DNA from: Polytrichum commune
Lineage: Eukaryota; Streptophyta; Polytrichopsida; Polytrichales; Polytrichaceae
DNA: 64,000 bases
Reading direction: 5' to 3'
Assembly: GCA_950295325.1 (NCBI GenBank)
Contig: OX485804.1
Span: 11,346,001 to 11,410,000 of the forward strand
This document shows positions 1 to 64,000 of the stretch, in pieces. The number at the start of each line of letters is the position of its first letter. Within the stretch, counting starts at the first letter, position 1. The notes below the pieces were generated by a model, which worked only from the letters and a program-made list of their open reading frames with translations, was not told the origin of the DNA and did not search any database. A program made the position numbers and the translations under genes.

Positions 1-77
1 GATGCCAAAGAAGCCAGTTCTGGTATCTCAAATATTATTTATTCCTTTTAATTATCCTGAATGTTGTGTTTGTGCAG

Positions 78-3000
78 TTATCCCCGAACAGAGAGTACAG
101 CATATCCAGCAAGCTATGATGTTCGTGAGGCTCTGTCAATGCATCGCAACCATCCAATATGGGGTGACTATGCTGCTTCTCTGATGTCTCTTGGGCCTCA
201 CCCTCCGAAAGCTGGAGTTGATGTCGGTGATCATCCCCCTATTACTCCAATGCGATCAGCCACAGAGTCAGAACTTGGAGGAGGGGATACATGGCAACTG
301 TACGAGTATGTCACACGACACTTTCTTGGTAGCGTGAGCCCAGATTGCAAATATACAAGGTGAGTACCGGTTTCTTGATTGGCAGTCCGCAATCTACTTG
401 CATTGACAGAAACTCTAGTTTTGGACTTGTGGTGCACTATGCCAATCTTTACCCAACAGATTTTTTTTGAAGTTTAATTCAGTTAGATGGCCCTACATAG
501 AGTAGGAGATGGAAAAGTTTAAAAGTGGTCTTTTGTTAGGGATGCAGGCACTTGTAGTAGATACTTATGGTTTAAATAGGGCCGTTTACCTTGTGTTCCA
601 GGACAAAGATAACCTTCACTGCCGGAGGAGAGAAGTTCTCTGTCAGTGGACGTGCAGTAATTTCTCCTGGGTTCACAGCTGTGATGCCATGGCTTGCTGT
701 TGCAGATGAAAGTCTGCCACAAATTGCTGTTGGAGAAACAATTACATTAGCTGAAGTGGAACTCTATCAGGTAAACATTTAAAAGCTGTGCCAAATGAAG
801 TAGGAATTAGTCTGACAATCTGTATTATAGACACGTTATTCAGTGTCAAGAAATTACAGATACCTACATGTTTTCATTCTCAATTAGTGTTGATCAAACT
901 GACTACCATTCTGGTAGGCATACACAAACAGCATTGTCATCCATAACATATTGCATGTCACTTGCTGGTCCTCATATGCTAGTAGTATGGAAGTGGATGC
1001 TCATGATATTATTCTACAGGGGAAAACATCAGCTCCAGACTATTTAACGGAGAGTGAACTCATATCACTCATGGAGAAGCATGGCATTGGCACTGATGCA
1101 TCCATTCCCGTGCACATCAATAATATTTGCGAGCGGAACTATGCACAGGTGACATGCAGCTGGCACTCTTTGAGTTTTGAGGAATTACTTCAGTTGTGGT
1201 GGTCATCTAGTAGACATATTAGTTTAAAGTAGCTATTGGATGTAATCAGAGAAATACCTGAAATGTACCTTAGTTCCGATTTGCCTACTACTTGAGATGA
1301 CAAACTCCTGTTCAAGAACACTGGAAGGATCTTTGGTCAGTGACATGTAGATTTTGAGAGACATGCCTTTCGTGATGGGGATCCAATGTAGGATTAGTCA
1401 TTGTAGATTCACTTTTGCACCCACCTAAACTCCAGACATCAGAAATTTTATTTCCTCTGGCCTCTGTTCTGTATTACTCATGTGCCTCCATCATTTGTGG
1501 GATTCTCTACCAAGTGATTTTTGATTGCAAAAATTATATCAGGACACAGGTGCTATTCTTATTTTGATCATGCACAATATTAGTTTCATGAGATGGGTAC
1601 GACTTTGTGAAGGTCAGAACAGCACTAAAGATCATGTATTGTGTGTGCAGGTACAATCAGGCAGACGATTGGTACCAACGCCCTTAGGCATTACACTAGT
1701 ACGGGGCTACCAAGTGATAGATGTGGATCTCTGCCTACCTGACATCCGCAGTTTTATTGAGAAACAAATTACACTTATTGCCAAGGGGCAGGTGGAATAC
1801 ACTTGCGTTGTTCGTCATGTATTGAAAGAGTTCGCTGCCAAATTTGCCTACTTTGTGGCCCAGGCAAGTCCTGGGAGCTGAAAGTCCCACTTTTATTACT
1901 GCTGATTCTGTTGGAATGTGTCATGAACTTCAGTTACAGAAAGAAAGAGATTGTTATAAGTATGTAAAGTCAATATTTGAGCTTGGAAGGATGATTTGCT
2001 ACTGTTGAGTTCAATTGATGGAACTGTGAAACTCCATACACTTGGCCCGCTTTTTTTCTTTTTATTTATGATTATTATGTCGAGGATTATTACACTTCTC
2101 TACACCAATACAGTTCAATAGTCAATGTTGACGGTGTTAGATGTGGAAAGAAACTCATAGTGTTTGTTCTCTTGTATATAGATAGAGCGTATGGATGCCC
2201 TTTTTGAGGCCCAATTTTCACCATTGGCGGACTCTGGGAAGCCATTAAGCAAGTGTGGAAAATGCTTACGTTACATGAAGTACATAGCTATGCGACCCTC
2301 ACGTCTTTATTGCCCTTCATGTGAAGAAGTTCATGCCCTCCCTCAAAATGGCCACATCAAGGTATGGTTCTTAATTCAACAGGATGTATCGACTGTTGAG
2401 ACACTGAAATAACAAATAGCTTAAATTGGCAAATGAGTAATTCCTCTTTAGAATAGTGTCAGTAGGAAATATTGCAGGTACTCACCCATCTTAGAATTAG
2501 TGATATGTTGCTTGGGTGACTAAATCTCCTGACAGACAAACTAGGTCTGAAATGTTGACTGCAATGATGTCACAAAGCTAATACCGTTTTAGAATGTCAC
2601 TTCTGACCTCCCTTCCAGCTTAATCAAGGTGAAGCATGATGTCACTCTTTTCTCTTAGCTTGCAATGCCTTGTCTTCCAATTATTCACAAAGTTGTATGT
2701 GATTGGCAGCTTTACAAGGAAATTACTTGTCCTCTTGACAACTTTGAGCTGGTGCTCTTCTCTCTTGCGGGTCCTGATGGGAAATCATACCCTCTGTGTC
2801 CTTATTGCTACAATAATCCGCCTTTCGAGGGCGCAGGGAAACTTTATGGTGGAGTAGGATTTTCTCAAGAGGGAGGTAAAGGTGGTGGTAAAGGAGGAAT
2901 GCCATGCACATTGTGTCCTCACCCCACATGTCGGAATTCTATGATCCAACAAGGAGTGTGTGCATGTCCAGAATGTGACGGCACTTTAGTTCTTGATCCC

Positions 3001-3848
3001 GTGAGTGCCCCTAAGTGGAGACTTGACTGTAACAAATGTAGCTGTCTCGTGTACCTCCCACATAACGCACATCGCATTGCAGTTTGCCAAGATCGGTGTG
3101 ATGAGTGTGGATCAGCACTTTTGGAGGTACGTTAAACCCTATACCCTAAACCCTCACCCCTTCAGCTTCATCAGGCCAATTTCTGTTTCTACTCCTACTC
3201 CACATTTGTGATTCCATTATGATTCTATTTGTACCTTTTCCACATAATACACAGGTGTGCAAATTCTCATTTTCTGCTAATTGTTAAGGACATTTGTGCT
3301 GGGCCAGAGTGTGTCTCGGTATCCTTAATGAGGGCTAACCAGGTAGAGAGTGGAACTGGGTGTTCACATCCAAATTTTTGTGATGGGGCTGCTACAGTCC
3401 AGTAACTACAGTCCAGTATACTGCAGTTTGTCTTGGTATTTGATTTACTCCAACCTGACTATCCATCTGAAGTCTGCAAATAGAAGAACAACTACAAGTG
3501 GGTTTCTAGAGTTGCTCAAAAGTTTCCACAGTGCTATTGATGTGGTGCCATTGTGATTCTACAAGAAATCATATTCTACTTTTGGTTACCTGTGGCTGAC
3601 TAAAGTGGACAACGTAGGTGAACTTCAACAAGAATGCAACACCACTCGCAGATGGGGCAACTCTGCACAAGGCCTGTCTCTTGTGTGACAAGCTGTTGTA
3701 TTCTCTGGTGGAGGTAAAGCATGGCAGAGCATTTTTCAACAAGTCTGGCAGAGGGCGAGGTAGAGGCAGGGGCCGAGGGCGTGGACACCGAGGTCGGGGT
3801 CGTGGTCGTGGTAGAGAAGACCCTCGGATGAGCTTCAGAGACTTCTAA
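78..3848 (+). CDS. TOP3B: DNA topoisomerase III-beta (type IA), 5' end outside window
   Basis: Type IA topoisomerase that cuts and passes single strands of DNA (and RNA in animals). Seven exons read in frame: 78-359, 602-770, 1020-1148, 1651-1863, 2182-2361, 2710-3126, 3618-3848; bases 1-77 are intron. The first exon opens with SYPRTES, whose Tyr (codon 79-81) is the catalytic residue of the family, followed by the conserved GDHPPITPM. Exon 3 carries [17 protein letters not shown]. The C-terminal half has a run of Cys pairs (CGKC, CPSC, CPYC, CTLC, CPEC, CNKC, CDEC, CLLC), typical of the zinc-ribbon tail, and the protein ends in an RG-repeat stretch of about 25 residues, as in animal TOP3B. 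The TOPRIM domain lies upstream of the window. The intron after exon 1651-1863 starts with GC, not GT. Homology is recalled, not aligned; the assignment over TOP3A rests on the Cys-rich, RG-rich tail. Confidence 0.93.
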
Positions 3849-5364
3849 GATTTGTACTGCTAATTGTATAGCTTATTAACCTTGATGTTAACAAGGGTGT
3901 GTTCATCCCTTACACTTGTGCTCATCATGAAAGCTAGAGTTTGTGTCTTTGCTTCCTCTATTTGCAGTGATGCATTCATAGTTCTACTTCCAGCAATTGG
4001 AACCAGAGGTTTTTTCATGATTTAATTGACTGGAATGATTCTTTTTACATATGGTAGTTCGGTATAAACTTGAGCTGGGGCTTCATATTGTATGTCTTGA
4101 TCCTCCTTTGGGCTGCAGTATCTGTGGCAAGTGCATTCAGGGTTATGCTTCTTGACAAGTATCAACTCAATACTGATTTTCCAGTGGTGTGGGACTTGTA
4201 ATTGTGCTCATTTGTTGTCTCCTACCTATTGAAGGTACAGTAAAAAATCACGATTATGGTGCACATTTTTCCAAACTTTAAACGATAACCAATTCTTCAA
4301 AATACACATTTTAAGCTGCAAAAAAGCACAAAAATTGTGGCCTGGTTTGAATTCAAGACATTAGTTTGAGGAGCCCCATTTATATCAGAAATTAAATAGC
4401 AGCAACTAATGAGAGCAAGGGGCAATGAGGGTATGGAAGCTAAGGAAACCTAAAATCCTTCAAATTCAATGGCCCTATTAGGTCATGTGTGCATTCTTGA
4501 ACAACCATGACCATTGAATCTAAATTAAAGGATGGATTGAACAATAGAGGCCGTTGCTGTAATATTTCTTTTTTGAATAATAGTAGCATGTATGGAGGAG
4601 AGGAAGGAAAGGAAGGATAGAGGAAAGGAAGGGTGAATTTAATCTCAACACCTCTCCAATGATGTGATGTGGCTGGCACCTGTATAGCATCTTCTTTCTC
4701 TGAATATTTACATGATGTTGGAGCAGTATAAATGACCATCTCTTGTATATACAAGTGTTTCCACGAACCGATCTTCTTTCACGCATCTGCAGCAGTTCCT
4801 CCACAACATGGCTCACTTAAGTTACCCATGTGTTCATCTAGAGCTGAACTCCTTCAGTTTGTCCCTCTGTTTCACAACATTCCAGTTTTCAGTATCATAA
4901 GGCTTCCAGTTCCTCCATGGAGGAGCTTCAAATTCGGATGTTGCGAAGAAATGTAAAAAGTGCACTTGTAGTTCTCACTAGGGGGTCCCAATGTAAGGCA
5001 TTTACATTTTTTGAAAGGGGGCATAACGAGGGGATTAAAACAATCTCTGTTTGGTCATTGGTAGATCCAACCATGGACAACATGATACTTTAAGATGAAC
5101 CTGATCCAACATGTAAATAGTTCCCACTGGCAAGCAGCTTGCGAAATGGAAGGTGGTTGTGCACACATACAAGAGGTCAGCATTCTGCAAGGACTTTCTC
5201 CTTCATGCTAGAGCCATGTGGCCAGGGAGTACTTCAGTTTTGTTATGAGGCAGATCTCTTTCCTTTAATTTTCTTGACATGGGAGAGGGTCACTAGTGCC
5301 AATGAACAAGAAGACAGTTTGTCAATGCCTTTGTTGTCCACCTCACACCATGCTAACTTAGTTC
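3849..5364. other. Intergenic: 3' flank of TOP3B
   Basis: No coding region supported. The first few hundred bases are T-rich and probably hold the TOP3B 3' UTR. A purine-rich run of GGAAA/GGAAGG type lies near 4590-4635. The right part runs into the decayed PPR copy. Confidence 0.5.
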
Positions 5365-5720
5365 AGCTTCACTCCTTGCTGCATCTGCTCGAACAATTTC
5401 AGACCCTCTTCATTGCAACCATACCTGAGATGAGAGCAGTCCATGTCATCACGTTTTTCTGAGGTGCTTTGTCAAAGACTTTCCGTGCATCTACCAAACT
5501 CTAGTATCTGCCATACATAGTAATGAGGGTTGTGCCCACTCTCTCATCAAGCTTATACTTCGCAATCACAATGTGCTCGTGCGGCTTTCCCTTGTCGCTA
5601 TAGTACTGGTCTCTTTGCTGAAACCCTATCAAAATATCCAGAAATCATTGTGGTCCATATAACCACATCCTTTCAAGAGAATTTGTCAAACAATCCTCGA
5701 GCATCCATCAAATACTAGTT
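5365..5720 (-). pseudogene. Decayed tandem copy of PPR repeats
   Basis: Read on the minus strand this stretch matches the 3' half of the neighbouring PPR gene. For example, 5630-5720 matches 6298-6385 and 5365-5530 matches 5938-6100, at clearly high identity by eye. About 200 bases of the parent are missing between the two matching blocks, and no long frame survives. It lies directly downstream of the PPR stop codon in the same orientation, so it is best read as a partial tandem duplication that has decayed. Further weak similarity continues to about 5880. Confidence 0.75.
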
Positions 5721-5872
5721 TGTCATGTTCCATCCCGACTCATTGCACTGTGGTCCTCCACCTTTTCAGAACAATAGGCAACGGCATCACCATCACTGCG
5801 TTGTCCGTTGTATATTAGATGCAGTCACGAGATGCATTTTTGAATCCAGTCCTAAGGTGATTGTTGTCCACC

Positions 5873-7210
5873 TCACACAGCACCTAACCGGGCATATGCA
5901 TTCATAACCCGGTCCATGGTAACTTCATTTGGCTTCACTCCTTCATGCTGCATCTGCTCGTATAATTTCAGAGCCTCTTCGTTGTGACCATTACAAGAAT
6001 AACCTGAGATGAGTGCAGTCCACGAGATCACATTCTTCTGAGGTATTTTGTCGAAGACTTTCTGTGCATCCACCAAACTCTGGCATCTGCCATACATGAT
6101 AATAAGGGCTGTGCCCACTCTCTCATCCATCTCAAATCCAGCGCTTACAATGTGCCCGTGCAGCCATTTCCCCTGTTGCAGCAGTTCTGGTCTCTTACAT
6201 GCCTTAAGCATGGCGAGGAACGTCGGCATAGTAGGTCTTACACCTGCTTTTCGCATGGATCGGAAAAGGTTGAATGCCTCCTCGCTGAAATCCCTGTCAA
6301 CATATCCAGAAATCATTGTGGTCCATATAATCACATCCTTTCGAGGAAACTTGTCAAACAATTGGCGAGCATCTGCTAAACCCCCACACTTGCAATACAT
6401 GCTCACAAGTGCAGTCTGCACACGCACATCTGACTCCAACCCTAGGGAGATAATCTCCCTGTGAAGTTGCTTCCCTTCCTCTAGATTTTCCTCCCCATTG
6501 CATGTCTTCAGAATGCTTAAAAAAGTGGCTTGACTTCTCTTCACTCCTTCTGCTTCCATCTGCCTAAAAAGCTCGATGGCTTCCTTGCGAAGACCGGTCT
6601 CGAGGTACCGATCAATCATGGCATTCCATAAAATCTCATCCCGCTTTGGAAGTGTGGCGAAGACTTGACGGGCGTCCGTCACACTCCCGCACCTGAAATA
6701 CATGCAGACAAGGGCAGTCCCCACACGAACGTCGAAATCTTTCCGTGCTTTGATAATAAGGCTGTGTGCACGCTTCCCGGATTCTAAATCTGATGGACCA
6801 GAAAATGCCTTCAGGAGGCTTAAGAATGTCAAGGCATTCGGATTTACCCGTTCATCCTGCATCCGGAAAAAGAACGCAAATGCCTCCGAAATACGCCCTT
6901 GCTGAGCTAACCTTGATATCTGTGCATTACAAGAAATGAGGTTCCAAGGGTTCTTTCGTGTGTATGTTATCCCGGCCAACTCCTGATGATGACGATGATG
7001 TTCGTTTGCACCTGGAGAGCTAGGAACTTGTGAAGTCCTATAAGTCGAGCTGAAACTTCTTGTGCATTGAGAATCGACATCCTGAACTCGGCATTCTAGT
7101 AACAAAAGTTTTGCAATTCCCTGCGCTGTTCGGGAGGACATTAAAACAGATTCAGAAGCTCTATTGCAGCTTCTTCCCAGGCGGGCAAGAATCCGCAAAA
7201 CATGCGACAT
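5873..7210 (-). CDS. PLS-type pentatricopeptide repeat protein, probably organellar
   Basis: Intronless gene for a 445-residue PPR protein, an RNA-binding helical-repeat protein used in organelle RNA processing or editing. The frame stays open upstream to 7318, but that codon is GTG; the first ATG is at 7208-7210 and gives an Arg/Ser-rich N-terminus (MSHVLRILARLGRSC) suited to mitochondrial import. Repeats start around residue 90 and show the alternating P, L and S pattern: KDVIIWTTMISGYV, LEEGKQLHREII and VRVGTALVCMYFRCG occur with variants through the protein. The last repeat ends at MNAYARLGAV with no E, E+ or DYW domain, which most PLS proteins carry. Loss of the C-terminus may be linked to the duplication just downstream. 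It may be a truncated but expressed gene or a recent pseudogene; the sequence alone does not decide. Confidence 0.85.
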   Translation of the reverse strand: MSHVLRILARLGRSCNRASESVLMSSRTAQGIAKLLLLECRVQDVDSQCTRSFSSTYRTSQVPSSPGANEHHRHHQELAGITYTRKNPWNLISCNAQISRLAQQGRISEAFAFFFRMQDERVNPNALTFLSLLKAFSGPSDLESGKRAHSLIIKARKDFDVRVGTALVCMYFRCGSVTDARQVFATLPKRDEILWNAMIDRYLETGLRKEAIELFRQMEAEGVKRSQATFLSILKTCNGEENLEEGKQLHREIISLGLESDVRVQTALVSMYCKCGGLADARQLFDKFPRKDVIIWTTMISGYVDRDFSEEAFNLFRSMRKAGVRPTMPTFLAMLKACKRPELLQQGKWLHGHIVSAGFEMDERVGTALIIMYGRCQSLVDAQKVFDKIPQKNVISWTALISGYSCNGHNEEALKLYEQMQHEGVKPNEVTMDRVMNAYARLGAV

Positions 7211-8672
7211 GTTGAAACTACTCCGGAAAGACGAGGATGATGTGCACAACTGAGAACAAATAATTCTTAAATCCACTTTCACACTGCGCCTTCTACTGCT
7301 ATAAAAGAAGAACTGCACAATTCAACCTTAGCCCTAATCCTGTGGATATTCCATCAGATTAATATGCTGCCCAAATTTGCAGCGGTTTGAGCGATTCGCG
7401 CCAGTGGTGTCACTCTAGGAGTTAGAGCTCCGGTACCATATGTGAAATTGTTTACGGGACGATGGCGAGATCGAACCCTGAAATCCTGAAACCTTCTGTT
7501 CACTTTCTCTTTTCTCTTTTCTCTTTCCAAACCCTACAATACTAAAACAGGGGCTAAGGTAAGTGCACCTATAACCGACTCCCAGCCCAATACCGAGTCC
7601 TCCACTCAATGCGAATTCATCGAAGAATGCAGGCCAATGAATGTTGGATGAGCTGTCAGTTATAGGTCTTCAGTTTGACGGTCATGAGTTTCCGGTCCAT
7701 TCACTGACAATAAGTCGGTGTGTCATCACTGCAGGATGTGCGTTTTCACACTCATAGGGCTCGTGCAGACACGGACTTGTGATGTAATTGACATGTTTTA
7801 TAGTCCCTTGGATCCATCATTAAAACTTACAGTGCTGAAAGGTGATTTCCATGTGACACTCAACAAGGTCCTGGCCAATCTGTATACAACATGTGTAAAT
7901 GCCTTCCAAAAACTAGTTATTTTGCATTGAAGCAGACACTATGGTATCTAGTAAGTGCGCTCTGAGCACAGATCTGAAATTGCCCCCTGAAAACTACAGA
8001 TAGAGGAGATGACTATTCTGTATACATGGAAACTTCACACGCAATCAGATCCTTAACCCTAAATCACTATGGCATCTAAACACCCTAAAGAGTATCCCCT
8101 GATGGAGACAGCGAAGTCTGTCCTCCCAACTGCAACATAAAAAATTTCTTCTAGCCTGTACTGCTATACTGTCATCAACTTGATACTCAGCAGCAAGAAC
8201 AATTTCCATGTCTTGTATAGATAATTCTGTAGATAACCTAACCCACTTACAAGAAAACATGCAAATACATCTATCTCCTTGGTCATATTGAAGCAACATT
8301 ACATTGAGCAGTCATAGTATCCCATGAAGACAATCATCAACACTGGGCATTACAATTATTGGCACAAGGAACTGTGACTGCTGATCCTATTTTACTTTCA
8401 TCACTTTATTCTAAGTGATATCCTAGATGAACAATTGAACGTATGAATGTCAGCACAGGCAGTGCTGAAACAAAATCCTAAAAAGCTTCCAGTACATATG
8501 ATGACTCAGATTGCATGGGCTAAAATCCATAAACCCACATTCCACTATCTCTCCTTTACTGTAATTCAGAACAATAAGTAGGGAGGGGGAATTTTAAGAA
8601 AAATGAGAACCAACCCTGCGTAAGTAGCCAACTCTACAATGTATCTAAAATGGTGGTTCCATATGATGCAAA
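7211..8672. other. Intergenic: PPR upstream region and AP-2 mu 3' flank
   Basis: No further gene supported. The left half should hold the PPR promoter and 5' UTR. The right half probably holds the AP-2 mu 3' UTR, since that gene also runs on the minus strand and stops at 8673. I see no clear TATA box or repeat. Confidence 0.4.
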
Positions 8673-11600
8673 TCAGCAACGGATCTCATATGAACCTGCC
8701 CTTGTGATGTACCGCACCCATTCAACTGTACTGTATCCACTTTTCTCCCACACCTGGTCCAGATCAATACAATTGAATCCATGAGCATCACAAATTCAAA
8801 CCCTATAAGCACATCATTTTTGGCTGTATATATTTGAAGCAAAGGTGTCAACGAAGTACCTTCAGAAAACGAACTCGTAGACCAGAGGCAGTAAACATGG
8901 GAACCTGGCACAACCCCCATAGTAAATAGAATCAGTCTTCTTCTGAGTATTAGAACTAAACTTGGTGAGTCAATTAAAGTAGACAAAGCCATCACTCCTA
9001 AAACTTGAGAATTGCATGAGTGCATTGTCTTAAGAAAAGCTGACATTTGAATTGCTCAACCCCGGACTACATATTGTATTTACAGATTGATCCACTTCCA
9101 ACCTGAAATTCCATCTGGATTGGTGGTCTAGTCCATGACTTCTTCTCCGCCATTGTAGAAATAAGTTCAACTTCTGCACTCATTGTGAACTCTGTTTGTC
9201 CAGGGAACTTTCTTACTCTGCACCAAGGGGGAGTGAATAACACCATGAGTTGAATGACCAGCATTGAGTTATCTACATATAGACCTTAGGATTACCTTCA
9301 AATCTCAGCCAAGATTCAAGGATGTAATACTCACTTCCACACTAGAGCATCAACTGCAGCACTGTACTTGGCTTTGCCTGAGGTCACTTGGAAGGTAGCT
9401 TTAGCTGTGTGCTTGGGTACAGGAACCTTTACAACAACTCCGAGAGCAAACATCTTTGGCCCAAACACACTCTTAACCTGCATAGACATACACCATGAGG
9501 TTGTTGATACTTGGGGTCTAACATACACTACGACCAAGGGCTGTGACAATAAAATTATGAGGACCTTTGAAGCTCATCCAAAGGGCGTATCATGGAACAT
9601 TGACATTGGATTCTGTGAGGTCACAGGACTTTCAAGTGTGGTGTAAAGACGTACACAACCGGGTTCTCAACCAGATGGTATTTCATTCCCATCCTAGTAT
9701 TCATGAGGGCCCTTCTACAAAATAAGTACAATAAATCAAGGGTTGTAAGATTTGAAGTGTCATGGTCTTAGTTTTGTGTTAGACCTGCCTCTTTTGAGGT
9801 GGGCTGGACACAAAATCCAGTATACCATGAAATATTATCCATTGAATGCCATGTACGGCTCTGTGTAGGTACTTCATCCATTCAAACTTCCTTGTTGTCA
9901 CTGAGGCCCTCAAGATTTAGTGTGAAGGAAAGTGGGACTGTCTCAGCATTTTCCACAAATAGGAGATTTAGGTATCAATGGTCACAGGCCCTCAAGCTCT
10001 AGTTTAAAGTGCCCCTGAGAACAAGAGAACCAATTCCTTACACAATAGGGCAGATGCATCAACATCTGTTAAACTAAGCATCTTTCCAGCTCAAAGACAA
10101 TAACTCTTTACTTTCAGCTGCTTACCTTGACATTGACCTCCATTCGTGTCCGACCCAACTCCTTGATACTAGGGAGCACACGGAAGGGAAAATTTATTCC
10201 TTCTGTAATTCGATACCTGTGTAACCAAATCATCACACATAAGACATTGAGAGATGATGCAATGCCAGACATCTAAGGTAGAACCTTGATAAGATTGCTT
10301 CAACCATTAGGCAGTACTATATCCGTCTGATGCAGAGGGTATATACATACTGTATACAGATGCCAGATTGTTCAGAAAATAAAAGAAAGGAATATGCAAC
10401 TCACTTCATCAGTTCAAATTCTCCATCAGGTGGAACAAAGCTGACTGTCTTCTCAGCATTGAATCTTGTAAGATTTACACACTGGTGGAATGTCACATCA
10501 TCAAGTTCTATAGTCTTCCCACTGCCACATCAGAAAATGTTGATCTCTCAGAATCTTTTGCACATGCAGAATCTCTAAGGACTGCAATGTCATTTGTTCC
10601 TTCAGATATACACCAAACCTTAACAATGAACGACAAGATGTTCTGTGTCAGCTGAAAGATTGCAACATCAGTGGCACTAATCATTGTCACTCCCATATTC
10701 CCTGTAGTGCACAAACCTTCTTGATGGTCGAGCCTTTGCCTGAGCCTCCTTTTCAAGACCAATTTTGTCATTAAGTCCAAGCTTCAGGTCAGGCATGCCG
10801 GAGAGAAAGCACTTCATCACAACTTTACCAGTCACATCACACCGCAATACAGTTCCTAAAACAATGACAAACAAGCATTGCCACACTATGTTTCAGTGGC
10901 CAAGTGGAAATGACAAATAGTGCAACATCATAAATGAAACTAAGAACAACAACAAGACCACAAAGGCCCCTGTCAGGTGAGAGGATGTTCTGATATAACC
11001 TCCAAAAAACTAGTGAAACCAGGGTGTGTTCATCATGAAAAGTCAAGCCTTTACTAGGGATTCCCCCATAATCTAGCGTGGAAAGGTCACCAATTCACCC
11101 ACACTTATATATTGCAGGTGCTTACCCTTCTGGGACATAAGAAGGTTGACACTCTCCACAATATCAAGAAAAACCTGCACATGAAAATTATGTCCTGTTA
11201 CATACTGCAAAACAAAAAATACCTAAACTTCAATTTAAGGGTTGCTTCTCGAATAACTTTCTTTTAATCTTGTGGCTTCTACCAAGAATTCACTGGGAAG
11301 AAACATCACCTCATTCTTCTTATACACAAGACCTTCTCGCCGCCAACCCACAGCTCCTGTCACTTGTAGTGTGGCATTAACAGGAGGTCTTGAGTCAACA
11401 GCCTGCAAAGCAAGAATCTAACTTTGAGTACAACAAATGCAAGTAACCCATGACGAGACTGCTGACAAGTCAGACAATAGGCAAGAAAATGCTACCTAGA
11501 GCCCCTAGATGTAGATAATGAGTATGTAATACTGGTAAATGTTTGAACAAAACAGTTTTCATTGCAATATATAAACTAGGAGTAGGCTGCTGGTAGGAAA

Positions 11601-13283
11601 TGAAGATGGTAGCCTTCACCTTTGATGAAAATGGAGACCGTACACCTTCTTGAGTGATATAAAGCTTCAAAATCTCTGGAGACAAGTTTTGAGGGTAACC
11701 AAAGTCCATAATTTCTGCATTTACATCACTCATTGTTACTTAACACGTTCTAAGAGGTATACCAACAATAATATGTTATGCAGGAATTTCTAACTAACAC
11801 ACTCAAAGGACAGCACGGAGTGTTCAATATAACAGTTCTTGAATGTTGACAAAGTACACTGTGTCTCACCATCAAGAAGCTCATAGATAAGGACAAAGTT
11901 GTTCCTGATTGCGTCTTCATCAAATGCTCCTCCAAAGTATGACTTGAAAAGAGCAACTGCCTGGTACCATCCATATCCCCCCATCCCCTTGGTGGCATTA
12001 CATGTTTGCACAGAAGTATAACATGCATGAAAGCTCAAAGTATACAGTGTGCCCATTGCTAAGACTCGATAGCAACAGTCTCAAACAGAAAATAGTGAAT
12101 ATTCTGTTCATTAAATATTTTGAAATTTACAATGCTGTGTAAGTGAAATTATTTCAAAATTGCGGTCCTTGTGATTCTTCTGCACTTGTAGGCCTTATCC
12201 AACGTTGAGATAGCTCAATGTTTGGCTCGCTGCATCAATCTGCTAGGGTATATTAAGCTTTCTGCCAGAGACACTAATATGTGCTACAGATGATCTGTGA
12301 CTTGGAGAAATATTTGAGAATATTGCAACTGATCAATCACAAGTTTCATGCAGATGACTGGTGACCTGTGTACTCCACGATACATTTGTTGAGGAAAAGA
12401 ATTATAATTCAAAGGAGAAAAAAACCCTTCTAAAAACCTCTGAAACCTCCTACTCAGATTGTAAAAGTATGAAGTAAATCTCTAAACAAAGCTACAACAA
12501 ATTCATCCACTTAAATCTTGCATTAGACATTCCTGACAAAAGACTGACTCCTGCTTGCCCATACCTCGACCACAAACTTCAATGCGCAGGCGGCATTGGC
12601 ATTGCTGCTGACAACAATGACAATGTACACGTTGCTGATGCGCATGTACAGGAAAGAACAGCCTCCTATTTGCCTCACTGGGCATGTACCCAGATCCTTC
12701 GTCTGCATTATGTGGGTTCTGAAAGCATCCACCATATTGCTCCTGCATCCATGAGTCACAACAACAAAATGAGGAATCCTTCCAAAACATTGAGCTAGAA
12801 GTAAAGAGCATGAAACATGCTCTTCATCATAACAGAGATAAACATCCACAATTTCACTGCATCCACTAATATTTTGCCCTAAATTCAAAAAGCCCATAAT
12901 GTAAAGAAAAGTTCCCATCCCGCAGTCTAGTCATACAAGTCACTTGTGCTCCAATGTCCTCAGTCGTAACTCCAACAGACCACTGTTCTTAATGTTCTTT
13001 CAGCGTCCTCGCCATTCCTAATTCTACGCATTTGCTCGCTAAGTCAACCTCCCCTGCTTGAAGTGTTAAGCTCCAGCCACCACCACTCCTCAGCACCAAG
13101 AGATTCAACTTCCCTTAAAGTCAGCCGAGGGCTTCCTAGTCTTAAAAACTTAAAACATCATCTCGTCAATGAAGAGGAGTCTTGAGTTAGCCAAGCTTAC
13201 CCGACATCATCTCGGTAGAGCCTGTTAATGAGGACATCTCCTCTGAGATTCAGAAAGTAGATGGCCGATGCCGCCACCGGCAT
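8673..13283 (-). CDS. AP2M: AP-2 complex subunit mu (clathrin adaptor medium chain)
   Basis: Medium chain of the AP-2 adaptor, which picks tyrosine-motif cargo at the plasma membrane for clathrin-mediated endocytosis. Thirteen exons, all splice phases consistent, give 439 residues against about 438 in Arabidopsis: 13201-13283, 12565-12742, 11870-11960, 11620-11714, 11310-11402, 11126-11174, 10717-10855, 10405-10521, 10126-10216, 9335-9477, 9103-9217, 8860-8904, 8673-8753. The start [20 protein letters not shown] and the longin-like N-domain ([38 protein letters not shown]) match the plant family. The mu-homology domain has [41 protein letters not shown] and [12 protein letters not shown], and ends [15 protein letters not shown]. 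The donor of intron 11 (GTTGGA) is weak but the junction is in frame. AP-1 mu is the main alternative; overall sequence favours AP-2. Confidence 0.96.
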
Positions 13284-14530
13284 TTTGATCAAAACTTCTC
13301 CTCCGATCAAACCTCAATCCTTCCTTCGCTGTTTGAGACTCTGCATCCGCTTGTCGCTGAATTTCCTCCGGCTTGCTCCTTCAACAAATGACACTCGTTA
13401 GAGAGCAACAACAATGGAGCGAAGACACCTCTCTTGACCAGGGCTGGGCCGGGTCCAGACCCCGCCCGGCGCTTCGGCGGGTGAGGTAGGCCACTGCAAC
13501 GCTCTTCTCCGCCCGGGGACCCGGCGAAATGGCGGGCGGGGGCTCTTTCCAATGATGAAGGCTCCCCCAACCGAGGGAACATATTCACATGGAGCACCTG
13601 ACGTCACGCCGCGTGACACATTCTTCAGATTATGTGTTTGAATATTCGCCATTTTGTAAACCCCAGGGATTTATTCTCTTTGTATTTAAGGTACTGAGGC
13701 CTTACAGTGACACCTTAAGAGGAAGAAAAATCTATTTCAGGCAGATTAGATAGCTTGGAAAATTTTCAAAAATGTTCCAGAGATTAGCAAATTTATCCAG
13801 ATTTTATATAAAAAAGATATCTCGATAATAAATTCATATGCAACCTATAGGAAATTCGCAAAGTCATTTCAAGGATAGAGCATGTTACTGTCAACTAGGG
13901 GGTTTATTGATTTTGGATTGTTAAGTGAGAATCACCACAAAATCAGTCTTATTGTAGGTGTAAACATTTTGTTAAATGACGGTGTTGTCCCCCTTTAGTG
14001 AATCACTTTTTACACTACCTCGTTGAGCACATAGAGCCCGATCAACCATTGTGATTGGCTAAATTTGGTGTTCTTCTAAAAGTGTTCTTGCATCCTTCTT
14101 ACACCATTATTATGAAAGGCCGAAGTGGTGCTATTTCATGCTTAATGCCACATATGGTTCATCTCTTTTAATAATGATTTACTTGATGACATTGTTGCAC
14201 TCCCTTGTTGACGGCTTAAGGATTAAAATAGGTGTCACCAAAGGGAAGGTGCTACACAAGGACACTATGCTTCATCCCATAGCATTGTGACCACTATACA
14301 TATCGAACGTAACGCTCACCATGTTGCAATGGTTGCTTGCTTGCTATGGTTCTATATATCATTGTGCTCTGTGTCCAATGAAAACGCGACACATAAACGA
14401 GATACGAGATGGTGAGTGCTATGGACTACGTAACGAGCAAGAGGAGAGTGCATGACGCAGAGAGAGAGAAGCAACGCTGACCATGTGATCAGCGTGATTG
14501 GAATGCCCGTTCGACCCACCCTTGGAATTA
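13284..14530. other. Intergenic: AP-2 mu upstream region and unassigned DNA
   Basis: Positions 13430-13560 are strongly GC-rich with many CpG, next to the AP-2 mu start; this is probably its promoter or 5' UTR zone. From 13640 the composition turns AT-rich and I recognise nothing until the 5S-related element. Confidence 0.4.
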
Positions 14531-14589
14531 TACCCTCAGGGCATTATACCAATGGTGCAGGACTACTAACCCCTCTTGGGGTGGGCACT

Positions 14590-14941
14590 ATAGTGACACA
14601 CTATACTAGTTCCTAGCTAGCCACTAGTGCCTTGAGGATACCGGACATGAAATCCCCCCAAAGGTCTTTGAGGCACCCATACAACAAGGTCCAAGGACCC
14701 CCCACCATAGTTGGGTGGACATTGTGGTGAGCACCACACCGGCATGGGGAATAGAACCCACAACCTCCTCATTGGGGGCCATGAGCCCTAACCACCAAGC
14801 CAAGGCCCGTGGTGCCAAAAGACGGAGGCAACACTGAGACTTCCCAGGAGTTCACCCATCCCAGTACAATTCCGGCCCAAAGGCGCTTAACTTCATAGTT
14901 CTGATGGGATCTGGTGTAGTAGCCTTGGTATGACCACATCA
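14590..14941 (-). repeat. Composite 5S rRNA/tRNA-derived retroposon (SINE-like); outer limits uncertain
   Basis: Two Pol III-type modules lie head to tail on the minus strand. First is a full-length 5S rRNA-like unit (14822-14941). A run of four T (14817-14820) follows, then a tRNA-like segment (about 14737-14816) with an A box TGGCTTGGTGG at 14792-14802 and a B box GGTTCTATTCC at 14748-14758, spaced as in tRNA genes. Unassigned sequence of about 150 bp or more follows. Chimeric 5S-tRNA heads are known in some animal SINEs (AmnSINE1), and 5S sequence is known in the LTRs of plant Cassandra TRIM elements. I see no second LTR copy in this window, and the tRNA-like module favours a SINE-like origin. 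The 3' limit is a guess. Confidence 0.6.
14822..14941 (-). rRNA. 5S rRNA-like sequence inside the composite element
   Basis: Read on the minus strand, this 120-nt unit follows plant 5S rRNA end to end: GGTCATACCA near the start, GATCCCATCAGAACT, AAGTTAAGCGCC (box A of the internal promoter), GGATGGGTGA and CTCCTGGGAAGT (box C), and a GTTGCCTCC-type end that pairs with the start. By eye roughly four fifths of positions match. The differences are spread over the unit, so a working ribosomal gene is unlikely; it is best called a 5S-derived module or pseudogene. It is a single copy here, not part of a 5S array. A run of four T follows at once, as at true 5S genes. Confidence 0.7.
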
Positions 14942-17318
14942 CATGCATGCTTGACGCACTATGATAGCAACAACAACACAACACATGGGCAAGAGCTCCA
15001 CTCTCGCCGCCCCTCATTTCACCAAGGAAACCACCTCTCACTTTCGCATGTGGGAAAGGCCTCCAAGACTCCCTGTGATTGCCTCCCACTCTGGAAATCC
15101 AGTGCACAAATTCGCCTGCTCCCTACCCCACCTGAACTATCGAGATGCTTGCATTGACTACTGCAATGCCAGCAAGCGTTCGTTTAGAGCTCCATTCAAG
15201 TTCGCGACTCGGGGGGGCAATGTGTTAAAAAGTTAAGGATATAGGTGCAAACAACCACTATTTTATAGGGGGGTATTACTTTCAATTCTCTTCTTTTTTT
15301 CACATGCTATCATTATGTAAATTTCTACTTTGGGTTAATAGAAAAATGGCTTGCATTACTTATAATTCCAAATTACCTATTATTCCATACCCTATAGTAC
15401 TTTAAAGATGTCCAGTGCCATTTTTTATACCCTATATTACTCTTAAGTCCATTTATAATTTTTTTGCCCCCATGTTTTTATAATACCCTATCATTTGTTC
15501 GCACGTATCTTGCTACTCCAACCAATGACTACCCCCCCCCCCTGAGGTTCGTGATTATCACTGGTAGTTCATCAATGTCCAAGCATTCCACCACGTCGCA
15601 CCTTCTTCCCACTGGGCACCGATCCTACTCTCTCTAATTAATTCAATGCACATAATTCAATCGTGCCGCATGTGCACGCACGTGTTACATGATCAAGTTA
15701 CGATGCATCTACACATTGTCAGCTACTCGCATTTGCTGTCATCGCTCGAATTGATCGCCTTAGCAAACTTTCTGGGCATTGCGAACGTTCATCACTTCGT
15801 AACAATTAACAACTACAGTCTGCTGAACACTCGTGTTACACATAACCCAGAAGTGTCAGGGGAGGATGAGGGCAGAACTGGTCCTCGTGTTTCCAAGTCC
15901 AATTGGTTACATGTTGACATGTTCCGGTTTTCCTTCATCAGGTTGACTCGTCAACTAAAATGAGCCAATTGGTCCGCTCAATTTGATGTAGGGAACGTGA
16001 TGGGAACGTAATGATTGTTAGTTGGTACGAGAGAATGCCCGTTGAGGGTTCTTAAAATACAACTCAACCATTCCAATACACCCACACATGGTTCTAAAAC
16101 CATGCAAATAATCAATTGTAATATGGAAGATCTCATCAATTGTGACAAAAGGATTGTCTCATGATGGTATGTATAACTTCCTCTAAAACGATGGGTCATG
16201 TTCCTGAAGTCTTGAACTTCAACTGGTTATTCCTCAACCGGTTCTCCCCATTCATTGCAAGCCACATGGGGTATCTAGAGAACTCCACAAACTCATTTCC
16301 TTAGACAATTAATAAGCTTTTGCACGTAATCTGGTGGAGTCCTGTGAGTTTCATCGGACGATCGTGATCACCTGGGATATATTCATCGAACCTGTTGGGC
16401 TTCCCTGCGAATTTTCCCTGCCCAAAGTTTTTTTTTCGGGCACTTTGAAGAAAAAATAAACTTCCATTCCCCATACACAATGATCTCCATGAAGGAATTC
16501 TATATTTACAAAATTAAACATGATATCCAGGTTGTATTGGTGGGCCCCATAAAAACAACACTCGTACTATACCGCAACCATAAATTTGGATGGAAAAAAA
16601 AACAACAACATGCTTAGTTATAAGAGTCTGCCCAATATTTCCATCAACCCGATTTGGGAAGGTAGGGGTTAAATGTTGTAAATTATGCGAGCCACAAACA
16701 CTTACAACATCCCAATGTACTAGTAAGGGATGTTCGACGCTCTGAGATGTTGGGGGGGCAGCCATAGGCTAGGAGCCACTCCATCATGGATAGGGGTATT
16801 TGTATGTCCTGAGTCACAACAAAGTGGCTATAATATGCCTACCATGTTCATTGGCATCCCCTTAAGGACTAGGGAGTCAGAAACGGTATAGGCAGAATTA
16901 CATGGCCATGTGTGAACTTGAGCCATCACGAGATGGTTCTCCATGTACGTAGCATCAAAAAAAATAGCCTTGGTTTTCTTGCCTGGCTCGTTAGGTCAAT
17001 AATAAAAAGGCCTAGGATGACGCGGGGAGGTTTTGGAATTTGAACCAAGTCCATAATTGATGGACAAATTCAATGCTCGTTGACCACATGGAGAAGGAGT
17101 TTAAAATAGCTTGAACAACTTTGAATATGACCCGTCTAACTTATCACACTTAAATTATGCCTAGATTAACAAATCTATCTCGATTATGGTCAAAAGATCT
17201 CCTGATGCCTTCATCATCCTAAGAATAGGTCAAAGAACCTCAAATGTGTCCCAACTAACTTAGAAAGCCTCACTTAAGCAAAATAGCTTAGATAATTTAC
17301 GTGTGTTGAAACAACTTC
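14942..17318. other. Gene-free DNA, largely unassigned
   Basis: No exon-like frame or known domain. A C-run lies at about 15532-15542, and short repeated TACCCTATA-type phrases occur between 15370 and 15490. I see no paired terminal repeats. Confidence 0.35.
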
Positions 17319-17690
17319 GTGTGAGTTTCCATGTAGACTGCTCACCCACTAGATTCTAAATAATAATGGGTTGGAGGTGTTCTCATGTAGATAAGTATGA
17401 GTTGTCAACCAACCACGTTATGATGGTCTATTAGAATGCGGAGGGCCTTGGATATGAGCCGCTAGACTTCCATGCGCCACTATAACACTTTTTAACCTAC
17501 AAGTGTTGATCATTGAAGGATTGAAGACTGGTTTTAGGAGGAGGAGGTTAGTAGGTGGGCCCAAATTTGAGAAGATGAGAGTAGTTGGCACATACAAACC
17601 CTACCCCATCATATTCCATCTACGTTTGGGCGGGTTGTCCTTATTCCCACTAGAATTTGGTGCGCGAGTGGCCTACATGGAAACTCGCCC
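17319..17690 (+). mobile_element. MITE family A, copy 1
   Basis: Inverted ends: GTGAGTTTCCATGTAG at the left and CTACATGGAAACTCGCCC at the right, with a second matching stretch inside (CCACTAGATTCTA against TAGAATTTGGTG). The interior matches, in reverse orientation, the copy at 36390-36803, including the stretch around GGAGGAGGAGGTTAGTAGGTGGGC. Length about 370 bp, no coding capacity. TIR and likely TTA-type target site suggest a PIF/Harbinger (Tourist-like) MITE. Confidence 0.7.
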
Positions 17691-17727
17691 TTGACTTACT
17701 ACTTTAAGATGCACCTAGAAAAGCTTA

Positions 17728-18116
17728 GGGCCGGTTCACATGGGGTCCCAAGTCCCACTCATGTTGACAAGTCCTACCATGGAGGCAAAGTCCCAACTTT
17801 TGAGCCTCAAAATAACCATTAAAACATGGTTAATTGTCATTATAATCGTATTTTTTTATACAAAATATTAAAATCGTGAGACTTATGTTGAGAGTTAGGT
17901 CAAGCTTTGGTTCGGCTCATCTCTCAACACAAGTCCCAAGCCTCACCTCCAAAAAGTTTTGCCATATAGGCATCCATGTCACACTTGGGACTTAGGGATT
18001 GGGACACTATGTGAAGTGCTAAGTCCCAACTTGCCAGGCTCTCAACAATTGAGATTGCATGGGTTGACCTCAAGTGACTTGAGACTTAGGACTTGGGACC
18101 CCGTGTGAATTGGCCC
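17728..18116. mobile_element. PIF/Harbinger-like MITE with TTA target duplication
   Basis: Flanked by TTA at 17725-17727 and 18117-18119. The left end GGGCCGGTTCACATGGGG and the right end CCCCGTGTGAATTGGCCC form a terminal inverted repeat that extends to about 30 bp. Length 389 bp, with no transposase. The TTA duplication and GGGCC end are the hallmark of Tourist-like elements. Confidence 0.82.
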
Positions 18117-18474
18117 TTAATCTACTTTAAAATGATTATACATTAACCCAACTATATTAGTTATTTGCTTAAAACAACTTAAACACCTCACCACAATAAC
18201 GTGCAAGAATAAGTGCCTTCAAATGCTTGCAAAATTACGAGTAATCAAAAGCTGAATTGTGAAACAAGGGATATGAAATTGGCATAGAATGCCGAAATAG
18301 TGCACAATGGAGGCAAAATTAGATTATAATTCAGTAGTGACAAATTTCAAAATGCATTGTAAGATATCATGAGGTTTGAGATACCAATACCCATTCGTGG
18401 CCTCCCACATGCGAAGAATATTGAGGAGAGGAAGCAAGCATAGAGGGAAGGAGGATCTTGAGCAAGGAGATTTA

Positions 18475-19998
18475 GGGCCACTTTACATTACAATGGAGAA
18501 GTGCACTGGTCAATCAAGAATTTTAGCCCAAGACGTGGTTATTTGAGGCGAGGGATGGAAGGTCGAAGAAGATGAAAAAACAATTAAAAAAAATGCCTTA
18601 AGAAGCCTTGACTGGCCATAGTGTAACCACCTAGAGGAAAAGTGTATTGGACAACTTCGCCAAGAGCAGAAGTCCACCGGACAACTTCACAAAATGGTCA
18701 TAGTTGGCCATAGTAGAAACCTTACCCCTTAAATGACCATTGTATTCAAAAATTCAAAAATTGCATTGATCAAAAAAATAAAATGTATAGGGCAATGTTT
18801 TAGAACTTCTTTCATGACAAAAATTTATTTGAAAATGTTCCACCTCCATAATACATCCAAATTAAGGAAAGTAACTAGGTAACATTATATTTGTATTGAT
18901 TCTTAAAGAAAGTACATGTTGGTACAATCTAACCTCGTTAACACAACACTTGTTTATACAACAACCTTTATATTGCGACACATTTTTGTGAGACCAATTT
19001 TTTTAGTTCAAAACTCCCTCTTTTATACGACTACAACACTCAATAATGCAAAATTTAGAGTCTCCATTTTGTCATATTAAAGAGGTAGTTAATACTAGAA
19101 TACCTTTCATTTATGCTATGTACATCTAAAATACATCCATTTTCACTTGGCAACTACTTGGGAACTTCACTTATTGTTGAGAACTTAATGGTAATTAGGG
19201 TTACTAATGTAGAATGGACATAGTTGGGGCGAGAGTGGCCTCCTGCCTAGTATGTTGCCTCGTACATGAGTGATATAATATCACCAGTATCTTGATGCTA
19301 AATGTCATGCATCATTGTTGACTAGTTTCTTATTAGAGAACTCTTTATATTTTGGTGTTAATGAAATTATTACTTTCCAAAAGTTAGTTAGGAATTTAGA
19401 TAAGATGATAGTTGCTAGCTTGGGTAGGCAACACCAAAGATCTTTGGACTCCTATTTCAAGAGTTCTTGAGGAAATTTGTGTTTGTTTGGGATTATAAGT
19501 TATTATTACATGCCATTTATATTTCTTAACCTCATTGTATATATTTTAAAGCTCATATTACTTATGTTTTCATATTCCCTCAACAATACATCAACTTTAC
19601 GGTATTTGTGATATTAATGAGAAGACGGCACCTCGATAATACAACTCTTTTTGTGTTTCCCAAAAGTGTCGTGCTAAAGAGGGAGAACAATATTGCAGAG
19701 ATTTCTCTAAGGAAAACATATTTTAATCAAGTTGGAGTTCCCCGGAGGCCAAGTTTTTTGTCTAGGGCTTTGAGGTTGCCCAAGAAACTTGACCTCCGGA
19801 GAACACCCCTTCAAAAAAGTGTCGCCACGTTGGCAACCATGTCATTTTTTCATTTATGTACAAAGTTCTCTACCAAAGGACTCTTGCCCATAGTGTAAAC
19901 CACCACTGGACAAGAGTGTCACTCTTGGCCAATCAAATTTCAGATTCCCTTAGAATTCATGACCAATGAACTTCTCCACCAATAGTGTAAAGTGGCTC
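18475..19998. mobile_element. 1.5-kb non-autonomous PIF/Harbinger-like element
   Basis: TTA flanks at 18472-18474 and 19999-20001. The left end GGGCCACTTTACATTA and the right end TAGTGTAAAGTGGCTC are inverted, and similarity continues over about 50 bp (GGAGAAGT and TGGTCA blocks on both sides). Subterminal blocks also repeat the phrase CCATAGTGTAAACCACC. No transposase frame. Part of its length comes from a second element nested inside. Confidence 0.72.
18922..19692. mobile_element. Possible pogo/Tc1-mariner-like remnant nested in the PIF-like element
   Basis: The left side has AACCTCGTTAACACAACACT, followed by TATACAACAACC. The right side has AAGTGTCGTGCTAAAGAGG, which is the inverted form with changes. 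Ends of the type ACCTCG.TTATACGACACT are common in pogo-like elements. Interior AT-rich, non-coding. Exact ends and target site not resolved. Confidence 0.4.
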
Positions 19999-20009
19999 TT
20001 AACCCTTAA

Positions 20010-20515
20010 CTTCATGAGAGGCATGTTTTGGGCTTATGAACGATTCTACAAGGCAAATTCATCCAAAAGGAAGGTGCTAGGAAGGCTAGAATGGGTATCA
20101 TTATGTTATGATTGAAATTGTCTTGTCAATGGCGATGATTCCATTTCAGTATGAAAAGATGGTTGTTCACAAAATATTTTTAACATTCCCCTTTGTTGAT
20201 GTACTACTATATGTGGTAACCTCATATTATTTTGATTGAAAATTGTCAAAATTTTATGGACTTATTTTCTTACCTCATACTGTATATCTATTTTAAATAT
20301 AATATTGGAATTTTTGAATCTTATTTTATTGCATATATTTTCACAATTTCTCAAATTTTAATGATTCTAAATTGATTATTAACAAATCATGATAATTTAT
20401 AAGTATTGCGATTGTATTGATGTGATCTCAAAATCATTAGCAGTAACATTTCTATTCAGTGCAATAAAAATTGAGCTCTAGAAAGCTTACTTTTAGATGA
20501 TCTAATGAAACCACA
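20010..20515 (-). repeat. Dispersed repeat E, copy 1
   Basis: In reverse orientation this matches 48165-49020: for example AAGCTTACTTTTAGATGATC (about 20483-20502) against 48190-48225, and the block around 20115-20180 against 48850-48905. The second copy holds about 350 bp not present here. No coding capacity. Class unknown; ends not clear. Confidence 0.65.
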
Positions 20516-20519
20516 ATAC

Positions 20520-22090
20520 AGTCCAAGAAGTCAAGGGTTAAACACTCTTCAACCTTTGTCACAAGTATGTGAGACTTGGAAGGTCCGAGATGGCCTTAAA
20601 TTAAAGGGTGATAGTGTAGAGGTACCCAATTCCGAATGGAGTGGTTGGCAATTTGGTTCTTGCTGTGAAATCTTCTCTCTACTTGACGGAAAAAAACCAG
20701 CTAGGTAGTAGGAAGCCAAGAGCCCACCTACCGCAAGGTGGGCAGTAAGCCCCACCCTACACTAAGAGGATTCTTGAGCAGGATAGGGCCAACAGGCTCA
20801 AATTCATGTCGGATTGCCCAAAGTTGGTTATTTATTTATTTTCTAAGACTTGGATGTCAGTGCCTTTTAAAAGAATTGGTTGATAGGGAGTAGTTGATGT
20901 GAACAAAAGTTTGGGAGCTTGTGACATGAGACAAAAAAAATTTACAATCAACTCTTAAGAATCTAACAACTCATAAAACTACTATTTTGGTTTTATTCAC
21001 CCTTATTTTGCAAGTTTTCTTTCATGGTGAGGTAATAGTGCAAATCTTCAAAAGGTATCCTACTAACATTGCTACTTAATGTTATTATATGGTATGATAT
21101 TTTATACTACACATTTCATATATGATGTGAACCAAACAAAATCCAAACCACTTCCGAATCTTAGACTGATCTCTAAGTCAAACCAATTGCACACATGTCC
21201 AACTTTAAATTAATTTGTTGTTCATCCAAAAGTTAACAATATAATTCATTAACATTTTCTGACATGATTACATGTTTTCATCCTTATGCTCACATAACAG
21301 CCACAACCCAACACATGAAAGTATATGGATGTGATTCATTTAAAAAAAAAATGGGAACCTATATATTGATTTGTGTGTGGTACAGTGAGGATCAAAGACC
21401 TAATACCACACAAAAACGTACTCAAAAGAGATTGGACTATTTCTTTGATTTCTATCAACTTACTCCACACTCAATACACAGTGTACATAAATGTGAAGAC
21501 TTATGTATTCAATTAAGGAATCAACAAACATGCACTTCCAATAACCAAAACTAAATAAAAGGAGATCTTACTTTTGATGATGGTTCATTTGAGGTTTACT
21601 ATTGCAACACAAGTTCTATTGTATATAAATAATGGACGGGATTCGGAAAGCATAAAAGACAACACCAAATAACACCCATGTACCTCAGTTCGTATTTCAT
21701 TAAGATAGACAACCCTTATTCAACTAGTTTTCTTTTTAGAGTGATATGTAAATTAGTTTGGCTTTAAGAACGGATACAAAAAGACATGTATCTAAAAGAG
21801 ATTGGATTGTGTGCTCAAAATAAGATAATCATTCTAGATTCAATCATAGGAGAAGTGGGCTAGTTGGAGAAAGTAACCATTTAAGACCCATCTACCTTAC
21901 ACCCGTATTTGATGACCCTAATAGTTCCATGGAGACTCCTGCGAACATCCAATTAGATGTTGCCACGTGAAGACCAGTGGTCGACTCATACTCTGGTTCA
22001 GGCCCGGAGTGCCTTGCCGGGTATGGACGTTTCGCAACTCAGGGAGAGAAGAAACAAAAGCCACAGCAGGAGCGTTTTTTTGAATAACAA
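20520..22090. other. Gene-free AT-rich DNA upstream of RecA
   Basis: A small perfect hairpin GCCCACCT/AGGTGGGC lies near 20722-20744. Positions 21780-21898 resemble, in reverse, the left end of repeat family D (see 37285). Otherwise nothing recognised. The last few hundred bases should contain the RecA promoter. Confidence 0.4.
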
Positions 22091-22091
22091 C

Positions 22092-22141
22092 TTGAAGAAG
22101 AAGACTCAAAAGAAGAAGAAGAAGAAGAAGAAGAAGAAGAG
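22092..22141 (+). repeat. GAA microsatellite in RecA 5' UTR
   Basis: Two runs of GAA triplets, interrupted by CTCAAAA, end three bases before the proposed RecA ATG. GA-rich tracts near starts are common in plant 5' UTRs; length variation here could affect expression, which is inference. Confidence 0.85.
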
Positions 22142-22143
22142 CC

Positions 22144-25100
22144 ATGGCCATCGTTCTGCGTGCTGCACTATCTCGCCATTTTGCACTCTCCTTAAACCAC
22201 GTGTGTGCCGCTTATGTCGGTCCTTTCACCCCACTTGTAAGATCCGAAGCTCTTAACACTCATTTTCTTTCTGAATTTCTGCTATACTCAGCTTGAATTA
22301 ACTCGTTTGTTTTTCCTTGAAACCTCTTGGGGATTGTGCGAGTACAAGACATGGTTGGGCTGGAAGTGTTGCAATGGAATTTGGGCATGTTGTGTCTTAA
22401 AATTTGGTTGGTTGGAGTACTTGGACAGTGGGAATCTCCCGCATATGTTGTTCACTGGTGGTCAGGAAACGGGTTTTTCGAAGCAATTATGGTGATACTT
22501 TTTTCACTTGTTTTCTACATACACTTGCTGTGGATGGCCCTTATTCTTTAGAATCGGCATGGTTAGTGTTGAATTGCCCGGACAATTTAGTGATGCTGGC
22601 ATTGTTGCCATTGCTAAGTATTTCCCTCATCTCATGCTTTGCCTGGCTACACTATTTTCCAGGATACTGTCGGGTTTTCAACACCAACCCGTTTCACCCA
22701 AACCTCTGCATTTAGCGATGGATCCAAGAGAGGTATTTAATATTTTCAAGTTCACAAACTTGGGGATCGCACATTGGTCATTTGACCACTGATGTTTGTA
22801 TGAGCACTTGGTCGTCAGCTGTGAGGTTTTATGTCAATGGGGGGTTTTCACTTTGGGGCACAACATTATCTGGGCTTAGTTGAGACTTGATGTTGGGGTT
22901 TCGGGTTTAAGGCCGTGGGTCTCTTTTTTTGAACAGGCAAGAAGGGTAAGAAGGTAGTAGAGGAACTTGGTGATGACCCTGAATCTATGAAAGAAAAACA
23001 ACTGCAAGCAGCAATTCAGCAGATTACCAAGAAGTTTGGAAAAGAGACAGTCATGTGGCTGGGTCGGGATAGCCATAGGCATGTTGATGTCATTTCCACT
23101 GGTTCCTTGAGTCTTGACATTGCCCTTGGTGTTGGCGGTCTTCCAAAGGTAACCCTTCTATACTCTACTTCACCATTTTCTCTGTAATTTCTTTTCTTTT
23201 TCTTGTGTGTTTATGATATCATCTGTTTAAGGTAGATGGGTCTTAAATAATTGCTTTTTCCGATTAGCCCACATCTCCTAGGATGTGAAATAAGTGATTA
23301 GTACGAGATGGTTGGCAAATCCAAATCAAGGCCAGAGCCACTTTCCTCAGAAGTTTTGGATCTCATATGAATATCTTCTTCATCATCAATTTTGTTGATT
23401 ATTGAGCCTAGACCGGTTGAAGTATATTGATCATGTAGTGCAGTCTCTTTTAAAGACATGTCTTTATGTTGTCCGTTCTTGGAAACCACCCTCGTCACAC
23501 ACCACTGAGATGATTGCCTTTGGAGATATTTCTGATTTAGCATCCATTTATAAGTTTCATAGTCACAGAAGTCGTACAGTAGAGGTTTCATGAGTTTTGT
23601 AATCATTTAGTGGAATCCTCTATTGTGTGACAGGGGCGTGTGGTGGAGATCTATGGGCCAGAAGCTTCTGGAAAAACCACTCTTGCTCTACATGTAATTG
23701 CAGAGGCTCAGAAATTAGGAAAAGGTGACTTTCTTCTTACAATTTTGCATTCTTTATGGTCTACATTTTTTTCTTCATTAGACCTTGCATCTTGTGCTTT
23801 GGGATGTTGTTTATTCTCAAGATCGCAGATATCTATTGGTCAGAGCATCTTGCGGACACCTATTTGAATATGACTATTTTGCTCCTTGCTTTAGATCTCC
23901 TTATCACTGTTTTGTGGGTAGCAGGTCGTTGTCTATTTGTGGATGCAGAACATGCTCTGGATTTGCAATTTGCAGAAGGCATTGGTGTGCAGATCAAGGA
24001 AGTTCTCTTTCAGCAGCCGGATGAAGCAGAGCAAGCTCTGGATACTGTTGACCATTTTGTGCGCTCTGGAGTGGTCGATGTTATTGTTGTTGACAGTGTA
24101 TGTCTAGGCACTACGGGTCCTCCTGTGCAATTCACTTTTAATGGCTTATATCTTCTTTTTAAATACTGTTTGCAATTGTCATTCCTAACATTCTTTATCT
24201 TTGTACATCCTTATGTTGACTATGATATTTTTTTTACTATATATTAAATCTGGGGTGGCTTAATTTCTCATCAAGTACTAATTTCTTGGGGTGACGGGGA
24301 TATTGCAGGTTGCTGCACTCGTGCCAAGAGCAGAATTAGAGGGAGAAATGGGTGAATCTCACATGGCCCTTCAGGCTCGCTTAATGAGCAAAGCTCTAAG
24401 AAGGCTCACACACTCTTTAAACTCCTCGCAGTGTCTCTTGATCTTTATCAACCAGGTACGATATATATTCTATGCATACTTCAGAGCATCATATTGACAT
24501 ATTTCTATCTATCTTGAATTTGGTTCATCTAGTTTCAAATAAGGGGCATCACTTTTAGACAATATAGAGAGGTTGGACTTCAGGTCTGTTTTATATATTG
24601 CCTACATATCTTTACAGACGCGATCAAAATTGAACACATATGGAGGAGGGATGCCAGCTGAAGTCACAGCAGGAGGCAATGCTCTGAAGTTCTATTCATC
24701 TGTGCGCTTACACATCAGGAAAAAACAACAGCTAAAACGTGGTGATGTGGTAATTTTTATATCAATTATGTAACACTGTAACTGATGCATGTGGCAGTTG
24801 CCTTGTAACAATGGAGGGATTGTGTTTCTTGTTACCTTGTTCATCATTGTCATTCCTCTGGTACCTTGATGCAGAAAGTGTTCAATCAAGTTACTGATAT
24901 CGAAGTAGAATACCATCTTTGTGAATTTTATCTTTTTAAAAATTTCCATAGATTTTGAATTTTTGTATTAAGTTGCTTTTGACCTCTTCTTTCATTTTTC
25001 GCATCTCTCTGTCATTACTATATTGCAATCGGCGTCTTGTTTTCTTTTCTTTTGCCATTCAGAATAGAGTATCAGCTACTTTTGTTTCTCACTAGATAGA

Positions 25101-25580
25101 TGATATGAACCCATTACTGTGACCAACCATTACTTTGGTGGCATATTGTTGCTCACACATTTATGAAATATACTTCTGTGCTGGATGCAGGCGTATGGGA
25201 ATGAGGTCATTGTCAAAGTGGTGAAGAACAAAGTAGCACCACCGTTCCGAACAGCAGAATTTGACATTGAGTTTGGAAGGGGCATATCAAGGGAGGGTGA
25301 AATTATGGACTTAGGTGTAAAGCACGGTTTGTTAGGACTTTCAGGTTCCTGGGTCTCTTATGAGGGCAAGAACTTTGCAAATGGACGAGATAATGCAAAG
25401 AGATATTTACGAGAACATAGGGACATAGCAGATACTTTGGTGAAGGCTATCAAAGAAAAGGCTTTGAGCAACTTAACTGAAGGCAAAGTAAACGAGGATT
25501 CAGATTCTGAGTCAGGACTTGAAGAAATGGAGGATGACATACGTGAAGTTGAGGGTGATGGTTTGGAAGGGACAGGGTAA
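22144..25580 (+). CDS. RECA3: Organellar (mitochondrial-type) RecA recombinase
   Basis: Bacterial-type RecA homologue for organelle DNA repair and recombination surveillance. Eight exons: 22144-22236, 22663-22732, 22937-23148, 23634-23724, 23925-24097, 24309-24455, 24618-24749, 25191-25580; 435 residues. The N-terminus [15 protein letters not shown] and following Arg/Ser/Thr-rich stretch look like a mitochondrial presequence spread over two exons. Core motifs: Walker [18 protein letters not shown], Walker B region [16 protein letters not shown], and [19 protein letters not shown]. The C-terminus is an acidic tail ([13 protein letters not shown]), as in RECA3 and unlike the plastid protein. 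Cyanobacterial-type RECA1 and dual-targeted RECA2 are the alternatives. The short 70-bp second exon is inferred from splice sites and phase. Intron 3 contains a MITE-like insertion. Confidence 0.92.
23228..23515 (+). mobile_element. MITE-like repeat family D, copy in RecA intron 3
   Basis: Begins TAAGGTAGATGGGTCTTAAA and matches 37285-37560 almost collinearly, including CAAATCCAAATCAAGG and TGTCCGTTCTTGG. The right terminal repeat seen in the 37-kb copy is not evident, so this copy looks 3'-truncated. It sits wholly inside an intron in the sense direction. Confidence 0.72.
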
Positions 25581-27895
25581 GAGTGCAGAGTGTGTGAACT
25601 GACAATCAAACCGATCAACATTCCAACATACCCAAAATATCCAATTTTCTAAGGTTTTCGGAGCCTGACAAATGGTGGTGCCAATTGAGATGAATTTTGG
25701 GTGATAGCAACACGCAACCTAACACCACATGCTTCCTTCTTGAGGATTTATATCTCTGGGACACCCAAGGATACTCCCGACAAATGGTCCCCCTCTTTTC
25801 GCAAAAACTCAACTACATTAAGGAAGCTGGCCTCCCTTTGGCCATTTTGGAGCATGTACTCAGCAACGCACAATTGTGAACACATTCTACAACTGTACAA
25901 AAGGTCGGAGAACAGCACAATAGTCATTGTGAAGCTCCCGATTTGGTTTGAGTTTCCGAAACTTGTTTTATTGGATAGAAAGTGTGCTGTAATTGATGGT
26001 TGGTTCTGGAACGATACTTCAGCATGTCTGTATTTACATGCAGACTTTGATGGTGTGTCTGAATGTTGATAGTCGGTTTCACATACTTGCTTACTTTTAC
26101 ATTGATTGACAGGTTGACATGAGAGCCACAGAGTATCTCAACGAAACCTGCAATTCTTCTCATGAGGCATATTTGAAGGAGCCTCATGTAATTGGACTGA
26201 CATGTAACACAGTAATTTGTATCATGGTTATATTCCTCAGTTTTACCTTGCCTAGGTCATTGTGGTTTTAGGGTGTCGAGGGCACCAATTGGTTGTGTTG
26301 ACACTTAATACCCTTGGTTGCTAGAAGGGAATCCCACTCCCATTTTGAAATTGTTTGCCATGCCTCTATTCACCTTCCAATAAGAACCTTAACCTCTAAA
26401 GCCCATACCAACCGAAAAGTGGTTGATAGGGTTGGGTAAGATGCTGATGTTGTATTTGGCTTTGTCGGTGGCAGCAATTAGCTCGAGGCATGCTCTTGAT
26501 TATGGCCATGCTACTCGTATGATGTTATGGGAAGTTCTAAGTTGATGTTACCTTCATGGCTAATAAAGTGCTTTCCAATAGATTCAGTATAATGCAAGAC
26601 AAATTTGTTCCCTCCAAGGAAAACAAGGACTAAACATAGTGAGGCTCTTAAATCAGTTCAGGTGTTCTCATTTGGCCCAAGACAAAGATATGCTTGTTTA
26701 AATTTGAAGAAGCCACAATTAGAGTGGTAAACCACAATAGGGGCTGCCAATTTCCCGAGGGTAGAAAGACTTGGACCATATCAGAACTACGCGGGCTACA
26801 GAACCTACATTGCTTTGTTGCTGAAGATTGGAAAGCCAATTTGCAAGAACTGGTTGACAGGAAAAATTAGTCAACATCCTATTGTGTCTTGAAAGACTCT
26901 GCAATCTTGTTATGGCAAAATTCCTTTTGATCCAAAGGACCCAATCTTTTCTTGGTTCATATTAAAGCATCACTTTGGTATATCAACTTTGCTTTAAAAT
27001 CACATGTAGCAGCAGAAAACTCATGTCTTTGTAATCATACCAGAGTAGCAGTCATCCAGAATGAGACCAGTAACCGATTTGAAACAGTTTTTGGAGCTGA
27101 GTATTGTTCTGACTATCACAATAACTACACTCCTGTTCCTGCAAGAGAAATTCAGTCCTTCCAGGACTGCATAGGGGTCGTGTTTCACAGCTGGTTTTGA
27201 TGGGACAGGTGCTACATCCCTCTCTGCCACAATTTCTTGCACCTCCTGCAACCCTCACTACACTAAGCATCTGAAATAGTGCGGCCCAAACTATTCATCA
27301 TTGATCCACATTAATTGTCTTGCAACCACTGGGTGGCAACGAGAGAGGGTGTCAAATGACACTCGGTGCTACATGATAGGTCATGAAGACCATTTTAAAT
27401 AACATAGCACATCAATTCTAGTGTATGTTTGACCTGCTCATTTCGTACTCTATTAAACCCAAACAATTGGGTTCAAAGAACCTTAAACAAAGATAGACGT
27501 TCAGCCTTTGCAAACTCTCCAGGGGTTTGCATGGTAGGCCACAACCTACCCCAAGAAACCAAGGGCAAGGTCCCCTCTGCTGTGTAGTTCCAAAGAAAAG
27601 ATGAAAAAACCCTAGCCAAATTTTAGAGCCTTTTTGTCGATTGAAAGATGTCTGCATGATGTAAAATTGGAAGAGAGTGTTCAACATGAGATTGGTATGA
27701 GGTGCCTTTGCTGCAATTTGATATCAAATGCTGGACCTGCAACCTGGAAATTTGAGATATACACATTGCTTGCCTGTATGCACTCAATAGAGGTCAATAT
27801 GTTTTAACAAGGCACCTTTAACCAGTTCGCAATTCCGACAATATGTCAGAAGTACACCTCCTGAAGATCCTGGTGTCCTTGCCTCACAAAATCAA
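25581..27895. other. Intergenic between convergent RecA and GUX genes
   Basis: Holds the 3' UTRs of both genes (RecA from the left, GUX from the right, convergent). I found no exon-like frame with a known domain and no repeat. Confidence 0.4.
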
Positions 27896-30800
27896 TCATG
27901 AAGTTAGCAAGACAGTGTTATTGGATGGTGGTTGGTTCCAATGTAAAATCATCTCTTTCCAATCACAGTGCTCAGGTGTGGGACAATACTCTAGCCTGGG
28001 ATCTTTTATCTTGATTTTCCAATGCTCATCTTTATATCTTCCTGCCTCTGCTTCCCGGCGCTCAACTTCACGTGCTGCTTTGAACAAGGTTCTGATCCAG
28101 CAATGCTTTTGAAGGTTCTCCGGCATGCTGTCATGAATTCTAAACCAAGTTGCATGGGCTGGGTCACTTGCATACTTGGTTTGCTCTTCAAGGTTCCAGT
28201 TGCAATCGTAATCACGATAGCACAGCCATGGCTTCATCCCCAAATAGTGGATCGCATAGAGAATCGGGGGTTCTGCAGCAAACAGCTGAGTCTTTGTCTC
28301 AAATTCTTCAGTATCATTGGACCAGAAGTGCTTCAGAAAGTTGACATGCTTGGGGATGCGGTGCCACCATGGGAAAATTTCATTTAAGTACCCTTGGTCA
28401 CCACCATTATAGGATTTGGTTTCGACAATCTGGTCCATTAGAAGATTAAAAGTGCAATTTGAAGGCTCCACCACCATCACTCCTGAATTGAATCTGTTCT
28501 TGTCATTACCAGTGGCTGATATTTCTGGTAACTTGAAAAGAAAGTCAATGTTGCGGAGAACAAGAAGATCAGAATCAATGAAAACAACCTGTCAAACAAT
28601 ATAATCTAGGCATTAGGCGATTCTCCAGAACATAAATTCCTGTCTTGGTCAATCCACAGAAACCATAGACTTGGAAATATGTTGTATCCAACGTAAGAGT
28701 TACAGCATATCAGTGTTTAAAAATCTGGAGGGATTAATCCAAGAGATGCACATATGCAGTAAGAAATAAAAATATACAAAAACTAGAGAAAGGATTAATG
28801 ACATGTTTATATTTATTAAGTCTAAAGAATCTCTCCACGGACTCCCACCAAACGCAACAAAACAGAAGCAATACCAACGAAAAGAGAGAACCTGTAGTAC
28901 TCCCAGACCAATAGAAGGAATTTTAAAAACTCTTTATCAAACCAATATAGAGAACATCTCTCAGGACCGTCTACAACACATCAGCTTATCTTGTTATAGG
29001 TGCACAGCACGTTTTGATGTCCGGTATGGTGTTTGCCAGTATGATCCATTACTCGATATATGATCAGCCAACATACTAGCTGAAGTGCAACAAAGCTAAG
29101 TGACCAAGTTTGAAACCCTAAGTGACCAGAGAAATAACTGGCCAAAGTGAATCTAAGAAGTTCACTAGTCCAGGTTATTCAACCTAGTTATTTGGTGACA
29201 GATGTCATGCTACTGTTTGTGACTGAAACATATATATGAGGCAGTATTTTACACCATGTATGCATATTGATGGGGACAGATTCAGCAATAAGAAGGTGCT
29301 CACAGCAGGGTAGATAACAAAAGCACAATTTGCACGTAGAACATATGCCATTTTTCCGGAAAACACCAAATGTAAATCACAATTTAAAATGGCTACAAAG
29401 GTCACACGACTTCCCTGAGTGAGTTACCCTGCCAATTGTAAACTGTAAGATACAATCTGAAGAGTCACACATTATCAGACATTCAAATTAAAGGAATGTT
29501 TCAGGCTACCTTGTCATACTCTGTGAGTTGCCAGAGCCGAAATTTGCTGTAGTTCCACTCGTTGTATCGGTCTTTCTTGGCATAAGGGTTGCGGATCCTC
29601 TCAATTTCGCGCACTTTCCAACCTGCAGCCTCTAATCCTGTGCGCTGCTGTGGTAGGATGTTGGCATCTACCAGCATCACAAGGTCTCGTGTGGAGCCGG
29701 AGAGACGGATGCTGTGTGCCAACACAATTGCTCCGCAAACATAGGTAGGATCGGTATGCACCATGGAGACATATGCTTGTCGCCGCTCATTTATCTTGCT
29801 CATCATCAGCTGACCTGCCAGCAATACATGGAGGTCAGATGTAAACAGGGGAGGCAAGCCTAAAGAACTAAGAAAATGATGACCACTTCTATCCCAAGTG
29901 CTTGAACAAAATCCCATTAAAGAACATGTTCATTGACAGGTAATTAATGAAGCATGCACTTCTCTACATTTCCACAATTTCTTTTCAAACATCAAAGAAT
30001 AGTGTGAACGATGTCTCACTGTTTGCATATGTCTGAATGACATCCTAACCGACTACACTAAACATGTAATCTCGTGTGGCATGAAAATTGTTGTGCCATA
30101 TTTATGGTTTTCATGACTTGTATTTTAGAACCAAGTGTCCTTTGACATCCTCTCTAGTTGCCACCCAGTGATTGCAAGACAATTAGTGTTGGGTGATGAT
30201 CGGAATGGTGCAGGCCGCGCTAAATCAGATGTTAAGTGTAGGCATGACGTTAGATACCTCCAGTCTACTGGCTCATTTGAAAAACTCGAACACACCAAGA
30301 TCAAATCAAAAAAACAAAAATGGGAAGGAAATTGAAAGTGAAATGTTTGGATTTTGAAGTTCACTACCTGGGTCAAATAGGGATAAAGAAAGCTCGCAAG
30401 AACCAACCGGCAAGACCAATCGCTTCCTCATTTTGACCAGGTTCACATCATACAGCCATGCATTCCCCTGATGCTCCAGAAGCTCCATGCAAGGAAACAA
30501 GTTCACAAGTGGCCTACATTCACTCAAAATCAAGACATTCATGGCCTTGTGGCCTGTCTGAGATGCAATACTGGCTGCAGAAAGGAGGATCTGCAGTCGC
30601 TTAACATCTCGCTCCCCATCCAATAGTAAATTTTTATGGCATGGTGCTTTGGCAACCACAAGGTCAAGTTTGATGCCCTTCCGGACACAGGGCATTGGAA
30701 GAGGAGGGCACAGCGGAGATTCGTAGAGCTCCTCTTCATCGATCCACTCTGGGTACAAGTCCGACCATTGTAAGCTTTCATTCATTTTGCCAACAGGAAA

Positions 30801-31955
30801 GTGTATAGGCATGCGTCCGTGTGCGAAATCCTGCCATCCGGAAGCTTCTTCTCTGTTAATATTTAGCAGTCCAATGCTAGGTCTCTTGCCCAGCCGAATG
30901 CGTTCCAGTAAAGATGCGCCCTGGGGTTGACCATTTCCCTCTACAATATTCACCACATGAGGTGCTGAAGAACCATCATGAGAAATTTTCATTAAGCCTC
31001 CTGTTTCTTCTTCGTCATCCTTTGAATCTTCAAAGAAATCTGGTGCTTTAAGGCTGCAAGGATTTGGTCGTTGTCTCACTCTGCAGACGGCATGCAAAAT
31101 CTTCATGAGGTCGAAAGCACAGGAACGATGCCCTTTCACTGATGTAATAAATAGATCTGGCACTTGCAAAGGCATTTTGGCTATGGCGTATTCCAATTTA
31201 CCTTCAGCATGGGAAGCACCAGTAGACCAACAGACTTGTCAATCATACATTCCAGTCTCAATTCATCCAGTGACTTTACCGTGGCCAAAGGAGCCCCCAA
31301 AAGCACCAAACATCTTGGAAGCTTATTATGGAACAATTTTTCTATAGCAAGCACTGAGCTCCCAGTGCAACTTTATAATGAGCAATCAGAGTTGATATAA
31401 AAGATAACGAAACATAAGTGGCTGTGTCTTATACATCCATAGCATTCTTAAGAATGTGTAAGGAGGTTCTCTTTCCATTCTAGCTTCAAGCATAGATTTT
31501 CAAGAATCAGGGTCCTTGAGTATAGGCATGATCGTCGAGCATAGTCAAGTGGCATTAAGCTCTCATTAGTCGAAGCCTCCTTCACTGTTGCCTATCTTCG
31601 GACACAGAGCCTTCTTCCATCTACCATGATTGAATTTGAGAGGTTCGTGCCTAGCGAAACCATTCTTAGGTAATCCGGATTACCTAAGAAGTACTCCATT
31701 TGCATTGGAACCACAACAGTCTACTAAAGAATGTCATGTTCTTACACATGATTCAAAGAACTTGCTGCTGAGTGAGAGCGAGTACCTGTGATTTACTCGG
31801 CGTCTTTCAAATGGTGGCTGCTTATGCTTGTTACCAACCCTAGCGAGCATGAAACTGACTACGAGGGCAACAAACACGAGGAGGGCCAGTAGGTAGAGTT
31901 TCTTGGACGCCTGTTTGGATTTTCTCATATCCAAAAAGCTGGAGCTATTGCTCAT
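27896..31955 (-). CDS. GUX: GUX/PGSIP-type glucuronosyltransferase (GT8), Golgi
   Basis: Type II Golgi enzyme that adds glucuronic acid side groups to xylan. Exons: 31748-31955, about 30368-31201, 29510-29814, 27896-28588; phases agree and give about 679 residues, close to Arabidopsis GUX1. The start MSNSSSFLDMRKSKQ precedes one hydrophobic membrane segment (LYLLALLVFVALVVSFML). The frame is open further upstream without a clear ATG, so a longer N-terminus remains possible. The stem region has DLYPEWIDEEELYESPLCPP and LPVGSCELSLSL. The catalytic GT8 part has YVCGAIVLAHSIRLSGSTRD, EWNYSKFRLWQLTEYDK, the metal-binding DSD in VFIDSDLLVLRNIDFLF, SGVMVVEPSNCTF, YNGGDQGYLNEIFPWWHRIP and HYLGMKPWLCYRDYDCNW. 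The exon 1/2 junction is the least certain point. Which GUX paralogue it is cannot be said. Confidence 0.92.
31663..31690. other. 28-bp perfect palindrome in GUX intron 1
   Basis: TTCTTAGGTAATCC is followed at once by its exact reverse complement, with no spacer. It lies inside the first intron of the GUX model. Function unknown; could be a dimeric binding site or the tip-to-tip remains of a foldback element. Confidence 0.9.
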
Positions 31956-34718
31956 TTTGCCAATCTTCCACCGCTCCCTCCAGGTTGAACTCGACCCACT
32001 CCAGCGACTATGTTCTAGCGGTCTTTTGCTTTGGTCCTCTTCATCCCTGGACAACCACAAGGCCAATGGAGAACCAATTTGAGTTTCCAGTACTCTCCAT
32101 CGACAAGTGATGTCAATAGTCTCTGAAATTATCTCCTCGCCATGTTCTCTAAAATGATGCAACAACTTATACACGAAGGGTATGACCCAGGATGCAGAGC
32201 TACTAAAACAAGGCTCCTGTAAGGCATGATGAGCTTGCAGAAGTCATCGGCATTACATCAAACCTGTAGTGGATGTTTTAGATACTTACGAAACATTTGA
32301 AGTCCTTGTGAGCCGGGGCTCCAGCCCAGACGCCCTCATTTGTGATGATGCTCTACCAAGTCTGTACTTTTCGGATTCTTAGACACCGAACAAACTCGAA
32401 ATCGCAGATCGGCCACGGAGATAGCCGATTTGGCATCTAAGGTCGAAGTGAGTAGCCACTACAAATACAGATACAGCTACAGAAGCTACAGGTTAGTCTG
32501 CAAGCAGTGGAACGAAAGAACCGAGCAAGCGCACCGACAGCTAAAAGTCAGAGTGCATGCTTTGGAGCAAGGAAATGAGAGAAGAGAAGCGAGGCCATAT
32601 GGCACTAATCCTAGCTCCATGACTGTAAATTCCCGCATCTACCGAAACCCCACAACTCAAGTCGCACTGGAGCATAGGAAAGTCGAATGTGACATTTTGG
32701 ATGCACGAAGTTAAGTGCAGGGAGCTCACCATTAAGGTGGCAGTAACTTCGACACAGGTAGCAACATCGACACGAGAGAAACTGAGCATGCAATGTCTAA
32801 GTAACATACAAGTGAGCACTACACGCTTACTTACACATGAGAGTGTATGTACACCAACTTGCATATTGAAGCATAGAAAATGTATTGTCAGAATAGGTAC
32901 GGAAGTAAGTAGGCTGGTCGATGTTCACACGTCATGCTCATACTCAGCATCAACAGCATTACCGCTGATTTTTCAGAAAATAGGTGAAGGACTATGTTCT
33001 GCCACTGGGACATCAACAGATACATAACCAGCAAAGTCAGAGACGTACATATATAAATATCGTCAGGACACTGGATACTGTTCTCCAGAACCATGACCAT
33101 TGAAGACATTGCAGCAGGACACCCCTTTACACTAATAAGTTAGAGCTTGAGCTGAGAGCAATTCTCAGGATTTTGATACTTGGATTTGACAAGCTTGCAT
33201 CCAAAGCTCAAATTATCATTCAAACTATTGAGAGATTGCTAAGCGCTCACTCTCTCAGTAGTTTGAGCAAGTGTACAGTGGGGCAGCTCTTAAGTGGGAC
33301 ATCGAGGGGGGAGTGATATTTGGCGACCAAAGATGGTCATGTAATCAAAAGAAATGTGAAGTGAATGTGAAGGATGCAATTGGGTGAACGTGCAGATTCA
33401 AAAATGCACTTTATATTCCGACTTGAATTCTATATAAAGCTTATGCTTATTCACTCACTATGTATGTTATTTTAGTGATATATTTAAAGTGCTAGAGATG
33501 TACGATTGCTAATTCATGGCCTTGGTGGGTGGGCACATGCTGAATTAGTTTGGTATTCAATGTACTCAAACCTACAAAATTGGGTTGCTTCAATGCCAAT
33601 TTATGCTTGACTGCTGGTCCATAAGCATACACGTTGTACAACCATGAATGAATTCCAGATTCCAACAATAGAAAAGAAGAACCACCACTATCCTACATGC
33701 AATAGCTAAATTTACAATAGATTTTTTCACAAAAGTGTGGAGATTTGAGGAAAACATACAGAAGCTGGGAGTATTACTTATGATCTCAAACTACATTTAT
33801 AAACTTTTCATAAGCATCGATATGCAGTCTGTCTGATGTCCAAGTGCACACACTAAATCAGATTTTGCAGTCCAAAAACGTGATATGACCATGAGTAGAT
33901 CCCAATAATGTTGACAAACTTTTGGTTGGATCCACTAATTATGAAGCCACCATTATTCATCTCAAGCTGATTCCATCATTCTAATGATGTTGTGAATTCA
34001 TCAGTATGCTGTAGTAGACCGTGATGTCTGAGTTGATAAGTAGAGAATCTTGGGGGTTTGCAAAAAAGGTTTATCCAACTATATCCAGCCAGCTTTTCTA
34101 GAGAACGCAATATTTTAAACAATATGGTGGTTTCCAAACAGCTTACGCAGAGACAATAAGATCTGTAGATAGCTCCTTTACAAGTGTCTGATCAAAATTC
34201 GCTCTGTGAAGCATTTTGGTCGGTTTTGCATGCAGGACTCATAAGATGTGAATGAATGATTCTCTTTTGGCAGTTTCACAGCCTTCCAAAGTTCAACAAA
34301 ACTTGATATCTCCATTGATCTAGGTGTAGCAAATTAAAAACACAAGCAGCTGTATTTATGACGCTCAAGTTCAAACCTAAGGCACTCCCATAGTTTAGGA
34401 TAACTCAAACAAGACCCAGCATCGAGAAAAAAGATCAGTTCCTCTAAACTTACAGTAGGCCTGCCGAGATATATGTTTAAAGGCAACTGCTGTGGAGGTT
34501 AGCTCAAAAAATAAGCTCATAATAGTCCATAAGCTTGAACTCATGCAGATCTCTGCACGGCAACCTGTTTGATTGTATATTCTCTATATCAATTTAAGAC
34601 AAGCCATAAATTGCCATTATAAAGCATTTTAAAACAACGATTCGGAGTTACTTTCTTTATGGTTGAATTGGCTTTGTCCGAGTACGTGTCTAATAATTAG
34701 GTAGAATACATAGCGCTA
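31956..34718. other. Intergenic: GUX upstream region and RbfA 3' flank
   Basis: The first few hundred bases probably hold the GUX 5' UTR and promoter; a possible acceptor TTACAG near 32216-32221 hints at an upstream non-coding exon. A hairpin with about 15-bp arms (CAAACTATTGAGAGA) lies at 33221-33267. No other gene recognised. Confidence 0.4.
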
Positions 34719-35690
34719 TCAATCACTTTCTTCTAGCTTTCGGAGAGCCTCCTCAACTGCTTGTGCATGAGAGTTTGGTTTGACTTGACAGAACTCAATA
34801 GATGGTGAAAAGGGCATGGTGAGGTGCTCAAATACCATCGACCGGAGGCGTTTCCCCTGGGCGTTGAGCTCTTTCTCTACTGTTTGTTGCGTCCCTGGCA
34901 TTGCCTTCCAGAGAACAAATGCTTTTCTAAGATCGCCACTCATCTTGACCTATACAATAACAACACACTCTCAAAGACCACAATGAGGTTATATCCAACA
35001 TCAAGAGAACACACGACTCGGAGAGTCTGAAAGAGCACAAGTATAGTACGTCTTCATCCCAATTCTGAAGTAATCTCAATTTTGAGCTGAATAGAAAACC
35101 CATTAAGAATGCCAGCCCTTCGACGTGACAAAGAGATTTATGTATTCTGAGCAGGCACGCAGGGGGCGTTTACATTCCAACTTAACCGCCAGCATCTAAA
35201 TTCAGCACATAAACACTTCATACCATATGCACTTCACAAGGGCTTTTTAGTGCCAAACATACAAAGATAGGATAATAATGAAGAGAAAACAAACCTCTTC
35301 AAACCCAAAGCCATCGTCTAAATGCAGCACATGCGTACAATATGCACATGTGGGCTTCAAATAGGTTCTTCAGTGAGAATTCAAAGACAGGATACAAATG
35401 TAGGGAAAACAAACCTCTTCAATCTCAAAGCCGCATTGTTGTAAAAGGGGTGCGTTGCAAGCTCCCTGCTGCAACCCTGTGGTGACTACAGCCCTCACCT
35501 CCGACGCCAACCTTTTCTGTCGTATGGATGCGTCCCCGCCCTTGCTCCTTCTGCTGTCCACCGGTCGTTTACCGCTACCGGACCTCGATGACAATCCTCT
35601 GGCCCAATGCACCGATAGCCAGGATTCCCCATTCTGAGACGCTTCCCGCCCCGAATGGCGAATGCTCGCCTCCAAGAGTCTCCTCAACAT
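34719..35690 (-). CDS. RBFA: Ribosome-binding factor A-like protein, organellar
   Basis: RbfA helps mature the small ribosomal subunit. Two exons, 35415-35690 and 34719-34949, joined in frame at EIEE/VKMSGDL, give 168 residues. The N-terminus MLRRLLEASIRHSG, rich in Arg and Ser, is likely an organelle presequence. The KH-like core shows the family pattern: RLASEVRAVV (start of helix), GFEIEEVKMSGDLRKAFVLW (the usual T-EVK-S-DLR-A-VY strand and helix), and QGKRLRSMVFEHLTMPFSPSI at the place of RS-LGKRLKLR--P-IEF. The family call rests on recalled consensus, so it is good but not certain. Mitochondrion is favoured over plastid by the short Arg-rich leader. The intron carries a 120-bp duplication of the exon 1 border. 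Confidence 0.78.
35190..35430 (-). repeat. 120-bp tandem duplication of the RbfA exon 1/intron border
   Basis: Two units about 120 bp apart share GAAAACAAACCTCTTCAA and CAAAGCC (about 35284 and 35404), as well as the stretch around 35196 and 35318 (CTAAAT-CAGCACAT). The unit includes the last bases of exon 1 and its 5' splice site, so the intron holds a second, diverged donor. Confidence 0.75.
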
Positions 35691-36389
35691 TACTCAAATG
35701 CTCTTATCCTCCTTCAAACCTAAACCTTAAACCCCTATTTTGACACAACAAAACAAATCGGCGAGAGAAGAAAACCTCCAAACCTACCGAGGTCGGATCA
35801 GGTATTCTATATCCCACCAAGACTATAGGTTGCTTAACATCATCTCCTTCTTCATCACCACAATTAACCTAAACCCATCATCACTGATACCACCACCCGG
35901 GTCCTCTACCGCATTCCACCTTGTCTGCATCCAACAAATTGTTATTCCCTTGAAGAATTACAATTGAGAGGTAACCGCAACTGGTCTATTCCTCTGAGAA
36001 GATTTGATTGTCTGAAGCCCCGTGCATTTTCAGCTGCTTTTGAAATCCTACAATTCGTTGTCCTTCAGCAATCCAGAGCCTCCATGTGAAAGACCAAGTC
36101 ACCAAGGTATTGAAGAGACTCACCGATTTTCACAACTCGATATATCCCATATCCTTGTGCATGCGGTAGTTTATACTTAAGTATATATAGCGGCGGCTTC
36201 AGATTTCAAACATTAAAAGGGTCGGTTGGCTAAATATGCCACGCAGGTCCTTGGACCTGTGCTGTATGGACTATCAAGACATATGGCCGACACTATTTTT
36301 GGGCCTCTATTGGGTTGGCACGCTCTGCCGACCCTACTAACTAAAAGCTTTGAATCAGGATTCGGAGACGGTAAAGAAATGTACATAGT
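35691..36389. other. RbfA upstream region
   Basis: Should hold the RbfA promoter and 5' UTR. A TATATATAG stretch lies near 36183. Nothing else recognised. Confidence 0.35.
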
Positions 36390-36803
36390 AAGAGTTACTT
36401 TTCATGTTTGCCTCTCGCCTACCAGATTCTAGTGTGGACATGGACAAATGTAGAGGGTATGTGGTGGATTAGGGTTCGTGTGTGCCAACTAGCTACTCTT
36501 ATCTTCTCAAATTGAGCCCACCTACTCACCTCCTCCTCCTGGTTACTAAGGATGGAGTTCTAGACCAACACTGGTTCTCTTGAGTCTTCAACCAGTCTCA
36601 AGCCTTCAGTGGCCGGCACTTATAAGTTAAAGAGTTTTTAGTAGGTCCATGGAAGTCTAGCTGCCCATGTCCATGGCCCTCCGCATTCTAATAGGCTGCC
36701 AAAATGTGGTTGATCGGCGGCTTGTGCTTAACAACATGCGAACTCCTCCGACCCACTATTATCTAGAATCTAGTGGGCAAGACGCCTACATGGAAACTCA
36801 CCC
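36390..36803 (-). mobile_element. MITE family A, copy 2 (inverted relative to copy 1)
   Basis: The left end AGAGTTACTTTTCATG is diverged and the right end CTACATGGAAACTCACCC is well kept. The interior is the reverse complement of 17319-17690, for example CCCACCTACTCACCTCCTCC at about 36517 against about 17541 in copy 1. Roughly 410 bp, non-coding. Confidence 0.7.
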
Positions 36804-37284
36804 TAATTTAGTCTCACTTAATGCAAAGTATCTGGATGCAAACCAGGTCCTTCAATTAAGTTGAACTTTGAGTTGCCTGTGAATTGAAAACTTAATGGTG
36901 AAGTACTTGGAAGCTTACTAACTCGTCATTGCACTCTCATAAAAATGGCTCAGCTGTTTCCAAGTGAAGTTGAGGTAGTAGAGCCCAAATTTGTGTGTTT
37001 GAGATTTGATTTTCTTATTTCTTTGATGGGCGGGGAGTCCAAGTCCTTGTTGTTTTACTGGTGCAAGAATGTTTCAAAGAGACAATATCATCTCAAATGG
37101 CAACAAGATTGGGTTGTTCTACTGCAGGTGAAATGTTAAAACCGGAGGAACAAGAAAGTCGTAACTTCAGCTGGATGTCCTCTAATTGTAGAGAAATGCA
37201 CTAATGTGCAGATCGTAAACATTCTCAATCGACATGAATAACATTGGCCTTATTGTAACCTAGAGATATTAGTGGCACCTCACA

Positions 37285-37653
37285 TTAAGGTAGATGGGTC
37301 TTAAATGGTTACTTTTTCTGACTAGCCTACTTCTCCTTGGATATGAAACACACGATTAGTACAAGATTATTAGTAAATCCAAATCAAGGTCGGAGTCACT
37401 TTCCTCATAATTCTCAGAGTTGAAATGGATATCTTACTCATTATTAAAGTGATTATTCTTGTGCTCATTAAATGGTCATATAGATTTCCCCCCAGTTGTA
37501 TTTGGTCCAAAACAATTATCATATGTTGAGTATGTAGTCCAATTTCTTTTAAACACCTCTTTTGGTGTCCGTTCTTGGAGCCACACCTACCACATACCAC
37601 TTTAATTTAGTGTCTGGTTAAGATAAGTAACCAAATTAGGCACATCTACCTTA
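37285..37653 (+). mobile_element. MITE-like repeat family D, most complete copy
   Basis: Starts TTAAGGTAGATGGGTC and ends ACATCTACCTTA, an inverted repeat of about 10 bp, with TA on each side. Length about 370 bp. Related copies lie at 23228-23515, 59330-59683 and, as fragments, near 21780-21898 and 60888-60960. No coding capacity; the superfamily is not clear (TA target suggests Tc1/mariner). Confidence 0.68.
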
Positions 37654-38776
37654 TGTACAGCCAGATTGACAATCTTTACAAAGTTACAGTTCAACATTTT
37701 GTAAACTTTTCTATTGGAGCCTTTATTTGGCTCTTGCAGAACTTGCAACTGTCACAAAAGTTGAATGAGTATTCTGGATGTTGGTGGAATGCAGAACCAG
37801 CTGGAAAAGAGGCTTCAGCTTTACAAATAAGCTCAAGATGAAACAGATTCAGTCATGCATCTCATAAGGTTGAATAGCACAAAGTATGTCTGCAAGTTTG
37901 AGTGGCACAAAACATGTATTGAATATTGTCTTACAAATAATCATTGTTGTCTAACACACGTGCAAGGATTTGCATCTCAAGCTAGAAATGTGCAGACATC
38001 TTCGGATGAGATACTCTAGTCCCTAAGGTTATGACAGTGGGTTGGTCACTTTTTGCAACCATCATAGATTTTGTCCTCCATTCTCAAATAGCAAAAGGGA
38101 AGTGAATTTTGGGTGCGGCCACAGCAACCAGCTGTATAACCTAAGATAAAGTCAGCAACTGCTAACATTTTCAACATTCGTAAGAGGCCATGTCACCAAA
38201 TTCAACTTCTTGGTCTGCTCACTGCATTGAAGACCTCATTAGTGCAAACAAGGTTTTCAGTCTCTGGTTGTGACATACACTCACAGTTGATTTAATTTTT
38301 GTGAAACCATTTTCATGTGTGGCTTACAGGATAAACATTTCATTGCCAACCCCACAGATGCTATCGCATGCATGAAACAAGCACAAGAGTGCAATATGGC
38401 ATCCTCTGCTACCGAGCCTGCAATTTGATCAAGAACTAAATTTTAAATGGATACATTGGAAACAAACTTCAGAGTCAGCTTCACAAATGGTCACAAGGAA
38501 TGAAGTGCACATATGATGGTTAACAGCTAACAAGGTTGAGGTTTTCCCTGTGCAAGTTTCAGATTGGGTTTCCACATATTTATTCCAGTAGCATTCACTT
38601 GAAAGAAGTAGTGTGATGCTTGTCTACCTTTATGTGAATAGATGTCACCAGATCCCTTTTGTTCAGTAATAGCAAAAACCATAGCTTCCATATACTTTAT
38701 GTACTACTTACACAAGAATCAATGATTTCTTACCTGAGACAAAACAAAAGGCCGTTCTGAGAGTAAAATCAGCTCT
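37654..38776. other. Gene-free DNA; right end is LYR gene 3' flank
   Basis: Nothing recognised apart from the probable LYR 3' UTR next to 38777. Confidence 0.35.
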
Positions 38777-39965
38777 TCAGGTTTGGAGAGGATGACCCAC
38801 ACAGATGTGCTGCAGCTTATCAGCAGCAGATTCATCCACACCATACTGCAATTTTTGAAACCATACAAAGAAATCAGAAACTCGTGATCAAATCATCAGA
38901 AAAGTATTATTGAGGTGAGCAAATTCTTCACAGGGATATGGGCAATGCATAACCACCTTCAACATTCCTTGCTCTTTGAAATTGATGCAAATGATACATG
39001 CCCATTTTTGTATACACAATTTCATGAGGAATCAAACATATACAACGATTATGTTGCTTATAATGGACGTTGTCAAATTGCAATGAAACAGTGATGGAAG
39101 CCAGAATGAGCAACCTAGATGTGCACTACACATTAGTCTCCACATTACAAAATTGACATTTGTGCTTCACACTCTCACAACCGCAACAGATGCTAGAGAG
39201 TCCTCTTCAGGTATGCTGATGAATATGCCCTAAAACCCTATCCTGCTGATTACCATAAAGTGATACGTGGTTCAGCTTTCAGATAATAATTATTCTTGAC
39301 ATCTTGCCACATGGCAGCCTTATATTGCTTGAACTCCCCACTCAACTGCCACGTGGAAATCTTAGTTCGGCATCCAAAAAGGTGAACCAGGAAGCACCTT
39401 ACGGTGCTTGTCCATAAGCAACGCCATAGAACCCCCATCAGATTTCTCAATCAGCTGGCTTTGAGAACCGGGAGAAGACAAAAACAACGGCAATTTGAAT
39501 TTCTCAATGGCAACAGGCACCTTCGAGACTCATTTACCTGACCTAAAGTACTTATTCGTTACGGTATCACAACGGACTCCTTTGCAATTATATTACGTTA
39601 CCATCGCCCCCATTGACGGTGAATTCCTGTCACTGGAGACCAAAGAGTGGCAAGATGGTGACAAGAAGCTCGCGGTAACTCAAAACATCGCAGAATCCAC
39701 AAACACTTCCTCCAACAATACGTTTTTCTTTGTTTACAAGCGATTGAATGTTCAAGAGATCCACACGAACCTTTTTGAGGACCCAGCATGTGTGGTGGTG
39801 AGCGCGCAACAAGAGCGATCGAATGGCAGCAGGATCCTCCGCTTCGCTGTAGGTAACGAAATTCTCTCGGGCATACTGCGTGTAGTAAGAGCGCGTGGGA
39901 GGAGGCAGCTTCCTCACCAGCTTCAGCACCTCCCTGTACGCCTGCTGCGTTGCTGCCTTCATCAT
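38777..39965 (-). CDS. Small LYR-motif protein (LYRM9-like), probably mitochondrial
   Basis: Two exons, 39771-39965 and 38777-38845, give an 87-residue protein. LYR proteins are small helical adaptors that bring Fe-S assembly factors or acyl-carrier protein to mitochondrial clients. The start MMKAATQQAYREVLKLV carries the motif as AYREVLK; then PPTRSYYTQYARENFVTY (the Y-R-NF block of this group), RAHHHTCWVLKKYG and DESAADKLQHIC. It resembles plant proteins annotated as LYR family of Fe/S cluster biogenesis. The frame is open upstream, but no ATG precedes 39965 before the in-frame stop. The exon 2 frame and acceptor (AAATTGCAG) fit well. The client protein is unknown. Confidence 0.8.
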
Positions 39966-40349
39966 CTCCTCGATTCCTCCAAATCCTCCAAGTCTCTCCC
40001 AAGATTTACTTTCTTTCGCCTGCTGCGATGATGCTTCAATGTCCGACTCACGTAGCAACCAAATCTTCCGAGCTTCTCATCCCTTGATGGTCTCCAGAAT
40101 CCTCTCAACCCAAAATGATGTGGAACCCTAATTGGTGGAGGAAACCCTCAGCTTGCTAAATTCCCGCACTTAGGAAGTAAGTTAAACTTAGCATTCAACC
40201 CGTTCTATTCTAATAATATTCTGACTCGCTTTTCAGGTTGAATCCACTTACTGACAAGTATCCGTAAGGCATAATTCTAGCACCTTACATGACATATTCT
40301 CAGCCCCACCCAACCCGGTCACTCAGCTGAATCATGTTATTGAAGTGTC
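39966..40349. other. LYR gene upstream region
   Basis: Probably 5' UTR and promoter of the LYR gene. No other signal. Confidence 0.35.
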
Positions 40350-41147
40350 ACCAAACAATCACTTGTCAAATTCTTATTTTGATAATTAGCTTCTTATGAT
40401 ATTTTGAAAGCTTAGCTATTAATCCGCAAAGTCCCTCAAAGGGACACCAAACTTCCTGTTAAAGTGTCTCCAACAACCACATTCATAATATTTTCTCAAA
40501 ATTTTCAAGTTTTTTGGGGGACAAAGTTGCATATTTAGCACGTCTACCCACAAAGCTCAAATGTTTTTTATATTTTATATTGAAGTAGTTTGCAAAGCCT
40601 CTTAAAGAGACATCAAACTCCTGAGTAAAGCATCTTAAACAACCACTATTCAATTATTTTCTCAAAGTTTTTCATGTTTTCGGGGGGTAAAGTCACATTC
40701 TTGGTAGTTCCAGCCACAAAGCTCGAATAATTTCTAATTTACTATTAGAGTTATCCACAAAGTCTCTCAAAGAGATACCAAACTCCTAATTAGAGCATCT
40801 CCAACAATCACTTTGTCAATTTTCTTCCTCAAGGTTTTTGAGGTTTTTCTTGAAGCAAAGTCAGATGCTTGGCATCCTAACCGCAAAGCTTAAATGTTTT
40901 CCAAATCCTTGTTGAAGTTATTTGCAAAGTCTCTCAAAGACAATCCACCAAAATCCAAATTAGAGTGTCTCCAACAATGACTGGAAGATTAATTTCTCAA
41001 GGCTTTCTAGAGTAATTTTGGTGCTAAGTCACATGCTTGGCATGCCATTTGCATAACTTAATTGATTTCTAAATCCTTATTAGAGTTATTTGCAAAGTCC
41101 TCCAAGGGAGACCAAACAAAAAGTTTGGTGCCTCTTTGAAGGACTTT
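40350..41147. repeat. Tandem repeat, period about 166 bp, 4 full units, ending in a hairpin
   Basis: The phrase GCAAAGTCTCTCAAAGAGA or a variant occurs at 40426, 40592, 40756, 40924 and 41092, spaced 164-168 bp. Each is followed by a GTGTCTCCAACAATCAC-type phrase and a G-rich AAAGTCACATGCTTGG-type phrase. The array ends in an inverted repeat (41094-41117 against 41123-41147). No coding capacity. Confidence 0.85.
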
Positions 41148-43255
41148 TGTTTCAAGAACTCATTAGGTTTCTTGTGTCAGAGCCTAATTTTGAAAGATAA
41201 ATGAAATTCATCAGGCCTTGTCTTTCAATATAAAATATTTTGAGAGAATTTTAGGATCTAGAATAGGGTTTGATCCATGGAACCCGTCATCCTTAATCTT
41301 GGCTTGGCCTATACAAGACCAGTTTGACACACTAATTCTAACCTACCATGACAAGTTAAAACAGCCGGTTGTTTTGTAACCCAACCCCAATCTTTTAGAA
41401 TGCTAATTAAAATGTTCAATGGAATTAGTCCCCATTCCAAAATCAATAAAATTGTTTGTAACTCCGAAATTAGTCATCTTCCCAAAAATAACCATAATCA
41501 TATAAATAATGAAATTTTGTGCATGGCCTTAAGTTCATTGATTTCTATCCTACTTCCTAGACACATCTTGTTTGTACAAAGGCATTTGGTCACTTGTGGA
41601 TCTTCTCCAGGCCTCTATCCTAAGCTCAGTTTGACATTTTGTATTTTACAAATTTCCTACTCAAATCCTTTCCACACAAAAGTGTTGAAACTGACGTAGG
41701 GGTTTACATTCAAGTTGTTTACATGTTGATATGGGACTGTCATAATTTGGTGTTGGTGTAGTCATATGATTTGGTGTGGCGTTAAAATTGGTGTGCTATG
41801 TTACTTACAGTGATACTTGTGTCTTCTTCCCACACAATATTTAGTAACAGGCATCAGACCAAATCACATTGACATATTTTGCTCTATAAATAGAGCAGTT
41901 GAAATCTTGAAACTGACCAAAAACTAATAGGTTAAAACATATTCACCACTTACGACTCCAATGCAGTTAAAAAGCTTGAACATTTATATGCTTGGATCAG
42001 TAAAGGGTTGGGGATCAAATTTTCAATGACATCTACCAGATAGGTTTCATAATTCTTACAGCCTGGAAAACTGTTAGTGTTCACAGCCGGGACATATGCC
42101 CTTCATAACATACTAAGCAAAGGTGTAAAGTCTTTGATGTGATCTTTGCAAAAATCAGGCCATATCACCATGGTGAGCAGGCAGCTTTCAAATTTGAATT
42201 TGATCATATCTCTGATTGAAACTTGTTTCCTCCAGCATGGCGTATCAGCTTCCTTACCTTATAACACCACCTGAACACCTCCTTGTCCATTACAACTGGA
42301 GTACTCTAGTGTATTATCTGGTCAAGGCACTCAGTATTTGCACAGTGAAGTATCAATGAAATATGAGCTCCATACATCACACGATGCACGCGTAAATGGG
42401 TTTCAGCCTTTTTGATGTCCATTAAATGCGCAAATGACATGTGAAAACAGCTTGATCTTCTCCGCTTCAAGAAATGTACATGACAAAAAAGCAAACTCCA
42501 GGACCTAACTTACTGCCTCAACCGTGTTCTGTCTAGACCCAATGTCCTCCATGGGAAAAGAGCAAGCGGATCTACTCACAATATTACAAATTCAATGAGC
42601 AGAACAATTACAAAGGTAGTATCCTCAGTTTCCAAGCCATGAAGTCACACTACATGGCACCTCAGAAAATAAATGCAGAAAGATGTAAATCCTTCGTTTA
42701 CTATCTATAAGACAGCCACCAATAAAACAGGTCTTGAACCCAAACTCTCACAACTCCTGCACACTTCATCTGTGCACTACAACTGCTTTTCCAGTTACAT
42801 AGAGGGTCTTCAAATAGTGCTCCAAAACTGCTGACCTGCACAAACAAGCGCACCACCTTTTACAATGCAGCTTTTCCAAAAGGATGATGCCAGCTAGTAT
42901 TGAGCGTAATACAAATACCAATTTAAACCACTGTTTGTTGATAGCATGCATAATGTCATCTAATGAATATGTTATAGTACTACAATATTAGCGCTCAAAT
43001 ACCAAGCAGGGAAAAAGTGTAAGTGGTATACTCATACTTTTGATTCAGATGTCTGACTGCCATATACACAATATGGTGTGGAAGATCTAGTAAGAACCTC
43101 ACATGGCTTGGAACAAGAGCAACTTTTAATATTTGATATAACATTCTCCAAAAACCTCTCAGATAAAGCAACTCAAGTAATTTGTTAAGTGACAATAATT
43201 TCTCAGAATGTACTTGTATCACAAGACAAAGGAGAAGAAAAGATTGCTTCCTCAC
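41148..43255. other. Gene-free DNA; right end is SCL gene 3' flank
   Basis: No exon-like frame. A CTATAAATAG motif lies at about 41883 but no gene follows it. The last several hundred bases may be 3' UTR of the SR gene. Confidence 0.35.
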
Positions 43256-46200
43256 TTAATAATCAGCCTCCCGAGCATGTCTCCGATGGCCTGGTGGAGA
43301 AGGTGATCGCCGCCTCCTTGGGGGAATTGACTGTAGGCCACTAGGAGTTCCTGATCGCGATCTGCAAGAAGGTAGGATAACACTCATGTCTCACAAAACT
43401 GACTGAAATATATATCTTGACAGACCTTAAAACCAGATAACACATCTTGGTATGGAATAGTCTATTGAAAGGAAAAATACTGTCAACAACAATGGACTGC
43501 CCATTAGCAAATCTTGTGTGCTCAGTTGTTTAAATAACTCACCGTGATAAATATTGATCTCTACCACTATTACGGGGGTGACCATCCCTAGATCGATATG
43601 GTGGGGATGGAGACCTTCGAGATGGAACAGGAGACTTGTCTCGTGTTCTCCTCCTGTGGGACCTTCCAAGGGACGGCGATCTGGAAGGGGCATTCCCATG
43701 ATGTCCAGGGGAGGGGGTCCGGGAACTGCGCAAGCCCCTTACTGGCAATGAAAGGGATCTGCAAGCAGGCACCAAGGACGGATGGCATTAGATTGAATAG
43801 ATATATCTCAACTACAATGGCAGTTACAGACAAAGGACACTGAGGGCAATGAAAGACAGCACTGCCATTGAGGACAAACCAACATCCATCACCAGCCTCC
43901 ACTTTTGAGATATCAGTAACCCGAATCACAATCATTTCTCCCTCTCACAAGGTTAAGGATGGTTTCTGTTAAGGATGTGATGGAATGAACTTATAGATAG
44001 TTATTTCCAGCATATACATTTCTGTACATTTGAATTGAAGAGGCCTCACCTTGACCTGCGACCACCTCGAGGAGATGGTGAAAATCGTCTAGGAGATCGT
44101 GAACGTGAACCTGCGGCCAGACAACAGGGACAAAGAGCAGATTCCCACACATGTCAACAAAAGATTGTAAAGAGGCACCTCCACTATTCCTAACTTGAAA
44201 TTTGATTATTCCTCAACAGAAAACAAGATGCTGGCACATGAGAAGGATGATCTGTACGTGCATATGGAGAACGTCCTCTGCGTCCGCCAAAACCAGGGCG
44301 ACCCCTGCAAATAAATAAAAAATCCCATTGTCACAAGCATCTTCCACTATTAAAGTTTCACCTACAAGATCAATGAGTGAACATTACTGTTAAAACAGAC
44401 AAAAACACAAGCTATTCCCATTAGAACTCAACCTAGGCAGTTGGTCAAGCATGTCAGCAAACTCAGGCCTCCAGTTCTCAATTCTAATCTTTCCACAAGC
44501 ACAGATGTAAAGATAACTTAAGTTACAAAGGTTCATAGAACTGCTGCAGAATATTGGAATAAACTGTAATGGCTAGCCACTATACCGTATTCCATCCCCA
44601 TTTTCAGTCCATATATCTGTACCTGTTTATTCAACACGCCCAAATGTTTAATCCTAAGTATTTAATCCCAATCAATCCATCACTTTTGAGCACATAGAGG
44701 TAACTGACATTTAAGGCAACTCCAACAGAATCTCAGCTTAAAATGTACCTAACACGCTCCTTGGTCCGCATTTCCTGGGGTTTTTTCCGGTTCTCTTCAG
44801 CAAACACAACAGTAATTTCACGACCAGATAAAATCTGGTGATCCAAGTAGTATTGTGCTTCAGCAGCATCTCGAGGATCCAAGTACTGTACAAACCCAAA
44901 CCCTCTTGGCTGCCTGCACCACCAACATACATGCCAAAAATAATCAAACTACAGTGGCCCTGGAACAAAACATTCTCCCAAATCTTCGTTTCTTGACCTA
45001 CATGTACATCAATTGGTTTTAACCTTTGTTGCCCTTCGCGAAACGTACCTTCGTACTTACACAAATGATGCATCTTAAATCACCTGAGAAGTTTGATTCA
45101 ACAAGTGAAATTGAGAACATGCTAGACACCACCAATATTCATCATGAAATACCAACCATGTCAGCATTCCATGGCACAGAAACACCCAAGCAGACATGGA
45201 AAACAATACAGGTCACCCTATATCTCATTGTAACCTTTCCATGAAGAAAATTAGTTTTTGGCACATTTGATTCCCATTTGCTTTTTATAAGTAAACCCAC
45301 CCGTACCACCAGGATTAGTGAAACTCGGGACAAGTGATAAATTATTCCATTAAGTGTTAAATAAATAAGCAATATGACCCCACCTTGGTACTTTCAATCA
45401 AGCAGAGCCCCAACTCTCCTTAATGGGAGCTTAAATCAAAAAGCACCCACGGCCTACCATAAATGACATTTTTAAGACAGACCCAGTTTCAGGAGCTAAT
45501 CAACACCTCTGCAGTCGGTGCTCAGATAGTGATAATCCACACACAACCACCAGTGATTTTTAGCTGCTGACCTTGTGGCAAAAACAGGCCACTACCAACC
45601 GCCATTTATGTGAAACAGAAGGACTTCTCTTCTTCAATTTCTTCAAAAATATTCTTCAAACATTTTTCTGCTAGAGCATGGCACTTGATATTTGGACCTC
45701 ATTCCAACTTCCAGTGCGCTTCGCAGAAATCATTAACTCTCTTCACACCTTCCACCACATGGGGCCCCGAAATTTTCTATCTTCACTTCAACTTGTAACT
45801 TCACTATCTTCAATCCTTGCCTGAAACTTCAGAAACCTTCTGGGAACTGGACTCCCTGATGTGAGCTTCATCTCTACAACCTTTTTGGAGACAAATGTTA
45901 GGCAAACGAATTACCACCAAGTCTTTGCACACTATTGCTACCAGAGACTCTGTACCAATCTCCTCGAATAGCATAACTTCTCTTCCTCTTCCTTTTGAAC
46001 CAGTCTACTTCTCTATAGAAAAGTCTGCCCTGGAAAAAGTCAATATGCTTTAAACCCGATACTTACAAAAGGTAAACGGCACACTCTTGTGATCATTGTC
46101 CACCCAAGATTTGCACGAATTGGGACAGAACAAGCACCGCACCATTATGCACTACCGGCAGCAAATGTTACAATTGCAGCTGCAGACTAATTCTAATGGA

Positions 46201-47215
46201 CCTTTCTTGAACTCTTGAACGAGCCACTACCAAAGAGCCTCTACCTCCACCTGAAATAGTCTATTGAATGACGAAGGGGTACTTAGACGCTACTTGTTTC
46301 TTATGCAGGAGCATGAAGCGGGAAAAGGGGTGGAAGAATATGAAGGGAAGAGCAGTGGTCTAAATGGCAGAAAAGAAGCTCAAGAAACAAAAACCATTAA
46401 TTTAGTGGACATTTTTATGATTCTTGTATTCCATAGCCCCTCCAGCGGAGAACTGTGCATCGCAACCCGACCTCTCATAGTTGCTCCCTCAAATTCACTC
46501 CATAATAACACTCGGAGAAAGCTGTGAATGCATGCATGTCCACTATATAGATCGTATTACTCACCCAGTATAATAGTCTCTGGGCAGATACACGTCCTTC
46601 ACAATACCATACCGCTCAAATGGCATGCGAAGATCCTCAGCACTGCAATGGCACAATTATTGATAATGTCAAAAAGCACTTCTTCACCTGAACGACCCAC
46701 CATGTACAATCTAATTGTCTATCTAGAATGGGGGGGATCGTGTCAGCCAGCATACAATTAACAGGATAGCTGCCTGTTCACCGATGAATCACGCTGCATC
46801 GCTTATGACAATAATTACTCGAGACTTACCACCCTTCCAAGCAAAGTCATCCTTACCTCTCTCGGTAGAATATGTTTACCGAGAGTGATGTCTGGTTCAA
46901 TACTTGGACGGAAAGCTAATTTCCAAGTCGGATAGACCACGGTCTTCACCAATGTGGATATGACACGTGATAGAATTCATCCAAACATCAATGTATCTTG
47001 TGTCGAAGCATACAATACTTTAAGAAAAAAAAGTCCAGCGCAATACAAGATCCTGTTACATACCTGCAGTCACGAGGTATGTTTCGGACCAGAAGACTGG
47101 TGGGCTCGCTATCCCTAAACCCATAACTTCCTCGCGCGCTCCGAGGACTAGGACTGCGCCTTCTCCCTCCGTAGCTCCTTCTTGGAGGACTGTACTCGGG
47201 GCTCCGACCTCTCAT
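43256..47215 (-). CDS. SCL: SCL30/33-type SR splicing factor
   Basis: Plant-specific SC35-like SR protein that binds pre-mRNA and steers splice-site choice in the nucleus. Seven exons: 47064-47215, 46565-46642, 44749-44913, 44258-44304, 44050-44110, 43543-43758, 43256-43361; phases all agree, 274 residues. The N-terminal charged extension MRGRSPEYSPPRRSYGG typical of SCL proteins precedes one RRM with RNP-2 SLLVRNI and RNP-1 RGFGFVQY; the end of the RRM reads REITVVFAEENRKKPQEMR. The rest is an RS domain (SRSRSPRRFSPSPRGG, SRRSPSPPYRSRDG, RRRRSPSPPGHRR) ending at READY. Intron 2 is 1.65 kb, far longer than the others, and splits the RRM. Long introns in plant SR genes are often alternatively spliced for self-control; that is inference here. 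Confidence 0.93.
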
Positions 47216-47986
47216 GGTTGCCCCTGGAATATAACACATCCGGAATCCCAATTGAGGGTAACTTGACAACCAGGATAAATTAAAAGGTAACGAAAAACAA
47301 ATATATGCACCACAAGGCAACCCCCTGAGTCCTCGTACGCAACCAATTCAGCGTTCAACCAACAAACGAAGCCAGTTTCTCAAAAGGAACAGGCCGCAAC
47401 GTTCCTACGCCATCATACTCCTGGTACAAAAGTTAAGGCCATGATACAAAATGACTCTGCTCGATATTACAAGCGAGATTTATTATCAGAGCCTGAAGAT
47501 AGTGAACATCAATGTCGGGACGAATCACAAACGCCATATCAAAGAACCTATTCACAATTCCAACCTCAAAACACAATATCCAATGACACCAACAAATTCA
47601 AATGCCCACAACACCTTACTCTCCCACAAGTAGTACCCTCACAAAAACTAGCAAAAAGAGAATAAAAGAAATGTCATCTGACTTCGATAGCGTAATCCTG
47701 CCACTTCTGCCAGCAGTTTCAGCAGTTTCAGCACTTACAGAAACTTGATTGTGCCGTAAAGTGCTGGAGAAATTGCAAAAAGACGATCCTGAGACAGACA
47801 CCGGTGTTGCGGGGAAGCAGAAGCAATAGTGAAATTGGACGAAGAAGGCGAACTTGAGGGGAATTAGGGCAAGAGGAGGTTAAGTAGGAAGGTGTGACTA
47901 GAGCTCCGCTGCCACGTGCTGACGTATCGCTTCACAATGAAAAGCCCGCATCGCCTTCTTCGTCATTTATGCGCAATGAGGACTCT
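47216..47986. other. SCL upstream region
   Basis: Probable promoter and 5' UTR of the SCL gene. No other gene or repeat recognised before the MITE. Confidence 0.35.
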
Positions 47987-47989
47987 TAG

Positions 47990-48108
47990 GGTGAGTTTCT
48001 ATGTAAGCCGCTCACCCACTAGATTCTACTGGAATTGTAGATGTCAGGAGGTGGAATCTACGTTTTCACTAGAATTTAGTGGGCCAGTGGCGACGATGAA
48101 ACTCACCC
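47990..48108. mobile_element. MITE family A, short copy 3 with TTA target duplication
   Basis: TTA at 47987-47989 and 48109-48111. Ends GGGTGAGTTTC and GAAACTCACCC are exact inverted repeats, with inner blocks CCCACTAGATTCTA and TAGAATTTAGTGGG also inverted. At 119 bp it is an internally deleted relative of the 17-kb and 36-kb copies and defines the family ends best. Confidence 0.88.
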
Positions 48109-48164
48109 TTACTCTTACCAATGATGGCTTTTACATTAACCCTAACCCTTAACCCTTAATTTCC

Positions 48165-49020
48165 TAGAGAGTATTGCGGTTTCATTAGATCATCTAAAAA
48201 GTAAACTTTCTAAAGCTCGATTTCATTTTACTTAAAAGTAAATTGGTTGCTAATAATATTAAGTTCACATTAATACAATGACAATACTTAGTGAATTTTA
48301 TGATTTGTTTACAATCAATTTAAAATCGTTAAACTTCAAGAAATTATGACAAATATATGCCATAAATTTTAAGTGCAAACTTTCATGATTGTATTAAGAA
48401 TATATGTAAATTGAGGTAAGAAAAAGGATCCATATAAAATTGATAATTTCCAATCAAAGTAATGTGATTGTACTATATATATAAAGGAAAACAAACTCTA
48501 AACTAAATATAGGAAACTTATGTCATATGGTATTTTATGTCATTGTTGTAACTTTCATATGACACTTCTTATGAATAAGTGAACAAATTTTGTCATGGAT
48601 GATAGATGAGTTCATCCATTGTACAAAACCCTACCTTCTCTTGTCAGCAACTTGTGATAAAATATGTCATAGATGATTGAATTTTGGATGAAAAATCACT
48701 TGGTAAGTGACAGTAATTGCAACACTCTAAATCCATAATTCCCCTAAAAATTTAAAGTGCAATTAGTATTGAGCAAGACAATTAGAATTGTTGACATTAA
48801 ACATCATATTTAGTGTAGTTCATTCTTGACTTTAAAATTTTATTGTGAATAGCCATCTTTTCATTTGGGAATGGGATCATCATCATTTACAAGAAAATCT
48901 CATGAGAAACGTAATGATACCTATTGTGCCCTTCCTAGTACCTCCTTTTTGGGTGACTTTGCCTCCCATAGTCATTCATAAGCTTGAAATAGGACCTCTC
49001 AAGAAGTTAAGGGTTGAATC
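48165..49020 (+). repeat. Dispersed repeat E, copy 2
   Basis: Collinear with the reverse complement of 20010-20515 at both ends, with about 350 bp extra in the middle (about 48480-48840). A CCCTAACCC-type telomere-like run lies just to the left (48138-48160). Non-coding. Confidence 0.65.
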
Positions 49021-49059
49021 GAGGGACACATGTTCTCAACTCCAATATAAATATATTTA

Positions 49060-50170
49060 GAATCAAAAACATAATTTGTACGCGTCTCCGAACCAAGCTC
49101 ATAAGTCATATTTTGTATACATAATGGATTTGAAACCTCGTTTAATACATACCTAGTCTTATGTCAAGGAGAAGATTAAAATATACTTATATGTGACATT
49201 CATGATCAAAATACAAGGTGTGTATTTTCCCAGGTTGCATACTATACTTGAATCTTCAATGGCATCAAAATTTGTATGATTTAAAAAAACTATGCCTTCA
49301 TGAAAAACAAGTTGATTAGATTGGGTCATTTTGACACAATTAACTAAAAATGAAAGTATGGAGTTCAAATACAAGTCTTTATGCATGGAGAGGCTATCAT
49401 GGGCCTCTTGGGCGCTTTGGGGTAACCCTTAAAGCACATAGGGTCTCAATATACGACCATATACTATGGGCCTAACCAAGTTCAATAATCATATTTCAAA
49501 TATATTTGGATTTGAAACCTTATCCTACGTATTGTTTTGTGTCAAGGAGAGAATAAAAAAATGCTCGTACTTGACATTGTTGATCAAATTAGAATGTTTG
49601 TGTTTTGCTTCCAAGGGCATCCAAGCTTTGTACATGAACTTCAATTTTCAATAGCATCAAGATATTCAACCCATTCGAAAGTGTACTTGAAGGATAAATA
49701 AGTTCTAGATAGGGCCACTTTTCACATAAGTAAATTCAAATGGAAGTATGCAACTCGAATACCGTACATGTTTTTGTGCATGAAGAGACCAAATGTTGGG
49801 TCTCTCAAATGTTGGGCTAAGTATGACCTAAATACATATACATAATTTCTATGAGCCTTTGTTTACTCCTAGAATCAAATCTTCTACAATCAAGGGTTCG
49901 AAACTTAATATGGTATTTTACGCACTTGTGTCAGGGAGAAAAACAAATTATATGATATTGATGATTGATTTAGTATGTATTTGCATCAAAAGGACACCCT
50001 ACTCATGTACCTAAACCAAAATATTTAATTACATGAAGGTGATCGAATGATTTAAGAAGTGTACTTGAGGAATGAGTTGATTTTGGGTATGGCACTTTTG
50101 ACACAATTGGTTGAAAATAAGAAGATGAAGCTCAAATACACTATGTGCATGTTGACACCTAATTGTTGAT
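49060..50170. repeat. Three diverged tandem units of about 385 bp
   Basis: Landmarks recur: GTCAAGGAGA or variant at 49163, 49541 and 49930, and a GAAGTATG-type phrase before CAAATAC at 49352, 49742 and 50121, spaced 378-390 bp. Units also share GGATTTGAAACCT (units 1 and 2) and a TTTTGACACAATT-type phrase. Low identity suggests age. Non-coding. Confidence 0.7.
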
Positions 50171-51298
50171 CTAAAGTGTGTTACCTATGTTTCTTATAAG
50201 TATTTTAAAGGACATTTATCAAAGAGGGTACTCTATCACATGTATACCACCGTTGGATGGGAGTTCCATGTGCGCTTCATTTGGTTTTAGCCAATGTAAG
50301 ACTGAAGCATGGCAAATTTGAAAGGGGGATCAATTGTTCTCTTGTCATAATAGAAACCATATGGTTATACTGTCATAAAATTTTTTTTGAACGAAATATT
50401 TGTCCACTTATAATTGTTAGAAGTCCACACCACCACTATCAAACATGTTCATAGAACATGTGAAGTGTTAAATATTATTAAAAAAAACTCGTTGTGTTCC
50501 CAAGTCTACTACCATAGGAAAGTAACCAAATTATGAAGTTCAAGTTTTCTTCCCTTTTCTCAATTTCATTATGAAAACCTAAACAATGAAAATATATCAC
50601 AAGTAATTTTGATCAAATTTGGATTTCTTATCATGTTTAACAAAAGGTTCCAAGTAAATGCCATGATAAATGATCTTCAAGATTTGCTCAAAAATAGATA
50701 ATCTACACCCAGGTTGACATCCAACTCCGTGGTACCAACTAAAACTTATCGATGTTGCTCCTCACACATACCACGTGGCACGTCTACATTGGTTGAGACC
50801 TGCCAGAAATCCCACATGGAAACTACACTCCGGCACCTCCAGCAAACACCGAAACAGCTTAAGAATGCCCTCTTTACGGGAACACCTTATCGAGGTATGT
50901 AGTGAGCTAAAAAGGGTATGAAAATATGCAAGAAATTCCCCTTCTCGGGAGCCGAGCCAACCAAGTAACAAAGGGGACGACGAAGGAGAAGAGGAAGAAG
51001 AAGCCTAAGCAGTAGCATAGCATAAGCTTATGATCAAACCAAAAGACTAAAGGAGGGGCGAAGTGAGACAAGAGAAAAATTGGGCATGGAGGCTCTTCGT
51101 TGATGGATCTCCTCGGAGCCACCAGGGTTTGGACTTCCCAGGGTTTGGTCCACGAGGGTTTGGGAAGTTACTAGGTGGTAGTAGTTTCTTCGCATCACAA
51201 AAGCATGCACGCACGCACGCACGCACACACAGACACAAACAGACAGGGTTACGTTGCGCACCTTGCTTGCTGGCCGGAAGGTTTGAAAAGAGGTCGTC
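50171..51298. other. Gene-free DNA and LUC7-like upstream region
   Basis: An ACGC/ACAC microsatellite lies at 51203-51242, about 60 bp before the LUC7-like ATG and so probably in the 5' UTR. The rest is unassigned. Confidence 0.4.
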
Positions 51299-54200
51299 AT
51301 GGATGCGTTTCGGAAGCAGTTGGATGCCCTTATGGGGGCCAATCGTAATGGGGATGTGTTGGAGGTGAAGCGGAATTACTGGGACCGTGATGTATGTCGT
51401 CTATACCTTACGGGTTTATGTCCGCATGACCTCTTCCAACTTACGGTAAGCTTGTGTGTGCGTGTGCTCTCTCTCGCGAATATGGCTCCTGCTGTGGAAA
51501 TCTGAGTTTTCTCTCTCTTTTTAAGTGTTTTGGTGTTTGGTGCGGGTTATTATTGTGGCGTTTTAGCTTCTGTAGGCTTTGGAGCCTTGGAAGACTTGAA
51601 GAGTTCCAAACCTGTCAAGATGATTTCGAGTTTGGGGGTGTTTCTGTCCTCGGTCCACGGAGCCCTAGTTTTAGGGTTTTCGAAGGAGTTGCATTTTTCA
51701 TCGAGTTAATTTTGTGAAGGGCTTATATGAAGCTTCATATTGGACTCGGGCGGTTGTATCGTCGTAGCTAGGTCTTATTTATCGGTTCTTGTAAAGAGCT
51801 GAAATGCTTCAATTACATAGTTAGTACCGTGTTTGAGAAAATTCTGCAACAGGGAGTATTGGATGTTCTCAGTCGAGAGACAGGAAAGGGTGAGCTTGGA
51901 TGCGTGAGTGAGAGATTTGCTGGACCTGTTGTGATCGAGTATGGATGGATGAATGTGTTGAAACGTGGAATTGTTCTTTGTGCAGAAAATGGATTTAGGT
52001 CCATGCTCTAAAGTTCACTCCCTGCAGCTGCGGAAAGAGTATCCTCTGTAAAGTTGTGGGAGATAAATTGATGTGAATTCAATGTCTTGGTTATTACTCT
52101 TTCTGCTTAGAGGTATCCCTTTGCTTGCGTAGTAGGCCTTAATTCTATTCAGATATGAGGAGGCAAAATCCAAAGGGAAAGACAACTATGACAGGGATTT
52201 GGAGGATTGCTTGGAGAAGCACATCATTGAATGTGACCGCAAGATTCAACGAGCTCTAAAACGTCTAGAAGATGATGATGCAGGTGCGGCTACTGCAATA
52301 GCAGTTTCGGAGGTCACCAAGGTTTGTTTATCATTCTTGCTTGAGCTATTTAGTAAACATGAGGTTGGCAGGAACATCTGAAAAGAGCACATATGGATCG
52401 CACTTCAGCCCTTTGAACACTTGCCTGATGTTGAGTATTTTGAGAGAAAAAGTTCCGGTAAAGCAGAGGTAACCAAGTGGTTGTTGTAAGGCTTATTGTT
52501 GTGTGAAACTGTTAACTTGATGCTAATGCCCCCGTCTGTTCATTGGTATGTGCAGTCTCCAGAGGCTTTGGAGTATACAAGGCAGATCAAAGAGAAGATG
52601 AAAGCGGCGGAGTACCTGGGTAAGTCAGTTGTCAAACATGCTCAGACATAACGTTGTTTGCACTAAAATCTGGTTGCAAAGATTGAATATCCTGTACTTG
52701 GATCTGATAGTTTGGTAAAGAATAAAATAATTCTTTGTAGACATTGTCTGATATGGATACCTTTTCATGTTGGCTTTTGTCTCATATTTTCTGTTCACTC
52801 TGTTTGTGCCATCCTTAGATCTTGAAGGGAGGAGTGATGACAAAATTCGGATCATGGAGGCAGTCGAAGAATTACGAACAAAGCGAGCAGATAAACAGGT
52901 ATTTGATGTCTTCATTACGAATTAAGGGTTGCCTGGTTGCTTTCTCTCTTTCGCATTTTGTTCATTTTGCATAACTTCATAATGTCAGATTGATTGAAGA
53001 TGTTCTAGCTACGGTAAATGTTATATCGAGTGTCACTTAATGTTTGGAGTTACACAGTGCTATATCTTTTTACTATTGATGTAATTTCTTACCAAGTAAA
53101 GTTGTTAGTGTTCTATAATGTCCAAACAATCAATTTGACATTCGTTGGTAAAATATGAGATATATAGTAAATAGATTCAGCATTGCGTAATTCTAAATAG
53201 TAAGTGATGCTAAATATCATATTTAGTGTAGTTATATTTAATCTAACAGGTGGTGGAAACTTATTTTGATATCTCATTGAGGACATGCTTTCTTGCAGGC
53301 AATGTCACTACTGGAGGCCTTCAATAAAGACCGGGCTTTGATGCCACAACCTCTTGCCAATCCTCCCCCTCTTGCTCCACTGCCCACACTTGTGTTGTTG
53401 CCACCAGATGCACATACACAGGAAATGATAAAGGAGAAATTGAAGAAAGCCGAGGAACTGGGTGAGAGGGTGTTTATGCATTTACCGAGATTTGTTGTTG
53501 TGTTACTGAGTTTTCTGTCTGAGCATTGTTTGTGAAGGCATTTGCATGGTCCTCTAGATTTTGTTGTCTTTCAATGTTAGCATTATGTTCATGTGTGTTG
53601 CCGTGAACAGGAGAATTGGGGATGGTTGACGAAGCACAGAAATTGATGGAAGAAGCTGAGGCCTTGAAAAAGGTGATAAATCTGCCACTTTTGCTATTGT
53701 CAACAAGTTTAAACATTAGGAATTGGGATTTCTAAGAGGATACAAATAGTAATGGACAAAGCATCCAGCTTTGAAAAAACAGTGTATGTACATGACATGT
53801 TTGCTTGAAGCAGAGGTGTCAGAAATCTGTCAGGGATGTAGTCTCTCATATCCTCTGCAAACAAACATCTTAGAATATTGCATGACAGTATAATTCTCCC
53901 ACATTAATTATAGCTTGACACTTTTTCTTGGGGTTGCATTTGTTGGTCTCCTATTTTAGACTGTGACTTCAAGTGCAGTTTTTGTTTGATCACAATACGA
54001 TTATATTGTTGGGGTTGGTTTTGCAGCTTGGAGCTAGACAAGAGGCGATTACTGATACAGCCAAGTTACTGGCCCCTGACGTTCGCATTGTGGGTGCCCA
54101 TTTCAATTTTGTTGCATGTTCAGTTTTGTCTTCAGCTAGATTTGTTGCAAATAAAGTTACACTCCATAGCTGGTTACTGGCTCTCAATCAATGGTGGACA

Positions 54201-56933
54201 TCATTTTGCAGACAGATCAGAAGCTCAGAGTTTGTGACATTTGTGGAGCATTCTTGAGCATTTATGACAGGTGTGTACCTATGGTTGTTATGCTTCCCTC
54301 GTTCTCTTCTTATTCAGTCTATCTTGGTTTGAAAGATGGGCACTGCGGAAAAGCACTGGGTGACTGGCTAATGGCTTAATGAAGGCCACGGTTAAGATGA
54401 GCACATGGGGACATGAGAAATTAATGTGCTCTCAGATCAGATAACTTTTGTAATGGCTTGACTCTTCAAGCTACTCACTTCATCCTACGTTAATCACCCA
54501 TGTTGGTGTTTGGCAGCGCACTTGTCATGGGTTTATGAAGATGATGACATTCCACCATGTTGACTGTATGTATTATGCAGCTCATTTATTTTCTTGCATT
54601 TTATCTTGTACTGTAGGCTGCAAAGTCATTGACTTTGTTAATGGTAGAATAATTTCTCTTATTGTGAAAGTCGCTTGATCTCCTATGAAACTTCATCCTG
54701 CTGTGAAGATGTTTTTGCTGGTATTTGTCTGTGACTATCACATTAGTATGCTGTAGATGAGTAGCTTTGCTGGTGTGACAATGTGTAGAGGTTACTACTA
54801 GATGTATTGTGTTCGTAATAGGATACAGTTTTAATACTAATTGATTTGTCAGCATGCCTTTCAACATTGCTTTAGAACTGGTTTTTCATCATAATTTTTT
54901 TTCTGGTCCTCATTTTCCAGCGATCGACGTCTTTCGGATCATTTTGGAGGGAAGCTACATCTGGGCTATATGCAAATTCGTGAGAAGCTTGTTGATTTAC
55001 GGGTAAGTATACTTTCTATGATAAATGATCTGTTTGGGCTTTTGTTGTTATGCTGACAGTTGGGAAATTGGCAAACTCTTTGTCTGGGCATCAACAGGCG
55101 GTAATGCATAGGAGCAGGAAAAGGATCAGCCTCTTTATTCTGCATGTATACAAAAGTAACTCTGTAATTTCTGGTGCTTAGAATAGCATTGGGATCTGCA
55201 AAGACTTTGATGCTGCGATACTACAATGTATAGCTTGTAGAGGCAAGTTCAATGATATACATGTTGTCCTCATTGCTTTGAAGTGGCTGCTCTGGAATAG
55301 TGAGAATCTGTAGATCAGGATGATCCAGGAATACCAGTCTAAACCTGGGCTAATAGACCCACAACGCACTTTCTTTAGTCCTCACACCCCAAGGACGCAA
55401 GGTACTGAATCAGATTATATATTCAGGCAGTCCAGCTATGTGACAAGTTGATAAAAATGTTATTATTAACACAAGGCATGGACAATGAGACTGAAGCTTT
55501 AGTATGAGCAAGGGAATGAGTAGACTCATGATATTATTGGTTTCATCACTGGCAGCTTCTTTGTTGAATAGACAACTTCGTTGAGTCACCTCCTTTGCGG
55601 TTTATTTTGTACTCCAATTGCCAGCTGTATCCATTTGGTTCTTGTAAGATTTCAATCGACCTGTGAATTGTCTCTTTATTATCACCTGGGAACAAAACCA
55701 TCAATGGTAGTCAAGAGAGTATTCTATTGTCCTTCATTGTTGTATAGTACTGAACACTGAGTAGACAAATTTCAAGAGATTGGTCGACCCTATTAGTGGC
55801 TTTTGCAGTGGCAGTTCAGAGTGTTAACTTATTGTTGCTCAGAGGTGCTCCTGTTTTTATGACTTCGTTTGAAATGCCAGGCTGAGCGAAATTCAAGGAA
55901 GGTGGAGACAGGAGAGGAAGAGAAGTAAGTTACACTTTACAAATTACTCTGCTATATTTTATATTGAAACAGAGATGTGATCAAGAACATGTTGTTGAAA
56001 AAGCTTGCACTTTATAAACATCTGGTGTTGGTGTGATTGATCATGAAGTATGTGTCTGATGAATTAGCAGGAATTTGTTTGACAGGCCACGAGAATCTAG
56101 CAAAGCTCGTTCAATGAGCAGAGACAGGGAGAAGGAGAATCATGGGGATCGTGAGCGTGCTGATCGGGAGAAAGAGAAAGATGTGGAAAGAGAGCGTGAC
56201 CGAGACCGTGAGAGAGAGCGTAATTGGGAACGTGAAAAGGAGCGCGGGCGTGATTCTCGCAGTGGGAGTGGAAGAGATAGGGAGAGAGGGGACAGAGATA
56301 GGGAGAGAGGGGACAGAGACAGGGAGAGAGATCGTGGGAGGTCAGATCGTGATTATGATAGTCGCAGTCGCAGAAGGTACGTTTCTGGAGACGGAGAATA
56401 TGGTAGGTGTGTTTTGTGTATCCTTGCTTTACTGGATCAAGGTAAGCCAGTCTGACCATCTTAGGATGCTGAAGTAAACCGTAAGGGCTGCTAGTTTTTC
56501 CTGTCAGTTACGCGTTCCAAGTGCCCAGCATTGAAGGCAATTAAGAGACCTTGTTTGGCTTACAGGTCACGGTCACACTCAAGAGAGCGCTCAAGAGACA
56601 GAGACAGGAGTGATCGCTACAGGTAGGCATGATTGTTGTGGTCGTGGCAAGTGACGATTTGTAAATTCAATGATCTTGAAGACAGCTTAAAGACTTGTTT
56701 TCATCAATGTTTGCAGGCCAGAATGTGAGAATTGTGGTTCTAAGTATTAACGAGTTTTACATATAAATATATATATATCTGTGTGAGTGTGTGCCTCTGT
56801 ATTTCCAGAAGGTGACTGTAGAGTGACAAAGTTAAAAAAGAATTGATAGAATTCTAAGGATGTTGTCACTGCCTGATTGAAAACTTGGATCTGTTGCAGG
56901 CGGCATGACAGGTATGATCGTCATGGAGTCTGA
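51299..56933 (+). CDS. LUC7L: LUC7-like U1 snRNP-associated splicing factor
   Basis: LUC7 proteins help U1 snRNP choose 5' splice sites. Fourteen exons: 51299-51445, 51986-52038, 52153-52321, 52556-52619, 52819-52898, 53299-53461, 53611-53672, 54027-54089, 54212-54270, 54921-55002, 55881-55924, 56086-56376, 56566-56622, 56900-56933. All phases agree; 455 residues. Domain order: first zinc finger VCRLYLTGLCPHDLF to GPCSKVH; helical ECDRKIQRALKRLEDDD; coiled EELRTKRADKQ; LLEAFNKDRALMPQPL with a Pro-rich loop; second zinc finger RVCDICGAFLSIYDSDRRLSD ending in FGGKLHLGYMQIREKL (whole spans about 200 residues). The C-terminal third is an RE/RD-rich tail. It is closer to human LUC7L/LUC7L2 than to LUC7L3 by the second finger. 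It lies divergent to the SCL gene across 4.1 kb of repeats. Confidence 0.95.
56272..56334 (+). repeat. Internal 21-bp coding repeat in LUC7-like RE tail
   Basis: The unit GATAGGGAGAGAGGGGACAG occurs about three times in tandem within exon 12 and encodes repeated DRERGDR. Such repeats change length easily by slippage and remain in frame. Confidence 0.8.
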
Positions 56934-59329
56934 TACTAAGAGATATTTGATCAAGAAGTTGTACCTGGAAGCTTAAAAATGTCGAGAGGCATTATCATGG
57001 ATGTAACAGGCCAAGGGAACCGCCACATCAACTTGGAGACTTTTGATTTTGAACTTTTTAAGATTTTGATTAGGCCAATCGCCCTGTTCATATTCGCAGT
57101 CTCAGCAGGATGCTGTATCCTTGATGTCCTGTTAAAGTAGTGGGGATTGCTCTGGCATGTTGTGTGCATTGTACTGCCACCAGTTTATGGGATGGAGGGT
57201 TGTGATGACCAAGTCTTTTGGAAGGCTGGATCCAGCAGTTAGTATCTTGCTGTCATGTGTTGGAATGATAGGCTTGTTAACACCTCTTTGCATGAGATGA
57301 GGTTCATCTCAATCTGATTGATATTTTCCGTGAATCAATATGAGCCTTCAATGCTGTCATCTATCCAACCCATGAACGTGGACGGTAGTTGCTGTTTGAG
57401 CATGGACGGTAGTTGCTGGTCCTGTGCATTGTACTGTAATTTTCCATGATTTGGCCATCAGGTGAGCTTTCTAATGCTTCAGCGTGTATTGCAATTCTAG
57501 GCTTAGTATTCATGGTATTCTTTCCAGCAGTGCAGCTGATGTTGACGTCTTATTGGTTGATGTACTTGGGCCATCTTTTCTGGGAAGAGATGTAGTTAGA
57601 CTGTCATTATCGATTGCTGTTAAGGAAGTTCTATGGTGACAAGGTTACTGAAGTTTACCTGCTTTGATCAATATGTCCTGGTCTACATCCTGGTTCATAG
57701 TCCTTGCTCGTTGTTGGAGCATCATCAATTAAATACACATCAAGTACTCCTAAGATTCTGTACCCTGTATTCCCGCGGGTTATAGGGGCAGAAGACTATG
57801 CATTGAAAGCTTGGAAAAAGTTATTTCCCCAGCTGTCACCCTTATGAAACTTGTCTGTGCTCGAGTTGCAGGATGCTCTCTGAATTAATATCTGTTGAGA
57901 ACTTTAATAGTCAGATCCTAGTTTTGCTCCGAGAGTTTGGTGACCCAAGATGATTTGTCCACTCATAACATCACGAGGTTGTGAGCAACCTTACTCTTGT
58001 TCCCTTCTGCTCTGGTTATGCTTCGGGTGCTTTTTGAAGGGAAAAAACAGCTTTTCAACTGTAGGACTTCTTTTGCGCACAAGTTCCATGTATGGCGAAG
58101 TGCTTGGAAATGTCAGAAAATCCCGAACTGTACAGTAGTCACATGTCCCAGTTCCCTCTTGCCTGCAAAACTACAAGATTCAGATAACAGTCTTCAATAG
58201 AAGCTTCTCTGCAAAAATAAGGCCAATTGTGCAGTTTGACAATAATGAATGCCCAGGTTGCCCCCCTTCAAGAGCCGCATGCTAGATCACATGAACCGGG
58301 CTCTAGGGCGACAAAAGAGAGAGTTAGGGAGTCCACTTGGCACTGCGGTTGTACTAAAATATTCTTCGACTTGGTGGTTGCTGCTGCAAAGTGGCTTTAT
58401 ATCAACTCTCAAAGCCTACGTGAATCCCATCATCATGCAATTATGTCCTGGACCTGTCAGGTCACTTGTATAAATCCATTTTCATTAGAGCCTTATCAGA
58501 AACTGAAAAGATTTGTGCCATATACAAAAAGGTCAATGCATAGGCCAAGAAGGTGCACCCATAATGGCCCTACTCTCGACCACCAACTTCTGCCATCAAT
58601 AACCCCCCATGGCTATGTAGGTACTTGAAAGCCTGTGTAATGGGGTTTTTGATTTTATTTTCAAGGAATTTGAAGGTCCATGTACCTGGCTTGCTCTCAG
58701 GCTATCTGAGCTATTACACCCCAGGGGTTGACTGCCACCTGAGGCACTTAGTTCTGCGTGCAGACTAAACGGAAGAAAGACACCTATGCCTGCCAGCACA
58801 GATATTTAATGAGCTTGCCTGGCCTTCCAGGCAGGAAGCACCCTCAACAATTCCCTACTGATTTTGGCTGTAACAAATCCTCGTTTTTTCATTGCCAAGT
58901 ATAAGGTAGAAATACCATAACCCGTGAAAATAAGGTGATTTGTTCGCATTGAAGATCTGGTCTGACAATCATGAGATAATTTTCCAAGATAGATGAGAAG
59001 GATTCATGAAGAATGCAAGTTGTTTCATATTTTTCTGTGCTATACAAAAAATGCTACAATTTTTCAAAGTGGAAAGTTGTCCAACCCCCTACTTGTTCGC
59101 TAGATTCTCCCTACACCGAACACGGTAATCCGCATTTCCATACAGAACATCGCCTAAATCAGTCACCTCATGAGTACATTAACACTTGACTCCCATTGGC
59201 AACACTAAGTGTACACGCATTGAAGTTGGCGCTGAGCCATGATCGGTTTTAGAAATGGCACTTCACCATTATGACAGCGGTCTAGTGCACGGCTAGAGGG
59301 TGGTTAATGGGTTATGGTATTTCTACCGT
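56934..59329. other. LUC7-like 3' flank and gene-free DNA
   Basis: The first part probably holds the 3' UTR. Open frames near 58230-58630 have no recognisable domain and no splice context. Nothing else supported. Confidence 0.35.
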
Positions 59330-59683
59330 AAACTTGGATACTTTTCTCTCTGCATCCACTTCTCATAGGATATGGAACATGCAAGATGATTAGCGAATTC
59401 AAATCGTGCATGTAGCCATTTGCCTTGTAGTTTTAGGAGCTCATATGCATATCTTATTCATTTTCAAAGCGAGGATTCTTGTGTTCATTGAACGGTCGAT
59501 TAGATTCCCCCAATCATGTTGACTATTGAACTTAGAATGGTTCGCATATTTTGATCATGTAGTGCAATTCTCCAGTCTTTCCGGTGCTGATTCTTAAATC
59601 CACACCCAACCACATACCATTCACATGTACGTGTCCATAGTGTGTTAATGTATTTGAATTAAGCATGTCTACCTTACCCATTT
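59330..59683 (+). mobile_element. Repeat family D, diverged copy
   Basis: Collinear with 37320-37653: GGATATGGAACA, TCTTGTGTTCATT, AGATTCCCCC, TTTTGATCATGTAGTGCA and the end TGTCTACCTTA. The left terminal repeat is poorly kept. Confidence 0.62.
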
Positions 59684-60404
59684 CATGGAAAGCTTGCATT
59701 TACTTGCTCACAACCTCTTGGTATCATGGAAAATATGTGAGCATCGACCCAAAAGTGTACACTAATATGTGCAATCAAGTTGCCTTCATGAATAAGATGT
59801 CACTTTACCCATGCACATTACTTTGGGTCATGTTACATCACCAAAAAAATACGTTTTTAATTCATCTATATAGCAACCATAGTTGGAAGAAACAAAATTG
59901 TATCTTGAAGGTGCTATAAGATGGACGACCCTATTTGCACATAGATCATGTTGTCCTACCACTTGTTTTTATTGTTAGGGCATCGTTCATCGTTTGTTTT
60001 GTGTCCAACTATATCCATAATTTGAAGTGTCCACAATAGATCACAAATTGAAATTAGAAGAGAGTTCAAATTAGGATAAACGAAATGAAGCAATAACTTT
60101 CAAATGAGCAAATCAATCATGAACTCTTTGATCTCTCTTTGGACCTCACATGCTCAAATCACTCAAGTCTTTATATATGGCCAATACATAAGAAATCACA
60201 TGAAACTTTACAATTGCGCCCAAACTTTTCATACAAAAAAACAATATTCCATGCCACAAAAAAATTCAAGAGATACTTTGCCTCACCTATTAACATCTTG
60301 CAACAACAAATATCTTGAAGGTCAAACAATCCTTTCGAACACACAATTCCTTCCAAAATACAATACCTCCATATAGTAGATTGCTAGTACGGGGTACTTG
60401 CAAC
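59684..60404. other. Gene-free AT-rich DNA
   Basis: Nothing recognised. Confidence 0.35.
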
Positions 60405-60406
60405 TA

Positions 60407-61032
60407 CAGTAATCTCCTATGTAAGTATGCACCTGTTTAAGTACACATCCCAGTTAAGTGTGCAATTTTTTTGACAAAAATTGAGGTTCATATTTTATTG
60501 TTTGAACATGTCATGCAAAATCATTTTCCGTGAATGCATGAATTTTTAACACTTGACATTCAATGTTAGTTTGTTAACATTTGGCTAAAATGTCTCAAAC
60601 GATTGTCGCAGTTTATCATACACTTGTCTAGCTTCCGTTTGAACATCGGAGCAAAGCAATTGGTCATTGATGTTGAGGATAGTGTTGTGTACAACTTCAA
60701 AGCCTTTGACCTTTGAAATCACTAGCACTTTCAGATTCAACAAATGTCTCGATAAGCTGGATTTCGTCATTAATAGGTGGTTCTTCTTCTGAGGGTGTCG
60801 AAGCTTGTCCATCAACATCAAGCCTCAATGGGAAGGGGATTGAACAAAGCCAACAGCTTCATGAGCACCCTAACCTGTATTCTTCAGGGGTAAGCTAGAT
60901 GGGTATTAAGCAATTACTTTTTTCGACTAGCCCGAGCTGGAACACTGCCGATATGAGTAAAATATGCACCTACCAACTAAGTGCGCACCAACGGCTCCGG
61001 TTCAAAGTGTGTACTTAAGTGGGAGACTACTA
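60407..61032 (-). mobile_element. Non-autonomous pogo/Tigger-like element with a possible transposase tail
   Basis: The left end CAGTAATCTCCTATGTAAG and the right end CTTAAGTGGGAGACTACTA are inverted repeats, and TA lies on each side (60405-60406, 61033-61034). CAGTA starts and TA duplications are typical of pogo-like Tc1/mariner elements. The minus strand between 60600 and 60830 encodes an acidic stretch EEEPPINDEIQLIETFVES that resembles the C-terminal tail of Tigger/jerky-type transposases; this is a weak match and no DDE core is present. A family D fragment (about 60888-60960) lies inside the right part. Confidence 0.55.
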
Positions 61033-62646
61033 TATATTAGATGTTGCACCCTCGTTGATGTGGGGCTCTTATAAAAACAACAAACTTCCACACGACATCA
61101 TGTTGCTTTTAATATCTCATGTAGTACATGAAAACGCATGTGCATGGTGGACTTAGACTTAACCCCTAAAAGCTTGGGGGTTTTCAGCTTGAATCAAAGA
61201 TGTATTATAAGCCATGAATTAGAAACATTATTTTGTGTCAGCATACAAGTGAAAGTTTTAGGGAGTTACTTTTAAATCACATTTGTACGGTTGGAATATG
61301 GATCTTTATCCTTGGTCTACACCAAATCATTTTACAAGCAATTTCCTTCAGAAAATAACAAAGATTCTTAAATATATCATAATAGCTTGATCTATGATTG
61401 GCTAAAAATTTGAGCTACATAACTAAAGAGAACGAATAAGCATACATCCACTCAGGAGGATGGGAATTATTATCACATATATTGAAAATTCTTATAGGGA
61501 GAGGGGAAGAAGCCAAGAGGGAATTATCACATATAAGCGTACATCTCATCCATCCAACATGAAACTCGATCCCTTATGTTGTGGTTGATTGATCTCAAAG
61601 GACTTCAACTAGACTAATATGGGGCCTTTGAAGCTGATCCTAATGTCAAATCAAGTCAGAAAACTAACCCTCGCAGTGCATGCTAATTCAAGGCTTCTAT
61701 GTTGAATGACCCATGAGAGATATGGTCGTTTGCAATAATTCCCTCTCGCCAAGGGAAGGAAAGTATTAGGACTTTGTTTCTTGGTACCTACCGTGGGGGG
61801 TGCGGGTACAACATGCCTCTCCTATAAGAGTTTCAGCTTGTTTCATCTTATTTCATCTTATTTCAACCTCAATAGATCAATTTAGGACCTTTGAATCCAA
61901 CATAGGTGTTAATTTGATACAGGTGACCTTCCTAGCACTTGATATTCGATGCACCCTACCACTTATGATCCAGCTAGCCACAGTGGAGGCATCCACGTGG
62001 ATTGGACATTTTCAACCAACAATATAGGAACCTAGGGCCTTACTCTTGGGGGAAACATGTTCCAACCAACTTGTCTGCACCCATTCAAGATGTTCACCTT
62101 TGAAAGGAGGCATTGGTCTTCAAGAGCCCCTCCGATTCTCACAATGGCCGTTTCGGGAACACACATAGAGTTAAACGAACTCAAATGTGAAACAACACCA
62201 TAGTTCATGCCCGTGATAACATCACGGTTGTCTTTCCTTTTCTTTGTCCATGTTAATTGGAAGGTGCTACGAAACGTCGCCTGGAGGATTATGTCGAGTG
62301 GGCGGGCGTAGTGTTCAAGATTGAAGCCCTCATATGAGTTTCATTTTGAAGGGCTCTCAAATTTCAGCTCTTCAACTGAAGGGATGGTTCCAATCGAAGA
62401 CATCTAGCCAAGTACATTAAAAGAAATAAAATACAAAACTCATATTAAACTTGTGCATGTTTTTTAGTGTAATGTGGAAGAATCAAGAATCAACCATCTA
62501 TCTCCACGTCTTGTAGTGATAATGCCCTACGCCTATTATATTGAGGACTCCAAGTGACGTCTTCATTTTCAATTTGGGGTTGCATTGTGAAGGGCCGTTT
62601 TGAGAGAGGCATATTTTGAAGGGCCGAATTGCGTTTGAAGGGCATT
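61033..62646. other. Gene-free DNA
   Basis: The phrase TTTGAAGGGC or TGAAGGGC recurs between 62345 and 62640 at irregular spacing, next to the foldback element. No coding signal. Confidence 0.35.
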
Positions 62647-63330
62647 GAAGACTTCAGACCTTGGACAACTACCCAACTAATTCAAGTATTAGTTAACTAG
62701 TTGCCTTTCGTAACTATAATTGTTCGTGATTTGACCTGCCAAAAAATGTAGTTACCTATAGTTGTTTTAATTTTGGTCTACCAAAGAATCTAGTTACCTA
62801 CTATAGTTACATCTAGCTAACTAAAGTGGAGCGTAGCCTGTAATGTAATACCAGGACAAATCAAAGCATCTATGTCTTTTCCTGTTTCTTTTCATTCATA
62901 ATTTAAAGTTTGGGACCTAATTCCATTTGTGACCTGAACTTAATCAACACCTAATGAGCACGACCTCATTATCTATAAGTAACTTAAAGTATAATGGGTT
63001 CAACCGTTGCAAGGAATGGTGGGTTCCATTCCTTCTTGAGATGGACTAGCATGGGTGACAAGCATTGATTCTAACATAAGGTCTCTTCGAAATGTTATGA
63101 TAATATATTTCATTTCATTTTTTGAGATAAATGAAAGAACTCGCCGGTTGGCTCCTTACATATTTTCAGACTCTCTAGTTATAGTTGTCTGAACATTTTT
63201 TAGTTAACTATAGTTGTTTTTGAATCCAGTCTTAAATTTTTCTACTTAACTATAGTTGTTCTTCAAATCGGTTTGAAAAATTTCCAGTTAACTATAGTTA
63301 TTTTGGCAGTTGTCCAAGGTCTGGAAGACT
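62647..63330. mobile_element. Foldback-like element with subrepeated arms
   Basis: The left arm starts GAAGACTTCAGACCTTGGAC and the right arm ends GTCCAAGGTCTGGAAGACT, inverted to each other. Both arms carry several AACTATAGTTAACTA-like subrepeats (left to about 62830, right from about 63170). Length about 690 bp, middle non-coding. Long arms made of short subrepeats are typical of foldback elements. Confidence 0.65.
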
Positions 63331-63603
63331 TGAATCTCGAACACTGGGTGGCCGGGTGTTGGATAGTCGGTATCAAGGGGGGTGCAGAAACTGGTGGTAA
63401 GTTAAAGCATTGCCCCTTCACATCAGCAGCCGCTCCTAAATATCCATGGCTCCTTTTTTACAGTGTCAGCGGCAGTGTATCATATTGGCATAATGAGCTT
63501 ACTTACGACTCAGAGGAGCCTTGCTATATATATATAAGAAGATAGGTAAGGTATGTTGAAGTCTGAGGACTTGTAAAGTCAAAAGGAGGTACATATATAC
63601 TTA

Positions 63604-64000
63604 GGGCCGCTTCACACTATGGCCGTCCAAGTCGAGAGGCTGTGGGATTGAGTGGCCAAACTTTGATGAGAGTCCAAAGAAATGAGCTGAAAATAGTCAA
63701 TAAAATATAGTAAGTGGAGCCTTTGGCCAGGCATAGTGTGAAGCCTCCAAAGGCTAAGCCCAAAGTCCTAACCTTTGGCCATGAACTCCCACGGCCTCTC
63801 GACTTGGATGGCCATAGTGTGAAGCCTCCAAAGGCCGAGCCCAAATTCCAAACCCAAAGGAGCATCCCACTTTATTCCTTGCTCAAAATAACCCCTCCAA
63901 TCTAACGGTCAAGATCTTGCCAATGATTAATATTTTAATGAAAAAAAAGTTCGGCCTCTTGACGGAAGTTTGGGTCGAGCATTTTGCTCGACCCAAACGT
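63604..64000. mobile_element. TTA-type MITE, cut by window end
   Basis: A TTA precedes GGGCCGCTTCACACTATGG, an end like those of the 17.7-kb and 18.5-kb elements. Inverted matches to this end appear twice, around 63733-63750 and 63808-63830 (CCATAGTGTGAAGCCTCC), each followed by an AAAGGC-AGCCCAAA phrase. A perfect hairpin sits at 63968-63998. The right terminus is not in the window. Confidence 0.6.
63968..63998. other. Perfect 14-bp stem hairpin
   Basis: GTTTGGGTCGAGCA and TGCTCGACCCAAAC are exact reverse complements around a 3-base loop. It may be the centre or an inner end of the MITE that starts at 63604. Confidence 0.85.

Follow-up and report, generated by a model that had tools for sequence, protein, structure and literature searches.

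What joins a 5S rRNA sequence directly to a tRNA-type segment in the stretch of Polytrichum commune DNA analysed here (the window, 64,000 nucleotides in full)? A first-pass annotation had seen a full 5S-like unit followed by tRNA-type A and B boxes in the right order, and had proposed the pair as a candidate composite plant retroposon. The two modules and their order are confirmed, on the minus strand (78.9 bits in Rfam; 727 genomic matches for the head of the tRNA-type part and 29 for the start of the 5S unit, against 0 in both controls). The retroposon proposal holds in part. A single insertion, with a duplication around 5S and SINE together, is the best explanation of the locus; a multi-copy family is not what we find, the exact junction occurring once and the composite at one of 43 5S-like loci.

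The composite consists of a full-length 5S copy at 14942-14817, followed with zero spacer by a complete tRNA-type SINE at 14816-14460, all on the minus strand (Table 1). We name the family of this 3' part SINE-A. The interval originally annotated, 14737-14941, covers the 5S unit and the SINE head, and the SINE, starting at 14816(-), continues past it to 14460. Rfam matches 5S_rRNA at 14823-14941(-) over model positions 1-120 (78.9 bits, gathering score 38). By comparison with the genome's own 5S genes, we set the limits of the copy from G 14942 to the CTTTT at 14817. Since it includes this CTTTT end, also present in the 5S loci L036 and L037, the copy resembles a transcript that kept its terminator U-run rather than a trimmed 5S.

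Ten of 120 positions differ between the window 5S copy and the consensus of six gene-like 5S loci. One of the differences lies in box C and none in box A; another is at nt 75, which we take to be near the intermediate element. The TATA-like ATATAA that several gene-like copies carry about 30 nt upstream is missing here. The composite has not multiplied, and we expect it to be silent. In the SINE, the A-box-like TGGCTTGGTGG and the B-box-like GGTTCTATTCC start 44 nt apart, each one mismatch away from the A- or B-box consensus. ARAGORN reports no tRNA gene at this segment, so the term tRNA-like rests on the boxes and on the context of the family.

Table 1 The 5S/SINE-A composite and its flanks, in the order in which they are read on the minus strand.
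Feature	Position	Strand	Evidence
Upstream target-site duplication copy, TGCGTCAAGCA	14948..14958	-	10/11 match to 14449-14459
Five extra nt, TGCAT, from duplication to 5S start	14943..14947	-	Sequence; untemplated or target-derived
Full-length 5S rRNA copy, 126 nt, CTTTT terminator end	14817..14942	-	Rfam and gene-like consensus
5S box A, AGTTAAGCGCCT, 5S nt 51-62	14881..14892	-	Identical to gene-like consensus; box as defined in PMC7215508
5S box C, GGGATGGGTGAAC, 5S nt 81-93	14850..14862	-	C-to-A at nt 92 relative to gene-like copies; box as defined in PMC7215508
Junction, 5S TTTT then GGCACC, the 5' end of SINE-A	14816..14817	-	18-mer junction once in genome, 0 mismatches
SINE-A, full length, 357 nt	14460..14816	-	4.5% (16/357) from consensus of 29 other copies
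A-box-like TGGCTTGGTGG	14792..14802	-	Sequence; one mismatch from consensus
B-box-like GGTTCTATTCC	14748..14758	-	Sequence; one mismatch from consensus
3' terminal hairpin, ACGCTGA/TCAGCGT, before pyrimidine tail	14474..14495	-	Fold of window copy
Pyrimidine-rich tail, TGCTTCTCTCTCTC	14460..14473	-	Family consensus TTCTTCTCTCTTCTC
Downstream target-site duplication copy, TGCGTCATGCA	14449..14459	-	Match to upstream copy

Elsewhere in the window, a U11 spliceosomal RNA matches its full model at 36214-36339 (+) with 68.9 bits. Starting 60 bp downstream of it is a 410-bp repeat, 36399-36809, whose inverted relative, at 17313-17683, shows 69% identity; the regions 20001-20541 and 48149-49015 have two inverted repeat pieces in common, at about 76% identity. 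A PPR protein of 481 aa is encoded at 5873-7318 (-), and a diverged direct repeat, 5348-5615 / 5914-6196, overlaps the end of its gene. The PPR protein and the U11 snRNA are consistent with a land plant.

We searched the source genome, 407.8 Mb in 64 contigs, of which seven measure 42-78 Mb and the other 57 total 1.7 Mb. With up to three mismatches, the 31-mer of the SINE-A head has 727 matches in it (reversed control, 0). A 521-bp query gave 41 matches (best 40 of 1498 candidates scored). Among the 40 other scored matches, 34 start at query positions 145-147, at the first base of the window SINE or within 2 nt of it; the remaining starts are at 140, 141, 144, 161, 169 and 297. On the 5S side of the query, none of the 40 extends by more than 5 nt.

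We read the flanks of 30 copies, including the window's own, of this family of at least 727 head matches, and in all 29 other loci the 5' flank is not 5S. In 20 of 28 copies the 5' and 3' flanks share a duplication with a score of at least 8, compared with 17 of 756 mismatched pairs; L026, which offers no head anchor, was left out of this test. Seventeen of the 20 duplications end 0-4 nt before the element, and the rest show a gap of 5 nt, a gap of 6 nt and an overlap by 1. The family ends in a hairpin and a TTCTTCTCTCT-like tail; in its consensus, the stretch of the window hairpin has one changed position, in one arm. The SINE-A half has the attributes of a tRNA-derived SINE: boxes in the head, each with one mismatch, a fixed 5' end, multiple copies and target-site duplications. 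SINE-A is a mobile family, putatively mobilised by a LINE.

The exact 18-mer spanning the 5S/SINE-A junction has one genomic occurrence at 0 mismatches. Up to three mismatches, it has 654 places (control, 134). Among the first 100 of these, which were listed, the single place with one mismatch, L018, has no 5S in its flank, and those with two mismatches are mostly copies of another sequence, TCTTTTGGCACTACCGGC. From the other side, a 5S query gave 32 genomic matches, with all 32 candidates scored, and the 24-mer of the 5S 5' end, at up to three mismatches, has 29 places (control, 0), all within the loci read. Three 5S searches yielded 43 distinct 5S-like loci that we read (29 + 8 + 6), one of the 32 matches, C4:16818818, being left out. 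BLAST of SINE-A against the 43 (E 0.01) finds only L043, the window locus. The many copies sharing the 5S-tRNA join that would have supported a SINE were not found, and the composite is a single copy within these searches. A joint that is unique or independently formed, and not shared by a family, is expected of a chimeric retrocopy made by LINE-mediated template switching, and the window joint is of this kind.

Was this copy inserted at once or in two steps? The sequence TGCGTCAAGCA, ending 5 nt before the 5S, matches TGCGTCATGCA, the first 11 bases after the SINE tail, at 10 of 11 positions. Our position rule asks that the match start at most 1 nt from the tail and end at most 6 nt from the 5S. 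Under this rule, 38 of 200,000 random window pieces are as good, and a duplication around the SINE alone is absent, the flank at the 5S end scoring 3 against 8 for the composite. Without the rule, about 1% of random pieces reach an equal score (47/4000 and 26/4000), and the upstream flank also matches a site inside the SINE at 10/11; the case for the duplication thus rests on its position. That a target-site duplication encloses 5S and SINE together, the composite having been inserted as one unit, is the best explanation. Copies of two different transcripts, directly joined in the same orientation and with one target-site duplication around the whole, are the features of a LINE-mediated template-switch chimeric retrocopy. 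The two halves diverge by 10/120 (8.3%) for 5S and 16/357 (4.5%) for SINE-A, a difference that is not significant (Fisher p 0.16); nominally the value of the 5S half is nearly double, as would also be seen if the 5S copy were the older.

The window is not the only place where 5S is fused to a retroelement. For 23 5S loci that are not gene-like, one of them the window's, we made alignments with the consensus of the 5S genes and with the 3' end of a LINE that we call LINE-B. The other 20 of the 43 (the gene-like L031, L032 and L034-L038; L033; L041, L044 and L047; the diverged L050 and L052-L059) stood outside this alignment, and none of them is a BLAST match of the LINE-B end. Twelve of the 23 continue in sense into LINE-B 3' ends. 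Nine do so clearly (L042, L045, L049, L051, L080, L083, L087, L088 and L104) and are also BLAST matches at E 0.001; three are weak (L039, L040 and L089), seen by the looser alignment alone with scores of 31, 41 and 37, against 15-22 in loci without LINE-B. In L051, about 280 nt separate the 5S from the LINE-B match. The start point in LINE-B varies among the fusion loci, except between L039 and L040, which have their flanks in common and are likely one event duplicated. The other eleven comprise the window, with SINE-A, and L046, L048, L084, L085, L086, L102, L103, L105, L106 and L107, with a partner other than LINE-B or unassigned.

The 5S part starts at nt 1 in 20 of the 23 loci. Eight loci carry it up to nt 117-126; in the other fifteen it is partial, with its end at nt 56-59 in eight of these (L080, L083, L087, L088, L089, L102, L104 and L107). 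The probability of this clustering, p = 1e-7, is rough: it supposes a uniform null over 86 positions and independence, for an interval picked post hoc and alignment ends accurate to a few bases. Whole-unit duplications stand directly after the tail in L039/L040 (12/12) and L080 (13/13). Others are found in L048 (11/11, with a partner that is not LINE-B) and L083 (10/10), both partly tail-like TTC, and in L042 (10/11), L051 (7/7, short) and L046 (18/22, by our own count). The same flank test gave no convincing duplication in L045, L049, L084, L085, L086, L087, L088, L089 or L102-L107; by eye, only candidates of 5 nt are seen in L045 and L104.

A further fusion, L033, lies on C2, 247 kb from the window copy. 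Its 5S, nearly intact with 1/120 differences, runs into coding sequence of another LINE family. For a 148-aa piece of that sequence the best other copies show 93% identity, and frames extend to 2,924 aa. L033 is probably a young 5S/LINE chimera; the flank test found no duplication there, and the element extends past the locus.

Some 5S-like loci are arranged in other ways. In L106, around base 87, 5S nt 1-48 are followed by an overlapping 5S-like stretch, by eye a partial 5S-5S dimer. The gene-like copy L044 (C1:52.92 Mb) is split after about nt 25 by about 1.15 kb. At three dispersed places (L050/L055, L053/L057 and L058), diverged 5S-like sequences lie in pairs, head to tail and 182-184 bp apart; they may represent an old array or a different repeat that bears 5S. 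The gene-like loci (L031, L032, L038 and L035-L037) are few in number and scattered, ATATAA stands some 30 nt upstream of them, and no large 5S array appears among the scored matches (47 of 15430 candidates scored).

The nature of LINE-B follows from its surroundings. We had considered the recurring partner a second SINE ('SINE-B'), and rejected this on the sequence upstream of two copies and on the placement of tails relative to ORF ends, which indicate the 3' end of a LINE. The 5' boundary shared by LINE-B matches probably reflects a truncated query copy, because an open frame in L101 runs across it. The tail pattern has 397 places (control, 0). Of 100 listed tails, compared with 85 of the 150 listed ORF ends, 18 lie 173-202 bp after the conserved ORF end on the same strand, and none lies on the opposite strand within 800 bp of one. 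In the wider family the frames around the LINE-B ORF end are as long as 2,169 aa, and copies are cut, by eye, at differing 5' points. It is for this tail-ORF spacing, the long frames and the variable 5' cuts that we call it a LINE. Pfam gave no domain in two LINE ORF pieces, and by eye no RVT_1 match stands beside a LINE-B end among the 150 matches listed; ORF length, truncation and tails suggest that LINE-B would carry a reverse transcriptase.

We consider it probable, at roughly 80%, that the composite is a chimeric retrocopy from one LINE-driven insertion, with a template jump from SINE-A RNA to a 5S transcript. A LINE reverse transcriptase would begin target-primed reverse transcription on the SINE-A RNA through its 3' hairpin and pyrimidine tail, and would copy it up to the 5' end. 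From there, an end-to-end jump would take it to a nascent 5S rRNA transcript, at the 3' U-tail, and it would copy this RNA to its own 5' end. The cDNA would finally be joined at the target, leaving the 11-bp duplication around the pair. We infer the jump itself: a full-length 5S in the same sense, a joint at natural ends and one duplication fit end-to-end template jumping during target-primed reverse transcription, and the 5S-LINE fusions elsewhere in the genome support such a reading of the window composite.

The same structure could have been assembled in two events, a SINE-A copy having landed, by coincidence, right on the 3' T-run where an older 5S retropseudogene ended, close to what the first-pass annotation had offered as the refuting alternative. 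The join does occur only here within these searches, the 5S half is nominally the more diverged, and the absence of a duplication around the SINE is in itself a weak argument, as 8 of 28 SINE-A copies also lack one scoring 8. However, the insertion would have to hit the exact base after the terminator, the duplication encloses the pair and abuts the tail as few random pieces do, the SINE alone has no adjoining duplication, and other 5S loci show a one-event structure with LINE ends; we therefore regard two events as unlikely. Alternatively, Pol III could have read through from a 5S gene into a SINE-A downstream of it, or the two RNAs could have been ligated, and the resulting 5S-SINE-A RNA been retroposed as one template. 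This predicts the same single insertion with its duplication and the same DNA, and ligation is a published alternative for U6/LINE-1 (PMC13174262) that would fit the window DNA as well. The intact CTTTT end speaks against this origin, and read-through would call for a source locus, of which we saw none: SINE-A is absent from the other 42 of the 43 5S-like loci read. We find this origin quite improbable.

Even less credit is due to the idea that the composite belongs to a plant SINE family, so far undescribed, whose double head would combine 5S and tRNA. Both modules are present and in order, and a moth family, HaSE3, combines 5S with tRNA-derived SINE sequence (PMC3272025). Such a family would nevertheless have many dispersed copies with the same joint, where we find one junction at 0 mismatches (near-junctions being the first 100 listed of 654), one of 43 5S-like loci with SINE-A, and 0 of 40 other scored SINE-A matches that cover over 5 nt of the 5S side. 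A Cassandra-type TRIM, or a solo LTR or fragment of one, deserves a thought since, for plant retroelements with 5S modules, Cassandra is the group that we met in print, and the annotation had named paired copies and a primer-binding site as its signs. We found neither two 5S-bearing LTRs, nor a PBS, nor a short duplication of the LTR type. Rfam reports a single 5S unit in the 64-kb window; the segment has no repeat partner in the 10-20 kb part of the window or in the window as a whole; the PBS motif TGGTATCAGAGC, as given in PMC7215508, has 0 matches with up to two mismatches on both strands of 13500-16500. The unit ends, moreover, in a SINE tail with a 3' hairpin, and its duplication is of 11 bp against the 5 bp described for related TRIMs (PMC10886601). 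A Cassandra origin is hardly credible. The chimeric retrocopy is thus the reading we retain.

Comparable chimeras have been described outside plants. As far as the published description goes, the closest structural precedent in print is the WEIRD-MgSINE chimera of Magnaporthe, a single bipartite case with 12-bp repeats, which like the MINE elements is explained by a template switch in LINE reverse transcription (PMC2104539). These elements and ours share a non-coding RNA at the 5' side of a SINE or LINE and repeats of 10-20 bp around their whole unit; the fungus has WEIRD RNA and a 5'-truncated SINE, whereas the plant has 5S rRNA and a full-length SINE. Human 5S/LINE-1 and U6/LINE-1 chimeras, with target-site duplications of 7-17 bp in 20 of 27, share the fusion of 5S rRNA to the 5' side of LINE copies (PMC13174262). 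In the human chimeras, as described there, the 5S pieces are as a rule antisense, with truncation points at nt 46 and 90. Those found here are in sense and, at 20 of the 23 loci, begin with nt 1; they end either at full length or, for 8 of the 15 partial ones, at nt 56-59. In HaSE3, for which a template switch was proposed, 5S replaces the tRNA head in a family, while the window composite keeps both heads in one copy (PMC3272025).

Among plant elements, Cassandra TRIMs also place a 5S module in a retroelement (PMC10853983, PMC7215508). As described, Cassandra is an LTR element with a 5S unit per LTR and a PBS; the second unit and the PBS were not found here. It is reported from monocots, dicots and ferns and not from gymnosperms (PMC10853983), and one proposal derives it from a 5S-headed SINE inserted into an LTR (PMC10886601). 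The plant SINE tool AnnoSINE, by its description, lists 5S among possible SINE heads in general (PMC8825457), and template switching has been invoked for a few copies of the Arabidopsis Sadhu elements (PMC2848041). We found no plant 5S-LINE or 5S-SINE chimera in the titles and abstract openings of the open-licence literature, which is weak evidence of absence. Such chimeras are already known in mammals, fungi and insects, and the window case is a plant version of them.

The window composite is of moderate interest, mainly through the series of 5S fusions to which it belongs. In the usual view, a SINE is born when a LINE-compatible tail becomes joined to a Pol III RNA; the window locus and the other 5S fusions give a plant view of that joining step, with 5S rRNA as donor, before amplification. 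Their joints, at full length or at nt 56-59, can be counted and compared with human 5S/LINE-1, which raises the question what sets the landing site: the RNA, 5S fragments or the enzyme. In addition, the fusions show that 5S promoters can become dispersed in a plant by a route other than LTR elements. Altogether, we tentatively suggest, at somewhat short of even confidence, that LINE machinery in this genome repeatedly adopts 5S rRNA in sense as a second template, landing either on the U-tail of the whole transcript or at a favoured site, nt 56-59. It may in this way keep making 5S-headed retrocopies, including a double-promoter 5S + tRNA composite at birth: a plant SINE nursery, with landing rules unlike those of human LINE-1.
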